DNA of 64,000 nt from Ochrovirga pacifica (GTDB taxonomy: Bacteria > Bacteroidota > Bacteroidia > Flavobacteriales > Flavobacteriaceae): the NCBI RefSeq assembly GCF_000220525.1, contig NZ_AFPK01000026.1, positions 1-64,000 on the forward strand. Direction: 5' to 3'. The notes beneath the pieces are model-generated. The model did no database searches, was not told where the DNA came from, and saw only the letters and a list, made by a program, of their open reading frames with translations. Below are positions 1 to 64,000 of the stretch, in pieces. Made by a program: the position numbers and the translations under genes. Each line of letters opens with the position of its first letter. The stretch's first letter is position 1.

Positions 1-88
1 TCTAAACACCCAACAGCAAAATTATTGTTACTGATGGTAAAACTCCACTTCTTCTAAACGATTGATTTCATCAATTATTTACTTAAAA

Positions 89-118
89 AAAAGCATCTGT
101 TTTACTACAGATGCTTTT
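89..118. terminator. Bidirectional hairpin terminator after the receptor gene
   Basis: Twelve-base arms AAAAGCATCTGT and ACAGATGCTTTT flank a six-base loop, with A-runs on one side and T-runs on the other, so it can stop transcription from either strand. It lies 40 bases past the stop of the minus-strand receptor. Bases 1-88 hold no gene I can support; any upstream gene is cut by the window edge. Confidence 0.75.
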
Positions 119-157
119 CTAAATTAAACTACGATAAACTAACTAAACTATATATTT

Positions 158-2773
158 TTAAAATTCGTTTTTCCCAAATTCACTTTCAATAAACTTAGAT
201 TTGTTTCTTAATTTGTTAAAGGTATACGTTAAGTTTAAGCTTACAATATCTACTTCGTATACATAGTTAGTGGTGGTATAAAACTCATCAGGCCTCCATG
301 TAGTAATACGTTGTTCGTTAGATTTTAACAAGCCCATGTCTATGTTTTGCCATTGTAAAGTAGCAGTTAAACTATCATCCAAAAACGATTTTCTAAAGGT
401 TAGATTTGGTGTGTAAAACCTTGAATCTTCTCCCATCGCTGTATTTCTATCCGATATGTAATTCAATGCTAACTGTACAGAAGCATTTTCCCAAAAATTG
501 TAGGTAGAGTTAAAGTTTACAGAGTAAATGGTCGATTCACTATCAATTGTATACGATCTAGTGTTTCCATCTCTATGATCAAAATTAAATACACCATCAA
601 TTGCGTAATTGTACACGTTTGCACCAATAAAATTGGTCCAGTTTTTCGTAGGCTTTAACGTTGCCCCTACTTCTATACCAATAGCGTTGCTCTTTCCTAC
701 ATTTGAAAACACACGGTTGATGATGCTATCATTAACCACATAATTCCCCGGATTGTTTGCATCTTCTTCATAAGCCAAAGCATTTACACGGTTGATGACA
801 TTTTTGGTATGTCTGTAATAAGCCGTTGCATAAATAGAATTTCCTCCTTTAAACTTTTTATTTACTCCCAATTCTACCAAATCGATAAACTCAGGTCTCA
901 ATTGGTTGTCCCCTTGCTCGTACACTTCTGAGTGCTCACGCTCTGCAAAACTGTTCATTTTAAAGGTGGTGGTACGCTGAACTCTTTTACTATAGGCAGC
1001 TTTTACGCTTGTTTTTTTGTTGATATTGTACTGCAAAGATGCCGAAGGAAACAATTTGAAATAATCGTAATTATACACGTTGTTTTCTGTATCTGAGGCT
1101 AATTTCTCTTTGTACTCTCTGTCCATATATTCTCCACGTACACCTGCTGCATAATCCCAGTTATTTTTGCTTCCAGACAATTGCGCATAAGCAGAGTGAA
1201 TGATTCTTTTCAACTCAATATCACTAGAGAACTCTTTCACTTGGCTAAAATCACTTACAGGTCTTCTGTCTCCTGAATTATTTCTTAAGTAAGTAAAGTC
1301 TCCCTCGTGGTTTAAATGTCTAAACTGGTATCCTGTTTCAATTTTACCAATTGTCATGGGTTTCCATTCATAATCTAAGTTGTAACGGATTCCATTTAAT
1401 GGATTGTCGTTGGTGTTGTATTCTTGCTGGTAAATGGTTTGGTAGTCAGTATCATTTACGTTGTCATTTTCGGTTGGCCCTCCTAAAAACGTGTACTCGT
1501 ACAAGAAAGAAGTTGACAGTTTAGATTTGTTATCAAATGTATGTGCATAATCAAAACTACCCAAAGCAAAATCTCCTTTACGAGTTCTTAAGTTGTGGTT
1601 GTAGTAGGCAAACCTTGATGCAGGGTCTATAGTTGCTGCTCCTTTAGGATCGTTTACTGTGTAATTATCGTAGTAAATGTCTGCCAAACGATCTTTTTGT
1701 TTTTTCCCAGCATACACCCCAACAGAAAACTCATCTTTGTCATTTGGTGTATAATCTACTGTAAAACGACCGTTATAACTAACATCATCAAAACTACGCT
1801 CCCCATCCGAAGGTAAAAAACGTTGAGTATCGTCCGAAGTGTCGTTTGGTGTTCCTTGATTGTTGTAAATATTCAATCCTCCTTCTCTTCTACCCGATTT
1901 GTCGTTTCGTTGGTAACTTGCTCCTACAGAAAAATTCCATTTGTCTGTTCTAGTGTTATACGTTACATCAGCACCATAACGTTGTGGGTACTCTTTGGTA
2001 TCATAGTCTTGTATTGGAGGAAAACCACCACGTACACTTACTTGAAAATAATCACCGTTAGTTGCTCCTTTCTTAGTGATGATGTTTAAAATACCTCCCG
2101 CTCCTTCTGGATCGTATTTTGCAGACGGTGCTGTAATTAGCTCTACTTTTTCTAATGCGTTGGCAGGCAATTGTGCCAAAATAGAAGCTGCATCTCCTTG
2201 GGTAGGTTTTCCGTTTAACAACACCGCAAAGCTATTACTTCCTCTTACGCTAATATCGCCTTCTACATTCATGGTAACAGAAGGCAAGTTTTTAATTACA
2301 TCCACAGCACTTCCTCCTTGGCTCGCTTGGAACTTATTGGCTTCAAATACTTGTCTGTCAATTTTATTTACCATAGTGGCTGCTTCTGCTTTTAACACTA
2401 CAGCATCCAGTTCATTTCCGTTAATTCCCAATGCAATTGTACCTAAATCTACAAAAGCATTGTTTTTAGCAACTACCACATTACTTATAGTTTGTGGTAA
2501 ATATCCCATAAAAGAGGCTTCTACTTTATAAGTTCCTTCTTTAATTCCTTTTAATAAAAAATTTCCACTAGCTTCACTTATCGTTCCTGTAACTAGCTGT
2601 CCACTTTCAGTGTTGAATAAAGTAATGGTGGCATACTCTAATGCTTGATTGTTACTTTTATCAACTACTTTTCCTGCAATTTGTGCTTGTGCCCATCCTG
2701 TAAATAAAAAAAAGGCTGCAAGCAACCATACGGTTCGTATCAAACCTTCTTTTGTCTGTTTCAATCTATTCAT
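158..2773 (-). CDS. TonB-dependent outer membrane receptor (beta-barrel family)
   Basis: 871 residues. A signal peptide (hydrophobic stretch about residues 12-30, ending AQA) precedes a carboxypeptidase-regulatory-like beta-sandwich (about 31-115), a TonB plug (about 125-235, with a GGILNI-type segment near its end) and a long aromatic-rich beta-barrel ending in F. This is the architecture of the flavobacterial outer-membrane beta-barrel family related to SusC/TonB receptors but shorter and without a SusD partner. It probably imports or senses a small nutrient through TonB energy; the substrate cannot be read from the sequence. The AraC-type regulator immediately upstream on the same strand (83-base gap) may control it. 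Family assignment is firm, ligand unknown. Confidence 0.88.
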   Translation of the reverse strand: MNRLKQTKEGLIRTVWLLAAFFLFTGWAQAQIAGKVVDKSNNQALEYATITLFNTESGQLVTGTISEASGNFLLKGIKEGTYKVEASFMGYLPQTISNVVVAKNNAFVDLGTIALGINGNELDAVVLKAEAATMVNKIDRQVFEANKFQASQGGSAVDVIKNLPSVTMNVEGDISVRGSNSFAVLLNGKPTQGDAASILAQLPANALEKVELITAPSAKYDPEGAGGILNIITKKGATNGDYFQVSVRGGFPPIQDYDTKEYPQRYGADVTYNTRTDKWNFSVGASYQRNDKSGRREGGLNIYNNQGTPNDTSDDTQRFLPSDGERSFDDVSYNGRFTVDYTPNDKDEFSVGVYAGKKQKDRLADIYYDNYTVNDPKGAATIDPASRFAYYNHNLRTRKGDFALGSFDYAHTFDNKSKLSTSFLYEYTFLGGPTENDNVNDTDYQTIYQQEYNTNDNPLNGIRYNLDYEWKPMTIGKIETGYQFRHLNHEGDFTYLRNNSGDRRPVSDFSQVKEFSSDIELKRIIHSAYAQLSGSKNNWDYAAGVRGEYMDREYKEKLASDTENNVYNYDYFKLFPSASLQYNINKKTSVKAAYSKRVQRTTTFKMNSFAEREHSEVYEQGDNQLRPEFIDLVELGVNKKFKGGNSIYATAYYRHTKNVINRVNALAYEEDANNPGNYVVNDSIINRVFSNVGKSNAIGIEVGATLKPTKNWTNFIGANVYNYAIDGVFNFDHRDGNTRSYTIDSESTIYSVNFNSTYNFWENASVQLALNYISDRNTAMGEDSRFYTPNLTFRKSFLDDSLTATLQWQNIDMGLLKSNEQRITTWRPDEFYTTTNYVYEVDIVSLNLTYTFNKLRNKSKFIESEFGKNEF

Positions 2774-2856
2774 TTTTTTGTTTGTTATTTTTTATGCTAC
2801 AATATTACAAAGCATTCTTAGCTAAACCATGGTGTATTTGTAAAAGCTAAGGTATA

Positions 2857-3669
2857 TTATTGTATGGCGTTTTTAAACTGTACAGGAGTTAGCCCTGTAT
2901 GCCTTTTAAAGTATTTTACAAAGTGAGATACGTCTTTAAAATTTAAATCAAACGCAATTTCTCCAACAGATTTATTAGTATACACAAGCAATCTCTTGAT
3001 TTCTTGCACCATATGATCAGCAATAATCTGTGAGGCCGTTTTACCAAGTTTTCTTTTGCAGATTTGATTTAAGTTTTGAGCACTAATATGTAGTTGATCT
3101 GCATAAAAAGCCACGTTGTTTTTTAAGCAATCGTTGAGTAAATTTACAAACTGAGTCATTTTATCCTTTTTGTCTACCGTAGTAATGTCTTGGGTATAAG
3201 AGAGTATTTTAGACAATAAAGCTTTTAACATTCCCTCTATCAGCTCTACAGAACTTTTAGGATTTTTATTTTCTTGGCTCAACATGTCAAACAACGAGCA
3301 AATGACAGCATCTTCTTCGTGAATTTCTATTTTTTGATTTTCTGATAAACGTAACAACTGAGTATTGATGTGTTTGTCTAAAGTGTGAGCTAAAAAATCT
3401 TCTTTAATAATCATTACATAGCCTTCAGGTTCGCTAGTAATCTCCCAATGATGTACTTCTTCTTTTTTGATGAGAAATACCACAGGCGGAGCAATTTTAT
3501 AGCTATTTAAATCCATATGATGAAAACCTGTTCCTTGAGTAAAATAAACCAACTCTAGATATTTGCTATGCCTATGAGGTTTTGTGTAACGTTTGCTTTT
3601 GTCAAAAGGTTCTATTTTAATATTTTCTACAGCGGCTAACTTATTGTATGTAATAATTTCAGAAGTCAA
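2857..3669 (-). CDS. AraC family transcriptional regulator
   Basis: 270 residues. The N-terminal half resembles a cupin-type sensor (segments PHRHSKYLELVYF and the following beta strands), the C-terminal 100 residues are the two helix-turn-helix motifs of AraC/XylS, ending with the typical DVSHFVKYFKRHTGLTPVQFK segment. It is transcribed toward the beta-barrel receptor gene with an 83-base gap, so local control of that receptor is the simplest reading. The effector is unknown. The C-terminal domain is certain; the cupin sensor is inferred from the spacing of His/Pro residues. Confidence 0.88.
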   Translation of the reverse strand: MTSEIITYNKLAAVENIKIEPFDKSKRYTKPHRHSKYLELVYFTQGTGFHHMDLNSYKIAPPVVFLIKKEEVHHWEITSEPEGYVMIIKEDFLAHTLDKHINTQLLRLSENQKIEIHEEDAVICSLFDMLSQENKNPKSSVELIEGMLKALLSKILSYTQDITTVDKKDKMTQFVNLLNDCLKNNVAFYADQLHISAQNLNQICKRKLGKTASQIIADHMVQEIKRLLVYTNKSVGEIAFDLNFKDVSHFVKYFKRHTGLTPVQFKNAIQ

Positions 3670-3793
3670 AATAAAAGTGGGGATTAGTGTTTAAAACAAA
3701 CGAATATCTTTGATTTGATGTAAGACGTTAATTATATGCAAAGGTTTAACATAAAATGGTATTTATTTTTTAATGTACACTCCTGTTTCTTTA

Positions 3794-3830
3794 TAAAAAA
3801 ACAATGGTTTGGTAAACCACCAAACCATTG
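3794..3830 (-). terminator. Intrinsic terminator of lon
   Basis: Perfect 12-base arms CAATGGTTTGGT and ACCAAACCATTG with a five-base loop. Read on the minus strand the hairpin is followed by seven T residues. It lies about 70 bases past the lon stop codon. Confidence 0.85.
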
Positions 3831-3897
3831 CTGAAAAAAGAAAATAAAAATTTTTTGAAAAAATTTGTATTGCTATACAAACGTATTAGTCGTAAAA

Positions 3898-6354
3898 TTA
3901 TTTGATTTCTAACACATTTTTTTTCACTTTTTGTTTGGTCAAGGCTATTTCAATTACTTGTTTCATTTCTGTAACATAATGAAATTTTAGACCTTTTAAA
4001 TAGGATTCTTTTATTTCTTCAATATCTTTTCTATTAGCTTCGCACAATACAATTTCTTTGATATTGGCTCTTTTTGCTGCTAAAATTTTTTCTTTAATTC
4101 CTCCTACAGGCAACACCTTTCCTCGCAAAGTAATTTCTCCTGTCATCGCTATTTTAGACTTTACTTTACGATTGGTAAACACAGACACTAAGGAAGTAAG
4201 CATGGTAACTCCTGCACTTGGACCATCTTTTGGAGTAGCTCCTTCTGGTACGTGAATGTGCACTTTGTTCTCATCCAACGTCTTTTGTTTAATTCCAAAC
4301 TCTTCTGCATTAGCTTTTATGTATTCCAAAGCAATTGTAGCAGACTCTTTCATTACGTTTCCTAAATTTCCTGTAATACTAAGGCCTTTCCCTTTAGATA
4401 ATATCGATTCAATAAACAAAATATCTCCTCCAACGCTAGTCCAAGCCAAACCAGTTACAACACCCGCAACATCATTGTTTTCGTATTTGTCTCTTTCCAA
4501 TTTAGCAGCTCCCAAAATTTCTAGTACTTTTTCTTGACTTAAGCTACTTTCGTACTCTTGTTCTAAAGCGATGGACTTAGCTGCGTAACGCACCAATTTG
4601 GCAATTACCTTTTCTAAGCTACGGACTCCAGATTCTCTAGTATATCCTGTAACAACAAACTCTAAAACTTGTTTGTTAATTTTTAAATGACTGGATTTAA
4701 GTCCATGCTCTTTTAACTGTTTTGGTAACAAGTGACGTTTGGCAATTTCTATTTTTTCTTCAATGGTATATCCAGAAACATTAATCATTTCCATACGGTC
4801 TCTTAAAGCCCATGGAATATCTCCAATACTGTTTGCAGTGGCAATAAACATTACTTTAGACAAATCGTAACCTATTTCTAAAAAGTTATCGTAAAATGCT
4901 GCGTTTTGTTCAGGATCTAATACTTCCAACATTGCAGAAGAAGGATCTCCTTGAATTCCAGAAGCCATTTTATCTATCTCATCCAACACAAATACAGGAT
5001 TGCTGGTTCCTGCTTTTTTTAAGTTCTGAATCAATCTACCTGGCATTGCACCAATATAAGTTTTACGATGACCTCTAATTTCAGACTCATCTCTTAATCC
5101 TCCCAAGGCAATTCGTACATATTTTCTACCCAAGGCTTCTGCAACCGATTTTCCCAGAGATGTTTTTCCCACACCTGGAGGTCCGTACAAACAGATAATC
5201 GGAGATTTCATATCACCTTTTAACTTTAGTACAGCCAAATGTTCTATAATTCGCTCTTTTACTTTTTCAAGCCCAAAGTGTTCGCGTTCTAAAATTTCCT
5301 CGGCAGCATTCAAATCAAATTTGTCTTTAGAATAAGTATCCCAAGGCAAATCTAACATCAATTCTAAGTAATTTCTTTGAATAGAATACTCGGGCATTTG
5401 TGGATTTAAACGTTTCATTCGGGCAACTTCTTTCTCAAAAGTTTCCCTTACCTCTTTGCTCCACTTTTTCTTTTTTCCTTTAGTGATGAGTTCTTGTACC
5501 TCGGCTTCCTGAGAATTTCCACCCAATTCTTCTTGAATGGTTTTTAGTTGCTGATGCAAGTAATACTCTCGCTGTTGCTGATCTAAATCTACGCGGGTTT
5601 TGTTCTGTATATCGTTACGCAATTCCAATCGTTGCAACTCTACATTCAACTTTTTTAGAGTAGCAATTGCTCGGTCTTTTAAATTGTTGATTTCTAAGAG
5701 TTCTTGTTTTTCATCAACTGACAAATCAATATTAGAAGAAATAAAATTAATTAGAAACGAATTGCTTTGTATGTTTTTAATTGCAAACGTTCCTTCGGTG
5801 GGTATGTTTGGATTTTCTTCTACTACATTTAAAGCCGTTTCTTTTACCGTTTCTATAATCTCTTTAAACTCGTTACTATCTTCTACAAACAAATCGTCTA
5901 GCATTTCTACAGCAGTTGCTTTTAAATAAGGCTCTTGCTGCACAACTTCTTTAATTTGCATGCGTTTTTTTCCTTGAATAATTACCGTTGTATTTCCATC
6001 GGGCATTTTTAGCACACGTAAAATTTGTGCCACCACTCCTGTGTGGTAAATATCATCAAAGGTTGGATTTTTACTTGCAGGATCTTTTTGTGCAACAATT
6101 CCCAAGGTCTTGTCTCCTTTATTTACCTCTTTGATTAACGCAATTGCTTTGTCTCTTGTTGCTGTTATAGGAATTACAACACCCGGAAACAAAACCGTGT
6201 TTCTTAAAGGCAAAATGGGCAGTATTTCAGGAACCACCTCTTTGTTCATTTCTGCTTCGTCTTCTGGAGTTAATAAAGGTATTAAATCCGAATCTTCATC
6301 AATGATGTTGTGCATAGACAAGGTGTTTATTTTTATGTTTTTGTATTTACTCAT
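3898..6354 (-). CDS. lon: ATP-dependent protease Lon
   Basis: 818 residues from the ATG at 6354. A longer frame begins five codons upstream, but MSKYKN is the usual flavobacterial beginning. Order: N-terminal substrate-binding LON domain (about 40-250), coiled-coil region, AAA+ module with Walker [10 protein letters not shown] near residue 390 and Walker B FVLDEIDK, then the serine-lysine protease domain with [11 protein letters not shown] (catalytic Ser near 711) and a Lys in [14 protein letters not shown] about 42 residues later. It degrades misfolded and regulatory proteins in the cytoplasm. It is a monocistronic gene with its own terminator and a consensus -7 element upstream. Length and motifs match the family; nothing odd. 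Confidence 0.97.
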
Positions 6355-6407
6355 AGGGCATAATGTCATTTTGACACAAAAAAGTTAAAGAACCACTTGG
6401 TCGATTT

Positions 6408-6416
6408 GCAAAAGTA
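6408..6416 (-). promoter_or_regulatory. -7 promoter element of lon
   Basis: Minus-strand TACTTTTGC is a perfect match to the Bacteroidota TAnnTTTG element, about 55 bases before the lon start. A clear -33 TTG at normal spacing is not visible. Confidence 0.55.
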
Positions 6417-6471
6417 CAAAAAAACAAGCATGTATCTGTGTCTACCATAGGTAATTCAATATTAATGCCAA

Positions 6472-6488
6472 TTGTCAAGAACTGACAA
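6472..6488. promoter_or_regulatory. Inverted repeat in the lon / desulfurase intergenic region
   Basis: TTGTCA and TGACAA form perfect six-base arms around a five-base spacer, between the divergent lon and cysteine desulfurase genes. The shape suits a dimeric repressor or activator, but no regulator is identified. Confidence 0.3.
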
Positions 6489-6547
6489 AATGTAAAATCA
6501 CCTTATATTGTACTTTGGCTTTTGGTTTGAAAGCGTATTTTTGCTTT

Positions 6548-7681
6548 ATGAAACGAGTTTATCTAGACAATGCTGCAACCACTCCCCTATTGCCACAAGT
6601 AACAGAGGCTATGGTGCAAACGATGCAAACTATTTTTGGAAACCCTTCTTCTACACACGCCTTTGGAAGAAGCGCAAGAGCTGTTATAGAAAATGCTAGA
6701 AAAAGTATTGCTCTTTATATGGGTTGTGCTACTTCCGAATTGGTATTTACCTCCGGAGGCACCGAAGCAGATAATTTGATTCTAAAAAATGCCGTTTACC
6801 ATTTAGGGGTGGATCACATTATTACCTCAGCCATTGAACACCACGCGGTACTACATACTGTTGATTTTTTAGCAACTAAGGGAGTTCACGTTTCTTATGT
6901 AAATATTTTGCCTAATGGTACCTTAGATTATCAACATTTAGAGCATTTGTTACAAAAACCATCTACAAAAACCCTTGTTTCTTTAATGCACGTAAACAAT
7001 GAAATAGGAACTATTTTAGATTTAGAAAAAGTCATACAACTAAAAAAAGATTATCAAGCTTTGTTTCATAGTGATACTGTGCAATCTGTGGGGCATTTTA
7101 ACATTAACCTAACTAAAATAGACATTGATTTTATTGCTGCCTCTGCACATAAATTTCATGGACCTAAAGGAATTGGTTTTGCTTTTTTTAGAAAAGGTAC
7201 TGCCATACACCCCGAAATTTTAGGAGGGGAACAAGAACGAGGTACCAGAGCAGGTACTGAAAATATCGCTGCAATTGTAGGAATGGAAAAAGCATTGAGC
7301 TGTTGTGTAAAAAACTTAGATAGTGATGTTGCTTATTTAAAAGATCTTAAAAGCTACTTTGTTTCTCAAATCCAAAAAGAGCTTCCCAATATTCGGTTTA
7401 ACGCCAACAGCAACAACCTAAATTCTAGTACACACACCATTGTTAATATTCAGTTTGCAAAGGACTTTCCTATGTTGCTCTTTCAGCTTGATTTAAAAGG
7501 AATTGCTGTTTCTGGAGGATCTGCTTGTCAGAGTGGAAGTCACAAAGGATCGCACGTATTGCAAAGCTTTTTAGAGGATGCTGCACAACAAAACACATCG
7601 GTTCGTTTTTCGTTTTCTAAGCTCACCAACAAAGAAGAAATTGATCATACCATCACTATCTTAAAAGAATTAAATTTATAA
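6548..7681 (+). CDS. Cysteine desulfurase (NifS/IscS-like)
   Basis: 377 residues from the ATG at 6548; an in-frame upstream extension lacks family similarity, whereas MKRVYLDNAATTPL is the canonical start. It is a fold-type I PLP enzyme that removes sulfur from cysteine for Fe-S cluster and thio-cofactor assembly. The PLP lysine is Lys202 in SAHKFHGPKG and the persulfide cysteine is Cys327 in GGSACQSGS. SAC(Q/S)SG resembles the NifS/IscS class rather than SufS. No iscU or suf gene is adjacent, so the acceptor is unknown. It is divergent from lon and convergent with the following AraC-type gene without a visible terminator. Confidence 0.93.
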   Translation: MKRVYLDNAATTPLLPQVTEAMVQTMQTIFGNPSSTHAFGRSARAVIENARKSIALYMGCATSELVFTSGGTEADNLILKNAVYHLGVDHIITSAIEHHAVLHTVDFLATKGVHVSYVNILPNGTLDYQHLEHLLQKPSTKTLVSLMHVNNEIGTILDLEKVIQLKKDYQALFHSDTVQSVGHFNINLTKIDIDFIAASAHKFHGPKGIGFAFFRKGTAIHPEILGGEQERGTRAGTENIAAIVGMEKALSCCVKNLDSDVAYLKDLKSYFVSQIQKELPNIRFNANSNNLNSSTHTIVNIQFAKDFPMLLFQLDLKGIAVSGGSACQSGSHKGSHVLQSFLEDAAQQNTSVRFSFSKLTNKEEIDHTITILKELNL

Positions 7682-7693
7682 GCTAGCTAATTC

Positions 7694-8449
7694 TTATTTA
7701 TTAGTTGCCTTTACCCTTTTTTTATTATTCCTGCTTCTTGTACTTACTATTAATCGTGCTTGATGTGCATAAGAATTTAAGCTAGTTTCATCAAAGGGCA
7801 ATTCCATTACCTGTTTCCAATCTCTTAAAAAATGTCTGTAATGATAATACCCTATGTCTTTCCAGTGCAACTCGGGTTTATAAAAAGCCAATGCCTCTAT
7901 AAACTTTTTGTTTCTTAAATATTGTTTGGGGGTAATTCCTATCTTTTTTTTGAACTCTTTTTCTATATACCTTGTAGAGCAATTTAAGTAACTGGCCAGT
8001 TCTTTAACCTTTACTTCTGTTTTTTGTGTATTGACAATATATTTTACTGCTCCTAAAAAAGAAGAATCTTTGTACTCAAAGTGATTTATAAATGTTTGTA
8101 AAGCCTCAAACTTTTTTTGTTGACAAGCGTGTTTTAAAATTTCTAAAACTTCTTTAGGATAATAATTAGCCAAATCTACCACTTGATTCTTGGGTGTAAT
8201 ATGCATACGATATACTCCATCAATAGGCAATCTTACTCCGTATATTTTACAAGGTTTTAGGACTTTATATTTTAATGCTCTAGATAAAATAGGTTGTACA
8301 TATATACTTGTAGTTTTAATTTTTTCTCCTTCTAACTCTATTGTATCTTTTTCAAAAAAATACAAGTAGCAATTGTTAGACATTAATATTCTTTCTAACA
8401 ATATCAACTCTTTAGAATCTTGCTCAAAACTGACACTTTTTATATTCAT
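7694..8449 (-). CDS. AraC-type helix-turn-helix regulator
   Basis: 251 residues from the ATG at 8449; a frame starting 11 codons upstream is possible but adds a cysteine-containing hydrophobic segment unlike the family. The N-terminal part (1-130) resembles the beta-rich sensor found in some Bacteroidota AraC proteins; residues about 135-225 contain an AraC DNA-binding domain (VKELASYLNCSTRYIEKEFKK, then GITPKQYLR). The second helix-turn-helix (HWKDIGYYHYRHFLRDWKQ) is shorter than usual, and a basic tail follows. It lies 77 bases downstream of the T9SS-cargo gene on the same strand and may regulate that surface cassette. Confidence 0.75.
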   Translation of the reverse strand: MNIKSVSFEQDSKELILLERILMSNNCYLYFFEKDTIELEGEKIKTTSIYVQPILSRALKYKVLKPCKIYGVRLPIDGVYRMHITPKNQVVDLANYYPKEVLEILKHACQQKKFEALQTFINHFEYKDSSFLGAVKYIVNTQKTEVKVKELASYLNCSTRYIEKEFKKKIGITPKQYLRNKKFIEALAFYKPELHWKDIGYYHYRHFLRDWKQVMELPFDETSLNSYAHQARLIVSTRSRNNKKRVKATNK

Positions 8450-8526
8450 TGGCTTACAAACAACAAAAACCCCAACATTCATGTATTGGGATCTTTGTTT
8501 GACTAAATTACCTCTTTTTTATAATA

Positions 8527-9381
8527 TTACCTTTTTACCAATTTATAGGTAAAAGCGGTCTTGCTACCCTCCACAAACTTTAGCACATACAAACCTGCTG
8601 GCAAATTGGAAATTGCTATTTCATGTTCATTCTTTCCTGACTTTACTATATTTCCAAGCACATCATACAATTGGTACTTAAAAGAAAGAACTTCTGTCTG
8701 AATTAAAATTTGTTCTAATTTTGCATTATAAATAACCTGAGCTTTATCCTTTTTTAATGTATCTGTGGTTAAAGAACTGGCATACTTCCAAACAAAAGTA
8801 TCTAAAGCAAGGTAGTCTATGTCTCCCGAAGCAGTAAAAATCAATTCGTCTATTTCTTTAGTGGCATTGTTTACTCCCCCTTCTATTTCAAAGTCAATAT
8901 ACGTAAATCCGTTGTTAGGACTAAATGTTTCAGTATTCGAAAAGCCTGTGTTTTTTTGAATAGTATACACTGTTCCTCCATTTTTCTTTCCAGTAATGGT
9001 TATCCCTCCTGTTGAAAAATTATTCAATTTTCTGTCAGAACAAAACAAATACAAACTGGCAACAGTTATTTTGGTTCCATCATTTGTTTTAATACCAAAA
9101 CTAGTCCCATCATTCCACCTAAAATCTATCTCATTAGAATTATCTATAAAAACATTATCGGCTGTAGTTCCTCCCCATCCGCAAGCAGTACACTCTGATG
9201 GTTTGTTATAAATATCAAAAGTTTCGTCTGTTATATTGCTTAAAATATCAAACTGAAGTCCATCACTAATAAAGATAGTACTAGCACTGGTTTCATCTTC
9301 AAAATTTTCGGTTATTTGCCCGTAGGCTGTATGTGCTGATATCCATAGCAGCCCAAGTATACAGTGTAATTTTCTTTTCAT
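8527..9381 (-). CDS. Secreted protein with type IX (type A) sorting domain
   Basis: 284 residues from the ATG at 9381 (MKRKLHCILG), giving a clean signal peptide ending in AYG. An upstream start would overlap the preceding gene and spoil the signal. The body (about 25-205) looks like an all-beta extracellular domain with no motif I recognise. The last 70 residues are a type A C-terminal sorting domain (YQLYDVLGNIVKSG, then ISNLPAGLYVLKF and YKLVKR), which directs export by the type IX secretion system and attachment to the surface. It directly follows a tail-collar protein gene, suggesting the two act at the cell surface. Localisation is well supported; function is unknown. Confidence 0.8.
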   Translation of the reverse strand: MKRKLHCILGLLWISAHTAYGQITENFEDETSASTIFISDGLQFDILSNITDETFDIYNKPSECTACGWGGTTADNVFIDNSNEIDFRWNDGTSFGIKTNDGTKITVASLYLFCSDRKLNNFSTGGITITGKKNGGTVYTIQKNTGFSNTETFSPNNGFTYIDFEIEGGVNNATKEIDELIFTASGDIDYLALDTFVWKYASSLTTDTLKKDKAQVIYNAKLEQILIQTEVLSFKYQLYDVLGNIVKSGKNEHEIAISNLPAGLYVLKFVEGSKTAFTYKLVKR

Positions 9382-9397
9382 TTTATTTTTTTTTGAT

Positions 9398-9949
9398 TTA
9401 TTCTCTTGATGGATAAACACCTGCTATGGCGATACAATAATTTAAGCCCAGATAAGGATTTCTATTGTTAAAAGGAGTCCCATTACCTGTATTGTTTATC
9501 GCAATTGATTCTTGATGCAAAGAAGTATTAGGTGATGATTGGTTGTAATTTTCTATGGCATTAAAAGTTCTTCCTTGATGCGTTCCACTTGTTGCAATAG
9601 AGGCATTGGAAGTTGCCGCATTTTGAGATGCATTTTGGTTGCTTACTTTGAGGCTTGCCGTATGATGATGTGCTGGTAAATTTTCTTTTAGAAGTACCTG
9701 ATGATCCTTCCCTCCTTTTTCTCCAAAATTAATTGTTTGCAAACCCGTACCTGAACCAAAACCAACAGGAGTTCTTCCTCTTAAATCTGGCAAAGCAAAC
9801 GTAGTTCTTCCATCACCTCCGTACGTTGTTCCTAGTAAAGAAAACAAAGCCTGATTTAACGTAATTGACATTAATTGTCCTTTGCACTGTACCCAACCTC
9901 TGGGTGTAAACCCAAATCCGAACAATCTTATTTCTCCTAATAATATCAT
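9398..9949 (-). CDS. Tail-collar domain protein (microcystin-dependent protein-like)
   Basis: 183 residues. It begins directly with LGEIRLFGFGFTPRGWVQC and continues LFSLLGTTYGGDGRTTFALPDLRGR, the hallmark of the phage tail Collar domain shared by phage fibres and the bacterial MdpB-like proteins. A low-complexity Ser/Asn/Ala segment (about 105-150) precedes the conserved C-terminus NYCIAIAGVYPSR. There is no signal peptide, which is usual in this family. No phage structural genes are nearby, so this is a stand-alone surface or secretion-linked homologue, not prophage. It is two bases from the upstream unknown gene and 16 bases from the T9SS cargo gene, so the three probably form one transcript. 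Confidence 0.82.
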   Translation of the reverse strand: MILLGEIRLFGFGFTPRGWVQCKGQLMSITLNQALFSLLGTTYGGDGRTTFALPDLRGRTPVGFGSGTGLQTINFGEKGGKDHQVLLKENLPAHHHTASLKVSNQNASQNAATSNASIATSGTHQGRTFNAIENYNQSSPNTSLHQESIAINNTGNGTPFNNRNPYLGLNYCIAIAGVYPSRE

Positions 9950-9951
9950 GC

Positions 9952-10374
9952 TTAGCTATCTTTAATAATTAATTCATTCAATTCAATCTCTATCAACGTT
10001 CCATTGTTACCTTTTACAGAACATCCTCCGTATTTATCAATTACGAGTTCTAAACTTCCCAGATTGTCAAATCGATAATAAACTTCAGAAGTGTGTACAC
10101 GCAACAAAACTCCGTATTTTTCTATAGGATATTTTTCGTAATTAGAAATTTTTTCTTCTCCTAAATACGTAAAGTTTACCTGACCAATTCCTGGAATTGC
10201 AATATAACCATTGGTTAAATTTTGATATGTAAACTGATAGTGTTTGTTGATAATAGCTTGTTGTTGATGTCCATCCTTATCATAGTAAAACAGACATTCG
10301 TAATAGTAATTGTTGACTACTTTTAATTGAAACATACGCTCTATTTGGTGATTTTTTATAACATCTATCACCAA
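9952..10374 (-). CDS. Hypothetical protein next to tail-collar gene
   Basis: 140 residues, unrecognised. It has no signal peptide or membrane segment, is rich in Tyr, Ile and Asn, and has alternating hydrophobic/polar stretches suggesting an all-beta fold. Its stop is two bases before the start of the tail-collar gene, so co-transcription and probably a shared role are likely. A second ATG at codon 14 could be the real start. Function unknown. Confidence 0.6.
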   Translation of the reverse strand: MVIDVIKNHQIERMFQLKVVNNYYYECLFYYDKDGHQQQAIINKHYQFTYQNLTNGYIAIPGIGQVNFTYLGEEKISNYEKYPIEKYGVLLRVHTSEVYYRFDNLGSLELVIDKYGGCSVKGNNGTLIEIELNELIIKDS

Positions 10375-10446
10375 AGTTATTTCAAGTCAAATACTTTGTT
10401 TAAAAAAACACGAACAAACTTTTCTTTCAATAAAAAGATAAAACTC

Positions 10447-13350
10447 TTACACCAAAGCTTCCCTTAATACCGTTACAGGATGTAAGCTAGTTCTTTGGGT
10501 TCCATCTTTTATCTGATGCCTACAACTTGTTCCTGCTGCAACCAAAATAGTTTCCGAAGATGTATTTCTAATTTTAGGGAACAAAGTATCTTCTCCCATT
10601 TGCATACTAATAGAATAGTGTTCCTTTTCATAACCAAAAGACCCAGCCATTCCGCAACAACCCGAATTGATTAAGGTGACTTTGTAATTAGGTATTACAT
10701 TTAGCATATCAAACGTAGACTTGCTAGTGCTTAAGGCTTTTTGATGACAATGAACGTGAATTTTTACTTCTCTTGACTTTTGAGTAAAAGCGGTTTCATC
10801 TATATTTCCTAGTGCTATTTCTTTGGCTAAAAATTCTTCTATTGTAAAAGTGTAAGTAGCTAGTTCTTTTGCTATTTTTGGGTCATTTGCAAGTTTTAAG
10901 TATTCATCTCTAAAAGACAAAATTGCCGATGGTTCTATTCCCACTAATGGATTTTCTCTTGAAGTTACGGAAGAAAAAATACTGATATTTTCTTCTGCTA
11001 CTTGTTTTGCTTCTTTTAAAAAACCTTTAGACAAATAAGCTCTTCCGCTTTGTTCATGATTGATAAACACAGATTGATATCCCAACCGTGTCAATAACAA
11101 CAAGGCATCTTTCCCTACAGATACATCGTAGTAATTGGTAAACTCGTCATTAAAAAAGTAAATGGTTTTTATAGGGTCTGTTACCTGTAATTCTTCTTCA
11201 TTATTTTCAATCCAGTCCCATAAAGTTATCCTTTTTAGACTAGGTAATTTTCTTTCTTTGGCAATTCCCACAAAAGACTTAGACAATTTGGTATTGCTAA
11301 TAAAATTGACACTCCTAGCTCCAAACGTTAAATATTGGTTGATTTTTACCAAATTAGCAAAAAGACGATCTCTTAACCGATATCCGTTTGCTTGCTGATA
11401 TTGATACAAAAACTCTGTTTTTAATGCTGTTACATCTACATTGCTAGGACATTCGCTTGCACAAGCTTTGCATCCCACACAATAATCGAAAACCTGCTTT
11501 AAAGTTTCGCTATTAAATTTATTCTGATGCGTATTGTTTGTTAAAACCTCTCTAAGGGCATTGGCTCTGGCTCTTGTTGTGTCTTTCTCGTTTTTAGTTG
11601 CTCTGTAACTGGGGCACATTACTCCGCCAGCAGCAATTGACTTTCTGCAATCTCCAGATCCATTGCATTGTTCTGCCAAGCTTAGAATTCCGTTGTTTTC
11701 AGAAAAATTTAGCTTGGTTTTAACTATAGGCTCTATTCTATCGGTTTCGTACCTTAGAGATTCATCCATTTTAAAAGGATAGACTATTTTCCCATTATTA
11801 AATATGTAATCGGAATCAAAGACTTCTTTTAGCTGAACTAGAAGTGTGTAGTTTTTTTCGTCTATCATTGTCGGAATAAACTCTGCTCTTACAATTCCAT
11901 CTCCATGTTCTCCGCTTAGAGACCCTTGGTATTTTTTTACCAACAAAGCTACACGTGTGGTAATGGTTCTAAATAGAGCAACGTCCTCTTTTATTTTTAA
12001 ATTTAATATAGGTCGTAAATGAATTTCTCCTGCCCCTGCATGTGCATAGTACACTGCTTTTTGCCCATATTCTTTCATCATTTTTGTAAAATCTGCAATA
12101 TAGTTGGCTAAGTCTGATAATGCAACCGCTGTATCCTCAACACAAGCCACAGCTTTTTTATCACCTACCATATTACCTAAAGCTCCCAAACCTGCTTTTC
12201 TTAGCTCGTGTACTCCTTCAATTTTTTTGCCTTTTATAATAGGATGTGCATAACCAAAATTGGCTGTTTTTAAATCGTCAATAAGTACTTGTGCCTTTTC
12301 TAATGCTTTTTCTAAACTATCGTCCGCTACTTCTAACATTAGAATTGCCGATGGATTGCCTTGTAAAAAACTTCTATTCTGTTCTTGAGATCGAATATTT
12401 TTTGTGCAATCTAAAATAATTTTATCCATCAATTCACAATTATACAGTTCGTGTTGCATAGCCACGTTTACTGCTTGTAAAGAGCTTTCTATAGACTTAA
12501 AATGTGACGCTACCATAACATGATGTTTGGGCGGAAGCACATCTAATTGTAACGTAATTTCCGTAATAAAAGCCAAGGTGCCTTCACTACCACAAAGCAC
12601 TTTAGCCAGATTGATGTTTTTTTGTGTTCCACCAAATAGTTCAAACTTTAAAAACTCATCTATGGCATATCCTGTGTTTCGTCTGTGAATTTCGGGTTTG
12701 GGAAACTTTTGATGTATTTCTTGCTGAATCTCTTTTTGCTGATAGGTTTCTAATATATGTCTATAAATTTTACCTTCTAAGTTCTGTTGTTTGGCTTTTT
12801 GTAAAAATTTTGCAGCGTTTACCTCTTCAAAAACCACCTCACTAGCATCACTTAGCAAGGCTTTCATTTTTTGCACTTTATCTCTTGTTACTCCATATCG
12901 GATGGAAGTGGTTCCAGAACTATTGTTTCCGACCATCCCTCCTATCATACAACGATTGGCCGTAGAAGTATTAGGTCCAAAAAACAATCCCTCTTGTTTT
13001 ACCATTCTATTTAAGTCGTCTCTAATAACACCTGGCTGGACTGTTACTGTTTTGTTACTAGGGTTGTATGATACTATTTTTGTAAAGTATTTAGACACAT
13101 CTACCACCAATCCCTCTCCAACACATTGTCCTGCTAAGGAAGTTCCTGCAGTTCTAGCAATTAATGTTATTTGTTGTTCTTTGGCAAAAAGAATAATTTT
13201 TTTTAGATCTGAAATGGATTTAGGCAAGGCCACTCCCATTGGAATCTTTCTATAAACGGAAGCATCCGTAGCATATATTTTTTGATGTAAGTCATCTGTG
13301 TGTAATTCCCCTTCTAACTGAGTGGAAAGTGAGTTTAGTGCTGTCTCCAT
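10447..13350 (-). CDS. FAD-linked oxidase / Fe-S dehydrogenase fusion (D-lactate or glycolate type)
   Basis: 967 residues from the ATG at 13350 (an upstream in-frame ATG adds three residues). The N-terminal half is a PCMH-type FAD-binding domain (GTSLAGQCVG and GNNSSGTTSIRYG) with the C-terminal FAD-oxidase cap, including GEHGDGIVR. A ferredoxin-like segment follows, with CNGSGDCRK near 565 and CVGCKACASECPSNVD near 623. The C-terminus is a CCG (GlcF/HdrD) domain with NSGCCGMAGSFGYE near 893. This joins GlcD- and GlcF-like parts in one chain, as in many Bacteroidota and in Dld-II-type D-lactate dehydrogenases. It oxidises a 2-hydroxy acid, passing electrons to the membrane quinone pool; which acid is not determined. 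Confidence 0.88.
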   Translation of the reverse strand: METALNSLSTQLEGELHTDDLHQKIYATDASVYRKIPMGVALPKSISDLKKIILFAKEQQITLIARTAGTSLAGQCVGEGLVVDVSKYFTKIVSYNPSNKTVTVQPGVIRDDLNRMVKQEGLFFGPNTSTANRCMIGGMVGNNSSGTTSIRYGVTRDKVQKMKALLSDASEVVFEEVNAAKFLQKAKQQNLEGKIYRHILETYQQKEIQQEIHQKFPKPEIHRRNTGYAIDEFLKFELFGGTQKNINLAKVLCGSEGTLAFITEITLQLDVLPPKHHVMVASHFKSIESSLQAVNVAMQHELYNCELMDKIILDCTKNIRSQEQNRSFLQGNPSAILMLEVADDSLEKALEKAQVLIDDLKTANFGYAHPIIKGKKIEGVHELRKAGLGALGNMVGDKKAVACVEDTAVALSDLANYIADFTKMMKEYGQKAVYYAHAGAGEIHLRPILNLKIKEDVALFRTITTRVALLVKKYQGSLSGEHGDGIVRAEFIPTMIDEKNYTLLVQLKEVFDSDYIFNNGKIVYPFKMDESLRYETDRIEPIVKTKLNFSENNGILSLAEQCNGSGDCRKSIAAGGVMCPSYRATKNEKDTTRARANALREVLTNNTHQNKFNSETLKQVFDYCVGCKACASECPSNVDVTALKTEFLYQYQQANGYRLRDRLFANLVKINQYLTFGARSVNFISNTKLSKSFVGIAKERKLPSLKRITLWDWIENNEEELQVTDPIKTIYFFNDEFTNYYDVSVGKDALLLLTRLGYQSVFINHEQSGRAYLSKGFLKEAKQVAEENISIFSSVTSRENPLVGIEPSAILSFRDEYLKLANDPKIAKELATYTFTIEEFLAKEIALGNIDETAFTQKSREVKIHVHCHQKALSTSKSTFDMLNVIPNYKVTLINSGCCGMAGSFGYEKEHYSISMQMGEDTLFPKIRNTSSETILVAAGTSCRHQIKDGTQRTSLHPVTVLREALV

Positions 13351-13469
13351 GAATATCAAAAATAAGAAACCTAAACTTTTATAGTTCCATTAAACAGATA
13401 AAATCCATCGTTTAGACCTTTTGTTTTGTGTAGTGATTTAATTTTACACCAAGCCCTATCATTTTTTAT

Positions 13470-13504
13470 AAAAAAAGCCCCATCGCTAAAATGGATGAGG
13501 CTTT
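13470..13504 (-). terminator. Terminator of the susCD transcript
   Basis: The arms AAAGCC-C-CATC and GATG-A-GGCTTT enclose a nine-base loop. On the minus strand a run of seven T residues follows. It lies 28 bases past the SusD stop. Confidence 0.7.
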
Positions 13505-13531
13505 GTGAAAAAAGTAAAATTTATTTAAACC

Positions 13532-15094
13532 TTATTCTGCTGGTAACAACAAGTTTGGATTTAAAACGGTTTCTGTATCTGGTATTGGAGTAAACCAAAG
13601 ACTATTGTCATATGGATCTCCAACCAATGGAATGTCTGCTGTATCTATTGGGTCTCGTAAGTCATTAACAGGTCCTACCAATTCATGTCTAACCAAATCA
13701 AACCATCTTACTCCTCCTATCTCTCCTAAAAACTCATAGGCTTTTTCAGTTAAAATTGCATCTACAATTGCATCTTTGTCTGGCAATGAAATCGCCGTGT
13801 AGTCAATAAGAGCATTTGGTAATTTCCAAAATTCAGTAGGTAACAATGCTACATCTGCTTGTTTTGTTGCCCCACCAGCGTAAGCTCTTCTTTTTACATA
13901 ATTCAGTTTTTCCCTTGCTTCTGGCAAATCTCCTGTATTGGCACAAGCTTCTGCATAGATTAACAAAATTTCGGCATAACGAATGGCTATGTTATCATTT
14001 GAAGTTTGCCACCTATGTTCAAAAACATGATCTACTGGATCTGTTGAATTAGGAGCTTGTGTTCCCCAAGTAAATTTAGTTACTACAGGGTTTCCAAACT
14101 GATCAAAAAATGGATTTCCTGTGGTAGCTGTTGAATATTCTTTTCTATACCCTTCAGGAAAATTGTTAAAGTAGGTCCATTCCATATAAAAGTCCATCCA
14201 ATTAGCCCATCTTAGACCATAGCTTCTATTATGAGTTGCAAAAGGCCAAGGATCTTTTTGACAATAGTGCGAAAAAATAACCTCTTTGTTAATTTGGTGT
14301 GGATCCTGAAAACTATGTGCAAAATCATCTGTAAGTGAGTACACTCCACCATCTATAATTTCTTTAGTTAATTGTTTCACTTGAGCCCACTTATCTGCTT
14401 CATTATAGGGCCAACCAGTTAGGTGTAAATAAACTTTCGCTAGATAAGCTTTGGCCGCTGTTTTAGAAGCATGCCCATCAGCTACCATTGGATCTGTATC
14501 TCTTGGGTTTGCAGCCCATTGCATTGCAAAAGTTAAATCATCTATAGCTTGTTGCATTACTTTTCTTTTCTGTGTCTTTTTAATCGTTAAATCTACAGCA
14601 GAAACTAAAGGCATAGGAACATCTCCAAAAGTACTAGCTAATTTGTAATAAATTACTCCTCTTACAAACCTAGCATTTGCAATATAATAGTTTAACACAT
14701 CTTCCTCTAAATCCGTTATTTGCTCTGCATTTTCTAATACAGAATTACAATTAGCAATAGTTTGGTAGCTTGTGTTCCAATTGTTTGTTACCCACGAATT
14801 TCCTCCTGTTAATCCAAAACGATCAGCTTCAATTAAAGGAATTTTATTACTTCCTGTTCTAGATGTCAAATCATCAGCACCCATATAAGATGAAAGCATT
14901 TCTAGAGACCAGGTATTTCTATGCCATACTCCAAAAATCCCTACCAATCCAGACTCTAATGTCTTATCATCAGAGTAATAACTTTGAGGAATTTCAACTC
15001 CTGACAAATCTTCATCTAAATCCTCACAACTTGTTAATGTAATACTACAACTTGCTAAGGCAACGTATATATATTTTAATATTTTATTTTTCAT
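13532..15094 (-). CDS. susD: SusD/RagB family glycan-binding lipoprotein
   Basis: 520 residues. The signal peptide carries a lipobox with Cys23 (TLTSC), followed by acidic EDLDEDLSG, the usual surface-lipoprotein export signal of Bacteroidota. TPR-like helical regions (for example about 95-215) and the conserved C-terminal EKAYEFLGEIGGVRWFDLVRH identify SusD/RagB. The protein sits over the SusC barrel at the surface and captures oligosaccharide before import. It follows the SusC gene by 30 bases and has its own terminator, so the susCD pair ends the transcript. The ligand is inferred from the neighbours (sulfated galactan), not from the protein. Confidence 0.95.
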   Translation of the reverse strand: MKNKILKYIYVALASCSITLTSCEDLDEDLSGVEIPQSYYSDDKTLESGLVGIFGVWHRNTWSLEMLSSYMGADDLTSRTGSNKIPLIEADRFGLTGGNSWVTNNWNTSYQTIANCNSVLENAEQITDLEEDVLNYYIANARFVRGVIYYKLASTFGDVPMPLVSAVDLTIKKTQKRKVMQQAIDDLTFAMQWAANPRDTDPMVADGHASKTAAKAYLAKVYLHLTGWPYNEADKWAQVKQLTKEIIDGGVYSLTDDFAHSFQDPHQINKEVIFSHYCQKDPWPFATHNRSYGLRWANWMDFYMEWTYFNNFPEGYRKEYSTATTGNPFFDQFGNPVVTKFTWGTQAPNSTDPVDHVFEHRWQTSNDNIAIRYAEILLIYAEACANTGDLPEAREKLNYVKRRAYAGGATKQADVALLPTEFWKLPNALIDYTAISLPDKDAIVDAILTEKAYEFLGEIGGVRWFDLVRHELVGPVNDLRDPIDTADIPLVGDPYDNSLWFTPIPDTETVLNPNLLLPAE

Positions 15095-15124
15095 TTGTGT
15101 CTCTTTTTAGTTATTTAATGAATC

Positions 15125-18100
15125 TTAGAATGACAATTTAGCTCCAAAAGATACTGTTCTTGTTAGTGGATAAGAAAAAGCATCAATCCCTGCCTGTGCA
15201 TCACTATTGATAGCTGTACTAGATGCTTCTGGGTCTAAACCACTGTAATTTGTAAAGGTTACTACATTGTCTACACTTCCATAAAACCTTAAAGAGCTTA
15301 TTTTTAACTTATCAGTAATTGTCTTCGGAAAATTATATCCTAATGTGATATTACTAATTTTAAAGAAAGATGCATCTTCAACATACTGACTTACCACATA
15401 ATTCCCCGTATAATCATTCCCAACAGGATAACTTTGTTGTGATGAACCAGTGTTTGTAGGTGTCCATCTATTTCTATAATCTGCATGAGATAACATTTGA
15501 TTCATAAAATTTCTTGACCAATTGTAAGTCTCATTTCCAATAGAACCTACGCACTGGACTGCTGCATCAAATCCTTTGTACGACATATTGGTTCCCAATC
15601 CAAAAACAACATCTGGCATTGTATTACCAATAATCTGTCTATCGCTTGCTGAATAATTTCCACTATTATCTACATCTTCGTACTTAACCTCTCCTGGTTT
15701 TGATCCATAGTTCGCTGCTTCTGCAGCCTCATCTTCTTGCCAAATTCCTATAGCTTTTAACCCATACAAACTTCCCATTTCTTCACCTTTTTTTACAATA
15801 AATTTAGAATTTCCTCCTACCAAACTCCATATACCTAATGGCTCTTCATTGGCTAAAAAGGTTTCATCTAAACCACCTAAATCTTTTACTATGTTCACAT
15901 TTCTAGATACATTTACGTAAGCATCCCAATGTAAATCTTGACTATCCATTACATTAAAGTTTACCCCTAACTCAATACCATTGTTATGAATTTCAGCTAG
16001 GTTAGCTCCAAACGATGGACTTCCTGTATATCTTGGGATCGATTTTTCCAATACAATATCTGATGTTTGTTTTGAGTATAAGTCTAACGTTACACTCAAA
16101 CGGTTGTTCAACATTCCTGATTCCACACCAAAATTGTACTGAGTTGTTCTTTCCCACTTAATAAATGGATCTGTTGGGCTTCCTAAGATTTTACCTGTTG
16201 TTGTATTTTGTCCGTCTAACAAAGAAGAACCAAATCCTGCTGCAACGTTGGGATCTGTTTCAAATTTTGTAAACCTATAATAATTATCTACAGAGCTGTT
16301 TGCTGTTGAACCAAAACCTACTCTTAACTTTAACCTACTTAACCACTCAGAATTTTTTACAAATTCTTCTTTTGTAGCATTCCATGCCAATGCTGCTGAT
16401 GGAAAGTAATCCCATCTGTGATCTGGATGTAATACAGAGTGCCCATCTGCTCTTAACGAAGCTGTTAGCAAATACTTCCCTTTGTAACTGTAATTTAAAC
16501 GTCCCATATAAGATCGTATTTTTCTTGCCCCTCCTAGCCCTGTAGAAACTATTCTTGAAGGCTCTGCACTTCCTAAAAAATACCATTCGTTAGAAAGTGT
16601 AGGCAAGTTGCTAACGTTTGCTAATGTATTTTGTCCTGTTGTTTTTTGATATTCATAAACAACTGTTGCTTTAATTTTATGATCTCCAAGCTCATTTTCA
16701 TAATTCAGCATACTTGTGGTCATGTATCTTTTTCCTCTTCTGTATACGTGTTGAGCAGTTACATCATCTCTATCTACATTTACATTATCAATTAAAGTTC
16801 TTTGTCCTGTAAACCCGGTGGTAAACCTACCTGAATTGTTAAAATCAAAAGAAAATCCATTTCTTAAGTTGAAATGCAAATCTAAATTAGATAATAAACT
16901 CTCATTTTCAGTCTCTTGATTTTGCTTAATTGCTTGTTCAGGATGTACATCACGCCCTACCAAAAATGCTCCATTATAACTGTTGTAATTATTAGGGTTC
17001 ATTATATTTCCTTGATCATCTCTTGCAGGCCAAAACTGAGGAAAAATTACAGCACGTCCTAAAGCATTATTTCTACCTCCTGTCCCTACTCCATTTGCCT
17101 GACTATCAGTCATTGTTCCATAGGTATTGAATTTAAAATCTATGTTTTTCCCAATTTTTCCTGCAATATTAGATCTCAAAGATTTTCTTTTATAAAAAGA
17201 GTTCTTAATTACTCCCTCATCATCTAAGCTATTAGCAGAAAAATAATATCTTAGATTCTCACCTCCACCATTTAGGGTTAATGTATGATTTTTTCTTATT
17301 CCATCTCTTGTTACTAAATCTTGCCAGTCAGTTCCCCCGTTTTGTTTAAAATAATCTACCTCTTCTGGAGTAAAAGCTGCTGGATTTCCTAAAGCATCTC
17401 TTTGTTCATTAATCAATTCAGCCATTTCTCCTGCTGAAAGTAATTGGTATTTATTGACCATATTACTAATGCTGTAATTGGTATCAAAAGTTACTTTAAA
17501 AGGTCCACCTTCTGGTTTTACTGTAGAAATCAACACAACTCCGTTTGCTCCTAAAGAACCATAAACTGCTGTTGCTGAAGCATCTTTTAAAATATCAATC
17601 TTAGCTATATCTGCAGGGTTTATTGTAGAAATATCTGCACCAATAAAACCATCTATTACATACAAAGGCTCATTAGACCCATTAATAGAACCTGCTCCAC
17701 GTATTCTCATCTTCATTCTTTGTCCTGGTGCACCCGTATTTTGCTTAATTGCTACCCCAGCCACTCTTCCTTGCATTCCTGTTTCCATTTTTACAATAGG
17801 AGCTTTTAATAATTTTTCTGATGTAATAGAAGAGATAGCTCCAGTAACATCACTCCTCTTTTGTGTACCATATCCCACCAACACAATTTCATCTAAATCT
17901 GCGGTAGAAGCTTTCATAGTTACATTAATAGTGTTGCTATCTTTTACCAAAACTTCTTGAGTTACATAACCCATAAAAGAAAAAATCAGTACTGCTGGCT
18001 TTTCATTTACAAGAATAGAATAGTTCCCATCAAAATCAGAATTTACTCCTAAAGAAGTTCCTTTTACCATTACGGTTACTCCAATCATTGGAGTTCCTCC

Positions 18101-18532
18101 TTCATCCGTAATGGTTCCAGTAATTTTTTGACTTTGTTCATTAGCAAACCCAGACAGGGCATACATTTTTTGCGCATTGCTTGTCAACACAATCTGCTTG
18201 TCTAACACATCGTATGTAATTTGTGTGTCTTTAAAAATTCTGTCCAAAACTTTATGCACACGTGTTTCTTTAAAATCAACAGAAACTTTTTTGGCATAAT
18301 CTACTTCATTGTCGTTGTACAGAAATTTGAATTCCGTTTTAGATTCTATTTCATGCAGCACATTTTCAATACTAGTATTTTCTAACTTTAGAGTAATTTT
18401 AGTGTTTTGCGAATACGTATTGGCATGGATTTGAAACAGAGAAAAAATGAATAAATAAATAGTTAGTTTCATCTTTAAATCCAACTTTAGGGTGTAGCGA
18501 GTACTCCTCACTACATTAATGAGATTTTTCAT
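15125..18532 (-). CDS. susC: SusC/RagA TonB-linked transporter with STN signalling domain
   Basis: 1135 residues. A long leader with an internal MKLTIYLFIFSLF signal core is typical of this family, so I keep the first ATG; codon 21 is the alternative. An STN domain (about 40-120, ISLKL-type strands and FLYN) precedes a carboxypeptidase-regulatory domain (about 135-215), a plug with LYVIDGFIGAD and a C-terminal barrel ending AKLSF. SusC imports oligosaccharides across the outer membrane with SusD. The STN domain contacts FecR, so this is a transducing SusC that activates the upstream ECF sigma factor when substrate binds. The leader contains a hairpin opposite a possible antisense RNA. Confidence 0.96.
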   Translation of the reverse strand: MKNLINVVRSTRYTLKLDLKMKLTIYLFIFSLFQIHANTYSQNTKITLKLENTSIENVLHEIESKTEFKFLYNDNEVDYAKKVSVDFKETRVHKVLDRIFKDTQITYDVLDKQIVLTSNAQKMYALSGFANEQSQKITGTITDEGGTPMIGVTVMVKGTSLGVNSDFDGNYSILVNEKPAVLIFSFMGYVTQEVLVKDSNTINVTMKASTADLDEIVLVGYGTQKRSDVTGAISSITSEKLLKAPIVKMETGMQGRVAGVAIKQNTGAPGQRMKMRIRGAGSINGSNEPLYVIDGFIGADISTINPADIAKIDILKDASATAVYGSLGANGVVLISTVKPEGGPFKVTFDTNYSISNMVNKYQLLSAGEMAELINEQRDALGNPAAFTPEEVDYFKQNGGTDWQDLVTRDGIRKNHTLTLNGGGENLRYYFSANSLDDEGVIKNSFYKRKSLRSNIAGKIGKNIDFKFNTYGTMTDSQANGVGTGGRNNALGRAVIFPQFWPARDDQGNIMNPNNYNSYNGAFLVGRDVHPEQAIKQNQETENESLLSNLDLHFNLRNGFSFDFNNSGRFTTGFTGQRTLIDNVNVDRDDVTAQHVYRRGKRYMTTSMLNYENELGDHKIKATVVYEYQKTTGQNTLANVSNLPTLSNEWYFLGSAEPSRIVSTGLGGARKIRSYMGRLNYSYKGKYLLTASLRADGHSVLHPDHRWDYFPSAALAWNATKEEFVKNSEWLSRLKLRVGFGSTANSSVDNYYRFTKFETDPNVAAGFGSSLLDGQNTTTGKILGSPTDPFIKWERTTQYNFGVESGMLNNRLSVTLDLYSKQTSDIVLEKSIPRYTGSPSFGANLAEIHNNGIELGVNFNVMDSQDLHWDAYVNVSRNVNIVKDLGGLDETFLANEEPLGIWSLVGGNSKFIVKKGEEMGSLYGLKAIGIWQEDEAAEAANYGSKPGEVKYEDVDNSGNYSASDRQIIGNTMPDVVFGLGTNMSYKGFDAAVQCVGSIGNETYNWSRNFMNQMLSHADYRNRWTPTNTGSSQQSYPVGNDYTGNYVVSQYVEDASFFKISNITLGYNFPKTITDKLKISSLRFYGSVDNVVTFTNYSGLDPEASSTAINSDAQAGIDAFSYPLTRTVSFGAKLSF

Positions 18533-18539
18533 ACTTTTG
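18532..18539 (+). promoter_or_regulatory. Plus-strand -7 element opposite the susC start codon
   Basis: TACTTTTG on the plus strand matches TAnnTTTG exactly and overlaps the complement of the susC ATG. There is no plus-strand gene downstream before fecR, so its only visible product would be the short RNA ending at 18623. No -33 element is evident, and A-rich DNA before start codons can create this motif by chance. Confidence 0.4.
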
Positions 18540-18543
18540 TTTT

Positions 18544-18623
18544 TTCGTTTAGTGTTTAATTAATTGTTAGTTAGCACTATAATTATGGATCGGGAAATGT
18601 GGCCGCATTTCTCGATTTTTTTT
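18544..18623 (+). ncRNA. Candidate antisense small RNA against the susC leader
   Basis: Between fecR and susC (both minus strand) the plus strand has a consensus -7 element (18532-18539) and, about 60 bases on, a hairpin at 18589-18616. Its arms are ATCGGGAAATG and CATTTCTCGAT, the loop is TGGCCG, and eight T residues follow. On the minus strand the T-run is on the wrong side, so the hairpin cannot terminate fecR. A transcript of about 75-80 bases would be fully complementary to the susC 5' leader, with a self-complementary GGCC in the loop suited to kissing contact. Antisense RNAs of this layout (DonS type) repress susC homologues in Bacteroides. Existence of the RNA is inferred. Confidence 0.45.
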
Positions 18624-18671
18624 ATAGCACTTAAAGTGATTGGTCATCTCTTATAAGTCAAGTCATAAAAT

Positions 18672-19850
18672 TTAGTTTTTAGGTTTGTAAATGTGAATGA
18701 TATTCTCTTCTTTGGTATAGTCAATTTTAAAACTTTTGCTAAAAGTATTTAACACCTGTTCAATGGTTTCTATATCAAACCTTGCAGTAAACCTTTTTTC
18801 AGACAATTCTGTGTAGTGATTGTTAATTTTCACATTGTAGTGTCTTTCTAATTTTTTAAGTATATTTTTAAACTTTAAGTGTTTAAAAACTATTTTCCCA
18901 TCAATCCAACAAGTATATATAGAAGTGTCATACACATTACCTACTTTCATCACTTTTTTAGTATTTATCCAACTAGCTCTTTGATTGGGGTATAGGGTAA
19001 ATGGTTTTAGTACAGATTTAGATTTCTTGTCATTGTACAAGCTTACTGCTCCCTCTACCAATACTGTATTGATTGCCCAGTCTTCTGGATAACATGAAAC
19101 ATTGAATTTTGTTCCTAATACTTTTATATTAAGATCATTAGACTTTACTATAAACGGATGCTTTTTATCTTTATAAACTTCAAAAAAAGCTTCTCCTACC
19201 AAAGAGACTTCTCTTTTTTGATTGGGTAAAAATCGGATTGGATATTTTAAAGTGGTACCCGAATTTAAGTAAACTTTTGTGCTATCGGATAAAAGCAATT
19301 GAAATTGTTTTCCGTAAGGAACTGTAATGACATTAAACTTCAGCTCCGTTGTTTGTGTATCTCCTATATATGCCAGTTGTTGCCCTTTTTGTACCCCAAT
19401 CACTTCGCCCTTTTTGTTGACTAAAGTTCTGGTTCCATCCTCAGAAATTACTTCTACTTTACCATCATCGTGTTTTAGTATAATTTCATTTTCTGCATAT
19501 TGATACGTTTCTGGAGCTGTATAATAATAGTCATAAAAAAAGTAAGAAACACCAGCCAGCCCAACAAACACAGCTGCATACTTTACACTTTTTTTTAAGT
19601 AGTAAAGTTTTGTTTTAGGAGCCACCAGTTCTTCAATTTCTTTCCATTGTTGTTTTTTATCTTGTTTTAGTTTTTTGATAAACGAATTTCTTTGGTCTTT
19701 TTCTTTTTGATTGCTTAGCCTGTAAAAAATTTCTTTAGTATCTGCAGGATTGAAAAGACTTCCTATCTCATCTTCATTCACCTTTTTGTCCTTTAACATA
19801 GACAATGCTATTTTTTTAGCAAGGACAATAATATTTTCTATTCTTTTCAT
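18672..19850 (-). CDS. FecR family anti-sigma regulator
   Basis: 392 residues. A cytoplasmic N-terminal part (1-85) contacts the sigma factor, one membrane segment follows (about 88-108, VKYAAVFVGLAGVSYFFYDYYY), then the periplasmic FecR beta-helix domain (about 165-265, VPYGKQFQLLLSDSTKVYLNSG) and a C-terminal STN-like DUF4974 domain (about 325-390, LKFKNILKKLERHYNVKI). It holds the ECF sigma factor inactive until the SusC STN domain reports substrate. It lies downstream of the sigma gene (102-base gap) and upstream of susC (139-base gap with the hairpin). Confidence 0.93.
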   Translation of the reverse strand: MKRIENIIVLAKKIALSMLKDKKVNEDEIGSLFNPADTKEIFYRLSNQKEKDQRNSFIKKLKQDKKQQWKEIEELVAPKTKLYYLKKSVKYAAVFVGLAGVSYFFYDYYYTAPETYQYAENEIILKHDDGKVEVISEDGTRTLVNKKGEVIGVQKGQQLAYIGDTQTTELKFNVITVPYGKQFQLLLSDSTKVYLNSGTTLKYPIRFLPNQKREVSLVGEAFFEVYKDKKHPFIVKSNDLNIKVLGTKFNVSCYPEDWAINTVLVEGAVSLYNDKKSKSVLKPFTLYPNQRASWINTKKVMKVGNVYDTSIYTCWIDGKIVFKHLKFKNILKKLERHYNVKINNHYTELSEKRFTARFDIETIEQVLNTFSKSFKIDYTKEENIIHIYKPKN

Positions 19851-19952
19851 TTTTCAGCTTAAAAATTAACACATTCTTAAACTAAGACGACAAAAAAAAC
19901 GAATAGGGTTAAAAAAAATGTTTTTTTATAGAAAAAATAAAAAAAGAAAGAA

Positions 19953-20507
19953 TTATACAAATAAATACCAAAACAATCCTAGGATAGATTCTTTTAAAAT
20001 AGGTCGCAATTTTTGGTACGCAATTCTTTTTTGTGCTTTTACCGTATTGATAGAAAGAGACAATTCTTCTGAAATCTGCGCATTTTCTAGGCCACTTAAA
20101 CTCAGTTTCATAATTTGCTTACAACGTTCTGGTAAGGTATTAACAGCTTTGTAAAGTACTCTGTTTACTTCTTCAATCATTACTTCTTTTTCAAAATAAT
20201 TTTCTGAAGTAAGTAAAGTCAGCTCATGTTCAGATAGCAGAGCTTTATTTTTATAAGCTTTACTTTTTAGCAAATCTAAACACTTATTTCTTACCGAAGT
20301 ATACAAATACGTTTTTACAGCCAATCGATTCTCAAACTCTACCTCTTGTTTCCAAACCTTTACAAAAACATCCTGAACCACATCTTTAGAATGTTCTAAG
20401 TCTTCTACATATTTGTTCGCAAACAAACACAACGAGTAGTAGTACGAATGATAGAACTCTTTGTATTCTTTAAGTGATAGTTTTATTTTTTTAGAGGATG
20501 ATGTCAA
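19953..20507 (-). CDS. ECF sigma-70 factor of the polysaccharide locus
   Basis: 184 residues. Region 2 (about 15-85) carries DVVQDVFVKVWKQ, the -10 recognition helix. Region 4 (about 125-175) carries LPERCKQIMKLSLSGLENAQISEELSLSINTVKAQ. No region 3, as in all ECF factors. The gene heads the minus-strand series sigma, fecR, susC, susD, so it probably activates susCD and perhaps the downstream enzymes. Its start is divergent from the TIGR02757 gene, which has its own -7 element. Confidence 0.93.
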   Translation of the reverse strand: MTSSSKKIKLSLKEYKEFYHSYYYSLCLFANKYVEDLEHSKDVVQDVFVKVWKQEVEFENRLAVKTYLYTSVRNKCLDLLKSKAYKNKALLSEHELTLLTSENYFEKEVMIEEVNRVLYKAVNTLPERCKQIMKLSLSGLENAQISEELSLSINTVKAQKRIAYQKLRPILKESILGLFWYLFV

Positions 20508-20654
20508 ATTAAAATCAATTGAATTACTAAAAAAAAGCTTCTTTAGCTACATATTTATCAAGCGGTTTGTAAATATATTTAAAAAAAACCAACAATCAAG
20601 CATTCTGTTTTAATTCTGTTTGCTTTCAACACACCCAGCCCCTACTTACTTTAT

Positions 20655-20663
20655 TATCTTTGC
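20655..20663 (+). promoter_or_regulatory. -7 element of the TIGR02757 gene
   Basis: TATCTTTGC matches TAnnTTTG and lies 25 bases before the start codon. A TTTG at 20629-20632 is a possible -33 element, 22 bases upstream. Confidence 0.55.
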
Positions 20664-20687
20664 TTGCATAAATAAACCTTGTATTTA

Positions 20688-21452
20688 ATGAATCAAACTA
20701 GCTTAAAATCTTTTTTAGATCAGAAAGTAATACAATACAATAACACCGATTTTATTGATAGCGACCCCGTTCAAATTCCGCATAGATATACACAAAAAGA
20801 AGATATTGAAATTGCTGGTTTTTTAGCAGCTACTATCTCTTGGGGCAAACGACCTATGATTATTAAAAACTGCCTAAAAATGATGGAACTATTAGAAAAC
20901 TCTCCTTATGATTTTATCCTCCATCATCAGCAAAAAGATTTAGACACTCTTTCTGACTTTAAACACAGAACTTTTAACGGTATCGATTTGCAATTTTTTA
21001 TACAAGCTTTACACCACATCTATACACATCACTACGGATTGGAAGCTGTATTTAACAAATTCCGAACAGATAATTCTTTACAACCTGCTATACACCAATT
21101 TAAGAATCTTTTTTTTGAAATACCTCATCCTGCAAGAACCACCAAACATATTTCTGACCCCAATAAAGGTTCTGCTGCCAAAAGAATTAATATGTTTTTA
21201 CGTTGGATGGTTAGAAAAGATCCTTTGGGTGTAGATTTAGGGATTTGGAAAAGCATTCCCACCGCTTGTTTATCTTGCCCGCTAGATGTGCACACAGGCA
21301 ATGTAGGAAGAAAACTAGGGCTAATTACGCGTAAACAAAACGATGCCAAAACTCTTGCTGAATTGGATGCCAATCTAAGAATATTAGATCCTATAGATCC
21401 AGTAAAATACGATTTTGCTTTGTTTGGATTAGGAGTTTTTGAAAACTTTTAA
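20688..21452 (+). CDS. TIGR02757 family protein, unknown function
   Basis: 254 residues from the ATG at 20688 (a TTG three codons earlier is less likely). Conserved blocks such as the region near FLAATISWGKRPMI, KGSAAKRINMFLRWMVRKD and CLSCPLDVHTGNVGRKLGL identify the TIGR02757/DUF2400 family. Members are soluble, widespread in Bacteroidota, and have no established reaction; the basic KRINMFLRWMVR segment followed by LD-H resembles helix-hairpin-helix DNA glycosylases, which I mention only as resemblance. The gene separates the two parts of the polysaccharide locus on the opposite strand. Confidence 0.82.
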   Translation: MNQTSLKSFLDQKVIQYNNTDFIDSDPVQIPHRYTQKEDIEIAGFLAATISWGKRPMIIKNCLKMMELLENSPYDFILHHQQKDLDTLSDFKHRTFNGIDLQFFIQALHHIYTHHYGLEAVFNKFRTDNSLQPAIHQFKNLFFEIPHPARTTKHISDPNKGSAAKRINMFLRWMVRKDPLGVDLGIWKSIPTACLSCPLDVHTGNVGRKLGLITRKQNDAKTLAELDANLRILDPIDPVKYDFALFGLGVFENF

Positions 21453-21565
21453 AACACAACCATTTTCTCCCAATTATTCTAATTTTACACTTGTCTTTAG
21501 TATCTTGGTACTACTTATAAACCTTCTTTAAACAATTGTTTTACACTAAAAACACATTGCTATTT

Positions 21566-22426
21566 ATGAAAATAGATTTTAAGAACACCTTTCAAATTTT
21601 AGTACAGACATATCAAAACTGGATAAAAAATGATCCTTTTCAAATGAGTGCTGCGGTAAGCTATTACGCATTGTTTTCTTTTCCTGCTTTGTTGATTATT
21701 ATTGTACAATCTATTGGTTTATTTTACAGCAAAACAGAAATTAAATCTAAAATAATTGATGAAATTTCTTCAGTATTAGGTCAAGAGACTGGAGTTTTAG
21801 TCGAAAATATCTTACGCAATTCTTTTGACGAACACCAAACTAAAATTGCATTGTATATAGGAATAGCTACATTAATTTATGGGGCAACTGGATTGTTTAT
21901 TTCTCTCCAAAAGTCGTTGAACAAAATTTGGGGAATGCCCAAAAACACAAATCAAAGTTTTTTTAAGTTGATTAAAAACCGTTTGTTTTCTTTAAGTCTA
22001 ATACTTATCATTGGTTTTTTATTGTTGACTTCTTTGGTACTAACTTCCATTATCAATGCACTAACAGATTGGATTCGTGGTTTTTTACCAGAATTTGTTA
22101 TCCTTTTATTCCAAGTAATCAACTTTGTAATTCCTCTGTTGTTAATTACGGTTTTGTTTGCTTTAATTTTTAAAATCTTACCCGATGCCATCATCAAATG
22201 GAAAGATGTTTGGCTTGGTGCGTTTGTAACTAGTTTGTTGTTTAGTATTGGAAAAATGGGATTGGGAATTTATTTTGGAACCGCCAACCCCGAATCTTCT
22301 TTTGGTGCTGCTGGATCGGTTATTTTAGTATTGCTTTGGGTTTCGTATTCCAGCATTATTTTGTTTTTTGGAGCTGAGTTTACTAAAGTTTATGCTTCTA
22401 AATATGGTGATGGTATTATTACATAA
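21566..22426 (+). CDS. YihY/BrkB family inner membrane protein
   Basis: 286 residues from the ATG at 21566. Six hydrophobic segments and the conserved opening (DPFQMSAAVSYYALFSFPALLIII) and YGATGLFISLQKSLNKIW segments identify the YihY/BrkB family (formerly mislabelled ribonuclease BN). The molecular role is not settled. It follows the TIGR02757 gene by 113 bases on the same strand. About 20 bases past its stop begins an IS3 transposase remnant, so the region downstream has been rearranged. Confidence 0.88.
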   Translation: MKIDFKNTFQILVQTYQNWIKNDPFQMSAAVSYYALFSFPALLIIIVQSIGLFYSKTEIKSKIIDEISSVLGQETGVLVENILRNSFDEHQTKIALYIGIATLIYGATGLFISLQKSLNKIWGMPKNTNQSFFKLIKNRLFSLSLILIIGFLLLTSLVLTSIINALTDWIRGFLPEFVILLFQVINFVIPLLLITVLFALIFKILPDAIIKWKDVWLGAFVTSLLFSIGKMGLGIYFGTANPESSFGAAGSVILVLLWVSYSSIILFFGAEFTKVYASKYGDGIIT

Positions 22427-22447
22427 AAAAGCTAAAATTAAATGTAG

Positions 22448-22717
22448 TATTACCAGTCCTATCCCCCTTATCAAAATGCAATAGCAGAAAGAGTGTATGG
22501 TATTTTAAAACAAGAGTTCTTAAGCAATACTTCAAAATTGAATATTAGATTAATGTCAAAGGTTGTAGAAGAAGCTATTGAAATATACAATACTCAAAGA
22601 CCTAAGTTGTCTTGTTTGATGAAGACTCCTGAACAAATGCATAAACAGGATAGAATAAACATAAAATCATATAAAAACAAAATATCATCACAAAACATGA
22701 TTTGTGATGATATTTAA
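22448..22717 (+). pseudogene. IS3-family transposase remnant (C-terminal end)
   Basis: An open frame from a stop at 22445 gives about 89 residues. It starts in the segment PYQNAIAERVYGILKQEFL, which is the final catalytic-Glu region of the IS3-type DDE integrase, and continues through EEAIEIYNTQRPKLSCLMKTPEQMH. The N-terminal orfA and the first two acidic residues of the DDE triad are missing. Downstream, bases up to about 22764 (AGGACGTTACA) look like an IS3-type right end finishing in CA. The remnant lies between YihY and the GH117-like gene, at the junction of the split polysaccharide locus. It cannot be active. Confidence 0.8.
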
Positions 22718-22776
22718 TAAATTTTATCTTTTATAAAACTATAACGCTTTTTTAGGACGTTACAGAATTATCAGAA

Positions 22777-24042
22777 TTAATTCTGTAATCTTTTGTTTTC
22801 TTCTTCAATACGCTTTTTTTGTTTTCCATTTAAGCCCATTTTGTAAAAGAATTCGGGTTTTAAATAAACATGATTCTTTTTCATATCCAGATCGTTTACG
22901 TCTTGGCTTAAATCACAATCAAATCGAGCTAAAATAGCATGATTGGTTTTCCACCCATTTACTGCTGTAAAATGGCATATACCCCAAGTAATTCCTCTAC
23001 CGTTTTGTGTATCTGTAAATGCATCTGGAATAAAAGGTCCTGCTGCATTAGGCAAAAACTCTGTTATAGAAGCAACTTTAAAGTTCACCCCATCTTCTGC
23101 ATATTGAATGGTGTTGTGTTCATTTCCATCTCTAATAACAATAGAAGCTATTCCTTCTTTAAAAGGGAACATTGTTGTTTCATGACCTGAACTAGAAATT
23201 GGGTTTAATGGATGTTTTTTAAAAGGCCCTAAAGGATTGTCTGCAATAGCTAAACCATGCATACGAATTAAATCGGGTTGTCCGTTTGAATCTGATTTGT
23301 AATACAAGTATATTTTACCATTGTGCACCAACGGATAAGGATCATGAATAGAGTATTGATCCCACTCTCCTGGTTTACCATTTGGTATTACAACTTTATT
23401 ATAGGGAGTCCAAGGTCCGTCTGGTGAATCAGCCCAAGATACCGCTACAGGGCAATCGTCTCCTCTTTTCCCACTAGCTTCCATAAATCCTTGATAGTAC
23501 AAGTAATACTTTCCTTTCCACTCTAAAATATCAGTAGTCGTTACAGATCTCCATCCTACGTTAGGTTTTGGAGGTCTTGGCACAGCCACTCCTTGTTCTT
23601 CCCAAGTAAAACCATCTTTACTTGTTGCATACCAAATTTCACACAAATCCCAGTCTGCCGATGGAATTTCATCCGTTGCTAAATGTGCATTTCTACCTCC
23701 TACAGGTGGTGTTTTGGTATTTCTATAGGTATACCAAACATAGTATTTTCCGTTCTTAAAAATCACTTTTGATGGATCTCTACGTGTAATCGTTCCATCG
23801 TGATTGCTATAATCTAAACCTTTAATTTCTGTATACTTAAACTGAGAATACAATTCATTATCTTGTGGTGTTGCTCCATATACATCATAACTTCTTTCCA
23901 TAGAAGCACTCAAGGGTCTATTCGGTTTTTCTTTAGGCAATTTAAAAGGAAAAGCTTCTGTTTTTTCTTGAGAGAATCCTCCCAAACTCATAAAACACAA
24001 AGCAGCAAAGGCAGACACTTTCGTCAAATCCAGTTTTATCAT
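22777..24042 (-). CDS. GH117-like anhydro-L-galactosidase, secreted
   Basis: 421 residues with a signal peptide (to about residue 24, GGFSQ). The sequence reads as a five-bladed beta-propeller with the GH117 pattern: SYDVYG near 51, ITRRDPSKVI with Asp89, WDQYSIHDPYPL with Asp234 and SSGHETTMFP with His287/Glu288. In characterised GH117 enzymes two Asp, one Glu and a His form the active site that releases 3,6-anhydro-L-galactose from the non-reducing end of agar-type oligosaccharides. The C-terminal basic helix (KKRIEEENKRLQ) is consistent with the dimer-swap tail of the family. It is the last gene of a three-enzyme minus-strand group. Exact substrate (agar, porphyran or related) is inferred. 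Confidence 0.82.
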   Translation of the reverse strand: MIKLDLTKVSAFAALCFMSLGGFSQEKTEAFPFKLPKEKPNRPLSASMERSYDVYGATPQDNELYSQFKYTEIKGLDYSNHDGTITRRDPSKVIFKNGKYYVWYTYRNTKTPPVGGRNAHLATDEIPSADWDLCEIWYATSKDGFTWEEQGVAVPRPPKPNVGWRSVTTTDILEWKGKYYLYYQGFMEASGKRGDDCPVAVSWADSPDGPWTPYNKVVIPNGKPGEWDQYSIHDPYPLVHNGKIYLYYKSDSNGQPDLIRMHGLAIADNPLGPFKKHPLNPISSSGHETTMFPFKEGIASIVIRDGNEHNTIQYAEDGVNFKVASITEFLPNAAGPFIPDAFTDTQNGRGITWGICHFTAVNGWKTNHAILARFDCDLSQDVNDLDMKKNHVYLKPEFFYKMGLNGKQKKRIEEENKRLQN

Positions 24043-24120
24043 TTTATCTATTTTTAATTATTGATTCGATACAAAAAAAATGAAATTTGTCTTTTTTCTC
24101 CAAAACATATTCTTATTTAT

Positions 24121-24137
24121 CTAAACCATATGTTTAG
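24121..24137. promoter_or_regulatory. Inverted repeat upstream of the GH117-like gene
   Basis: CTAAAC and GTTTAG, perfect six-base arms around a five-base spacer, lie about 80 bases before the start codon in the gap after the sulfatase. A candidate operator; the regulator is unknown. Confidence 0.3.
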
Positions 24138-24180
24138 AACTTAGGCATCTTTGCTTTGGGTAACTAGACAACAACACAAC

Positions 24181-25779
24181 TTAGTCTTTAGTTACATGAC
24201 TTCCCCACCAATCAGCATTAGGTTGATAGTCTTTTTTTAACATGTTTAAACGTTGTTTTTCTAAAGCTTGTAATTTCTTGGTTGCTATTTTTTTTAAGTA
24301 TTTTTGTTCTTTTTGTACATCGTACAAAGGGTCTTTTTCTGGAAATTTTGCTCCTACCTTGTGCAAGTATTCAAATAGTTCTTTATGTAAACTCGCTACT
24401 AAATCTGGATGTTTTTGTGATACGTCTTTCTGCTCTCCCATATCCTTTTTTAATTGATACAATTCATTCCTTCCATCTTCGTAATAGTGAATCAATTTCC
24501 AATCCCCTTTTCTGATAATTGACGAAGGTTCTCCTCCTTGGTTTCCATAGTGTGGGTAATGCCAAATCAAAGATCTTTCTGTCAGTTTTTTTCCTTCTAG
24601 CACAGGCTTTAAACTCACACCATCTTGATGTGCATTTGGTTTCAAATCAACCCCGACCAAATCTAACAATGTAGGATAAAAATCTACCCCAGAAACAGGA
24701 ACATTGGTTTGTTTTACCTGACTTTTCATCCAAGGAACTTTAATAAAGTAAGGTTCTTTAATTCCACCTTCGTATTGGTAACCTTTACCTCCACGTAAGG
24801 GCAAATTAGAAGTAGAGAATGCATCTCCGGCTGCCACCCCTCCATTATCGGATGTAAAAACAACCAAGGTATTTTCATCCAAACCTAAATCTTTTAACCC
24901 TTGCAATACACGCCCTACAGCATCGTCCATACTTTCCACCAAACCAGCATACACGGGGTTGTCTTGTGTGTGCCTTATGGGTAAATATTTCCCCATTTTA
25001 TAAGAGTTGGTTGCAATTCCATTGACTGCTGCTTTATTTCTGTATTTTTCCCATTTTATTTGAGTAGTTTCTATGGGACCATGCACAGCATAAAAAGACA
25101 AATAGGCAAAAAAAGGTTGTTCTTTGTGTGTTTTCATAAATTGTACAGTTTCTTCTGCCAAACGCATGCTTAGGTTTTCTCCATCAGGTCCATCTTTTAA
25201 ATTTGGATTTTTGTACGGAGCAAAATACCCTCCTTTAGGACCTCCTGCATGGTAACCACCAACATTAATATCAAATCCATGATCTTCTGGCCAAGAACCT
25301 TTTTCTCCCAAATGCCATTTTCCTGCAAAAAAAGTAGTATAGCCGGCTTCTTTTAACGCCTCTGGCAATGTAATATTTTCTTTGTTCAACTCGTGCTTAT
25401 ATTCTGCTGGCAACAATTTTGAAAATCGTTTTTTTTCTCTCCATTTTTCTCCTGATCTAGCTCCTATCCAATCCGTAATTCCGTGACGTGCCGGAAAAGT
25501 CCCCGTTAAAATACTTGCTCTAGAGGGGCTACAAACCTGACAAGCCGCATAGCCTTCGTTAAATGCAGTACCATCTTTTGCAATTTGGTCTATATTGGGT
25601 GTTTCATAAAATGAATCGTTTCTAAAACTCACGTCATTGTATCCATAGTCATCAGCCAAAATAAATAAGATATTTTTATGTGCTTTTTTTTGAGAAGAGG
25701 GAGTTGCTTCTTTTTTATTGTTGCAAGCCATCAAACTAGACAAGACAACTACTCCTAAAATAATTTTCATTGATTTCAT
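24181..25779 (-). CDS. Sulfatase (type S1, formylglycine-dependent) lipoprotein
   Basis: 532 residues. Lipobox Cys19 (SSLMACNN) predicts a membrane-anchored lipoprotein. Metal residues lie in LADDYGYNDV (Asp43/Asp44). The maturation motif is CSPSR with Cys83, the cysteine oxidised to formylglycine by an anaerobic-type or FGE activating enzyme not present in this window. TSDNGGVAAGD supplies further metal ligands, and GKWHLGEKG is conserved. It removes sulfate esters from a polysaccharide. Its start is eight bases after the stop of the upstream propeller lipoprotein, so the two are co-transcribed. The S1 family is certain; the sulfate position is not deducible. Confidence 0.94.
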   Translation of the reverse strand: MKSMKIILGVVVLSSLMACNNKKEATPSSQKKAHKNILFILADDYGYNDVSFRNDSFYETPNIDQIAKDGTAFNEGYAACQVCSPSRASILTGTFPARHGITDWIGARSGEKWREKKRFSKLLPAEYKHELNKENITLPEALKEAGYTTFFAGKWHLGEKGSWPEDHGFDINVGGYHAGGPKGGYFAPYKNPNLKDGPDGENLSMRLAEETVQFMKTHKEQPFFAYLSFYAVHGPIETTQIKWEKYRNKAAVNGIATNSYKMGKYLPIRHTQDNPVYAGLVESMDDAVGRVLQGLKDLGLDENTLVVFTSDNGGVAAGDAFSTSNLPLRGGKGYQYEGGIKEPYFIKVPWMKSQVKQTNVPVSGVDFYPTLLDLVGVDLKPNAHQDGVSLKPVLEGKKLTERSLIWHYPHYGNQGGEPSSIIRKGDWKLIHYYEDGRNELYQLKKDMGEQKDVSQKHPDLVASLHKELFEYLHKVGAKFPEKDPLYDVQKEQKYLKKIATKKLQALEKQRLNMLKKDYQPNADWWGSHVTKD

Positions 25780-25787
25780 TGCTATTC

Positions 25788-26897
25788 TTATTTATTTTGT
25801 GAATTCCACTGTATTGGAATGGCAATATTACCATTCACATTTTTATCGTAAACCGCCACGTATATCATTATGGGTTGCCCATTTTTATCTGTCAATACAA
25901 AAGGACGTTCTACACGTTTTGGTTTCCATACAGTACCATCGGTTAAAACAAATTCTTTTTTCATAAATACCGATCTTTTATCTTCTTGCCACGCTTTACC
26001 GTTGGTAGAACTAAACAAAGCCAAGTCTCTTTTGCCCATTACATGGCATACCATAAAATATTTTTTAAGAATGGTATCGTACCACAAAGTTGCATCTTCC
26101 GTTTGTGCCTTGGCATATACGGGTTCTGGATGAAATTCAAAGGGTCCTTCAGGGGAATCTGCATTTCCTACAAGCTGAATTCTAAATGGTTTTTTGTGTT
26201 TTAAATCGTCTCCTTTTACAATCATTTTATATTGCTTGTCTTTATAAATTACTGCTGGATTGACAGCAATTTTCTTAAAGAGCACATCATCAGGAGCCAC
26301 CACCACTTTTTCTGATCGTACAAAAGGTCCATTAGGGTTATTTGCTAGAGCAACTCCTATACGCTGGCGATCTCTTACTTCCATTCTGTGCGCATCAAAC
26401 CAAGTTTGGTCTGGATACACTAACGTATCACTAGACTGAAACAAACCTCCTAGATCATTAGCAATATAATATAAGGCAATTTTTCCATCTGCAACTACAG
26501 CGTAAGGATTGTGTGCATTGTTGGCATCCCATCCATTTTGTTTTTTACTCTCTAAAACCACGTTAACAAACTCAAAAGGTCCTTGTGGTGCATCGGCCAC
26601 TGCATGCGCTATTTCACAATGAGTCATCCAACCTTTGTGTTCGTATTCTTTTTTCCAACGTGCATAATACGCATGGTATTTTCCCTCCCATTGTACTACG
26701 GAGAGTCCCCATACATAATAGCCTGGTTCTACCAAAACTTGTGCTTGTTTTTTATGGTTGAAAAAATTAGCAACAGCAGTTGTATCCAAAGGTTGAAAAC
26801 TGATGTCTTGGTAATTGTTGAGTACCGTTTTTTGTGATTGACAAGCCGCAAATATACAAGCTAGCACACTACATACAACTAAGGATTTGATTTTCAT
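25788..26897 (-). CDS. Five-bladed beta-propeller glycosidase-like lipoprotein (GH43/GH117 related)
   Basis: 369 residues with a lipobox Cys19 (AACQ). The repeated WYDT/KKYFMVCHV and ADAPQGPFEFVNVV, NNPNGPFVRSE and ADSPEGPFEFHPE units (three copies of a 'P-x-GPF' propeller edge) identify a five-bladed propeller in the GH32/43/62/68/117 superfamily. WDANNAHNPYAVV carries a possible acidic-residue position (N-P in place of the usual D-P), so activity may differ. It is the first gene of the enzyme group, followed directly by the sulfatase. Probably acts on the same sulfated galactan; precise family and reaction are uncertain. Confidence 0.72.
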   Translation of the reverse strand: MKIKSLVVCSVLACIFAACQSQKTVLNNYQDISFQPLDTTAVANFFNHKKQAQVLVEPGYYVWGLSVVQWEGKYHAYYARWKKEYEHKGWMTHCEIAHAVADAPQGPFEFVNVVLESKKQNGWDANNAHNPYAVVADGKIALYYIANDLGGLFQSSDTLVYPDQTWFDAHRMEVRDRQRIGVALANNPNGPFVRSEKVVVAPDDVLFKKIAVNPAVIYKDKQYKMIVKGDDLKHKKPFRIQLVGNADSPEGPFEFHPEPVYAKAQTEDATLWYDTILKKYFMVCHVMGKRDLALFSSTNGKAWQEDKRSVFMKKEFVLTDGTVWKPKRVERPFVLTDKNGQPIMIYVAVYDKNVNGNIAIPIQWNSQNK

Positions 26898-26954
26898 TTT
26901 ATGATTTTCATTTTTAGAATTGAATTCAAAAATAAAGCTTCAATATTTCTATAC

Positions 26955-26987
26955 AGAACACCCTAGTCTAAAACTAGAGGACATATG
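26955..26987. promoter_or_regulatory. Possible operator upstream of the sulfatase transcript
   Basis: CTAGT and ACTAG flank CTAAA in the 121-base gap upstream of the propeller gene. It shares the word CTAAA with the repeat upstream of the GH117-like gene. Weak evidence for a shared regulator. Confidence 0.2.
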
Positions 26988-27018
26988 ATGAAAACAATCT
27001 AAAAATTAAAATCAACGA

Positions 27019-28347
27019 TTACTCAACAACCTCTTCTGCATGGTAATACAAATCCAATATTTTTAAGCGGAATAACAAATTGTATTTTACACGTAACAGT
27101 TCTGTTTGACTTCTTTGGTAGTTAATTTTAGTTTGTGTATAATCTAGTAGATTGCTTTGACCAACATCAAAACGAGTTTGTTGGTATTCAAAGGCCAATT
27201 GTTGGGCTTGTGTATTTTTTTCGCTGGCCAAAAAAGTTTTATACATAGCTTGAGCATTTAAATAGGCCTCATACACATCTTGAGTAATACGTTGTTGACT
27301 TTGTTTTAGTTGGTATTGCGACTTGAGTACATTGATTTTACTTTTGGCTACTGCATTCTGAGTTTGAAAGCGATTAAAAATAGGAATGTTGAGTTGAAAA
27401 CCATACACCCATCCATAGTTATTTTTTAATTGATCTATGTACGATATATCAAAAATATCCGATTCTCTGGTGTCAAAATTTAAAAATCCCGTTAGCGTAG
27501 GAAAATAAGCCGATTTTGCAATTTCCACTCCTTTTTCTGCAATCTGTATGTTCAGTTCTGCCCATTTTAGCTCATTTCTATTTTTCAACACCTTGGTAAC
27601 TATGCTATCTATTGGTCTTTCCATTTGAGCTCTATCATCCAAATCAATCTCTATTTCTTTAAAATCCATCTCTTCATTTAACTCAAGATTTAACAACCTT
27701 TTTAAACTCAATTTGGCAATGGTAAAACTGTTTTCTGCCTCAGCAATTCTTTGTACATCATTGGCTGCAGTAGCTTCAAGTTGTAACACTTCTCCTTTAG
27801 CCAAAGTTCCTGCTTCTACTTGTTGCTGAGCTTGCTGCAATTGCTCTTGTGTTAATTGGTATTGATTTTCTAAAATAGCAACGTTTTCTTTTTGCAATAA
27901 AACTTCTAAAAAAGCATTGGCTACTTGCAACATTAAATCATCCTTACTTTTGTCTATGTTAAACTGTGCTGCTACTTGTTGCAACTTAGCTTGTTGTAAT
28001 TGATGATAGTTTCTAAACCCTGTAAACAAAGGAACGTTGGAATTAAAACCATAGCTAGAATTACGTGTGGTTTGATTTTGCAACACTCCTGTTGTAACAT
28101 TCTGACTTAGTCCGTTATTCCAAGCATTGTTTGCCGAAGCCTGCAAATTGGGTAAGAAAGCCCCTTTAGCACCTTTTATATCAATGGCAGCTTCTTGCAA
28201 GGTTAGCAATTGCTGTTGTATCTCTATATTATGCGTTATGGCATATTGGATGCAATCTTCTAATGACCATTTTTTGGTTTGTGCCACCCCAGAAGTCAAT
28301 CCACAAAGCAAAAACGCAGTTCCAGTAATGATTTGTTTCAACTTCAT
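27019..28347 (-). CDS. TolC family outer membrane efflux protein
   Basis: 442 residues from the ATG at 28347, which begins one base after the upstream gene's stop codon and gives a proper signal peptide (LLCGLTSGVAQ). Longer frames run into the preceding gene. The mature part begins WSLEDCIQYAITHNIEIQQ, the usual TolC-family opening, and the rest is two long coiled-coil/beta halves rich in Gln and Ala. It forms the trimeric outer-membrane channel for the adaptor and ABC permeases encoded upstream. It is the last gene of the operon and has no clear terminator. Confidence 0.93.
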   Translation of the reverse strand: MKLKQIITGTAFLLCGLTSGVAQTKKWSLEDCIQYAITHNIEIQQQLLTLQEAAIDIKGAKGAFLPNLQASANNAWNNGLSQNVTTGVLQNQTTRNSSYGFNSNVPLFTGFRNYHQLQQAKLQQVAAQFNIDKSKDDLMLQVANAFLEVLLQKENVAILENQYQLTQEQLQQAQQQVEAGTLAKGEVLQLEATAANDVQRIAEAENSFTIAKLSLKRLLNLELNEEMDFKEIEIDLDDRAQMERPIDSIVTKVLKNRNELKWAELNIQIAEKGVEIAKSAYFPTLTGFLNFDTRESDIFDISYIDQLKNNYGWVYGFQLNIPIFNRFQTQNAVAKSKINVLKSQYQLKQSQQRITQDVYEAYLNAQAMYKTFLASEKNTQAQQLAFEYQQTRFDVGQSNLLDYTQTKINYQRSQTELLRVKYNLLFRLKILDLYYHAEEVVE

Positions 28348-28348
28348 A

Positions 28349-29470
28349 CTACTTCTTTTTTTCTTTTTTATCATTTGGGATGATGGCATTCCAATCTTTG
28401 ATTTTATCTTCTTTAGAAATTCCACTTTTAATTTCTACAGTAATTCCATCACTTACCCCTAAAACCACATCTTTACGTTTAAACTCTTGTTCGCCAATAA
28501 GCACCTCTACATAGGGCTTTTTTGTTTTTTTATCAAACTGCAATAAAGATTCTTTAATAGCCAAAACTTTTTCTGCCTTATCTAAAATAATAGAAGCATT
28601 GGCACTTAATCCCGCACGAATAACCGTATTACTTGGTATTTTTAAAGCCGATTCAATATCAAACTGCACTGCTCCATTTTCTTCTACTCCTTTGGGGGCA
28701 ATATAGTCTAAAGTAGATTGAAACTTTACATCTGGCAAAGCTCCAATGCTAATATCAATAGGCATTCCTTCTTTAATTTTTCCCACCTCACTTTCATCAA
28801 TAGTTCCTTCAAAAATCATTTTATTACTATCTGCTATGGTAGCTAGTTTGGTTCCTTCATTAAAATTGTTACTTGGAATTACCTGAAAACCATTCTTTAC
28901 GGGTACTTCTAAAACCACACCTCCTATGGTTGCTTTTACTAAGGTATTGGCTAAATTTTCAAAACCACGTGTAGTTCCTGTTTTAATGATTTGGTAGTTT
29001 TCTGTGGCAGAAACCCATTTTTGTTTTGATTGTTGATAGGTAGCTTTGCTCTTGTCATAATCGTTTGCCGAAATCACTCCTTTGTTGAACAAAAGTTGCT
29101 GACGATCAAAAATCTTTTGTTGGGCATCTAAATCTATTTTAGCACTAGACACCGCATTGGCAGCAGCTTGTATATTATCTACCGTTGGAATGACTTTAAT
29201 TTTAGCAATCAAATCTCCTATTTGTATAGTATCTCCTGCTTCTACATAAATTTCATCAATAATTCCCGGAATATTAGGTCGGATAATAACCTCTTCTTTG
29301 GGAGTAATTTTCCCCGAGGCCACTGTACTCTGAACAATGGTTTCTACCGTAGCTTTTTTGGTTTGATATACCACTGGTTTTTTCTGGTCTCTTTGCCACA
29401 AATAGCCCAATGCTAATACAAATACAATGACAATGATGAGAAGGATAAAAATAGTTTTTGATTTTTTCAT
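28349..29470 (-). CDS. Periplasmic adaptor (HlyD/MacA-type)
   Basis: 373 residues. An N-terminal membrane anchor (about 5-24) precedes a lipoyl half-motif (EVIIRPNIPGIIDEIYVEAGDTIQ), a helical hairpin with Gln/Lys-rich coiled coil (about 95-165), the second lipoyl half and beta-barrel, and a membrane-proximal domain near the end. It joins the inner-membrane permeases to the TolC channel. The tail KKEKKK is an unstructured basic end. It starts 11 bases after the permease upstream and its stop abuts the tolC-like start, so translation is probably coupled. Confidence 0.92.
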   Translation of the reverse strand: MKKSKTIFILLIIVIVFVLALGYLWQRDQKKPVVYQTKKATVETIVQSTVASGKITPKEEVIIRPNIPGIIDEIYVEAGDTIQIGDLIAKIKVIPTVDNIQAAANAVSSAKIDLDAQQKIFDRQQLLFNKGVISANDYDKSKATYQQSKQKWVSATENYQIIKTGTTRGFENLANTLVKATIGGVVLEVPVKNGFQVIPSNNFNEGTKLATIADSNKMIFEGTIDESEVGKIKEGMPIDISIGALPDVKFQSTLDYIAPKGVEENGAVQFDIESALKIPSNTVIRAGLSANASIILDKAEKVLAIKESLLQFDKKTKKPYVEVLIGEQEFKRKDVVLGVSDGITVEIKSGISKEDKIKDWNAIIPNDKKEKKK

Positions 29471-29481
29471 GTGCTAGGTTG

Positions 29482-30741
29482 TTATTCTGTTCTTATTGCG
29501 TCTATAGGTTTCATTTTTACAGCCTTTCTAGCAGGAATCATTCCTGCAAACAAGCCAAAAATAATTAAGATACCAAACAGTAACAATACAGTAGATATTG
29601 ATACCGTAGGGTTGATGACCATAATTTCAAAAGGATCCAAACCATCAATCCAAATATTGACTAGAGATAAAAGTAGGGTAGCAAAACTAATGCCTCCCAT
29701 ACCTGAAAGTACTGTTAAAAAAACGGATTCTAATAAAATTTGTTTTTTAATGACATAGGGGGTTGCTCCTAACGCTCTACGAATTCCTATTTCTTTGGTT
29801 CGTTCCTTTATAACAATCAACATAATATTGCTAATTCCAATAACTCCAGACAATAAAATCATCAAACCGACAAAAAAAGACACGGCCGTTAATGTGGTAA
29901 AAAGCAGGTTGAATTTTTCAAATTGACTGTTCAAATCAAAATTACCAATAGCTCTTTTATCCAAAGGATTGATTTTATGATTTTTCTGTAAAACATCTAT
30001 AATTTGCTCCTTAAGTTTAGACACAGACTGTCCATCTTCGGCAGTTATAAAAAAATAATTTACCTGATCGGCCATGTTAAAAACCTGAGAAAAAGTATTG
30101 AATGGTATGTGTATTTTTTGCTGAGCCTGTACATTGTTATTTCCTTCTATTGAAGTATCTTTATACACCCCAACCACTTTAAAATTCACCCCTTTTATCT
30201 GAATATAGCTTCCAATAACAGGTTCGTCTTTTTCATACAACTCATCAATCAAGGCCCACCCCAATACGGCAACTTTACGTTTTTGATCTATATCTTCTTG
30301 GTTTACATAGCGTCCTTGGGTAAGTTTGATTGCAATTTGAGTTAAAAATTGAGCTGTATTTCCTTCAACATTAAAGCTTCCACTTTTTAATCCGTGTACA
30401 ATGTTGGTGTTAAAATCGTTTCTAGGTGAAACTACTTTAAGACCTTTTACATTTTCTTTGATAGCTTGCTCATCTTTTAAATTGAAACGATACCATCTAT
30501 TTTTGGGCATTCCCTGATATTCCATAGAAGTTTTTTGAGCCCACACAAAAAGTGAGTTGGTCGCAATTCCACTAAACTTATGTTTGATTCCTGTTTCAAA
30601 ACCTCTTGAAGCAGCCAACAAGAGCACCATGATAAAAATTCCCCAAAAGACACCAAAAGCTGTCACCATAGTACGCAACACGTTTGATTTTAACGAAGCG
30701 AGTATTTCTTTCCATAAATCTCTATTCATCATGCTACTCAT
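29482..30741 (-). CDS. MacB-type ABC transporter permease (second copy)
   Basis: 419 residues. A first membrane helix (about 20-45) precedes a large periplasmic MacB core domain (about 50-270) and a C-terminal FtsX domain with three helices, including GISNIMLIVIKERTKEIGIRRALGATP. Its first codons overlap the end of the preceding permease by eight bases, which implies coupled translation. It lacks an ATPase, using the one at the head of the operon. ATG codons at 4 and 5 are alternative starts. The substrate is unknown; MacB-type systems mostly export lipids, peptides or antimicrobial compounds. Confidence 0.92.
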   Translation of the reverse strand: MSSMMNRDLWKEILASLKSNVLRTMVTAFGVFWGIFIMVLLLAASRGFETGIKHKFSGIATNSLFVWAQKTSMEYQGMPKNRWYRFNLKDEQAIKENVKGLKVVSPRNDFNTNIVHGLKSGSFNVEGNTAQFLTQIAIKLTQGRYVNQEDIDQKRKVAVLGWALIDELYEKDEPVIGSYIQIKGVNFKVVGVYKDTSIEGNNNVQAQQKIHIPFNTFSQVFNMADQVNYFFITAEDGQSVSKLKEQIIDVLQKNHKINPLDKRAIGNFDLNSQFEKFNLLFTTLTAVSFFVGLMILLSGVIGISNIMLIVIKERTKEIGIRRALGATPYVIKKQILLESVFLTVLSGMGGISFATLLLSLVNIWIDGLDPFEIMVINPTVSISTVLLLFGILIIFGLFAGMIPARKAVKMKPIDAIRTE

Positions 30742-31978
30742 CTCTTAAGGCAATTATAGGTTTTATTTTAGAAGCATATTTGGCAGGAAAATAACCTGCT
30801 ATCACCCCCGCAATAACTAAAAGAATTACGGTAGAAATGGCTATAGAAAAATTAACAGAAGGTTGATAAATAAAATCGGTTTGTAAGTTTTTTCCAATCA
30901 ACTCCAACACCAAAAAACCTAAAAACAAGCCCGATACACCAGAAAGAGAAGTTATAAATATAGCTTCGTGTAAAATCATCACCACAATAGCTTTTGGTTG
31001 TGCTCCCAAAGCTTTTCTAATTCCTATCTCTTTGGTACGTTCTTTTACAATAATAAGCATAATGTTGCCCACCCCTACAATACCTGCTATAAGCGTTAGA
31101 ATACCTACCACCCAAAAAAATAGTTTCATTCCAAAAATCAACTGATACAAATCCTTACTATTCTTTACTGAATTGAAATAACGAATACCTGTAGGATCAT
31201 CTGGATGCACTTGATGGATTTTCTGCAATTTAGCTTTTACTTGGGCTGCAAAAGTTTCGGATTTTGCCAAAGCATCTTCATACCTTTCTTCAGGATGCAA
31301 CGTATATAAGAAAGAGCTTCCTTGTCTTTCTCTATGATACAACTGTAGCATGGTACTATGTGGCAAATAAACTCGTTCATTTTCACGTTCATTTGGGTCT
31401 TTAAAAACGCCCACTACAACAAATTGTATTTTATTTACTTGCACTCGTTTTCCTAACGCTTGTTGATGAGTTTCAAAAAGCGTTTCAGACACTTGAGTAC
31501 CAATAACAATCGTCTTATTTTTTTGATCGTAATCTTTTTGGTTGATGAATCTACCTGCAACCAAATCGGCACTTTCTAAAAACTGTCTATCGGGCATAAC
31601 TCCAGTAAATTGGTAACTTCCCGATTTATCTTTGTAATTAAATGTCATCCCAAAACGACGGTAATCTGCCGATTTGTACTCGATATATTCCTGATATTGT
31701 TTTTCTATCAGCTCATAGTTGTCTATCGTTAATTTAATAGACCTTCCTGCATTAAGTCCGTTGTATTCTTTAGAAGTATTCCCCGACCAAAAGTGCATCA
31801 AAGTTGCAGCATCTCTACTAAATTGTTTTTCAGTTCCTTTTTTAAACCCATTGGCAACTCCAAGAAGAATAATCAAAATAAAAATACCTGAGCCTACAGA
31901 AACTCCCGTTAAAAAAGTACGGAGCTTGTTTTTTGCTATTGCATCAAATATTTCTTGCCAACGGTCTATATTAAACAT
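30734..31978 (-). CDS. MacB-type ABC transporter permease (first copy)
   Basis: 414 residues with the same layout as its neighbour: one N-terminal helix, a periplasmic MacB core and FtsX C-terminus with GVGNIMLIIVKERTKEIGIRKALGAQP. The two permeases differ clearly in the periplasmic part, so they probably form a heterodimer rather than being redundant. Overlaps the ATPase gene by eight bases at its start and the second permease by eight at its end. Confidence 0.92.
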   Translation of the reverse strand: MFNIDRWQEIFDAIAKNKLRTFLTGVSVGSGIFILIILLGVANGFKKGTEKQFSRDAATLMHFWSGNTSKEYNGLNAGRSIKLTIDNYELIEKQYQEYIEYKSADYRRFGMTFNYKDKSGSYQFTGVMPDRQFLESADLVAGRFINQKDYDQKNKTIVIGTQVSETLFETHQQALGKRVQVNKIQFVVVGVFKDPNERENERVYLPHSTMLQLYHRERQGSSFLYTLHPEERYEDALAKSETFAAQVKAKLQKIHQVHPDDPTGIRYFNSVKNSKDLYQLIFGMKLFFWVVGILTLIAGIVGVGNIMLIIVKERTKEIGIRKALGAQPKAIVVMILHEAIFITSLSGVSGLFLGFLVLELIGKNLQTDFIYQPSVNFSIAISTVILLVIAGVIAGYFPAKYASKIKPIIALRDE

Positions 31979-32672
31979 AATCTTTTGCTAAAACAGGTTC
32001 AATACGCTTATCACTTATCATAATTCCGTCACGCAGTTCTACATTACGTTTGGTCATCTGAGCAATGTCTGGCTCGTGGGTAACGATAATAATGGTTTTG
32101 CCTTCGTTATTTATTTTTTGCAAAATTTCCATGACTTCGTACGACGTTTTGGTATCTAAAGCTCCTGTGGGTTCATCGGCCAACAAAACCTTTGGATCCG
32201 ATGCCAAAGCACGTGCAATAGCCACACGTTGTTTTTGTCCTCCAGACAGCTCGTTGGGCAAATGGTGTGCCCACTTGGCCAACCCTACTTTTTCTAAATA
32301 ATATAGTGATCTTTCTTCTCTTTCTTTTCGTGATACACCCTGATAGTACAAAGGCAAACTAACATTGTCTATTGCGGTTTTGTAATTGATAAGATTGAAA
32401 GACTGAAAAATAAAACCTAAAAATTTATTTCGGTATTGGGCTGCTATTTTTTCGTTTAAATTTTTTACTTCTAAGCCATCTAAATGATAGGTTCCTTGGT
32501 CTAGCTCATCCAAAATTCCGATGATGTTTAGCAAGGTAGATTTTCCAGACCCCGAAGACCCCATGATAGAAACCATTTCGCCTTTTTGTACACTAAAATT
32601 AATTCCCTTAAGTACAGGCAATACATTTTTTCCCATTTGATAGGATTTGTATAGGTCTTTAATTTCTATCAT
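31971..32672 (-). CDS. ABC transporter ATP-binding protein (MacB/LolD type)
   Basis: 233 residues. Walker A GSSGSGKST, Q-loop FQSFNLI, signature LSGGQKQR, Walker B VLLADEPTGALD and switch His in VTHEPDIA are all intact. It energises the two permeases encoded downstream. It is the first gene of a five-gene minus-strand operon (ATPase, permease, permease, adaptor, TolC), and its 5' side is divergent from the DppB-like gene. Confidence 0.95.
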   Translation of the reverse strand: MIEIKDLYKSYQMGKNVLPVLKGINFSVQKGEMVSIMGSSGSGKSTLLNIIGILDELDQGTYHLDGLEVKNLNEKIAAQYRNKFLGFIFQSFNLINYKTAIDNVSLPLYYQGVSRKEREERSLYYLEKVGLAKWAHHLPNELSGGQKQRVAIARALASDPKVLLADEPTGALDTKTSYEVMEILQKINNEGKTIIIVTHEPDIAQMTKRNVELRDGIMISDKRIEPVLAKDYV

Positions 32673-32773
32673 ATCTAAGAAGTTACTTGGTAGCGAATAA
32701 AATAAGATGCACTAAATTTATTCTTTTTTTGATGAAAACCTAGTGTTTCCTATGTTAAAATGATGTAAAATAA

Positions 32774-32781
32774 TATCTTTG
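32774..32781 (+). promoter_or_regulatory. -7 element before the DppB-like gene
   Basis: TATCTTTG matches TAnnTTTG and lies 25 bases before the assigned TTG start, leaving about 20 bases of leader. It supports that start. Confidence 0.55.
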
Positions 32782-32805
32782 AACTACTGACAAATCCCCA
32801 TTATT

Positions 32806-33876
32806 TTGATTTCATTTCTTATCAAAAACATCTTAAAAGGCATTTTGAGTTTATTTGGAGTAGCCACACTCTTGTTTTTTCTATTTCATTTGTTGGGTGA
32901 TCCTTCAAGAATGTTGCTAGACCAAAGAGAAGATGAACAGCAATTAAAAAACATCAAAGCAAAATATGGTTTGGATTTGCCTATTTTATCACAATACAGT
33001 CATTACATAAACGACCTGTCCCCTATCTCATTCCACAGCAAAAACAAAGAAGATTACAGTTATATAGCCCCTGAAAAAACAATTTTAATTTGGTGGCAAA
33101 CCTCACAAAGCATGGCTGTTGTTAAATTGCCCAATTTGAGAAATTCATTTCAAAAAAACGACAAACCTGTTATTGACATACTCTCAGAAACACTTCCCAA
33201 CACTTTTTTACTTGCTACAAGTGCCATAACTATTGCTTTTTTTATAGGCTTGCTACTAGGAATTGTTTCTGCTTTAAACGCAAATACTTGGTTAGACAGA
33301 AGTATTATGGTGGTAAGTACTTTGGGAATGAGTCTGCCTTCTTTTTTCTCTGCTATTTTAGTTGCTTGGCTATTTGGCTTTGTACTGCATAGTTATACAG
33401 GTTTGGGGATGACAGGTACTTTATTAGAAGTTGATGATTTTGGTGAAGGCACACACATTGTTTGGAAAAATGCCATTTTACCTAGTTTGGTTTTAGGAAT
33501 TCGTCCTTTGGCTGTTATAGTACAGTTAACAAGAAACTCTCTTTTAGATGTACTTAACAAAGACTACATACGTACAGCCAAAGCTAAAGGACTTAGTACT
33601 TATCAAATTGTAAAAAAACATGCCTTAAAAAACTCACTAAACCCTGTAATCACTACACTTTCAGGATGGTTTGCTTCTTTGCTGGCAGGAGCTGTTTTTG
33701 TAGAATACATCTTTAACTGGAACGGTTTGGGCAAAGAAATTGTAAACGCACTCAATTCTTCCGACTTACCTGTTATCTCAGGGAGTATCCTGACCATTGC
33801 TGCATTTTTTATTTTCCTTAATATTCTGGTAGATATTTCTTACAGTATTTTAGACCCAAGTGTAACATTAAACTAA
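32806..33876 (+). CDS. DppB-type oligopeptide ABC transporter permease
   Basis: 356 residues from a TTG start; the first residues ISFLIKNILKGILSLFGVATLLFFLF are the usual first helix of this family, so a later ATG would destroy it. Further helices follow, and the EAA loop is DYIRTAKAKGLSTYQIVKKHALKN. It should be one of two inner-membrane subunits of a peptide importer. No DppC, ATPase or binding protein is present in this window, though in Bacteroidota these can be unlinked. The stop is eight bases from the following lipoprotein gene. Confidence 0.9.
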   Translation: MISFLIKNILKGILSLFGVATLLFFLFHLLGDPSRMLLDQREDEQQLKNIKAKYGLDLPILSQYSHYINDLSPISFHSKNKEDYSYIAPEKTILIWWQTSQSMAVVKLPNLRNSFQKNDKPVIDILSETLPNTFLLATSAITIAFFIGLLLGIVSALNANTWLDRSIMVVSTLGMSLPSFFSAILVAWLFGFVLHSYTGLGMTGTLLEVDDFGEGTHIVWKNAILPSLVLGIRPLAVIVQLTRNSLLDVLNKDYIRTAKAKGLSTYQIVKKHALKNSLNPVITTLSGWFASLLAGAVFVEYIFNWNGLGKEIVNALNSSDLPVISGSILTIAAFFIFLNILVDISYSILDPSVTLN

Positions 33877-33884
33877 CTCATTAT

Positions 33885-34379
33885 ATGAAACATTGTTTTC
33901 TTTTATTTATCGGATTTTTATTTCTTAGCTGTCATCCACCCAACAACAAGCAGTTTAGCACCAAAGCTTTAAAAGCTCCTTTGAAAACCCTTGATGGACA
34001 ACAACAAACTTTAGAAAATGTTTTAAACCAATATCAAGGAAAAACTATTTTGATAGATGTTTGGGCCTCTTGGTGTGGAGACTGTATAAAAGGCCTTCCT
34101 TTGCTTAAAGAACTTCAACAAAAACATCCAGAACTCAGTTATCTTTTTATTTCTTTAGACAAAAATCCATCGGCCTGGAAACAAGGTATCAAACGTTATC
34201 GTATAAAAGGAACACATTATTATGCAGAAGGAGGTTGGAAAAGTATATTTGCACAAAACGTAGATTTGGATTGGATTCCTAGATACATACTCATCAATAA
34301 CAAGGGTGATGTGGTACTTTACAGAGCCATCCATGCAGACGATAAAAAACTACTAGAATTTATAAACACATCCATATAA
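33885..34379 (+). CDS. Thioredoxin-like (TlpA) lipoprotein
   Basis: 164 residues. Lipobox Cys16 (FLSCHPP) and a thioredoxin fold with VWASWCGDC, whose active cysteines are Cys64 and Cys67. WCGDC differs from the usual WCxPC by Asp in place of Pro, which should lower reducing/oxidising efficiency or change specificity. The IPRYILINNKGDVV segment with the cis-Pro is conserved. Likely anchored in the periplasm, in disulfide or cytochrome-related redox work. It sits between the DppB-like permease and tpiA with 8- and 11-base gaps. Confidence 0.86.
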   Translation: MKHCFLLFIGFLFLSCHPPNNKQFSTKALKAPLKTLDGQQQTLENVLNQYQGKTILIDVWASWCGDCIKGLPLLKELQQKHPELSYLFISLDKNPSAWKQGIKRYRIKGTHYYAEGGWKSIFAQNVDLDWIPRYILINNKGDVVLYRAIHADDKKLLEFINTSI

Positions 34380-34390
34380 AACAAAATAAA

Positions 34391-35149
34391 ATGAGAAGCA
34401 AAATTGTAGCAGGTAACTGGAAAATGAACAAAAACGTAAGCGAATCTAAAGCTTTGGCAGAAGGATTGGTAAACGAATTAAAAGATGTTACTTTAGAAAA
34501 CACACGAGTAATTGTAGCTCCGACTTTTGTAAACCTTACCACAGTAACGGCTGTAACCGAAAATTCTGCTGTTGAAGTTGCTGCACAAAACATGCATCAA
34601 GAAGCTAGTGGTGCTTACACAGGAGAAATTTCTGCAGAAATGTTGACTAGTATTGGAGTGAAAACTGTGATTTTAGGTCATTCTGAAAGACGTGAATACT
34701 TTGGTGAAAACGAAACTTTATTAGCCAAAAAAACCGATGCTGCCTTGGCAAACGGATTGGAAGTAATATACTGTTTTGGAGAAGTAAAAGAAGAAAGAGA
34801 ATCTAACACTCAAGAAGCTGTGGTGAAAAAACAAATTTCTGAAGCTTTATTTCACTTAGATGCAGCTGCATGGTCTAACATTGTATTGGCTTACGAACCC
34901 GTTTGGGCTATTGGAACAGGGTTGACTGCTTCTGCAGATCAAGCTCAAGAAATGCACGCTTTTATCCGTGGATTGATTGCTGATAAATACGGAGCTGATG
35001 TTGCTGAAAACGTATCTATTTTATACGGAGGATCTTGTAAACCATCAAACGCAGAAGAAATTTTTTCTAAACCAGATGTAGATGGTGGATTGATTGGTGG
35101 TGCATCATTAAAAGCTGAAGATTTTGCTGCAGTAATCAAAGCCATTTAA
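34391..35149 (+). CDS. tpiA: Triosephosphate isomerase
   Basis: 252 residues. Converts dihydroxyacetone phosphate and glyceraldehyde 3-phosphate in glycolysis and gluconeogenesis. Active-site residues are Lys11 (GNWKMNK), His97 (ILGHSERR) and Glu169 (AYEPVWAIGTG); the phosphate-gripping loop and YGGSCKPSNAEE are intact. Length is normal. It ends an upstream group (permease, lipoprotein, tpiA) and is followed by a hairpin that overlaps the next promoter. Confidence 0.98.
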   Translation: MRSKIVAGNWKMNKNVSESKALAEGLVNELKDVTLENTRVIVAPTFVNLTTVTAVTENSAVEVAAQNMHQEASGAYTGEISAEMLTSIGVKTVILGHSERREYFGENETLLAKKTDAALANGLEVIYCFGEVKEERESNTQEAVVKKQISEALFHLDAAAWSNIVLAYEPVWAIGTGLTASADQAQEMHAFIRGLIADKYGADVAENVSILYGGSCKPSNAEEIFSKPDVDGGLIGGASLKAEDFAAVIKAI

Positions 35150-35172
35150 TTAAAAAATATTTTCAATTTAAG

Positions 35173-35207
35173 AATAGCTAAAAGTGTTTTGCTTTTAGCT
35201 ATTTTTG
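35173..35207 (+). terminator. Terminator-like hairpin between tpiA and prmA, overlapping a -7 element
   Basis: The arms AATAGCTAAAAG and CTTTTAGCTATT enclose a seven-base loop, then TTTTG. Its tail (35200-35207, TATTTTTG) also fits the TAnnTTTG -7 element of the prmA gene 20 bases downstream, so one sequence may end tpiA transcripts and start prmA ones. Confidence 0.6.
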
Positions 35208-35226
35208 TATGCCCAAAACTGAAGAC

Positions 35227-36054
35227 ATGAATTATATAGGATATACTTTTACCATTAGTCCACTACAACCTGCTACAGAAATTTTAATTGCCGAACTAGC
35301 AGAAGTTGGCTTTGAAAGCTTTGAAGAAACCTCCGAAGGCTTAAAAGCATATATTCAAACTGAATTTTGGAATGAAAATGTATTGGATGATCTATTTGTA
35401 TTGCAATCTAACGAATTTGACATTGAATACACTCATCAAGAAATTGCTCAGGTAAACTGGAACGAAGAATGGGAAAAAAACTTTGAACCAATTCATGTAG
35501 ATAACAAGGTTAGTGTAATTGCTCCTTTCCATAAAAAAACTGGAATGGATTATGAAATAATTATTGAACCTAAAATGAGTTTTGGTACAGGACACCATGA
35601 AACCACCCATTTGATGTTGCAGCATTTGCTAGCATTGGATTTGACAGATAAATCAGTTTTGGACATGGGAACTGGAACAGGTATTCTAGCTATTTTTGCA
35701 GAAATGAAAGGTGCAAAAAAAATTGATGCCATTGATATTGACGAATGGTGCTACATAAACACTCAGGAAAACTTAGCTAAAAACCACTGTAAAAACATTA
35801 TTGCTTATCAAGGTGATGCCACGCTACTGACCACTCAAAAATACGAAGTGATTATTGCCAACATCAACCGAAATATTTTATTGAATGACATGGAGACATA
35901 TGTAAAATGCTTGGTAGAAAATGGTCAAATTTTATTCAGTGGATTTTACACAGAAGATCTTACATTTATAGAACAAAGAGCTAATGATTTAGAATTGACA
36001 CTAATAAAAACCTACACCAAAAACAATTGGGTTGGTGTGTTATTTAGCAAATAA
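35227..36054 (+). CDS. prmA: Ribosomal protein L11 methyltransferase
   Basis: 275 residues from the ATG at 35227 (MNYIGYTFTISP); a start six codons earlier lies inside the presumed promoter. PrmA methylates ribosomal protein L11 with S-adenosylmethionine. The SAM-binding motif is VLDMGTGTGILAIFAEMKG, followed by acidic IDIDEW. The N-terminal L11-recognition domain precedes it (residues 1-105). It is followed by clpS after 20 bases. Confidence 0.95.
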   Translation: MNYIGYTFTISPLQPATEILIAELAEVGFESFEETSEGLKAYIQTEFWNENVLDDLFVLQSNEFDIEYTHQEIAQVNWNEEWEKNFEPIHVDNKVSVIAPFHKKTGMDYEIIIEPKMSFGTGHHETTHLMLQHLLALDLTDKSVLDMGTGTGILAIFAEMKGAKKIDAIDIDEWCYINTQENLAKNHCKNIIAYQGDATLLTTQKYEVIIANINRNILLNDMETYVKCLVENGQILFSGFYTEDLTFIEQRANDLELTLIKTYTKNNWVGVLFSK

Positions 36055-36074
36055 TTTCTAATTTTGTATTGGTT

Positions 36075-36350
36075 ATGAGCACTATAGAAAAAACTTTAGA
36101 AGAATTAGACCTCCTTGAAGAGTTAGTAAAGGAACACGAAATAATTTTATACAACGACGATGTAAATACGTTCGATTTTGTAATTGATGCCCTTATGAAT
36201 GTCTGCGATCATGATCCCATACAAGCAGAACAATGTACCATGCTCGTTCATTACAAAGGAAAATGCACTGTAAAAACTGGGGCATACCAAGATTTAGAGC
36301 CTAGATGTACCAAACTTTTAGAGTTAGGTCTTTCTGCAGAGATTCAATAA
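36075..36350 (+). CDS. clpS: ATP-dependent Clp protease adaptor ClpS
   Basis: 91 residues from the ATG at 36075. The signature ILYNDDVNTFDFVIDALMNV is the N-degron binding region of ClpS; EQAxxxxxxVHYKGKC also matches the family. It delivers N-end-rule substrates to the ClpAP protease. The acidic N-terminus (EKTLEELDLLEEL) is normal. It follows prmA closely, an arrangement common in Flavobacteriaceae. Confidence 0.94.
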   Translation: MSTIEKTLEELDLLEELVKEHEIILYNDDVNTFDFVIDALMNVCDHDPIQAEQCTMLVHYKGKCTVKTGAYQDLEPRCTKLLELGLSAEIQ

Positions 36351-36355
36351 AACTT

Positions 36356-36628
36356 ATGGAACAACTTTTAGCTTACTACAACTTTTCACCCTTTGTGAAA
36401 GATAAATCACGATTCTTTGATCACATTGCCTATGTGTCTATTAAAGACGATTTATATTTGTTATTTGAAAAAAAAGACAACCTAATCAACTTACATTTTA
36501 CCAGTTACGCTAATCCTGATTTTATTGGAAAACAAAAACCATCGGGCTTAAATACCCTGATTGAAAATTTTGAAATAGACAATAATCAACATAGAAAAAT
36601 AGTACAGCAATATCTGGATTATAATTAA
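36356..36628 (+). CDS. Small protein of unknown function downstream of clpS
   Basis: 90 residues from the ATG at 36356, five bases after clpS; an upstream start overlapping clpS is less likely. No motif is recognised. The protein is rich in aromatic residues and has no signal or membrane segment. Its stop overlaps the stop of the convergent PAP2 gene by four bases, so both ends are tightly packed and co-transcription with clpS is likely. Confidence 0.65.
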   Translation: MEQLLAYYNFSPFVKDKSRFFDHIAYVSIKDDLYLLFEKKDNLINLHFTSYANPDFIGKQKPSGLNTLIENFEIDNNQHRKIVQQYLDYN

Positions 36629-37524
36629 AATTCTGCGGTAATTGTAATACCACTAAAACGAGTAGAAATGGAAGGTGTATAATTGATGGTATAATTTTTT
36701 TGCTTGCCTTTAGGCAAAATACCCCTTGCTTTCCAGCTACTTCTTACAATAGAACGCCCTATTACAGTCCCAACAATTCCTCCTGCAACCATGTCAGACA
36801 ACCAGTGCTGATGCCCTTTGATACTAGAACAAAAAATAGCTGTCATGAATCCGTAGGGAATCCAGTAATTATCAAATTCCATTTGAAAAACCTTTGCCAT
36901 GGCAAAAAAAGCGGTAGCATGCAATGAAGGCATTCCTGTACCATGCGGACTTGAAAAAATATACTCTCCCTGTCTACTGTTAAAAAAATCATAAGGATTG
37001 CTTGTTTTATCTACTGTATCAGGACCTCCTGCTCTTAAGTCATCCAAAGGGCGTTTTCTACCAAAAATAGTTTTTAATACTGTATGAGAAATGGCAATAG
37101 AATAAATCAAAGCCTTCATTCCGTTAATAGCCGCATACTGTCCCTTTTCGTTTCCATTAAACAAAGAAGTTACATATACCCCAGACATGGTATAAAACAT
37201 ATAAGCATCCTCACCTGCCAGCCATGGAAAGTCTGCTTTATTTACAGTAATAGATGGCACAGCGTACTGAATATTATCTTCTACATGTACTTGATACATT
37301 TCAGTTATCGGTTTATCAAATACAACCATAGCCCCAACAATACCAGTATATAGTGCAGTCTTTTTCCAATCTTCAGTTACACTTTTTCCCATATAACTAA
37401 AATCTGAAGGAATGGTTTTTAAAGACGTTTTTAAAACTTCTCCTGCAAGACTAAATCTAGATTTTTCTACCTGAGCTTGTGTACTAAAGACAATAAATAT
37501 GAAAAGAAAATAGCAACGTTTCAT
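36625..37524 (-). CDS. PAP2 superfamily phosphatase, exported
   Basis: 299 residues with a signal peptide (about 1-18, STQA). The three PAP2 motifs are visible: KTIFGRKRP, MPSLHATAFFA (PSLH in place of PSGH, a common variant) and SSIKGHQHWLSDMVAGG (His and Asp present). It probably dephosphorylates undecaprenyl pyrophosphate or a lipid phosphate in the periplasm or membrane. The SSIKG segment lacks the arginine that usually follows the serine in motif three. It is convergent with the preceding gene. Confidence 0.88.
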   Translation of the reverse strand: MKRCYFLFIFIVFSTQAQVEKSRFSLAGEVLKTSLKTIPSDFSYMGKSVTEDWKKTALYTGIVGAMVVFDKPITEMYQVHVEDNIQYAVPSITVNKADFPWLAGEDAYMFYTMSGVYVTSLFNGNEKGQYAAINGMKALIYSIAISHTVLKTIFGRKRPLDDLRAGGPDTVDKTSNPYDFFNSRQGEYIFSSPHGTGMPSLHATAFFAMAKVFQMEFDNYWIPYGFMTAIFCSSIKGHQHWLSDMVAGGIVGTVIGRSIVRSSWKARGILPKGKQKNYTINYTPSISTRFSGITITAEF

Positions 37525-37590
37525 TCAGTTTTTATTTTAGCAATTACAATTTCAAAAATAAATAAAAAAGTAGGGCTAGCTCAAAAAATA

Positions 37591-37622
37591 AGCCCTTAAT
37601 AATTAAAATTATTAAGGGCTTT
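37591..37622 (-). terminator. Terminator of tRNA-Arg
   Basis: The 14-base arms AGCCCTTAATAATT and AATTATTAAGGGCT pair perfectly with a two-base loop. On the minus strand a T-rich tail follows. It begins a few bases past the tRNA 3' end and closes this one-tRNA transcript. Confidence 0.8.
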
Positions 37623-37624
37623 TG

Positions 37625-37698
37625 TGACTCCGGGAGGATTCAAACCTCCAACCTCTTGAGCCGTAATCAAGTGCACTATTCAGTTATGCTACGGAGCC
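37625..37698 (-). tRNA. tRNA-Arg (anticodon ACG)
   Basis: 74 bases. Minus-strand acceptor arms GGCTCCG and CGGAGTC pair with one G-U, discriminator A. The D-arm is GCA/TGC, the anticodon arm CTTGA-TTACGGC-TCAAG reads ACG, and the T-arm is GGAGG-TTTGAAT-CCTCC. CCA is not encoded. ACG would be modified to ICG by TadA and reads CGN arginine codons. A TATATTTGC element lies 11-19 bases upstream and a strong terminator downstream. Confidence 0.93.
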
Positions 37699-37708
37699 TT
37701 TTGCGGGT

Positions 37709-37717
37709 GCAAATATA
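37709..37717 (-). promoter_or_regulatory. -7 element of tRNA-Arg
   Basis: Minus-strand TATATTTGC is a perfect TAnnTTTG element, 11 bases before the tRNA 5' end. Confidence 0.65.
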
Positions 37718-37889
37718 AAGCTTATTTACGTTATACCAAAAATAATTTCATCTTTTTTTACGTTTCTATTTACATCTAATTCTTTTTACTCTTCTTAGTA
37801 ATAATTGTATTTTTGATCACTTGTTATTTCTAATCAAATTAAAAGATTTAAGCAAATCAAAAACACTTCGTTTTCAAGCCACTATCATT

Positions 37890-37897
37890 TATCTTTG
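37890..37897 (+). promoter_or_regulatory. -7 element of the Na+/Ca2+ exchanger gene
   Basis: TATCTTTG, a TAnnTTTG match, 40 bases before the start codon. The rest of the 238-base gap between the tRNA and this gene shows nothing further that I can support. Confidence 0.5.
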
Positions 37898-37936
37898 GCA
37901 TAGAATAACAACAACTTTTTAATTCAAACATTCTGT

Positions 37937-38875
37937 ATGGCATTATTATTTATTGTTTTGGGCTTAACTTTATTAATTTTTGGAGGTGATTGGCTGCTTA
38001 AAGGTTCGGTTGCAATTTCTACCAAATTAAATTTATCGCGTGTTGTGATTGGAATGACAGTAGTTTCTTTTGCAACATCTGCTCCAGAATTGATTGTAAG
38101 CGTAAGATCTGCCTTAGATGGCTTTTCCGATATTGCATTAGGAAATGTTATCGGCTCTAATATTGCTAATTTAGCTTTGGTGTTGGGTGTTACTGTTTGC
38201 TTAAGTAGCATTCAAATTCAATCTTCTTTTTACAAATTAGACTGGCCTATTATGATGATTTCATCAGTATTGTTATATGTATTTATCTTTAAGGATCATG
38301 AACTTGATAGTTATGAAGGGATCATTCTATTTGGCTTTTTAATTGTTTTTTTAATCTACTTAATCAAATTCCAAAAGAACAAAACTCTAGAGGTTATGGA
38401 AGATGTAGAAACAGAAGATATAAGCAGTGCAAAAACAAGCATCTACCTTATATTAGGTGGTGTTGGTTTATGGGGAGGCTCTGAATTACTAATTAATGGA
38501 GCTGTAGATTTGGCTTCTAAGCTTGGGATTAGTGAACGTATTATTGCTGTAACTGTGGTTTCTGTTGGAACTAGCATACCTGAACTTGCAGCCTCGGTAA
38601 TAGCTATTTTAAAAAACGAAAAAGCAATCTCTTTAGGAAATCTTGTAGGATCTAATATTTTTAATATACTAGCTGTTTTAGGAATTACTTCTTTAATTCA
38701 TCCTGTAAAAGTAAATGATCTGCAAATTGTAACCAATGATATTTACTGGATGCTCTTTATAGCATTATTAATCCTTCTTTTAAGTTTGCTGCCCAAAACA
38801 AAACACTTAGGATTAAAAGAAGGAATTGTACTGCTTGCTTCTTACATAAGCTTTGTAGTAATTACACTTAACTAA
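37937..38875 (+). CDS. Calcium/sodium antiporter
   Basis: 312 residues with about ten hydrophobic segments in two homologous halves. The ion-binding alpha repeats are visible in both: SFATSAPELIVS with GNVIGSNIANL, and SVGTSIPELAAS with GNLVGSNIFNI. The linker between them is short and acidic. It belongs to the CaCA superfamily and exchanges Na+ for Ca2+ at the inner membrane. A hairpin terminator follows its stop. Monocistronic. Confidence 0.94.
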   Translation: MALLFIVLGLTLLIFGGDWLLKGSVAISTKLNLSRVVIGMTVVSFATSAPELIVSVRSALDGFSDIALGNVIGSNIANLALVLGVTVCLSSIQIQSSFYKLDWPIMMISSVLLYVFIFKDHELDSYEGIILFGFLIVFLIYLIKFQKNKTLEVMEDVETEDISSAKTSIYLILGGVGLWGGSELLINGAVDLASKLGISERIIAVTVVSVGTSIPELAASVIAILKNEKAISLGNLVGSNIFNILAVLGITSLIHPVKVNDLQIVTNDIYWMLFIALLILLLSLLPKTKHLGLKEGIVLLASYISFVVITLN

Positions 38876-38880
38876 ATAAA

Positions 38881-38912
38881 AAAAGGGAAGTTTTAATAAA
38901 ACTTCCCTTTTT
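38881..38912. terminator. Bidirectional terminator between exchanger and OmpA genes
   Basis: The arms AAAAGGGAAGTTTT and AAAACTTCCCTTTT are perfect, with a short loop and flanking A and T runs, placed between two convergent genes. Confidence 0.82.
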
Positions 38913-38932
38913 GAATATTATTAGTTTTTTGA

Positions 38933-40030
38933 TTATTCTAACAATCTAAACTCTGTTCTTCTATTTTTTTCATGTTGTGCTTCCGAACAAGAAACCTCAT
39001 CAGTACAATCATTAATCAATCTAGTTTCTCCATATCCTACAGGTACCAACAGTTCTTCTTGAATTCCTTTAGACACCAAATACTTTGCCACCGCCTTAGC
39101 TCTTTGCTCCGACAACGTTTTGTTTACGCTACCATTTCCTCTTGAGTCTGTATGCGAAGCTATTTCTAATTTTACTCCTGGGTTGTATATCAATATGGGC
39201 ATTAAAGTCGCATCAATGGTTGTTTTTGCAATTCCTGTTAGTTCAGCACTGTTATACTCCCAAATAATAGGCAATGGTTGGTATTGCAATAAAGAACAGT
39301 CTACCCCTTTCCAACTTACTTTTCCTCCTTTTTCTACCAAAACTTTTCTTGTGATGGTTTCTTTTACTGCAGGAACAAATTTTTCTTCTACATAAGAATC
39401 ACTTACCAATATCTTTTTTTCGATGTTTTCATACTCCGCAGGAACCACAACTTCTTCTACTCTAGCAGGCTCTAACAACACGTATTTCTCATAACTTGTG
39501 GTCGATTTATTTCCTACAGAAGTTACAATTCTTGATTCTTTAGCAACATATTTAACTTCGTGAGTTTCTATTTTTGCAGGATATTCTTTGTATCTCCAAA
39601 ACTTACAAGCATCAGGATCTGGGTCAAAACAATTTGGTTTTCTTCCTCCTACTTCCCAACGACTGTAGGCTGGACTTACCACAACTGTATCTGTTTTAGT
39701 ATCAAATACAGGTGGGGTTACTCTCATTACAGATGCCATGTCTTGATTTACAAAAGATGCCAACTCTGTTCCCCAAACTTCTGGTACTACAACCAACTTT
39801 TTATAAGAGGGTTTTACCAAAACCTTTTTAACAATGGTTTCGTATTTTGGCGGAACTACACTCAAAATTTTGTGTTCAGGTTCTTTTACAATCTCGATAT
39901 TTTTATACTCATATCGATCTGGAGTAGTTACCTTAATATAACATTTGTTAGGATCAGGATTTTCAGGAAAATTTTGCCCTGTTGATGCAAACCAACACAA
40001 CAATAAAAATGAAAATAATATTTTTTTCAT
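38933..40030 (-). CDS. OmpA family protein with repeated N-terminal segments
   Basis: 365 residues with a signal peptide (to about residue 18). Residues about 35-250 contain about six degenerate units of roughly 22 residues shaped like P-x-Y-E-T-x-x-K-K-V-L-V, for example KYETIVKKVLVKPSY, EYENIEKKILVSDSY and VKETITRKVLVEK. The C-terminus (about 255-365) is an OmpA-like peptidoglycan-binding domain with EIASHTDSRGNG and LSEQRAKAVAKYLVSKGI and a final EKNRRTEFRL. It probably tethers the outer membrane to peptidoglycan. What the repeats bind is unknown. Confidence 0.88.
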   Translation of the reverse strand: MKKILFSFLLLCWFASTGQNFPENPDPNKCYIKVTTPDRYEYKNIEIVKEPEHKILSVVPPKYETIVKKVLVKPSYKKLVVVPEVWGTELASFVNQDMASVMRVTPPVFDTKTDTVVVSPAYSRWEVGGRKPNCFDPDPDACKFWRYKEYPAKIETHEVKYVAKESRIVTSVGNKSTTSYEKYVLLEPARVEEVVVPAEYENIEKKILVSDSYVEEKFVPAVKETITRKVLVEKGGKVSWKGVDCSLLQYQPLPIIWEYNSAELTGIAKTTIDATLMPILIYNPGVKLEIASHTDSRGNGSVNKTLSEQRAKAVAKYLVSKGIQEELLVPVGYGETRLINDCTDEVSCSEAQHEKNRRTEFRLLE

Positions 40031-40345
40031 GTAAAAATGATTGAGTTATAATTTCATGTTGTGCCCAAATATACAAAATGAATCTACAAATCTTATCAAA
40101 TAATAGCTAATAATCTTTTCACTCAAAAACAACAATACCAAACACTTGATTTACAATTAAATAAACCAAAACACATCTTATTTACAAGCACTTTAAAAAC
40201 CTGTTTTTAACAAGCTAAAAATTGCTATAAAACAGTTGGAAAAACTTTCTATCGGCCCTCTATTTTTTATTAATCAAAAGGTGTTTTAAAAAGTATTCAT
40301 TTTTAATTTTTCGTAATTTTAGGTTCTCGTTAATATTTAAATTAT
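40031..40345. other. 315-base intergenic region, no gene seen
   Basis: This region separates the divergent OmpA and haemoglobin genes. It is very AT-rich. I see no RNA gene, strong hairpin or frame with similarity, and no clear TAnnTTTG element, though promoters for both genes must lie here. Confidence 0.6.
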
Positions 40346-40747
40346 ATGTTGTCAGCAATAGAAAACAGGAATGATGTATCGCTTTTAGTACATACATTTT
40401 ATCAAAAAATAAGAAAAGATAGTTTGTTAGGTCCTATTTTCAACCAAATGATTCCAAATGAGGCTTGGCCAGCTCATCTAAATAAACTAACTGATTTTTG
40501 GGAAACCAATTTGTTTGGAATTCCAAAATTTAAAGGAAAACCAACTCAGAAACATTTAGAAACAGATCGATTGTTTAAATACCAAATAAGTCAAAAACAT
40601 TTCAATCAATGGTTATTCCTTTGGGGTGCCACCGTAGATGAACTTTTTACTGGAGATAGAGCTACTAGAGCTAAAGCAGCTGCTCATCAAATTGCTGTGG
40701 CTCAAAAAATGATTTTAGACAAAAGCAAGCCCATTACCAATCAATAG
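40346..40747 (+). CDS. Group III truncated haemoglobin
   Basis: 133 residues, normal for the family. Conserved features: [21 protein letters not shown] at the start, [18 protein letters not shown], and the His-rich [14 protein letters not shown] segment near the haem. It binds oxygen or nitric oxide in the cytoplasm, probably protecting from NO or serving oxygen-limited metabolism. The last 14 bases overlap the end of the convergent SDR gene. Confidence 0.92.
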
Positions 40748-42281
40748 GCTTGTAATCTTTTAAGAATTTTCCACACCAATGTTTTCCTGTATTAATTCCA
40801 TCAAACAACGGGTCTATTACTCTTGCTGCTCCATCAACAATATCTAACGGAGGCTGAAAATCGTGTACTTGTTCTTTCTTTTTAGACAATTCCGCAGGAT
40901 CTTCATCCGTTACCCAACCTGTATCTACAGCATTCATGTAAATTCCAAACTTTGCTAAAGTTGATGCCGAAGTGTGCGTTAACATATTTAGGGCTGCTTT
41001 GGCCATATTGGTATGTGGATGCCTATCTTCTTTTTTAAATCGATAAAATTTACCCTCCATAGCAGACACGTTAATAATGTGTTTTTTTCCTGTGTTGTCT
41101 TTCTTCATTAATTCTGATAAACGATTGATTAACACAAAAGGTGCTACAGAATTTACCAGTTGCACTTCTAACATTTCTGTAGTTTCAATTTCTCCAATTT
41201 TCAACCTCCAGCTATTTGTTTTTCTTAAATCAACCTGTTGTAAATCTGCATCTAATTTTCCTTCTGGAAATACTTCCGACGTACTTAAAGAATTGTCAAA
41301 ACTATACGGAATCTGAGAAAGTTTTGCGGATGCTCTTAGTCCTACTCCTGGCTCTTCTCCGTGCCAAGTTACAGGTACATTTTTGTTGTTAGACACAACG
41401 GTGCCACTTAATTGTTTTAATTCTGCCAAACAATTATGATGATCTTTTAATAGCTCTTGTGCCAAAATAGGAAGTTGTTCTAAAGGTAACTCTTCTACTT
41501 GCATTAAATGTTTGTAAAACCCTGATGGCCTTCTTACTGTTTGCGCTGCATTGTTGATTAAAATATCTAGTCTGTTGTATTTTTGCTCTATATAATTACA
41601 AAAAATTTCAACACTTGGAATATGTCTCAAATCCAATCCATGAATTTTTAAACGATGCCCCCATTTGTGATAATCTTCTTCTTTGGCAAACCTTACGGCA
41701 GAATCTGCAGGAAATCTTGTGGTAGCCACTACAGTAGCCCCTGCCCTTAGTAACATTAAGGTAATATGATAGCCTATTTTTAATCTAGATCCTGTAATAA
41801 CAGCAACTTGTCCTTTTAAATCTGCATTTTGGAAACGTTTAACATAGTTAAAATCTCCACATTCAGTACACATACTATCATAAAAATGATGAAGCTTTGT
41901 GTACATCTTTTTACAGACATAACAGTTTCTAGGAGATTCTAGTTCTGGAGTATCTTCCTTAGCTACCTCTGTATATGTTAGCATTTTAGGAGCTTGAAAT
42001 ACTGCTGCTGCTCTAGCCGATCTTATTCCCGTTTCTTTCCTTGCATGCTTATCTCTTTCTTGTTGTTTTCTTTTGATGGCCTTTTTGGCATCCTTTCTTC
42101 TTCGTTCTTGCTCATCTTTAGAAGGCCTGCTTAGCAAACCTGCTGTTTTCATTAAATCTACTCGCTGTTGTTCAGTAAGTTGAAACAATTGATTGGTATC
42201 TTGTAACAAAACTTGCATGGTATCTATACATGCTTGGATTTCTTTTTCAGAAAGATGTTTTGAGGTGCTTTTATCAGACAT
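40734..42281 (-). CDS. Degenerate SDR protein with zinc-ribbon
   Basis: 515 residues. The N-terminus (1-100) is a charged helical segment rich in Arg/Lys. A zinc-ribbon-like CYVCK-x(17)-CTECGDFNY follows at about 119-143, then a Rossmann domain. Its nucleotide loop is TGSRLKIG instead of TGxxx[14 protein letters not shown] is conserved. The SDR catalytic YxxxK position reads TNMAK, with Thr in place of Tyr, and the NVSAMEGKF Ser is kept. A 100-residue insertion separates NNAA from the catalytic part. Loss of the glycine and the tyrosine suggests a non-classical or inactive enzyme, perhaps binding nucleic acid or metal. Function unknown. Confidence 0.75.
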
Positions 42282-42650
42282 GGATTAAAAAAATAATGGG
42301 CAAATATACTATTAAAATATGGTCTTAGCCCACTAAAAATCAATTTGCAAAACCTATTTAAAGCTCCTAAAAATTAAACATTTTATTTTTTTCTAACCAT
42401 TCCAATCAAAACCCTACTAAATTACTGATATAGTTCGTCTTTTTTTTGTAACTTTAGTACACCCCTTAGCAGGATAAAATCGTCCTAGTATTGCACTTTT
42501 ACATTCTAATTTGGTACAGTATACACAAGATATTTTACAGATTAACTGTAGAATTTTTATTGTACATAATACGCTGTACACATTTGTTTGCTAACAATTT
42601 TACAGCGAAATATCAAAAAAAATGTAAGCCTAAAACAAAAAAAATGCACT
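42282..42650. other. 369-base divergent regulatory region (SDR / AraC)
   Basis: No gene is seen. The minus-strand SDR promoter is visible as TATATTTGC at 42300-42308. Toward the AraC gene are two TGTACA palindromes (42561-42566 and 42575-42580, eight bases apart) and a GTACAGTATAC segment near 42514, which suggest operator sites, perhaps for the AraC protein itself. Confidence 0.4.
42300..42308 (-). promoter_or_regulatory. -7 element of the SDR gene
   Basis: Minus-strand TATATTTGC, about 19 bases before the start codon, implying a leader of roughly a dozen bases. Confidence 0.6.
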
Positions 42651-43532
42651 ATGAATTCTAAAGTAAAAGAATACGATTTCCGTAAAAACTTTATGGAATT
42701 CGGTTTTGAAATAAGAAAACTAGAATATTTCTTTCAACAACACAGCGAGAAAGAAAAAACCACGCCTCATAAAGTGAACTTTTATGTATTGGTGTTTGCT
42801 ACTAACGGACAAGGTAAACAGCTGATAGATTTTACAACCTATAATTACGGAAAAAATAAAATGCTTTTGGTGGGTAAAAATCAAGTGCATGCTTGGCTAG
42901 AACAAGATCAGATAGAAGGATATATTTTATTTTTTACACAACAATTTTTATATCAAAACCAAATACATTTTAACGATTTAAGTTATGAATTCCCATACAA
43001 TCCATATATAAACACACCTACATTAGAAATTAAACAAAATTCTGATTACGAACTTTTAAAGTCTCTTATAGAAATTACATATACAATGTTTATTTATAAC
43101 GAGGACAAAACTCCTAATCATGAAATATTACAGTGTATGCTGCGTGTTATTCTTTTAAAAATTCGTAGTTTATCCAAGGTCAATGGTCAAAATTTTCCAA
43201 AAACCCAATTTGAACTTTTTGTCCGATTTCAACAAGAATTGGATCTGAATTACGCTAGTACAAGAAATGCAAGTGATTATTGCAAAATTCTAAAAGTTTC
43301 TTACAAAGAATTGAACAATACTTGCAAAAATCTAACTCAAAAAACTATAAAAGAATTTATTGATGATTATTTGATTCTTAAAGCAAAACGTTTTTTATCA
43401 CATCCTACTGAAAACGTTAGTACCACCTCGTATCAGTTAGGGTTTGATGAAGTTTCTAACTTTTCTAAATTTTTTAAAAAACACACAAAAAAAACACCCA
43501 AACAATTTATCACTGAAATGAACTATAATTAG
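42651..43532 (+). CDS. AraC family transcriptional regulator
   Basis: 293 residues from the ATG at 42651; the 21-codon upstream extension has no family similarity. N-terminal cupin-like sensor region (1-170) and C-terminal AraC domain with two helix-turn-helix motifs (about 200-290), ending DEVSNFSKFFKKHTKKTPKQF. The ligand is unknown. It stands alone, with a terminator shared with the convergent Fur-type gene and TGTACA palindromes upstream. Confidence 0.85.
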   Translation: MNSKVKEYDFRKNFMEFGFEIRKLEYFFQQHSEKEKTTPHKVNFYVLVFATNGQGKQLIDFTTYNYGKNKMLLVGKNQVHAWLEQDQIEGYILFFTQQFLYQNQIHFNDLSYEFPYNPYINTPTLEIKQNSDYELLKSLIEITYTMFIYNEDKTPNHEILQCMLRVILLKIRSLSKVNGQNFPKTQFELFVRFQQELDLNYASTRNASDYCKILKVSYKELNNTCKNLTQKTIKEFIDDYLILKAKRFLSHPTENVSTTSYQLGFDEVSNFSKFFKKHTKKTPKQFITEMNYN

Positions 43533-43593
43533 ATCAACGTTTTGCAGTGTATTTTACCCATTATTGACTATTATTTTCCTACTCTATATTTAA

Positions 43594-43626
43594 AAACACC
43601 TAGCTATTTTGCTGGGTGTTTATTTT
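43594..43626. terminator. Terminator shared by AraC and Fur-type genes
   Basis: The arms AAACACCTAGC and GCTGGGTGTTT pair with one T-G and a six-base loop, followed by ATTTT on the plus strand. It reaches the last codons of the Fur-type gene. Confidence 0.7.
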
Positions 43627-44014
43627 AAGAGTTTGTGTTACAATCTTTACAGGTACCTGTTAGCAAACAATTGGCATGCTCTACTTGATATCCACTAGGA
43701 ACTGTATACTGAACAGGAGTTTTTAAACACTCTATAGTACCACAGGACAAGCATCTAAAATGATAGTGGTAAATCAGCTTTTCTTCAGGATGTTTGCATT
43801 TCTTACAAATAGAAAAATATTGTTTTCCATCCTCTGCTACAATTTTATGTGCTATGCCATCTTCACAAAAACTATTTAAAACCCTGTAAATAGTAGCTCT
43901 GTTCACAGCAATTTCTATCTGGCTTTCTATAGCATCCTGACTCAAAGCTTTTTGAGACTTTACTAACAATTCTAAAACCGCTTCTTTGGCGGGTGTATTT
44001 CTTCTCTTCATCAA
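43625..44014 (-). CDS. Fur family metalloregulator
   Basis: 129 residues. An N-terminal winged helix (about 10-75, with the helix containing AVNRATIYRVLNSF) is followed by a metal/dimerisation domain. Two CxxC pairs (CKKCKHP plus FRCLSCGTIEC, and CKDC at the end) form structural zinc sites; HYHFRC supplies His ligands. Whether it senses iron, zinc or peroxide cannot be told from the motifs alone. It is divergently arranged with a thioredoxin-reductase-like gene across a 106-base region full of TCGCAATWAT-type repeats, its likely operators. Confidence 0.9.
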   Translation of the reverse strand: MMKRRNTPAKEAVLELLVKSQKALSQDAIESQIEIAVNRATIYRVLNSFCEDGIAHKIVAEDGKQYFSICKKCKHPEEKLIYHYHFRCLSCGTIECLKTPVQYTVPSGYQVEHANCLLTGTCKDCNTNS

Positions 44015-44028
44015 CTACTGCAAATTAG

Positions 44029-44062
44029 TCGCAATTATTTAATGCGATTGTTTCGCAATAAT
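44029..44062. promoter_or_regulatory. Repeated TCGCAATWAT boxes between Fur-type and reductase genes
   Basis: Direct copies TCGCAATTAT (44029-44038) and TCGCAATAAT (44053-44062) with an inverted AATGCGATTG (44041-44050) between them; a further degenerate copy lies near 44100. Arms of inverted copies form TCGCA-N9-TGCGA. The layout fits autoregulation by the adjacent Fur-type protein. Inference only. Confidence 0.45.
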
Positions 44063-44075
44063 ACAAAAAAGAGTT

Positions 44076-44084
44076 TATATTTGC
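44076..44084 (+). promoter_or_regulatory. -7 element of the reductase-like gene
   Basis: TATATTTGC, 37 bases before the start, immediately after the repeated boxes, so a bound Fur-type protein would cover its upstream half. Confidence 0.6.
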
Positions 44085-44120
44085 TTTTACTAATGCAACA
44101 TAATCGCGTTAATATTTCAG

Positions 44121-45023
44121 ATGAAAACTAAAAATTTTGATGTAATTATTATTGGTGGAAGTTACGCTGGTTTATCCGCTGCTTTAGCCTTAGGTAGATC
44201 GTTAAGAAAAGTATTGGTTATTGATGCAGGGAAACCATGCAACCGTCAAACCCCACATTCTCATAATTTTTTAACGCAAGACGGAAGTACTCCGAAACAA
44301 ATAGCAGAAATAGCGAAAAATCAAATTCTAAATTATAAAAATGTAGTGTTTTATAATGGAATAGCCACTGGGGCTAAAAAGATAAATTCTGACTTTGAAG
44401 TTAACACCGACAAACAGATGGTATTTACAGCTAAAAAGTTAATTCTTGCAACGGGAATTAAAGATTTGTTTCCTAACATAAAAGGTTTTAAAGAATGTTG
44501 GGGAATCTCTGTTGTACATTGTCCATATTGTCACGGTTATGAAATTAGAAATCAAAAAACGGCTCTTATTGCAAACGGAGACCATGCCATGCATTTGTTA
44601 GGATTGATTCAGAATTTAGGAAACCAAGTTACCATCACAACTCATGGAAAAGCAAAATTCACAGAAGAACAACAATCTAAATTAGAGCAACATCAAATTG
44701 AGGTTATTGAAAAAGAAATTGCAGAAATTAATCATCATAATGGCTTTGTAGAATCAATTCGTTTTTCGGATAATTCTATTGTTTCTTATCAATCTGCATA
44801 TACAGTGGTTCCGTTTGAACAAAACACACAAATTCCTAAATTATTAGGATGCGAAATAAATGAGCAAGGTTACATAAAGGTAGATGCCATGCAAAAAACC
44901 AACATTACGGGGGTATATGCTTGTGGAGATAATAGCTCTATGCGATCTGTTGCAACTGCTGTTTATACAGGAAATATTGCTGGAGTAGTGGCGAATAAAG
45001 AACTGGTTAATGACGAGTTTTAG
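44121..45023 (+). CDS. Thioredoxin-reductase-like FAD/NAD(P) oxidoreductase
   Basis: 300 residues. FAD motif DVIIIGGSYAGLSAALALGRS at the start, and VVHCPYCHGYEIRN with a CPYC disulfide where classical thioredoxin reductase has CATC. A C-terminal GVYACGDNSS box binds FAD. The NAD(P)-binding loop (ALIANGDHAMHL) departs from the usual GxGxxA, so pyridine nucleotide use is uncertain. This subgroup reduces small disulfides or ferredoxin-like partners; a role with bacillithiol is possible since bshC occurs in this genome. It is divergent from the Fur-type regulator. Confidence 0.83.
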   Translation: MKTKNFDVIIIGGSYAGLSAALALGRSLRKVLVIDAGKPCNRQTPHSHNFLTQDGSTPKQIAEIAKNQILNYKNVVFYNGIATGAKKINSDFEVNTDKQMVFTAKKLILATGIKDLFPNIKGFKECWGISVVHCPYCHGYEIRNQKTALIANGDHAMHLLGLIQNLGNQVTITTHGKAKFTEEQQSKLEQHQIEVIEKEIAEINHHNGFVESIRFSDNSIVSYQSAYTVVPFEQNTQIPKLLGCEINEQGYIKVDAMQKTNITGVYACGDNSSMRSVATAVYTGNIAGVVANKELVNDEF

Positions 45024-45374
45024 AAATAGTAAAGGTAGTTGCAAACAGGAGCACAAGAAATCAAACATTTAAAATTCTTACTATCAATAAAAACGATAGC
45101 ACTGAAAATTAGCTTATGTAACACAAAGCCCAATCATTACATTATTCTTAAAACAATAGCTTTTTGTCAAGAAAAGAATACAGAATACACAATTAAAAAC
45201 AGGTAGGGTTACAAGATTAACAAATTTTATCAAAGATTAACCTTTTACAGTCTTTGTATATTAACAATCTTTGTAATGTGAAAACGATAATTGATTCACC
45301 TTTTTTTTATTTTAACCTACCTTTACCCCAAAGTAAAACACTCAACATATTATTTATGCTGAGTGTTTATTTTT
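45024..45374. other. 351-base intergenic region with short repeats
   Basis: No gene recognised. At about 45211-45285 the minus strand carries GTTAATCTT twice and TTAATATACAAAGA and ACAAAGATTG nearby, giving repeated RTTAAT and ACAAAGA words. The end is a hairpin terminator at 45336-45368. A small RNA is possible but I have no positive evidence. Confidence 0.35.
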
Positions 45375-45376
45375 TT
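45336..45376. terminator. Terminator after the 2-oxoacid dehydrogenase E2 gene
   Basis: The arms AAACACTCAACATA and TATGCTGAGTGTTT have one mismatch and a five-base loop. A run of seven T residues follows on the plus strand; on the minus strand the tail is TTTTACTTTG. It adjoins the stop of the minus-strand E2 gene. Confidence 0.65.
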
Positions 45377-46706
45377 ATAATTCTTTATTTACATCCCAGG
45401 CCTCTAGGTAATCTTTAATTTCTTTGATAAACATACCTCCTAGTGCACCATTTATAACACGATGGTCGTAAGAATGCGTAATGTACATTTTTTGACGGAT
45501 TCCTATAAAATCACCTTCTGGAGTTTCTATTACCGCAGGAACTTTTCTTATGGCTCCCAAAGCCAAAATAGCACTTTCTGGTTGATTGATAATTGGTGTT
45601 CCAAATATAGACCCAAAGCTACCAATATTAGTAACCGTATAGGTTCCTCCTTTTATGTCGTCTGGTTTTAATTCATTATTCTTAGATCTGTTTGCCAAAT
45701 CATTCACCGCTTTTACCATTCCGTTTAAGCTTAAATTTTCGGCATTTTTTATTACAGGAACTATTAAATTCCCATCAGGCAAAGCAGAAGCCATTCCTAG
45801 GTTAATTGCTTTTTTTACGACTACTTCTTGCACACCATCAAAAGAAATATTGACCAGCGGATATTTTTGAATAGCTTTGGTAACCGCTATCATAAATATT
45901 GGAGTAAAGGTTAGTTTTTGTCCTTGTTTTTTGTAGTAAGCATCCTTTACTTTATTTCTCCAGTTTACCAAATTTGTCACATCTACTTCTATAAAAGACT
46001 GAACATGTGCCGCTTTTTGCTTGGAGTGAACCATATGATCTGAAATCAACTTTCCCATTCTAGAAAGGGTAATCAACTCATCCCCTTCTTGCAACACCTT
46101 ACTTGTGATTGTGTTTTGATTTGTTTTTGAATCTGATGCTGCTGCTTTTTGTTCTTGTAAAGCTGTTGTTTTTTTTCCTCTATTTTTTACATAAGTCAAC
46201 ATATCCTCTTTGGTAACCCTACCTGCCAATCCTGTTCCTTGAATTGCATCTAGTTCTTGTTGCGATATATTTTCGGCATTGGCTATACTTTTTACTAAAG
46301 GAGAATAAAACTTATCCTCGCTACTTTCTACAGTAGGAGGTTTTTGTGTGGTCGACGTTTGTTCAATCAACTGCGTTACTTCTTCCTCTACTTTAGCAAT
46401 TGCATCATCGGTCGTTTTTTCTTTTGATGCTGAGCTAGCTTCCGAAGATGTGTTTTTAGTCTCTCCTTCTGTTTGGATTATTGCAAACGTCTGACCTACC
46501 TGAACAACATCTCCTTCTTGATACAATTTTTCTACCAGAACACCTTCTACTTCACAAGGAACATCAGAATCTACTTTATCTGTAGCTATTTCCACTACCG
46601 ATTCGTCCATTTCTATCGAATCTCCAACTTCTTTTAACCACGCAGTAATGGTTGCCTCAGCAACGCTTTCTCCCATCTGAGGTAATTTCAATTCAAATCT
46701 AGACAT
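45375..46706 (-). CDS. 2-oxoacid dehydrogenase E2 (dihydrolipoamide acyltransferase)
   Basis: 443 residues. One lipoyl domain (1-80) with the lipoylated Lys in EIATDKVDS, an Ala/Glu/Lys-rich linker, a peripheral-subunit binding segment (about 138-170), and the catalytic domain (about 210-435). The C-terminal motif is SYDHRVINGALGG, with Asn replacing the Asp of the usual HRxxDG. That change is seen in some Bacteroidota E2 proteins and may alter rate. E1 and E3 are not nearby. It is probably the branched-chain or 2-oxoglutarate type rather than pyruvate, since the pyruvate E2 is at 58.4 kb. Confidence 0.9.
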   Translation of the reverse strand: MSRFELKLPQMGESVAEATITAWLKEVGDSIEMDESVVEIATDKVDSDVPCEVEGVLVEKLYQEGDVVQVGQTFAIIQTEGETKNTSSEASSASKEKTTDDAIAKVEEEVTQLIEQTSTTQKPPTVESSEDKFYSPLVKSIANAENISQQELDAIQGTGLAGRVTKEDMLTYVKNRGKKTTALQEQKAAASDSKTNQNTITSKVLQEGDELITLSRMGKLISDHMVHSKQKAAHVQSFIEVDVTNLVNWRNKVKDAYYKKQGQKLTFTPIFMIAVTKAIQKYPLVNISFDGVQEVVVKKAINLGMASALPDGNLIVPVIKNAENLSLNGMVKAVNDLANRSKNNELKPDDIKGGTYTVTNIGSFGSIFGTPIINQPESAILALGAIRKVPAVIETPEGDFIGIRQKMYITHSYDHRVINGALGGMFIKEIKDYLEAWDVNKEL

Positions 46707-46772
46707 GTATGCTTTATTTTTTGTTTTGCGAATTTAATAAATATGACGGTCTTTTTTACAGATTCAAAAAAA

Positions 46773-46804
46773 TAAACCCGATAGCCAAATAGCTATCGGG
46801 TTTA
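46773..46804. terminator. Terminator between the YceI and E2 genes
   Basis: The arms TAAACCCGATAGC and GCTATCGGGTTTA pair perfectly with a six-base loop. Minus-strand flanks are T-rich (TTTTTTTGA). It stops the marR-yceI transcript. Confidence 0.8.
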
Positions 46805-46827
46805 TCAAAATTTAGTTTAAGCTTCTA

Positions 46828-47382
46828 TTAGAACACAATGTGAATTGATAACTCAAATTCATCATCAATAGCTTTGTCTTTTAAGTTGTCAAAAAACGAT
46901 TTAGATCCATAACGAATTCCAAATTTTGTTCTATCAATTTTTACATCTCCAGAAATAGTTTTTCCTTTTTTAACCAAAGTAAAAGCTTTTTTTACGGTTT
47001 TTCCTTTAATTGTTAAGTCACCTTTTACAGTATTTCCTTCTACACTAGTAATTAAAAATTTTGCTACAGGATACTTGTCTACACCAAAAAAGTCATCATT
47101 TTTTAAGTGTCCTTCTAATTTTGCTTTCATATCACCATCCAAATCTGTAACATTAATAGAGTTCATATCTACCGTAAATGTTCCTCCTACTAATTTTCCT
47201 TCCTTTAGCTCTACAACACCACTTTTAAAGTTGATGGTTCCATTATGTTGTCCGGTTACTTTTTTACCCACCCACTTAATCGTACTTTTTTTTACATCAA
47301 TAGGCTTTTTGTTTCCAGCATGTAAAGTCACAGTAAATAAAGCTACAATAGCTAAAATTGTTGATTTGATTGTTGTTTTCAT
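46828..47382 (-). CDS. YceI family protein
   Basis: 184 residues with a signal peptide (to about residue 22, LHAG). The lipocalin-like fold is recognised by TIKWVGKKVTGQHNGTINFKSG, DMNSINVTDLDGD and GDLTIKGKTVKK. Secreted to the periplasm, where family members bind isoprenoid lipids. It lies 27 bases downstream of a MarR regulator and is probably controlled by it. Confidence 0.92.
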   Translation of the reverse strand: MKTTIKSTILAIVALFTVTLHAGNKKPIDVKKSTIKWVGKKVTGQHNGTINFKSGVVELKEGKLVGGTFTVDMNSINVTDLDGDMKAKLEGHLKNDDFFGVDKYPVAKFLITSVEGNTVKGDLTIKGKTVKKAFTLVKKGKTISGDVKIDRTKFGIRYGSKSFFDNLKDKAIDDEFELSIHIVF

Positions 47383-47409
47383 TTTTTAATTGATTTTTGT
47401 GATTAATAA

Positions 47410-47829
47410 TTATTGTTTTATTTTTTCTAATAAACTTGTTAATAAAGATAGTTCTTCTTTGTTATAATTGGCTGTTAATTTTTGTTCATATTTTATTAAA
47501 GAATGATCTATACCTGCTAACAACCCCAACCCTTTGTCGGTAATAAAAATTTCAATCTTACGTCTGTTTTCTTGACACTCTTTACGTTGTACCAACCCCT
47601 TTTTTCTTAGCTTATCTACCAACCTTGTAGTATTGCTCATTTTATGAATCATATGACTTTGCAATGTATTTAGATTGATGGGCAATCCGTCTTGACCTCT
47701 TAGTATACGTAAAATATTAAACTGCTGTATGGTTAAATCATATATTTTAAAAAAGCTATTCATCTTTTCCACAACATAATTTCCAGCAACAATGAGTTGT
47801 ATCACAGCTTTATTTGATTCGCTTTGCAT
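47410..47829 (-). CDS. MarR family transcriptional regulator
   Basis: 139 residues. A winged helix-turn-helix with LTIQQFNILRILRGQDG and HKMSNTTRLVDKLRKKGLVQRKE, then the C-terminal dimerisation helices. It precedes yceI in one transcript. The effector is unknown. No cysteine is placed as in peroxide-sensing members, other than one in the wing (KECQENRRK). Confidence 0.92.
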   Translation of the reverse strand: MQSESNKAVIQLIVAGNYVVEKMNSFFKIYDLTIQQFNILRILRGQDGLPINLNTLQSHMIHKMSNTTRLVDKLRKKGLVQRKECQENRRKIEIFITDKGLGLLAGIDHSLIKYEQKLTANYNKEELSLLTSLLEKIKQ

Positions 47830-47941
47830 TATTTTGACAGTTTTTAGTTATTGTTCCTACAACAAATGTATATACAACAGTCATAAAAAACAAAGAAATT
47901 TTCACTTTTTTTTTAGGCTACTTAGTATGTAAACTAAGGGA

Positions 47942-48009
47942 CTACGTATAAAACTGCGAAAAAACATATGCCTTTTTTCGTTTGCAATACGTATTTATAC
48001 GTAGCTTTG
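47942..48009 (+). promoter_or_regulatory. Promoter and inverted TACGTA repeat of the ammonium porin operon
   Basis: TTTG at 47981-47984 and TAGCTTTG at 48002-48009 are 17 bases apart, a full Bacteroidota promoter. An 11-base perfect inverted repeat (CTACGTATAAA at 47942-47952, TTTATACGTAG at 47994-48004) brackets it, the second arm overlapping the -7 element. It is placed to block or guide RNA polymerase; a nitrogen regulator is the obvious candidate but is not identified. Confidence 0.55.
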
Positions 48010-48045
48010 TCCACAGGTAAAACATAAAACATTAAAAACTTTATC

Positions 48046-49020
48046 ATGAAAAAAATTATTTTATCTGCATTAATGTTAACAGGAGCGTTGACATTCGCAC
48101 AAGAGGGAAAATTAAGCGTATCTGGAACAGTAGATGTTTATGGAACTGCTAATTTCGGAGAAACAGGAACTCCAGGATTATTAGTAGACACACCAGAAAA
48201 TGCTACCATGTTTGGTTTAGGTATGGCAAACACTATTTTTGCTTATGAAAAAGGGAAAGCAGGAGCTGTTGTTGACTTAGCTTATGGACCTAGATCTGCA
48301 GATGCATCAGGATGGGAAGGAATTGTAAACCAAATGTACGCATACTATAATGTAAGTGAATCTGTAACAATTACAGCTGGACAATTTAATACATTCTTAG
48401 GATATGAAGTAATTTCACCAGCCTCTAACTTTAACTACACAGTATCTTATTTGTTTAACGAAGGTCCTTTTACACATGTAGGTGCAAAAATTGACTATGC
48501 AGTGAACGATGACTTGTCTTTAATGTTAGCAGTTACCAATCCACACGGAGATTTTGGAACTGGATATGGAAATGAATACGCACAGTTAGGTTTCCAATTA
48601 GGATACAAAGGACAATACTTAAACATTGCTTATGGAGCTGATGGATTTGGTGCAGATGACCAATTGTACATAGACTATACTGGAGGGTTTGATTTATCTG
48701 ACACTTTCTACTTAGGAATTAACGCTGCTTATTCTGAATCTTCTGAAACTGAAGCTGGATATACAGGTGCTGCTTTGTACTTACAAAATGCATTTTCAGA
48801 CAGTTTCTCTTTAGGGTTACGTCCTGAATACTTTGAAAGATTTGCTGGAGACGACAGTGTATCTGTAACTGCATTTACTTTAACAGCAAACACTGCATTA
48901 ACAGAAAACTTATCTTTTATTACTGACTTAAGAATCGATTCTTCTGATGATGGAATTATTGAAACTAGTACTGAAGACTCTGTTACTACTTTAACTTTTG
49001 CAGCAGTATACTCTTTCTAA
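48046..49020 (+). CDS. Outer membrane porin-like beta-barrel protein
   Basis: 324 residues with a signal peptide (to about residue 18, TFAQ). The rest is made of alternating strands with Tyr/Phe girdle residues, ending TLTFAAVYSF with a terminal Phe, typical of an outer-membrane barrel. Its gene starts the ammonium operon porin, PII, Amt, so it may allow ammonium or small amines through the outer membrane. High use of codons such as GGA, GCT and AAC suggests strong expression. Exact substrate inferred from context only. Confidence 0.8.
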   Translation: MKKIILSALMLTGALTFAQEGKLSVSGTVDVYGTANFGETGTPGLLVDTPENATMFGLGMANTIFAYEKGKAGAVVDLAYGPRSADASGWEGIVNQMYAYYNVSESVTITAGQFNTFLGYEVISPASNFNYTVSYLFNEGPFTHVGAKIDYAVNDDLSLMLAVTNPHGDFGTGYGNEYAQLGFQLGYKGQYLNIAYGADGFGADDQLYIDYTGGFDLSDTFYLGINAAYSESSETEAGYTGAALYLQNAFSDSFSLGLRPEYFERFAGDDSVSVTAFTLTANTALTENLSFITDLRIDSSDDGIIETSTEDSVTTLTFAAVYSF

Positions 49021-49109
49021 GCTGTAGAAAACATATTACATATCAGACAAAACCTAAGTGTTTTGTCTGATATCAAAAAATATTCAACCTAAATTTTAAA
49101 CCTTCTATT

Positions 49110-49448
49110 ATGAAAAAAATCGAAGCGATCATCAGAAAATCTAAGTTTTCTGAAGTGAAAGAAGCGCTACACGAAGTAGGTGTTAACTTCTTCTCTTACT
49201 GGGACGTAACTGGACTTGGAAACGAAAAAGTAGGAAAAGTATACCGTGGTGTATCTTTCAGCACTAATGATATTCAAAGACGTTATTTATCAATCATCGT
49301 AAACGATGATTTTGAACAAATCACAGTTGAAACTTTATTAAAAACAGCTGCTACAGGTGAAGTTGGAGACGGAAAATTATTTGTATCAGATGTAAAAGAA
49401 ACTTACCGAATTCGTACTGGGGAAAAAGGTGGGGAAACATTAAAATAA
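49110..49448 (+). CDS. PII nitrogen regulator, copy 1
   Basis: 112 residues, full length. The core is intact (MKKIEAIIRKSKF, ATP-binding TGEVGDGKLFV and RIRTGEKG). The T-loop is atypical: GLGNEKVGKVYRGVSFSTNDIQRR. The E. coli GlnB Gln39 position is Glu39, one residue is lost, and the uridylylated Tyr51 corresponds to Phe50. It probably binds ATP/ADP and perhaps 2-oxoglutarate and closes the Amt channel, but cannot be uridylylated in the enterobacterial way. It follows the porin and precedes amt copy 1 by 34 bases. Confidence 0.9.
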   Translation: MKKIEAIIRKSKFSEVKEALHEVGVNFFSYWDVTGLGNEKVGKVYRGVSFSTNDIQRRYLSIIVNDDFEQITVETLLKTAATGEVGDGKLFVSDVKETYRIRTGEKGGETLK

Positions 49449-49482
49449 AACACAAACTAAACTATTAAAAAATATATAAATT

Positions 49483-50658
49483 ATGGATACAAGTGCAATT
49501 TTAGGAGCTTTGTGGATCATCATATCAGGAATCTTGGTGTTCTTTATGCAAGCTGGATTTACATTAGTCGAAACAGGTTTTACACGTTCTAAGAACGCAG
49601 GAAACATCATCATGAAAAACATTATGGATTTAATTGTAGGATCTATTGGATTCTGGGCAATTGGGTACTCTGTAATGTATGGTCAATCAATCGCTGGATT
49701 TATCGGAACTCCAGAAATCTTTGGTTTGGCTGGAACAAAAAATTACGAATTATTCTTCCAAACAGTATTTGCTGCAACTGCTGCAACAATTGTATCTGGA
49801 GCAGTAGCTGGAAGAACTAAATTCTCTACATACATCATTTTCTCTGTGATTATGACTGTTATTATTTATCCAATTGCTGGTAGCTGGCAATGGAACGGTG
49901 ATGGATGGTTGGCTCAAATGGGATTCATTGACTTTGCTGGATCTTCAATTGTACACGCTGTAGGTGGATGGGCTGCTTTGATTGGTGCTATTATGGTAGG
50001 ACCAAGAATTGGAAAATATAAAGATGGTGTTTCTCAAGCAATTCCAGGACACAACTTGTTATTAGGAGCTTTAGGAGTATTTATTCTATGGTTAGGATGG
50101 TTTGGATTTAACGGAGGTTCTCAATTAGCTTTCGGTTCTGAAGAAGATGTAGATGCAGTTGGTAAAGTAATCATCAACACCAACTTAGCTGCTGCTGCTG
50201 GTGCTGCTGCTGCCTTGTTCTACACTTGGATACGTTACGGTCAACCTGATGTTTCTATGACATTAAACGGTGCTTTAGCAGGATTGGTTTGTATTACTGC
50301 AGGATGTGGTGATGTAGAACCTGGAGCTGCTGCTATTATGGGTATGATTGCTGGTGTTGTGGTAGTAATTTCTATTACTTTTATTGATGAAAAGTTAAAA
50401 ATTGACGATCCTGTAGGAGCTGTTTCTGTACACGGTGTATGTGGTACTTTAGGAACTATTTTATTAGGAGTATTTGCAGAAAGTGCAGACTTAGTAACTC
50501 AAATCATTGGTGCAGTAGCATACATGGTATGGGCAATCGTATTAGCTGCTATCGTATTCACAATCTTAAAAGTTACAATGGGACTTAGAGTTTCAGAAAA
50601 AGAAGAGATTGAAGGATTGGATAAAGCTGAGCACGGAATTGGAGTTTACAACGATTAA
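49483..50658 (+). CDS. amt: Ammonium transporter, copy 1
   Basis: 391 residues, about eleven membrane segments. Conserved Amt features: ETGFTRSKNAGNIIMKN, TAATIVSGAVAGR, DFAGSSIVHAVGG (Asp160 and His168 equivalents) and the second pore His in VHGVCGTLGT. The C-terminal GLRVSEKEEIEGLDKAEHG is the cytoplasmic switch that contacts PII. It takes up ammonium and is gated by the PII protein encoded just before it. No signal peptide is needed or seen. Confidence 0.95.
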   Translation: MDTSAILGALWIIISGILVFFMQAGFTLVETGFTRSKNAGNIIMKNIMDLIVGSIGFWAIGYSVMYGQSIAGFIGTPEIFGLAGTKNYELFFQTVFAATAATIVSGAVAGRTKFSTYIIFSVIMTVIIYPIAGSWQWNGDGWLAQMGFIDFAGSSIVHAVGGWAALIGAIMVGPRIGKYKDGVSQAIPGHNLLLGALGVFILWLGWFGFNGGSQLAFGSEEDVDAVGKVIINTNLAAAAGAAAALFYTWIRYGQPDVSMTLNGALAGLVCITAGCGDVEPGAAAIMGMIAGVVVVISITFIDEKLKIDDPVGAVSVHGVCGTLGTILLGVFAESADLVTQIIGAVAYMVWAIVLAAIVFTILKVTMGLRVSEKEEIEGLDKAEHGIGVYND

Positions 50659-50683
50659 TCTTCGTTTTTAACAATAACTTATT

Positions 50684-50717
50684 CAGCCTGATTCTTTTAC
50701 AGAATTAGGCTGTTTTG
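50684..50717 (+). terminator. Terminator after amt copy 1
   Basis: The arms CAGCCTGATTCT and AGAATTAGGCTG pair with one G-T, loop TTTAC, then TTTTGTAT. Moderately strong; it separates the porin-PII-amt operon from PII copy 2. Confidence 0.65.
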
Positions 50718-50754
50718 TATCTTACCTTTCTTAAAATACCTAAAAACACAAATC

Positions 50755-51093
50755 ATGAAAAAAATAGAAGCAATTATCAGAAAATCTAAATTTGACAAAG
50801 TTAAAAAAGCCCTACACGATGTAGGTGTAAACTTCTTTTCTTACTGGGACGTTACAGCCTTGGGAAATGAAAAAATAGGGAGAGTATATCGTGGTATTTC
50901 TTTTAGCACAGCAGACATCCAAAGACGTTTTTTATCTATTGTTGTAAATGATGATTTTGAAGAGATTACCATTAAAACTATTTTAGAAAACGCTGCTTCT
51001 GGAGAAGTAGGTGATGGAAAAATATTTGTTTACGATGTAAAAGATACTTACCGAATCCGCACAGGAGAAAAAGGTAGCGAAACACTTAGATAA
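50755..51093 (+). CDS. PII nitrogen regulator, copy 2
   Basis: 112 residues, closely similar to copy 3 and less so to copy 1. T-loop ALGNEKIGRVYRGISFSTADIQRR: again Glu39 and Phe50, lacking the uridylylatable Tyr. ATP-site motifs SGEVGDGKIFV and RIRTGEKG are intact. It lies between two terminators, so it can be transcribed alone; a near-consensus TACCTTTC element lies about 32 bases upstream. Whether it serves Amt 1, Amt 2 or another target is unknown. Confidence 0.9.
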   Translation: MKKIEAIIRKSKFDKVKKALHDVGVNFFSYWDVTALGNEKIGRVYRGISFSTADIQRRFLSIVVNDDFEEITIKTILENAASGEVGDGKIFVYDVKDTYRIRTGEKGSETLR

Positions 51094-51124
51094 CTCATAA
51101 AAATACGTAGTTTTACGATTTTAC

Positions 51125-51165
51125 AAAAAATACGTACTCCAAATTAAGGAGTACGTATTTTTTTT
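51125..51165 (+). terminator. Terminator of PII copy 2
   Basis: The arms AAAAAATACGTACTCC and GGAGTACGTATTTTTT are perfect, with a seven-base loop and a T tail. The stem itself contains TACGTA, the word seen in the ammonium promoter repeats. Confidence 0.88.
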
Positions 51166-51193
51166 ACGTTTATATTCTTAAAACATATCGTAT

Positions 51194-51202
51194 TATATTT
51201 GC
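51194..51202 (+). promoter_or_regulatory. -7 element of PII copy 3
   Basis: TATATTTGC, a perfect TAnnTTTG, 26 bases before the start codon and 30 bases after the preceding terminator. Confidence 0.65.
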
Positions 51203-51227
51203 ACTCGATAATCTAAATCAAACATCA

Positions 51228-51566
51228 ATGAAAAAAATAGAAGCAATTATCAGAAAATCTAAATTTTCTGAGGTTAAAAAAGCGCTACACGATGTAGGAG
51301 TCAATTTTTTCTCTTATTGGGACGTTACAGCGTTAGGTAATGAAAGAATCGGTAAAGTATATCGTGGTATTTCTTTTAGCACAGCAGACATTCAAAGACG
51401 TTTTTTATCTATTGTCGTAAATGATGACTTTGAACAAATCACCATAGACACCATTCTAAAGCATGGAGCTACAGGAGAGGTAGGTGATGGAAAAATATTT
51501 GTATACGACGTAAAAGAAACTTACAGAATCCGAACGGGAGAAAAAGGAGGAGAAACACTGAGATAA
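51228..51566 (+). CDS. PII nitrogen regulator, copy 3
   Basis: 112 residues. T-loop ALGNERIGKVYRGISFSTADIQRR, same Glu39 and Phe50 pattern as copies 1 and 2. It shares long identical stretches with copy 2 at the DNA level (for example around 51357-51392), pointing to recent duplication or gene conversion. It precedes amt copy 2 by nine bases and probably regulates it. Confidence 0.9.
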   Translation: MKKIEAIIRKSKFSEVKKALHDVGVNFFSYWDVTALGNERIGKVYRGISFSTADIQRRFLSIVVNDDFEQITIDTILKHGATGEVGDGKIFVYDVKETYRIRTGEKGGETLR

Positions 51567-51575
51567 ACTAAAACT

Positions 51576-52832
51576 ATGGAAACTACACTGAACTTTACAA
51601 TCAACAATGTATGGATGATGATTTCTATTGCATTGGTATTTATAATGCACTTAGGATTTTCTGCTTTGGAAGTTGGATTGGCAAGATCTAAGAACGCAAT
51701 AAACATATTATTTAAAAACTTTATGATTGTAGCCATTGGGCTACTTACCTACACCCTATGTGGGTTTAATTTAATGTACCCTGGTTTTGAAGAAGGTGCC
51801 ACAGGAGTATTTGGATTTGCAGGATGGGGAGTTGTACTTCCTGAAGGAGGAACGACTTCTGCTTACAACGAAGGATATACTTATTGGACTGACTTTTTAT
51901 TTCAAGGAATGTTTGCTGCCACTGCTGCAACCATTGTTTCTGGTGCAGTAGCAGAACGTATCAAACTTAACTCTTTCTTAATTTTCTCACTATTGTATGT
52001 AGGAATCGTATATCCTATTGTCGGTTCTTGGAAATGGGGTGGTGGATTTTTAGATCAAATGGGATTCTACGACTTTGCAGGTTCTACTTTAGTACACTCT
52101 GTAGGAGGATGGGCTGCTGTAATAGCTGTTATTTTGTTAGGACCTCGTTTGGGTAAATATTTACCTGATGGTACTATTAAACCTATCGTAGGTCATAACA
52201 TTCCCCTTGCTGCTTTAGGTATTTTCTTACTGTGGTTTGGATGGTTTGGATTTAACGGAGGTTCTGTACTTTCTGCAGATCCTGCATTGGTATCTTTGGT
52301 ATTGGTAACAACTTCTTTAGCTGCTGCATCTGGAATTGTTGCTGCTTTTATTACTTCTTACCTAAAGTTTAAAACTTATGACATCACAATGGCTTTTAAC
52401 GGTTCTTTGGCTGGTTTGGTAGGAATTACAGCCGGTGCAGATTTAATGTCTCCGTTAGATGCAATTATTATTGGATTTATTGCTGGGGTAATTATTGTTT
52501 TTGCTATTGGTATTATTGACCGTTTAAAATTAGACGATCCAGTAGGGGCTATTGGTGTGCACTTAATTTGTGGAGCTTTTGGAACCTTAGCTGTAGGAAT
52601 TTGGGGAGAAAGAGGTTTCTTAACTACTGGTTCTTTTGTTCAACTAGGTACACAAGCTTACGGAATTATGGTTGTTGGAATTACTTGTTTAATTACTTCG
52701 TTCATCATTCTATTCACGATTAAAAAAACAATTGGATTGCGTGTTTCTGAAAAAGAAGAAAAACAAGGTTTGGACATACACGAACATGGAATGAATGCCT
52801 ACGAAGACATCAATCTAAACGACAACGATTAA
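51576..52832 (+). CDS. amt: Ammonium transporter, copy 2
   Basis: 418 residues. The Amt core is intact: EVGLARSKNAINILFKN, TAATIVSGAVAERIK, DFAGSTLVHSVGG and VHLICGAFGT. It is longer than copy 1 because of an extra loop after the third helix (GVVLPEGGTTSAYNEGYTY). The C-terminal GLRVSEKEEKQGLDIHEHGM is the PII-contact tail. Copies 1 and 2 are clearly divergent, so the duplication is old or one was acquired separately. A terminator follows. Confidence 0.95.
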   Translation: METTLNFTINNVWMMISIALVFIMHLGFSALEVGLARSKNAINILFKNFMIVAIGLLTYTLCGFNLMYPGFEEGATGVFGFAGWGVVLPEGGTTSAYNEGYTYWTDFLFQGMFAATAATIVSGAVAERIKLNSFLIFSLLYVGIVYPIVGSWKWGGGFLDQMGFYDFAGSTLVHSVGGWAAVIAVILLGPRLGKYLPDGTIKPIVGHNIPLAALGIFLLWFGWFGFNGGSVLSADPALVSLVLVTTSLAAASGIVAAFITSYLKFKTYDITMAFNGSLAGLVGITAGADLMSPLDAIIIGFIAGVIIVFAIGIIDRLKLDDPVGAIGVHLICGAFGTLAVGIWGERGFLTTGSFVQLGTQAYGIMVVGITCLITSFIILFTIKKTIGLRVSEKEEKQGLDIHEHGMNAYEDINLNDND

Positions 52833-52853
52833 AAACACTTTTTTACATAAAGC

Positions 52854-52888
52854 AAAAGCATCTGGTTTTAGTACTAGATGCTTTTTTT
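52854..52888 (+). terminator. Terminator of amt copy 2
   Basis: The arms AAAAGCATCT and AGATGCTTTT enclose a 12-base loop, with a T tail. It ends the second ammonium operon. Confidence 0.78.
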
Positions 52889-52916
52889 CTTCCTTAGAAG
52901 GATATTTTAAATCCAT

Positions 52917-52944
52917 AAAAAAACCTTGTGTAAAATACACAAGG
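52917..52944 (-). terminator. Terminator of the cold-shock gene
   Basis: Perfect nine-base arms CCTTGTGTA and TACACAAGG, three-base loop, then seven T residues on the minus strand. Confidence 0.82.
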
Positions 52945-52973
52945 CTTTGATACTGTCAAAAAAAATTAAAATT

Positions 52974-53165
52974 TTATAAAACTCTAACGTCTACTGCGTT
53001 TAATCCTTTTCTACCTTCTTTTAAATCATACTCAACTGCATCTCCTTCACGAACTTCATCAACCAATCCTGAGATGTGTACGAAATAATCTTGTTTTGTT
53101 TCTTCATCAACAATAAATCCAAATCCTTTTGATTCATTGAAGAATTTTACTGTACCTTTTTTCAC
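52974..53165 (-). CDS. Cold-shock domain protein (CspA type)
   Basis: 63 residues from the GTG at 53165 (VKKGTVKFFNESKGFGFI). RNA-binding motifs KGFGFI and YFVHIS are intact, with a conserved C-terminal VEYDLKEGRKGLNAVDVRV. An upstream ATG at 53210 would add 15 residues, but the -7 element at 53194-53201 lies downstream of that ATG, so it is not in the mRNA. The GTG gives the normal 63-66 residue length. An RNA chaperone in the cytoplasm. Confidence 0.9.
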   Translation of the reverse strand: MKKGTVKFFNESKGFGFIVDEETKQDYFVHISGLVDEVREGDAVEYDLKEGRKGLNAVDVRVL

Positions 53166-53193
53166 TTTGTAATAAATATGTTTTAATATATCA

Positions 53194-53201
53194 CAAACAT
53201 A
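53194..53201 (-). promoter_or_regulatory. -7 element of the cold-shock gene
   Basis: Minus-strand TATGTTTG matches TAnnTTTG, about 29 bases before the GTG start and downstream of the ATG at 53210, which it rules out as the start. Confidence 0.6.
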
Positions 53202-53301
53202 GTGTTTCATAAATGAATCACACCATAATATCGTATTTATTTCAATAAAATTCTGTGGCTCAGCAAAAAAACAGTAGAAACACGTACTTTATCAACCGTG
53301 T

Positions 53302-54138
53302 TTACATACATAAAAAGCTTAGAGTTAGATACAATATAGGCAATCCCTCTACCCAAAAAGAAGCATAATATCGGGATTGGTTTTTGCCTGATTTCCATAA
53401 AAGAAATAACAAAAGAATACTAAACAAGCCAAAAGGCAACCACCCTACTCTTCTAAAAATAAAATAATGGATTAAGTTGGCCAAAAGCATCAGCAAAGTT
53501 GCAAGTATTTTTGTTTTTTTCATTCCAAAAATCATAGGTAGTGTTTTTATTTTTCCTTTGTCAAACTGTATATCCCTAATATCAAAAGGCAAGGTTAAAA
53601 CAACTACTGAAAAAAAGACCTGTACAAAATACAATACTGATTTTAAACTGTAAGGCAATATAAAAAAAACAGTAACCCCAGCCCAAACCAAAGCAATTAC
53701 AAAAATTTTTAGTCCAGCAATATAACGAATTGAAGTTCTTTTTCCGTTGATTTTAATGATACCTATACCATACAGTACCGTTAGCAAACCAAAAGGGACT
53801 AGTTTTAACCAACGAACCAATGGCAACTTGAGCAACAAATAAATAATACCTAAAACAAACAAACACAATAGGGTTATTATACTAGGCAAATACTGATTGC
53901 TAAACGGGTCTAACAAATGTGTTTTACCATATTTATCTCTGTTAAAAAAACGCACAAAATGATAAGCAACAAACGTAAGTAAAAACAAAAACAAAGCCTC
54001 TATCCTAACGTCTTTTTGAAACAGAATTCCAGTAACTCCCACCCAACTAGCAACAGCAAAAGAAACATGTAAATTGCTGTTTACGTAAAACTGTATTAAC
54101 CTTTGTATAAAAAGCATGCAAACCGTAGTTATCAACAA
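53302..54138 (-). CDS. UbiA-like integral membrane protein
   Basis: 278 residues with about eight hydrophobic segments. The segment LPFDIRDIQFDKGKIKTLPMIFG fits the second aspartate-rich motif of UbiA prenyltransferases. The first (normally NDxxDxxxD) is reduced to NRDKYGKTHLLDP, so classical prenyl transfer may be lost. It may be a relaxed-function relative. It is separated from the cold-shock gene and divergent from gcvP. Function uncertain. Confidence 0.6.
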   Translation of the reverse strand: MLITTVCMLFIQRLIQFYVNSNLHVSFAVASWVGVTGILFQKDVRIEALFLFLLTFVAYHFVRFFNRDKYGKTHLLDPFSNQYLPSIITLLCLFVLGIIYLLLKLPLVRWLKLVPFGLLTVLYGIGIIKINGKRTSIRYIAGLKIFVIALVWAGVTVFFILPYSLKSVLYFVQVFFSVVVLTLPFDIRDIQFDKGKIKTLPMIFGMKKTKILATLLMLLANLIHYFIFRRVGWLPFGLFSILLLFLLWKSGKNQSRYYASFWVEGLPILYLTLSFLCM

Positions 54139-54199
54139 TACAACCTTAAATTGGTTATAACATTTAGAAAGAGAACAAAAATAAGACTTTTACAATCAT

Positions 54200-54207
54200 T
54201 ACTTTTG
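54200..54207 (+). promoter_or_regulatory. -7 element of gcvP
   Basis: TACTTTTG, a perfect TAnnTTTG, 29 bases before the assigned ATG. Confidence 0.6.
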
Positions 54208-54235
54208 TGCTTTTCAAATATTTATCCTTTTGAGT

Positions 54236-57082
54236 ATGAGAACTGATGTTTTTTCCCAAAGACATATTGGAAGCAATGAAGAAGAACAAAAACAATTATT
54301 AAAAGCACTTAATCTAGATCATATAGATCAATTAATTGCACAGACCATTCCTCAAAACATAAGGTTGCAAAAAGATTTAGACCTTGCCCCTGCCCTTAGT
54401 GAGCATGAGTATCTAAATCATATTCAGCAACTATCTGTAAAAAATAAATTGTTTAAAAATTACATCGGATTGGGCTACCACCCCACAATTACCCCAGGTG
54501 TTATTCAACGAAATATTTTAGAAAATCCAGGTTGGTACACTGCTTACACACCTTATCAAGCAGAAATTGCTCAAGGTAGATTAGAGGCTTTGCTTAATTT
54601 TCAGACCATGGTTAGTGATTTAACGGGTATGGAACTTGCCAACGCATCTTTGTTGGATGAGGGAACCGCTGCTGCAGAAGCTATGATTTTGTTGTTTAAC
54701 ACACGAACTCGAAACCAAAAGAAAAACAATGCTTTACAGTTTTGGGTTTCAGAAAATGTTTTGCCTCAAACTCTAGATATCTTAAAAAGTAGAGCCACTC
54801 CTTTAGGGATTGAATTGCATATTGGAAACCATGAAGAATTCGATTTTACAGAGCACGTTTTTGGAACATTGGTTCAATATCCTGGTAAAAACGGTAAGGT
54901 TTGCGACTATCAAGAATTTGTTAAGCAAGCCAACACAAAAGAAGTCCGTGTAGCTGTAGCCGCAGACTTATTAAGCTTAACGCTCTTAACTCCTCCAGGT
55001 ACCTGGGGAGCTGATGTTGTAGTAGGAACCACACAACGTTTTGGAATTCCAATGGGATATGGTGGTCCTCACGCTGCTTTTTTTGCAACTAAGGAAGCTT
55101 ACAAAAGATCTATACCCGGTAGAATTATTGGAGTAACTAAAGACAAGAACGGAAACAGAGCTTTACGTATGGCTTTGCAAACAAGAGAACAACATATTAA
55201 AAGAGAAAAAGCTACCTCTAACATTTGTACCGCACAAGTATTGTTAGCAGTAATGGCAGGAATGTATGGTGTTTATCACGGACCTAAAGGTCTTACTTAT
55301 ATTGCACAAAGCATTCTAAATCGAACATATACTCTTAATTTGGCTATTAAGAAGTTAGGACTACCGCAAGTAAATGATGTTTTTTTTGACACCCTAAACA
55401 TTACGGTGCCATCGGCAAGTAAAGTAAGAGTTCTAGCACTAAATCAACAAGTTAATTTTTTATACAATTCAGAAACCTCGGTAAGCATTTCCATAAACGA
55501 AGCAACCAATTTAGAGGACTTGAATGAGATACTAGAAATACTAGCCAACGCTAGCGATCAAGAATTTATTCCCATCCAAACAATTCAAGAAGTTTCGGTA
55601 AAGCCACACTTAAAAAGAGCTGGTGATTTTTTAACCAATCCTGTGTTCAATACTTATCATTCAGAAACTGCAATGATGCGTTATATAAAAAAACTAGAAC
55701 GCAAAGATTTGTCCTTAAATCATTCCATGATTTCTTTAGGTTCGTGCACTATGAAACTAAATGCTGCATCCGAAATGTTGCCTTTAAGCTGGCCAAACTG
55801 GGGCAACATCCATCCTTTTGTTCCTGTTGATCAAGCACAAGGATACCAGGAAATGTTGAAAGGGTTAGAAAAGGATTTGAATGAAATTACTGGGTTCTAT
55901 GCTACTTCCTTACAACCCAACTCTGGAGCTCAAGGAGAATATGCCGGACTTATGGTGATTAAAGCCTATCACGAATCTAGAGGTGATAAACACAGAAACA
56001 TCTGTTTAATCCCTTCATCTGCTCATGGTACCAATCCTGCATCAGCAGTAATGGCAGGAATGAGAGTAGTAGTAACAAAAGCTACCGAAGAAGGAAATAT
56101 TGACCTTGACGATTTACGAGAAAAAGCTACTATACACAAAAATAATTTATCTTGTTTAATGGTAACTTACCCTTCTACACACGGAGTATTTGAAAGCGGT
56201 ATACAAGAAATCACAAAAATAATTCACGATTGTGGTGGGCAAGTTTATATGGATGGTGCTAATATGAATGCACAGGTAGGCTTAACCAACCCAGCAACCA
56301 TTGGTGCCGATGTATGTCATCTAAACCTTCATAAAACATTTGCCATTCCTCACGGAGGGGGTGGTCCAGGTGTTGGTCCTATTTGCGTTGTAAAACACTT
56401 AGCTCCTTTCTTACCAGGAAATCCAATAATCAAAACAGGAGGAACTTCTGGGATTGATGCCATTTCATCTGCACCATGGGGTTCTGCATTGGTTTGTTTA
56501 ATCTCTTACGGTTACATTAAAATGCTCGGTGCTAAAGGGTTAAAATCAGCTACCGAAAATGCCATTTTAAACGCCAATTATTTAAAGACAAAACTACAAC
56601 CTGCATACAACATTTTGTATTCAGGTGAAAACGGATACTGTGCTCATGAAATGATTGTAGACTTTAGAAGTTTTAAAACTAAAGGAATTGAAGTGTCTGA
56701 TATTGCCAAACGATTAATGGATTATGGCTTTCACGCTCCAACCGTTTCATTCCCTGTAGCAGGAACTTTGATGATAGAACCTACTGAAAGTGAAAATAAA
56801 GAAGAATTAGATCGATTTGTAGAAGCGTTGCTTAGTATTAAAAAGGAAATTGAAGAACTAGACACACACGATGATAGCTCTTCTGTTCTAAAAAACGCTC
56901 CGCACACTTTGCAAATGCTAACAGACAATAATTGGACACTTCCATACTCTAGACAAAAAGCAGCTTACCCGATAGCAACAATTGCCGAAAACAAATTTTG
57001 GCCAACCGTTAGAAGAGTAGACGATGCATTTGGAGATCGAAATTTGGTTTGTTCGTGCGAACCGATAGAAAACTATTTATAA
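54236..57082 (+). CDS. gcvP: Glycine dehydrogenase (decarboxylating), P-protein
   Basis: 948 residues from the ATG at 54236 (MRTDVFSQRHIG). The single-chain form contains both halves of P-protein; PLP is bound by Lys700 in HLNLHKTFAIPHGGGGPGVG. It decarboxylates glycine and passes the aminomethyl group to the H-protein lipoyl arm. Other conserved segments include AHGTNPASAVMAGM and GTSGIDAISSAPWGSA. The other glycine-cleavage genes are not in the window, as usual for this group. A strong terminator follows. Confidence 0.97.
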   Translation: MRTDVFSQRHIGSNEEEQKQLLKALNLDHIDQLIAQTIPQNIRLQKDLDLAPALSEHEYLNHIQQLSVKNKLFKNYIGLGYHPTITPGVIQRNILENPGWYTAYTPYQAEIAQGRLEALLNFQTMVSDLTGMELANASLLDEGTAAAEAMILLFNTRTRNQKKNNALQFWVSENVLPQTLDILKSRATPLGIELHIGNHEEFDFTEHVFGTLVQYPGKNGKVCDYQEFVKQANTKEVRVAVAADLLSLTLLTPPGTWGADVVVGTTQRFGIPMGYGGPHAAFFATKEAYKRSIPGRIIGVTKDKNGNRALRMALQTREQHIKREKATSNICTAQVLLAVMAGMYGVYHGPKGLTYIAQSILNRTYTLNLAIKKLGLPQVNDVFFDTLNITVPSASKVRVLALNQQVNFLYNSETSVSISINEATNLEDLNEILEILANASDQEFIPIQTIQEVSVKPHLKRAGDFLTNPVFNTYHSETAMMRYIKKLERKDLSLNHSMISLGSCTMKLNAASEMLPLSWPNWGNIHPFVPVDQAQGYQEMLKGLEKDLNEITGFYATSLQPNSGAQGEYAGLMVIKAYHESRGDKHRNICLIPSSAHGTNPASAVMAGMRVVVTKATEEGNIDLDDLREKATIHKNNLSCLMVTYPSTHGVFESGIQEITKIIHDCGGQVYMDGANMNAQVGLTNPATIGADVCHLNLHKTFAIPHGGGGPGVGPICVVKHLAPFLPGNPIIKTGGTSGIDAISSAPWGSALVCLISYGYIKMLGAKGLKSATENAILNANYLKTKLQPAYNILYSGENGYCAHEMIVDFRSFKTKGIEVSDIAKRLMDYGFHAPTVSFPVAGTLMIEPTESENKEELDRFVEALLSIKKEIEELDTHDDSSSVLKNAPHTLQMLTDNNWTLPYSRQKAAYPIATIAENKFWPTVRRVDDAFGDRNLVCSCEPIENYL

Positions 57083-57107
57083 TTAAACAATCCTCAAAAA
57101 AAAATCC

Positions 57108-57142
57108 AAAAAGCAGTTTGTCATTACAAACTGCTTTTTTTT
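57108..57142 (+). terminator. Terminator of gcvP
   Basis: The 14-base arms AAAAAGCAGTTTGT and ACAAACTGCTTTTT are perfect, with a four-base loop and eight T residues. Confidence 0.9.
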
Positions 57143-57364
57143 AGTTTTATTTTATTCCTTTTTTGACAAAATCAAACAAAAAATCATCTACCGATATTCA
57201 AACCCATACACAACAACTTACACAAACCCCAATAACCTAAAAAACAAACACTTAACAAAACCCCTGATTACGATTGTCATTAAATTCAATCTATCTAAAC
57301 TCTTTTTCCTGTAAAATCTTAGCTTCTAAGCTGTAAAAAAGTTTTTTACTTATCTGTAATGTCT

Positions 57365-57373
57365 TATTTTTGC
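57365..57373 (+). promoter_or_regulatory. -7 element of pdhA
   Basis: TATTTTTGC matches TAnnTTTG; leader of about 60 bases to the ATG at 57439. Confidence 0.6.
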
Positions 57374-57438
57374 TTGAAATTGACATAAATTTTATTGCGT
57401 ATTACAGCGTAATTTTTAGTATAACTTTAAAATTAATC

Positions 57439-58434
57439 ATGAAAGAAATCACCAAAGAAACCTATATCAACTGGTATAAGGACATGCTTTTCTGGAGAAA
57501 ATTTGAGGACAAATTAGCCGCAGTTTACATTCAACAAAAAGTTAGAGGATTTTTGCACTTGTACAATGGACAAGAAGCAATTTTAGCAGGTTGTCTACAC
57601 GTAATGGATTTAAAACACGATAAAATGATTACTGCATACCGTAATCACGTGCAACCTATCGGTATGGGTGTTGATCCAAAGAAAGTAATGGCAGAGTTGT
57701 ACGGAAAAGCAACAGGAACTTCAAAAGGTATGGGAGGATCTATGCACATTTTCTCTAAAGAACACGGATTCTATGGAGGTCATGGTATTGTAGGAGGTCA
57801 AATTCCTTTAGGAGCTGGTATGGCTTTTGGTGATAAGTATCACGGTATTCCGGGTGTAACTTTATGTTTTATGGGAGATGGTGCTGTACGTCAAGGTTCT
57901 TTGCACGAGACTTTTAACATGGCTATGAACTGGAAATTGCCTGTTGTATTTGTTTGTGAAAACAACCAATACGCAATGGGAACTTCTGTAGAACGTACTG
58001 CCAACCACCAAGATATTTGGAAATTAGGTTTAGGATACGAAATGCCTTGTGGACCTGTTGATGGGATGAACCCTGTAAAAGTAGCTGAAGCCATGGAAGA
58101 AGCTATAGACAGAGCAAGAAGAGGTGATGGACCTACTTTCTTAGAAATGAAAACCTACCGTTATAGAGGTCACTCTATGTCTGATGCACAACATTATCGT
58201 ACCAAAGACGAAGTTGCTGAATACAAAAAAATTGACCCTATTACCCAAGTGTTAGAAGTTATTAAAGAAAACGACTACCTATCTGAAGAGGAAATCAAAA
58301 CAATTGACAAAGAGGTTAAATCGAAGGTCTCAGAATGTGAAAAATTTGCTGAAGAATCTCCGTTCCCAGACAAACAACAATTGTACGATATGGTATACGA
58401 GCAAAAAGACTATCCATTTGTTAAACATAAATAA
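57439..58434 (+). CDS. pdhA: Pyruvate dehydrogenase E1 alpha subunit
   Basis: 331 residues from the ATG at 57439, since the 23-codon upstream extension covers the leader. Thiamine diphosphate motif GDGAVRQGSLHETFNMAMN ending in ENNQYAMGTS, and the regulatory-type TYRYRGHSMSD segment. It decarboxylates pyruvate with the E1 beta subunit, which is not encoded here. The E2 gene starts 12 bases later, so they form one operon. Confidence 0.95.
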   Translation: MKEITKETYINWYKDMLFWRKFEDKLAAVYIQQKVRGFLHLYNGQEAILAGCLHVMDLKHDKMITAYRNHVQPIGMGVDPKKVMAELYGKATGTSKGMGGSMHIFSKEHGFYGGHGIVGGQIPLGAGMAFGDKYHGIPGVTLCFMGDGAVRQGSLHETFNMAMNWKLPVVFVCENNQYAMGTSVERTANHQDIWKLGLGYEMPCGPVDGMNPVKVAEAMEEAIDRARRGDGPTFLEMKTYRYRGHSMSDAQHYRTKDEVAEYKKIDPITQVLEVIKENDYLSEEEIKTIDKEVKSKVSECEKFAEESPFPDKQQLYDMVYEQKDYPFVKHK

Positions 58435-58446
58435 TCCACATAAATA

Positions 58447-60105
58447 ATGGCTACTATAATTAATATGCCACGTTTGAGCGACACTATGGAAGAAGGTGTT
58501 GTTGCACAATGGCTTAAAAAAGTTGGTGACAAAGTTGAAGAAGGAGACATTTTAGCTGAAATCGAAACAGATAAAGCTACCATGGAATTCGAATCTTTTA
58601 ACGAAGGAACTTTATTACATATTGGATTGCAAGAGGGAGAAACTGCTCCTGTAGATTCTTTAATTGCAATAATTGGTGAAGAAGGTGAAGATATTTCTGG
58701 ATTGTTAAATGGTGATGCTCCAGCTGCTACTACTGCTGATGAAACTCCAGCAAAAGAAGAAGCTACAGAGGAGTCTACACAAGAAACTACAACACAAGAA
58801 GCTAGTGCTGAATTGCCTGAAGGAGTTGTTGTAGTAACCATGCCTAGATTAAGTGACACTATGACCGATGGAACAGTTGCTACTTGGTTAAAAAAAGTAG
58901 GTGATACTGTTGAAGAAGGTGATATATTGGCTGAAATTGAAACAGACAAAGCTACAATGGAGTTTGAATCTTTTAACTCTGGTACCTTGTTACATATAGG
59001 TTTACAAGAAGGAGAATCTGCTCCTGTAGATAGCTTATTAGCTATTATTGGTGAAGCAGGTACTGATGTTTCTGGTGTGGCCGAAAACTTTAAAGCTGGA
59101 GGAAGCACTCCTGCAAAAGAAGAAGCTTCTGCACCTAAGTCAGAGGCACCAAAACAAGAGACTCCAAAAGCAGCCGCTTCAAAAAGCGAAACTTCAAAAC
59201 AACCAACTGCTACAAAAAAAGTAAGTGCAATTAATTCTGAAAATGGACGTATTATAGCTTCTCCTTTAGCAAAAGCTTTGGCCGAAGAAAAAGGAATTAA
59301 CCTAGCAAAAGTTGTAGGAACTGGTGAAGGAGGAAGAATTGTAAAAGTAGATATTGAAAACTACACTCCTGCTACTGAAGCTGCTGAAGCACCTACTGCT
59401 GTTGCCGCTGCTCCTGCTGGAGAAGTAAGTCAATCTGAAGTAAAGAACTCTAGCATGCGTAAAGCAATTGCAAAGGCATTGGCTAAGTCTCAATCAGAAA
59501 ATGTTACATTCTCTATCAATTTAGAGGTAAATATGGACAACGCTATTGCTTCTCGTAAAATGATTAACGAGTTGCCTGATACTAAAGTGTCTTTTAACGA
59601 TATGGTCGTAAAAGCAACAGCTATGGCGTTAAAAAAACATCCACAAATTAATACTGAGTGGACCGACAACCAAACTATTTACAACAATCACATCTCTGTT
59701 GGAGTTGCAGTTGCTATAGAAGACGGATTGGTAGTTCCAGTAATTCCTTTTACAGACACTAAAAGTTTAACTCAAATTGGTGCAGAAGTAAAAGACTTAG
59801 CTGTGAAAGCTAAAAACAAAAAGTTGAGTCCTGCTGAAATGTCAGGAAGCACATTTACTGTTTCTAACTTAGGAATGTTTGGTGTAGACAGTTTTACTTC
59901 TATCATTAACCAACCTAACTCAGCTATTTTATCAGTAGGAGGTATTAAACAAAAGCCTATTGTTAAAAATGGAGAAATTGTTGTTGGTAACATGATGAAC
60001 ATTACCTTAACTTGTGACCATAGGACTGTTGACGGTGCTGTTGGTGCTGCCTTTATGAATACATTAAAACAATACATTGAGAATCCTGTAACTATGATTG
60101 CTTAA
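58447..60105 (+). CDS. aceF: Pyruvate dehydrogenase E2 (dihydrolipoamide acetyltransferase)
   Basis: 552 residues. Two lipoyl domains (about 1-80 and 128-208) each with EIETDKATMEFESF, the lysine being lipoylated; linkers rich in Ala, Glu, Pro and Thr; E1/E3-binding segment near 265-300 (SPLAKALAEEKGINLAKVVGTG); and a catalytic domain with TCDHRTVDGAVG, where His and Asp are intact. It acetylates CoA in the pyruvate dehydrogenase complex. Two lipoyl domains with different linkers imply an internal duplication. A strong terminator follows. Confidence 0.97.
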   Translation: MATIINMPRLSDTMEEGVVAQWLKKVGDKVEEGDILAEIETDKATMEFESFNEGTLLHIGLQEGETAPVDSLIAIIGEEGEDISGLLNGDAPAATTADETPAKEEATEESTQETTTQEASAELPEGVVVVTMPRLSDTMTDGTVATWLKKVGDTVEEGDILAEIETDKATMEFESFNSGTLLHIGLQEGESAPVDSLLAIIGEAGTDVSGVAENFKAGGSTPAKEEASAPKSEAPKQETPKAAASKSETSKQPTATKKVSAINSENGRIIASPLAKALAEEKGINLAKVVGTGEGGRIVKVDIENYTPATEAAEAPTAVAAAPAGEVSQSEVKNSSMRKAIAKALAKSQSENVTFSINLEVNMDNAIASRKMINELPDTKVSFNDMVVKATAMALKKHPQINTEWTDNQTIYNNHISVGVAVAIEDGLVVPVIPFTDTKSLTQIGAEVKDLAVKAKNKKLSPAEMSGSTFTVSNLGMFGVDSFTSIINQPNSAILSVGGIKQKPIVKNGEIVVGNMMNITLTCDHRTVDGAVGAAFMNTLKQYIENPVTMIA

Positions 60106-60124
60106 TTGTATTTTACATATTTTT

Positions 60125-60157
60125 AAAAAAGCATCTCTACATAGAGGTGCTTTTTTA
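60125..60157 (+). terminator. Terminator of the pdhA-E2 operon
   Basis: The arms AAAAAAGCATCTCTA and TAGAGGTGCTTTTTT with a two-base loop pair with one G-U, followed by a T tail. Confidence 0.85.
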
Positions 60158-60233
60158 TTTTTATAAAACTTAATCTGAATATGGCTTAAATTTTGCATCT
60201 TGCTATGCATAATTTTACAAACAATTCCATCTA

Positions 60234-61244
60234 ATGAATATTATACAATCTATTTTGATTACGAGCACGGCTTTGTTAACTTTTGCATGCTCTACTTCTT
60301 CTGCTTCTGCAATAGAAGTCAATATCAAAAATCTTCCTGAACACATTGATCAAATTACCATCCAAAGTGAAAAGCAAGTAAAAACCATTACAAAAACTGA
60401 CGGAAAATTTAAAGATACCATCAACTTTAATCAAGATTTTGTTTTGATGCGAGTAGGGACTTTTGCAACCATGTTGTTTTTAGACAAAGACACGGATTTA
60501 ACCATCTACGCAGATGCAGATAATTTTAATCAATCTTTACAATTTAACGGAAAAGGTGCTAAAGAAAATAAATACATCAACTTACGTGATCAAATTACGC
60601 AAAAAATATTTACTAGCTTAGACAGTATCAATCACCTAGACTCTGCTGATTTTAAAGCATATCATCAAGCAACCGAGAAAAAAATAGAAAACCTTTTGGT
60701 AGAATACGATGGAATGAATGATTTTTTGGCTTCTAGCGAAAAGAAAAATCTAGAGCAATTTATGGAAGGACTAGAACAACAGTACTTTGCTGCTAACCGA
60801 GAAGTTACAGATACCGAGGTTGGAAAACCTTCTCCTGAATTTAATGACTTAGAAAATTACAAAGGAGGAACAACTTCTTTAAAAGACCTAAGAGGAAACT
60901 ATGTATATATAGATGTGTGGGCAACTTGGTGCATGCCTTGTTTGCAACAAATTCCGTTTTTACAAAAGTTAGAAGAAAAATTTCACGGAAAAGACATAAA
61001 GTTCGTAAGCTTATCTATAGACAATCCCAACGCTAAAGATAAGTGGAAACAGATGATTTCTGATAAAAACATGGGAGGCATTCAGTTATTTGCTAACGGT
61101 AACATCCCTTTTGTACAGGATTATCAAATTACGGGAATCCCACGTTTTATTTTGTTAGATAAAGAAGGAAATATTGTAGATGCCAATGCTCCCAGACCTT
61201 CACAGCCAGAGCTTGAGAAAATTCTGGCAGATTTATTAAAATAA
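60234..61244 (+). CDS. TlpA-like thioredoxin lipoprotein with DUF4369-type N-terminus
   Basis: 336 residues with lipobox Cys19 (LTFACSTS). The N-terminal part (30-190) is a beta/alpha region found in many Bacteroidota redox lipoproteins, followed by a thioredoxin domain (about 200-335) with VWATWCMPCLQQ and a cis-Pro in TGIPRFILL. Likely an extracytoplasmic thiol reductase or disulfide helper, target unknown. Monocistronic, with a terminator downstream. Confidence 0.87.
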   Translation: MNIIQSILITSTALLTFACSTSSASAIEVNIKNLPEHIDQITIQSEKQVKTITKTDGKFKDTINFNQDFVLMRVGTFATMLFLDKDTDLTIYADADNFNQSLQFNGKGAKENKYINLRDQITQKIFTSLDSINHLDSADFKAYHQATEKKIENLLVEYDGMNDFLASSEKKNLEQFMEGLEQQYFAANREVTDTEVGKPSPEFNDLENYKGGTTSLKDLRGNYVYIDVWATWCMPCLQQIPFLQKLEEKFHGKDIKFVSLSIDNPNAKDKWKQMISDKNMGGIQLFANGNIPFVQDYQITGIPRFILLDKEGNIVDANAPRPSQPELEKILADLLK

Positions 61245-61264
61245 TTTCAAAACAAATTAAATAC

Positions 61265-61299
61265 AAAAAAGGAATTGGCAACTACCAATTCCTTTTTTT
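61265..61299 (+). terminator. Terminator of the TlpA-like gene
   Basis: The arms AAAAAAGGAATTGG and CCAATTCCTTTTTT with a six-base loop and T tail. Confidence 0.85.
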
Positions 61300-61460
61300 G
61301 TTTTAAAATCTTATAAATGCTAATCAGAATTGAAAACAACTAACCACATGTAAAAAGATACTTTTGTTAAATCTTACTTCTAAATAAAACAATCCGTAAA
61401 ATACCCTAACATTCCCAAATTTTATGAGCAGAATCATTTTTTATGATTTAGGCTTTGTAC

Positions 61461-61468
61461 TATCTTTG
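61461..61468 (+). promoter_or_regulatory. -7 element of fumC
   Basis: TATCTTTG, a TAnnTTTG match, 35 bases before the start. Confidence 0.55.
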
Positions 61469-61502
61469 AGATGATTTTTTTAGAAACATAAAATAACATC
61501 CA

Positions 61503-62900
61503 ATGAAATATCGTATAGAAAAAGATACTATGGGAGAGGTACAAGTACCTGCTGACAAGTATTGGGGAGCTCAAACTCAAAGATCTATCAACAACTTTAA
61601 AATTGGTCCTTCTGGGAGCATGCCTTTAGAAATTATTTATGGTTTTGCTTACTTAAAGAAAGCTGCAGCACATGCCAACTTTGATTTAGGTGTTTTAGAA
61701 GAAGAAAAGAAAAACTTAATTTCTGCTGTTTGTGATGAGATTTTAGAAGGAAAACACGATGATCAATTTCCTTTAGTTGTTTGGCAAACAGGTTCGGGTA
61801 CACAGTCTAACATGAACTCTAACGAAGTAATTGCCAACCGTGCACAAGAATTGGCAGGTAGAGTAATTGGAGAAGGAGAAAAAGTAATTGCCCCTAACGA
61901 TGATGTAAACAAATCTCAATCTTCTAACGATACGTTCCCTACAGGAATGCACATTGCTGCTTACAAAATGATTGTAGAAACTACCATTCCTGGAGTTGAA
62001 CAATTAAGAAATACGTTAAAAGCAAAATCTGAAGCATTTAAAGATGTAGTAAAAATTGGACGTACACACTTAATGGATGCAACTCCATTAACGATTGGAC
62101 AAGAATTTTCTGGATACGTTTCTCAATTAGACCATGGTTTAAAAGCTTTAAAAAACACATTGCCTCACTTAGCTGAATTGGCATTAGGAGGTACTGCAGT
62201 AGGAACTGGATTAAACACTCCTGCTGGTTACGATGTATTGGTTGCTGAAAAAATCGCTGAATTTACAGGATTGCCTTTTGTTACAGCCGAAAATAAATTT
62301 GAAGCTTTAGCTGCTCACGATGCTATTGTTGAGTCTCACGGAGCATTAAAACAATTGGCTGTTTCTTTAAATAAGATAGCCAATGATATCCGTTTAATGG
62401 CTTCTGGACCTCGTTCTGGTATTGGAGAACTGATTATTCCTGCAAACGAGCCTGGTTCTTCTATTATGCCTGGTAAAGTAAACCCTACGCAAGCAGAAGC
62501 AATTACAATGGTATGTGCTCAAGTTATGGGTAACGATGTTGCTATTGGAGTTGGTGGATTACAAGGTCACTACGAATTAAACGTATTTAAACCTGTAATG
62601 GCTAAAAACCTAATTGAGTCTGCTCGTTTAATTGGAGATGCATGTGTTTCTTTTGAACAAAACTGTGCTATTGGAATTGAGCCTAACTATCCAGTTATTG
62701 AAAAGTTATTAAACAACTCATTGATGTTGGTAACGGCTTTAAATACCAAAATTGGTTATTACAAAGCTGCTGAAATTGCAAATACTGCACACCAAAACGG
62801 AACAACTTTAAAAGAAGAAGCTGTAAGATTAGGATATGTTACTCCAGAACAATATGACGAGTGGGTAAAACCTGAAGATATGACTGGATCATTAAAATAA
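61503..62900 (+). CDS. fumC: Class II fumarate hydratase
   Basis: 465 residues. Interconverts fumarate and malate in the citric acid cycle; no Fe-S cluster is needed. The family signature [11 protein letters not shown] is intact, as are [14 protein letters not shown] and [16 protein letters not shown]. Length and order match FumC. It is monocistronic and convergent with bshC, sharing a strong terminator. Confidence 0.98.
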
Positions 62901-62924
62901 AACAATCTATATCTTAACAATAAC

Positions 62925-62952
62925 AAAGGCTGCCTAAAAATAGGCAGCCTTT
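62925..62952. terminator. Bidirectional terminator of fumC and bshC
   Basis: The 12-base arms AAAGGCTGCCTA and TAGGCAGCCTTT are perfect with a four-base loop between two convergent stops. Confidence 0.85.
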
Positions 62953-62956
62953 AAGT

Positions 62957-64000
62957 TTATAATACAACTATACTAAAATTCTTTTCTAAAGGCTTTAAAG
63001 TTGTGAGCAATGTAGCAATCATTTCTTTTCCGTACACTTCATAAAACTGAGAAAAGTTTACCTGTCGTTCTTGTAAAGAATGATTGGGAAACAGCTGATT
63101 TTGCAATATTTCTAGTCGAGTTACATACTCATACATTCTTTTTTTCTCTGCTTTTAACAATCGTTTTTCTAAAGTTTCTAATCCCTTAATCTGTTTTGCT
63201 TTCTGTGCTTTAACCGCTCCAATAAAAGAAGCATCTGTTTGCCCAGCTATGCTTTCTAATTCTTTAAAGTTTGCTTCTAGAATTTGTTTTTTCTCCTCAA
63301 AATTAAAGTTGATGGTAGAACGTTGGTTTACTATTTTTTTAATCAACGTATGCTGATTGGCAAACAAGTCTTGAACAGTGACCTCTAATTTTTCTATTTT
63401 TTTTAGTTGTTTTTCAGTAACCAACAAAGCCGAATTTCTTAATAACAACATAGGAAAAGGCACGTTAAAAGATGCAAAGGTTGCTTTTAACTGCATCCAA
63501 TAAGCCAACTCACCACCTCCACCAACATAACACAAATTAGGAAGAATAACTTCCTGATACAAAGGTCTTAGCAACGCATTTCCTGAAAGAAACTCTAACT
63601 TATCTACATTAGAAAACAAATGCTCTGCACAAGAAAAATGCAAATCTGTATTGTTTACCCTATAACCATTTCCTTCTTTTACCACACGTTCTCTTAGCCC
63701 GTCTGCAATATAAAACAAGTTAATTTCCCTTACATTTACCTGATTAGGATATCCCTGTTTTGTTAATTGCTGATTGGTTTTTGTTACCTGCTGATAGGTT
63801 GTTTGCGCTACCAACTCTTTAAGAGCGTATGGCTTAAACAACGATTTTAATTTTGGATCATCTCCATCAATCACTACAACTCCGTGTTCACCAAACAAAA
63901 CATTCACTAAATAACGAGAAGCATCGGCTAAATTTTGATGTTCTACGTATGCTTTTTGAAACAAATCTCTTAGTTCCTCAGCATTTTTACCGTTGTTTAA
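62957..64000 (-). CDS. bshC: Bacillithiol biosynthesis cysteine-adding enzyme BshC (partial, 5' end cut)
   Basis: About 347 C-terminal residues; the frame stays open to the window edge, so roughly 180 N-terminal residues lie outside. Conserved: ADASRYLVNVLFGEHGVVVIDGDD, LRPLYQEVILPNLCYVGGGGELAYW and FPMLLLRNSALLV, followed by the C-terminal coiled coil. BshC is proposed to add cysteine to glucosaminyl-malate, the final step to bacillithiol, the thiol many Bacteroidota use in place of glutathione. The other bsh genes are not in view. Confidence 0.93.
   Translation of the reverse strand, partial: LNNGKNAEELRDLFQKAYVEHQNLADASRYLVNVLFGEHGVVVIDGDDPKLKSLFKPYALKELVAQTTYQQVTKTNQQLTKQGYPNQVNVREINLFYIADGLRERVVKEGNGYRVNNTDLHFSCAEHLFSNVDKLEFLSGNALLRPLYQEVILPNLCYVGGGGELAYWMQLKATFASFNVPFPMLLLRNSALLVTEKQLKKIEKLEVTVQDLFANQHTLIKKIVNQRSTINFNFEEKKQILEANFKELESIAGQTDASFIGAVKAQKAKQIKGLETLEKRLLKAEKKRMYEYVTRLEILQNQLFPNHSLQERQVNFSQFYEVYGKEMIATLLTTLKPLEKNFSIVVL

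Follow-up and report, generated by a model that had tools for sequence, protein, structure and literature searches.

Much of the breakdown of algal polysaccharide in the sea is the work of flavobacteria, and to our knowledge their choice among glycans is poorly understood beyond the sigma/anti-sigma switches. A polysaccharide locus of Ochrovirga pacifica, contained in the 64,000-nucleotide stretch of DNA analysed here (the window), raises the question of whether the leader of its susC homologue is also the template of a small antisense RNA. We consider it likely, with a probability of about 0.7, that the strand opposite the leader encodes a cis-antisense RNA of roughly 80 nt, of the DonS kind, which base-pairs with the leader of susC and thereby reduces the expression of SusCD.

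Gene context and anatomy of the plus-strand element

The locus comprises genes for an ECF sigma factor, a FecR-type anti-sigma factor and a susC-susD pair (Table 1), and GH43-like and sulfatase genes are present at 22.8-26.9 kb, with two plus-strand genes (DUF2400 and BrkB) in between. No plus-strand open reading frame of at least 90 aa overlaps the fecR-susC gap, in agreement with the earlier statement that the gap holds no plus-strand gene. At the gathering score, Rfam models identified only a tRNA in the window; within the gap, two sub-threshold matches were to microRNA models (E values 2.3 and 4.6), and no family fits.

Table 1. Genes of the locus and predicted elements of the fecR-susC gap (window positions)
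Feature	Position	Strand	Remarks
-7 box TACTTTTG (TAnnTTTG), predicted antisense promoter	18532..18539	+	base 18532 is also part of the susC ATG (complement)
Predicted antisense RNA, ~80 nt	18544..18624	+	start inferred 5 nt past the box; end set by the T-run
5' hairpin of the predicted RNA	18550..18579	+	from the fold of 18546-18625
Terminator hairpin	18587..18618	+	core stem ATCGGGAAATGT-GGCC-GCATTTCTCGAT at 18589-18616; 14 bp with flanking pairs
T8 terminator tail	18616..18623	+	first bases also close the stem
susC homologue (STN, CarbopepD_reg_2, Plug)	15125..18532	-	domain matches
susD homologue	13532..15094	-	
fecR, anti-sigma factor (FecR, FecR_C)	18672..19850	-	
ECF sigma factor (Sigma70_r2, r4_2)	19953..20507	-	
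fecR-susC gap, 139 nt	18533..18671	-	presumed susC mRNA leader (in part) and target for pairing
Two-codon ORF ATG-ACT-TGA	18658..18666	-	just past the fecR stop

The signals on which the original prediction was built were found to the base, i.e., the TAnnTTTG element and the plus-strand hairpin with its GGCC loop and eight T residues ending at 18623. As had been pointed out, the T-run lies on the side of the hairpin that does not suit termination of fecR. The 12-bp core of the terminator stem includes two pairs that are G-U on the plus strand and turn into A.C mismatches in the minus-strand RNA. The RNA from 18546 to 18625 folds with -23.7 kcal/mol (z -5.3), and the 139-nt minus-strand leader has a z of -3.3; the 5' segment, from the start to the terminator, has a z of -2.17 on the antisense versus -1.18 on the sense strand. 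The start is predicted near 18544 because TAnnTTTG is the sigma-A -7 box, located at -12 to -5, in Flavobacterium psychrophilum (PMC9723704, in excerpt). With these ends the RNA would match the susC leader base for base between about -12 and -92, in line with the fully pairing RNA of 75-80 bases that had been proposed. A terminator scan of 8 kb returned two terminator-like sites, the one in the fecR-susC gap having the longer stem, and shuffled versions of these 8 kb contained 3.3 ± 2.2. Thus, a single T-tailed hairpin is not significant on its own, and the significance of the terminator rests on its recurrence across loci.

Recurrence of the terminator and box at FecR-linked susC genes

FecR_C genes were sought in the genome of the window and in 20 relatives (12 of the same family), and then in further genera of the family. 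Only hairpins lying within the gap from fecR to its neighbouring gene were counted, and only where this gap measured 35-400 nt. Among the matches listed, an antisense terminator is present in 84 of 96 fecR-receptor gaps and a sense terminator in one; by set, the antisense terminator occurs in 34/42 gaps of the first and, among the matches listed, in 50/54 of the second. Ten dinucleotide-shuffled sets gave 4-11 of 96 each, and the regions upstream of fecR contained an antisense terminator in 3/39 and a sense terminator in 4/39 cases. The original prediction had staked itself on the presence of the T-tailed hairpin in close relatives, where it is indeed found, and what had been put forward as a single new case is instead common in the fecR-susC arrangement. 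With this recurrence, the antisense signature at the window locus is, as judged from sequence, far beyond chance.

Twelve gaps have no counted antisense terminator; one of these (L164) has a sense terminator, and another (L023) does contain the hairpin, next to a miscalled gene start. The count of 84 excludes a hairpin inside susC (L059) and one in a 935-nt gap (L122). From the first set, L018, L024, L034 and L035 were left out (sub-cut-off or receptor STN matches), and 19 of its 61 gaps are shorter than 35 nt, one of them (L061) through a miscalled start. The second set includes L100-L124 and 40 places from eight genomes, among the matches listed; 8 of its 64 gaps are shorter than 35 nt and two are longer than 400 nt. 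In L164 (G022), the sole gap with a sense terminator, the box lies over the start and a class-A-type hairpin is followed by a T-rich tail in the sense direction, as if the element were inverted. At L003, L006, L058 and L128, a second, weaker T-tailed antisense hairpin precedes the main terminator, at a distance of 40-47 nt from the start of susC, and is possibly a site of early termination.

Within the genome of the window (G000), the antisense terminator is present at 5/5 and the exact box at 4/5 full-length FecR-linked SusC genes, versus an exact box in 0/17 SusC genes without fecR, among which three weak terminator matches occur, one of them inside a gene. The original DonS study (Cao et al. 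2016) is said to have linked DonS-type RNAs to polysaccharide utilization loci (PULs) with ECF sigma/anti-sigma regulation, and the same linkage is found here. The exceptions are a receptor cut by a contig end (L004), which has the terminator and lacks the box, a broken receptor (L007) with neither, and a receptor near the FecR of L008 (L098), also with neither. At C13 of this genome (L007, L094, L096), the FecR-linked SusC gene is in two pieces, with an internal TGA, and the 43-nt gap of L007 has no antisense terminator. Four named contigs were also compared. SusC follows fecR in Aquimarina (L037) and Neptunitalea (L038), and the distance from the start to the antisense terminator is 118 and 69 nt, respectively; no antisense terminator was found near the start of the Zobellia SusC gene that follows a sulfatase gene (L036) or of L039, which follows a lacI-type gene.

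The sequence CATAnnTTTG lies over the susC start codon exactly in 47/85 aligned loci, and in 75/85 if a single mismatch is tolerated, or 47/83 and 75/83 when L059 and L125, whose hairpin is inside susC, are removed; L122, L143 and L160 had no start in range for this alignment. The T-run is 68-105 nt from the susC start in 82/85 aligned loci, a spread that is tightened by the choice, as start, of the in-frame ATG nearest to 82 nt. It had been conceded that the match to the -7 box could be due to chance, and its recurrence in the same register speaks against this. A conserved -33 element (TTTG or TTG) was not found in the aligned loci at spacings of 8-29 nt, so the promoter prediction rests on the -7 box. 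That the box is a general context of susC starts and not a promoter was ruled out by its absence from the 17 SusC genes without fecR and by its exact occurrence in only 2/81 genes (window and L036-L039), both of them SusC.

The covariance search for this hairpin that had been suggested was carried out with a model (R1) built from the terminator hairpin, with the window sequence included, which matches the window at 18587-18628 with 48.0 bits. At E ≤ 1e-3, R1 finds four places in the window's own genome, all of them fecR-susC gaps. The search of 60 genomes of the family gave 40 places, distributed over 11 genomes; 39 of these places adjoin a listed FecR_C on the other strand (coordinates compared by eye), and the fortieth is a fecR-SusC gap. 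Since 30 of them had gone into the model itself, R1 is chiefly informative on specificity. In 149 genomes of the class there are nine places, eight in fecR-susC gaps and one at an ordinary terminator. The ordinary terminators among the R1 matches are L222 (G203, beside yicC) and a weak match in the window's own genome (L218, E value 0.03).

Outside of the family, a class-wide sample with extra loci from five of its genomes, minus one locus of the window's family, gave 29 gaps; 16 gaps were shorter than 35 nt. Across all sets, L152, L174, L207, L260, L262, L268, L278 and L281 were left out as unparsed. In 15/29 gaps an antisense terminator lies at a distance of 60-135 nt from the start; a sense terminator is present in 3/29 and the full layout in 8/29. 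The genomes G173, G098 and G139 are probably Bacteroidales, because they carry the Bacteroidales-1 RNA, which the control Bacteroides ihuae matches too. G173 has a class-A hairpin and an exact box at one FecR-SusC gap, and the gaps of its family include the antisense terminator in 11/19, the sense terminator in 2/19 and the layout in 7/19. The predicted DonS-like RNA is thus, by its sequence layout, common at FecR-linked susC genes and traceable past the order, where it is less regular, perhaps partly through poorer automatic start calls. It is tempting, if doubtful, to extend this to a structured antisense RNA family (start-codon box, 5' hairpin and terminator hairpin, often with a UNNNNG loop) that would be standard in ECF-sigma/FecR SusCD loci across much of the class Bacteroidia and old enough for several orders, and whose paralogues would cross-pair enough to rank glycans.

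Structure and strand of the predicted RNA

In 82 loci, the 5' segment has a mean z of -2.98 on the antisense versus -0.33 on the sense strand, and a z below -1.5 in 73/82 versus 13/82. This segment was never selected by folding, and its z-scores are the least biased evidence for a structured RNA on the antisense strand. The terminator hairpins were compared in alignment A1, consisting of 37 of the 41 class-A hairpins, all symmetric (L019, L060, L115 and L143 are misregistered or off-distance and were left out). Without gaps, 95.7% of cells are paired, versus 41-50% in slid controls, and 73 cells are changed on both sides, versus 14.0 ± 3.1 in shuffled data; as the 37 loci were picked as hairpins, pairing is expected and the two-sided changes carry the weight. 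In alignment A2 (33 of 35 full-length loci), RNAalifold shows only the terminator hairpin because the 5' part aligns poorly, which is why the latter was tested by z-scores instead. Many of the terminator stems keep sequence features past those of a bare terminator, TCGGGAAATG-UNNNNG-CATTTTCCGA.

These observations bear on an alternative in which the act of antisense transcription, and not its product, would be effective: polymerase from the promoter at the susC start would collide with susC transcription, and the terminator would only shield fecR and the sigma gene. The promoter box does face the sense transcript, and the terminator does precede fecR in the 84 gaps counted above. Interference by itself would not require the RNA to have a conserved structure; the antisense strand of the 5' segment is, however, strongly structured, and many of the terminator stems keep the features just described. 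We regard this alternative as unlikely.

A further alternative is an RNA that acts mainly in trans on other SusC leaders, as one of a network of paralogous RNAs. The terminator hairpins are alike among paralogous loci, and the window RNA pairs with the leader of the C59 paralogue (L001) with -57.0 kcal/mol, whereas the 17 susC leaders without FecR average -23.9 kcal/mol and reach at best -32.2 kcal/mol; cross-pairing with this one leader is thus conceivable energetically. The cognate duplex is, however, far stronger (-132.9 kcal/mol; such energies ignore internal structure), and the remaining four non-cognate FecR-linked leaders reach only -25.1 to -40.0 kcal/mol, which makes a mainly trans-acting RNA rather improbable.

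A cis-antisense RNA also has to be weighed against a function of the hairpin in the sense leader, where it could be an attenuator, a stability hairpin or a ribosome-access switch for susC. The sense leader can form the hairpin too, with mismatches and the z given above, and when folded as sense RNA 62/96 gaps give a hairpin beside an A-run. The G-U pairs and the stability of the hairpin nevertheless favour the antisense strand: the terminator hairpin is stabler there in 32/34 loci. The initial search consisted of antisense folding, which favours that strand; repeated with sense folding, so that both strands were searched alike, it gave 78 loci in which the hairpin is stabler on the antisense and 7 on the sense strand. 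Moreover, the T-run follows the hairpin in the antisense direction, and the sense strand of the 5' segment is close to neutral. From this strand polarity, a sense-strand function was judged very unlikely. The notion of a stray hairpin beside a stray box, which could appeal to the ordinary frequency of T-tailed hairpins in 8 kb, is hardly credible in the face of the recurrence, register, strand and covariation tests.

The terminator hairpins vary in length, and 36/89 measure at least 39 nt (often GGGGATAGAG...CTTTATCCCC; e.g., L009, L028, L102 and L149), many of which end near the fecR stop. Many of the long hairpins accompany a SusC beginning with MKIK or MEIK, and the short class mostly MKK; two RNA subfamilies may follow two SusC lineages.

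Relation to known antisense RNAs and a possible mode of action

RNAs of the DonS family are cis-antisense RNAs of 78-128 nt that lower the expression of susC homologues (PMC7366714, in excerpt). Those associated with PULs include DonS in Bacteroides fragilis and 10, later 32, RNAs in B. thetaiotaomicron (PMC7366714, PMC10994844, both in excerpt). Like DonS, the window RNA would be short, with a predicted length inside this range, and its plus-strand signals are opposite and divergent to a PUL susC homologue, in the leader of a susC-susD pair (PMC7366714, PMC10994844, in excerpt). Over 85 loci the predicted length has a median of 79 nt (range 50-114), and on these predicted ends many loci fall slightly below 78 nt. 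Unlike DonS, the window RNA would be that of a marine flavobacterium, to judge by its kin, and is predicted here from sequence signals, and it is by layout that we liken it to DonS. The start-codon box and the two-hairpin form were measured here and are not met with in the excerpted DonS descriptions. GibS and FopS of B. thetaiotaomicron (FopS of ~65 and 70 nt) repress susC mRNAs at the 5' end, acting in trans through a short seed near the start codon, whereas the window RNA would lie opposite its own target with full complementarity (PMC11697453, in excerpt).

Flavobacterium psychrophilum belongs, like the organism of the window, to the Flavobacteriaceae and shares the TAnnTTTG box. The paper on its antisense transcription describes 287 antisense regions and mentions Bacteroides simply as a pointer, and the word FecR is absent from the main text (PMC9723704). 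A DonS-like RNA of flavobacteria was not found in the open-access literature, as judged from listings. What is added here is the detection by sequence of a candidate DonS-like RNA in the Flavobacteriaceae, the kind itself being already known.

An antisense RNA gene in the fecR-susC gap is well supported by its anatomy, conservation, strand and gene context, all of which were established at the level of sequence. The DonS layout of the original prediction holds up on the conserved box, the two hairpins that favour the antisense strand, the terminator some 80 nt away and, in the window's own genome, the restriction to FecR-linked genes. We infer that the RNA is transcribed from the predicted start, pairs with the leader in the cell and represses susC. 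Housekeeping RNA polymerase would start it at the promoter marked by the -7 box over the start codon of susC, and the intrinsic terminator would stop it before fecR. The RNA would fold into its 5' and terminator hairpins and, as both RNAs form hairpins, a loop-loop contact could start the pairing. With the ECF sigma/FecR switch off and little susC mRNA present, the antisense RNA would pair with those leaders that escape, and the pairing would block translation and/or mark the leaders for cleavage by RNase; glycan induction would outrun the antisense RNA. By analogy with DonS, the likely outcome would be that, without the glycan, susCD is repressed more sharply (PMC7366714, in excerpt). The sign is not certain, since the correlations reported between antisense RNAs and PULs of B. 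thetaiotaomicron are both negative and positive (PMC10994844, section 9, in excerpt). A further point against this reading is that the predicted RNA would stop about 12 nt short of the susC start codon.

In the family of the window, such an RNA appears, from the sequences compared, to be a regular component of susC loci linked to FecR, and the recurring signature points to a shared way of holding susC genes down. If an antisense RNA does accompany most FecR-linked susC genes, a second layer of control could be read from sequence, and an observation made in gut Bacteroides would become a testable rule, in which the signature predicts the loci with and without the RNA.

The susC leader and the start of the gene have two further features. 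A two-codon ORF (ATG-NNN-stop, often GCCTATGAAATAA), seen for example in the window and at L006, L012, L028, L054, L138, L221, L258 and L279, comes after the fecR stop and before the hairpin in 28 of the 48 leaders that are at least 25 nt long, versus 3.2 ± 1.8 of 48 in mononucleotide shuffles and 2-8 at spacings 1-2 bases off; its stops are TAA (14), TGA (8) and TAG (6). It is also present in 10/19 fecR-receptor gaps of the family of G173, probably Bacteroidales, and might act as a minimal upstream ORF or as an element of a sense promoter. Furthermore, the FecR-linked SusC has a second Met at position 21 in 54/85 loci, so that the N-terminal extension is exactly 20 residues, and this Met21 seems to open the signal peptide. 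The 60-nt extension corresponds to the region upstream of the antisense box, and translation might begin at Met1 or Met21; in the window the two candidate starts are at 18530-18532 and 18470-18472 on the minus strand.
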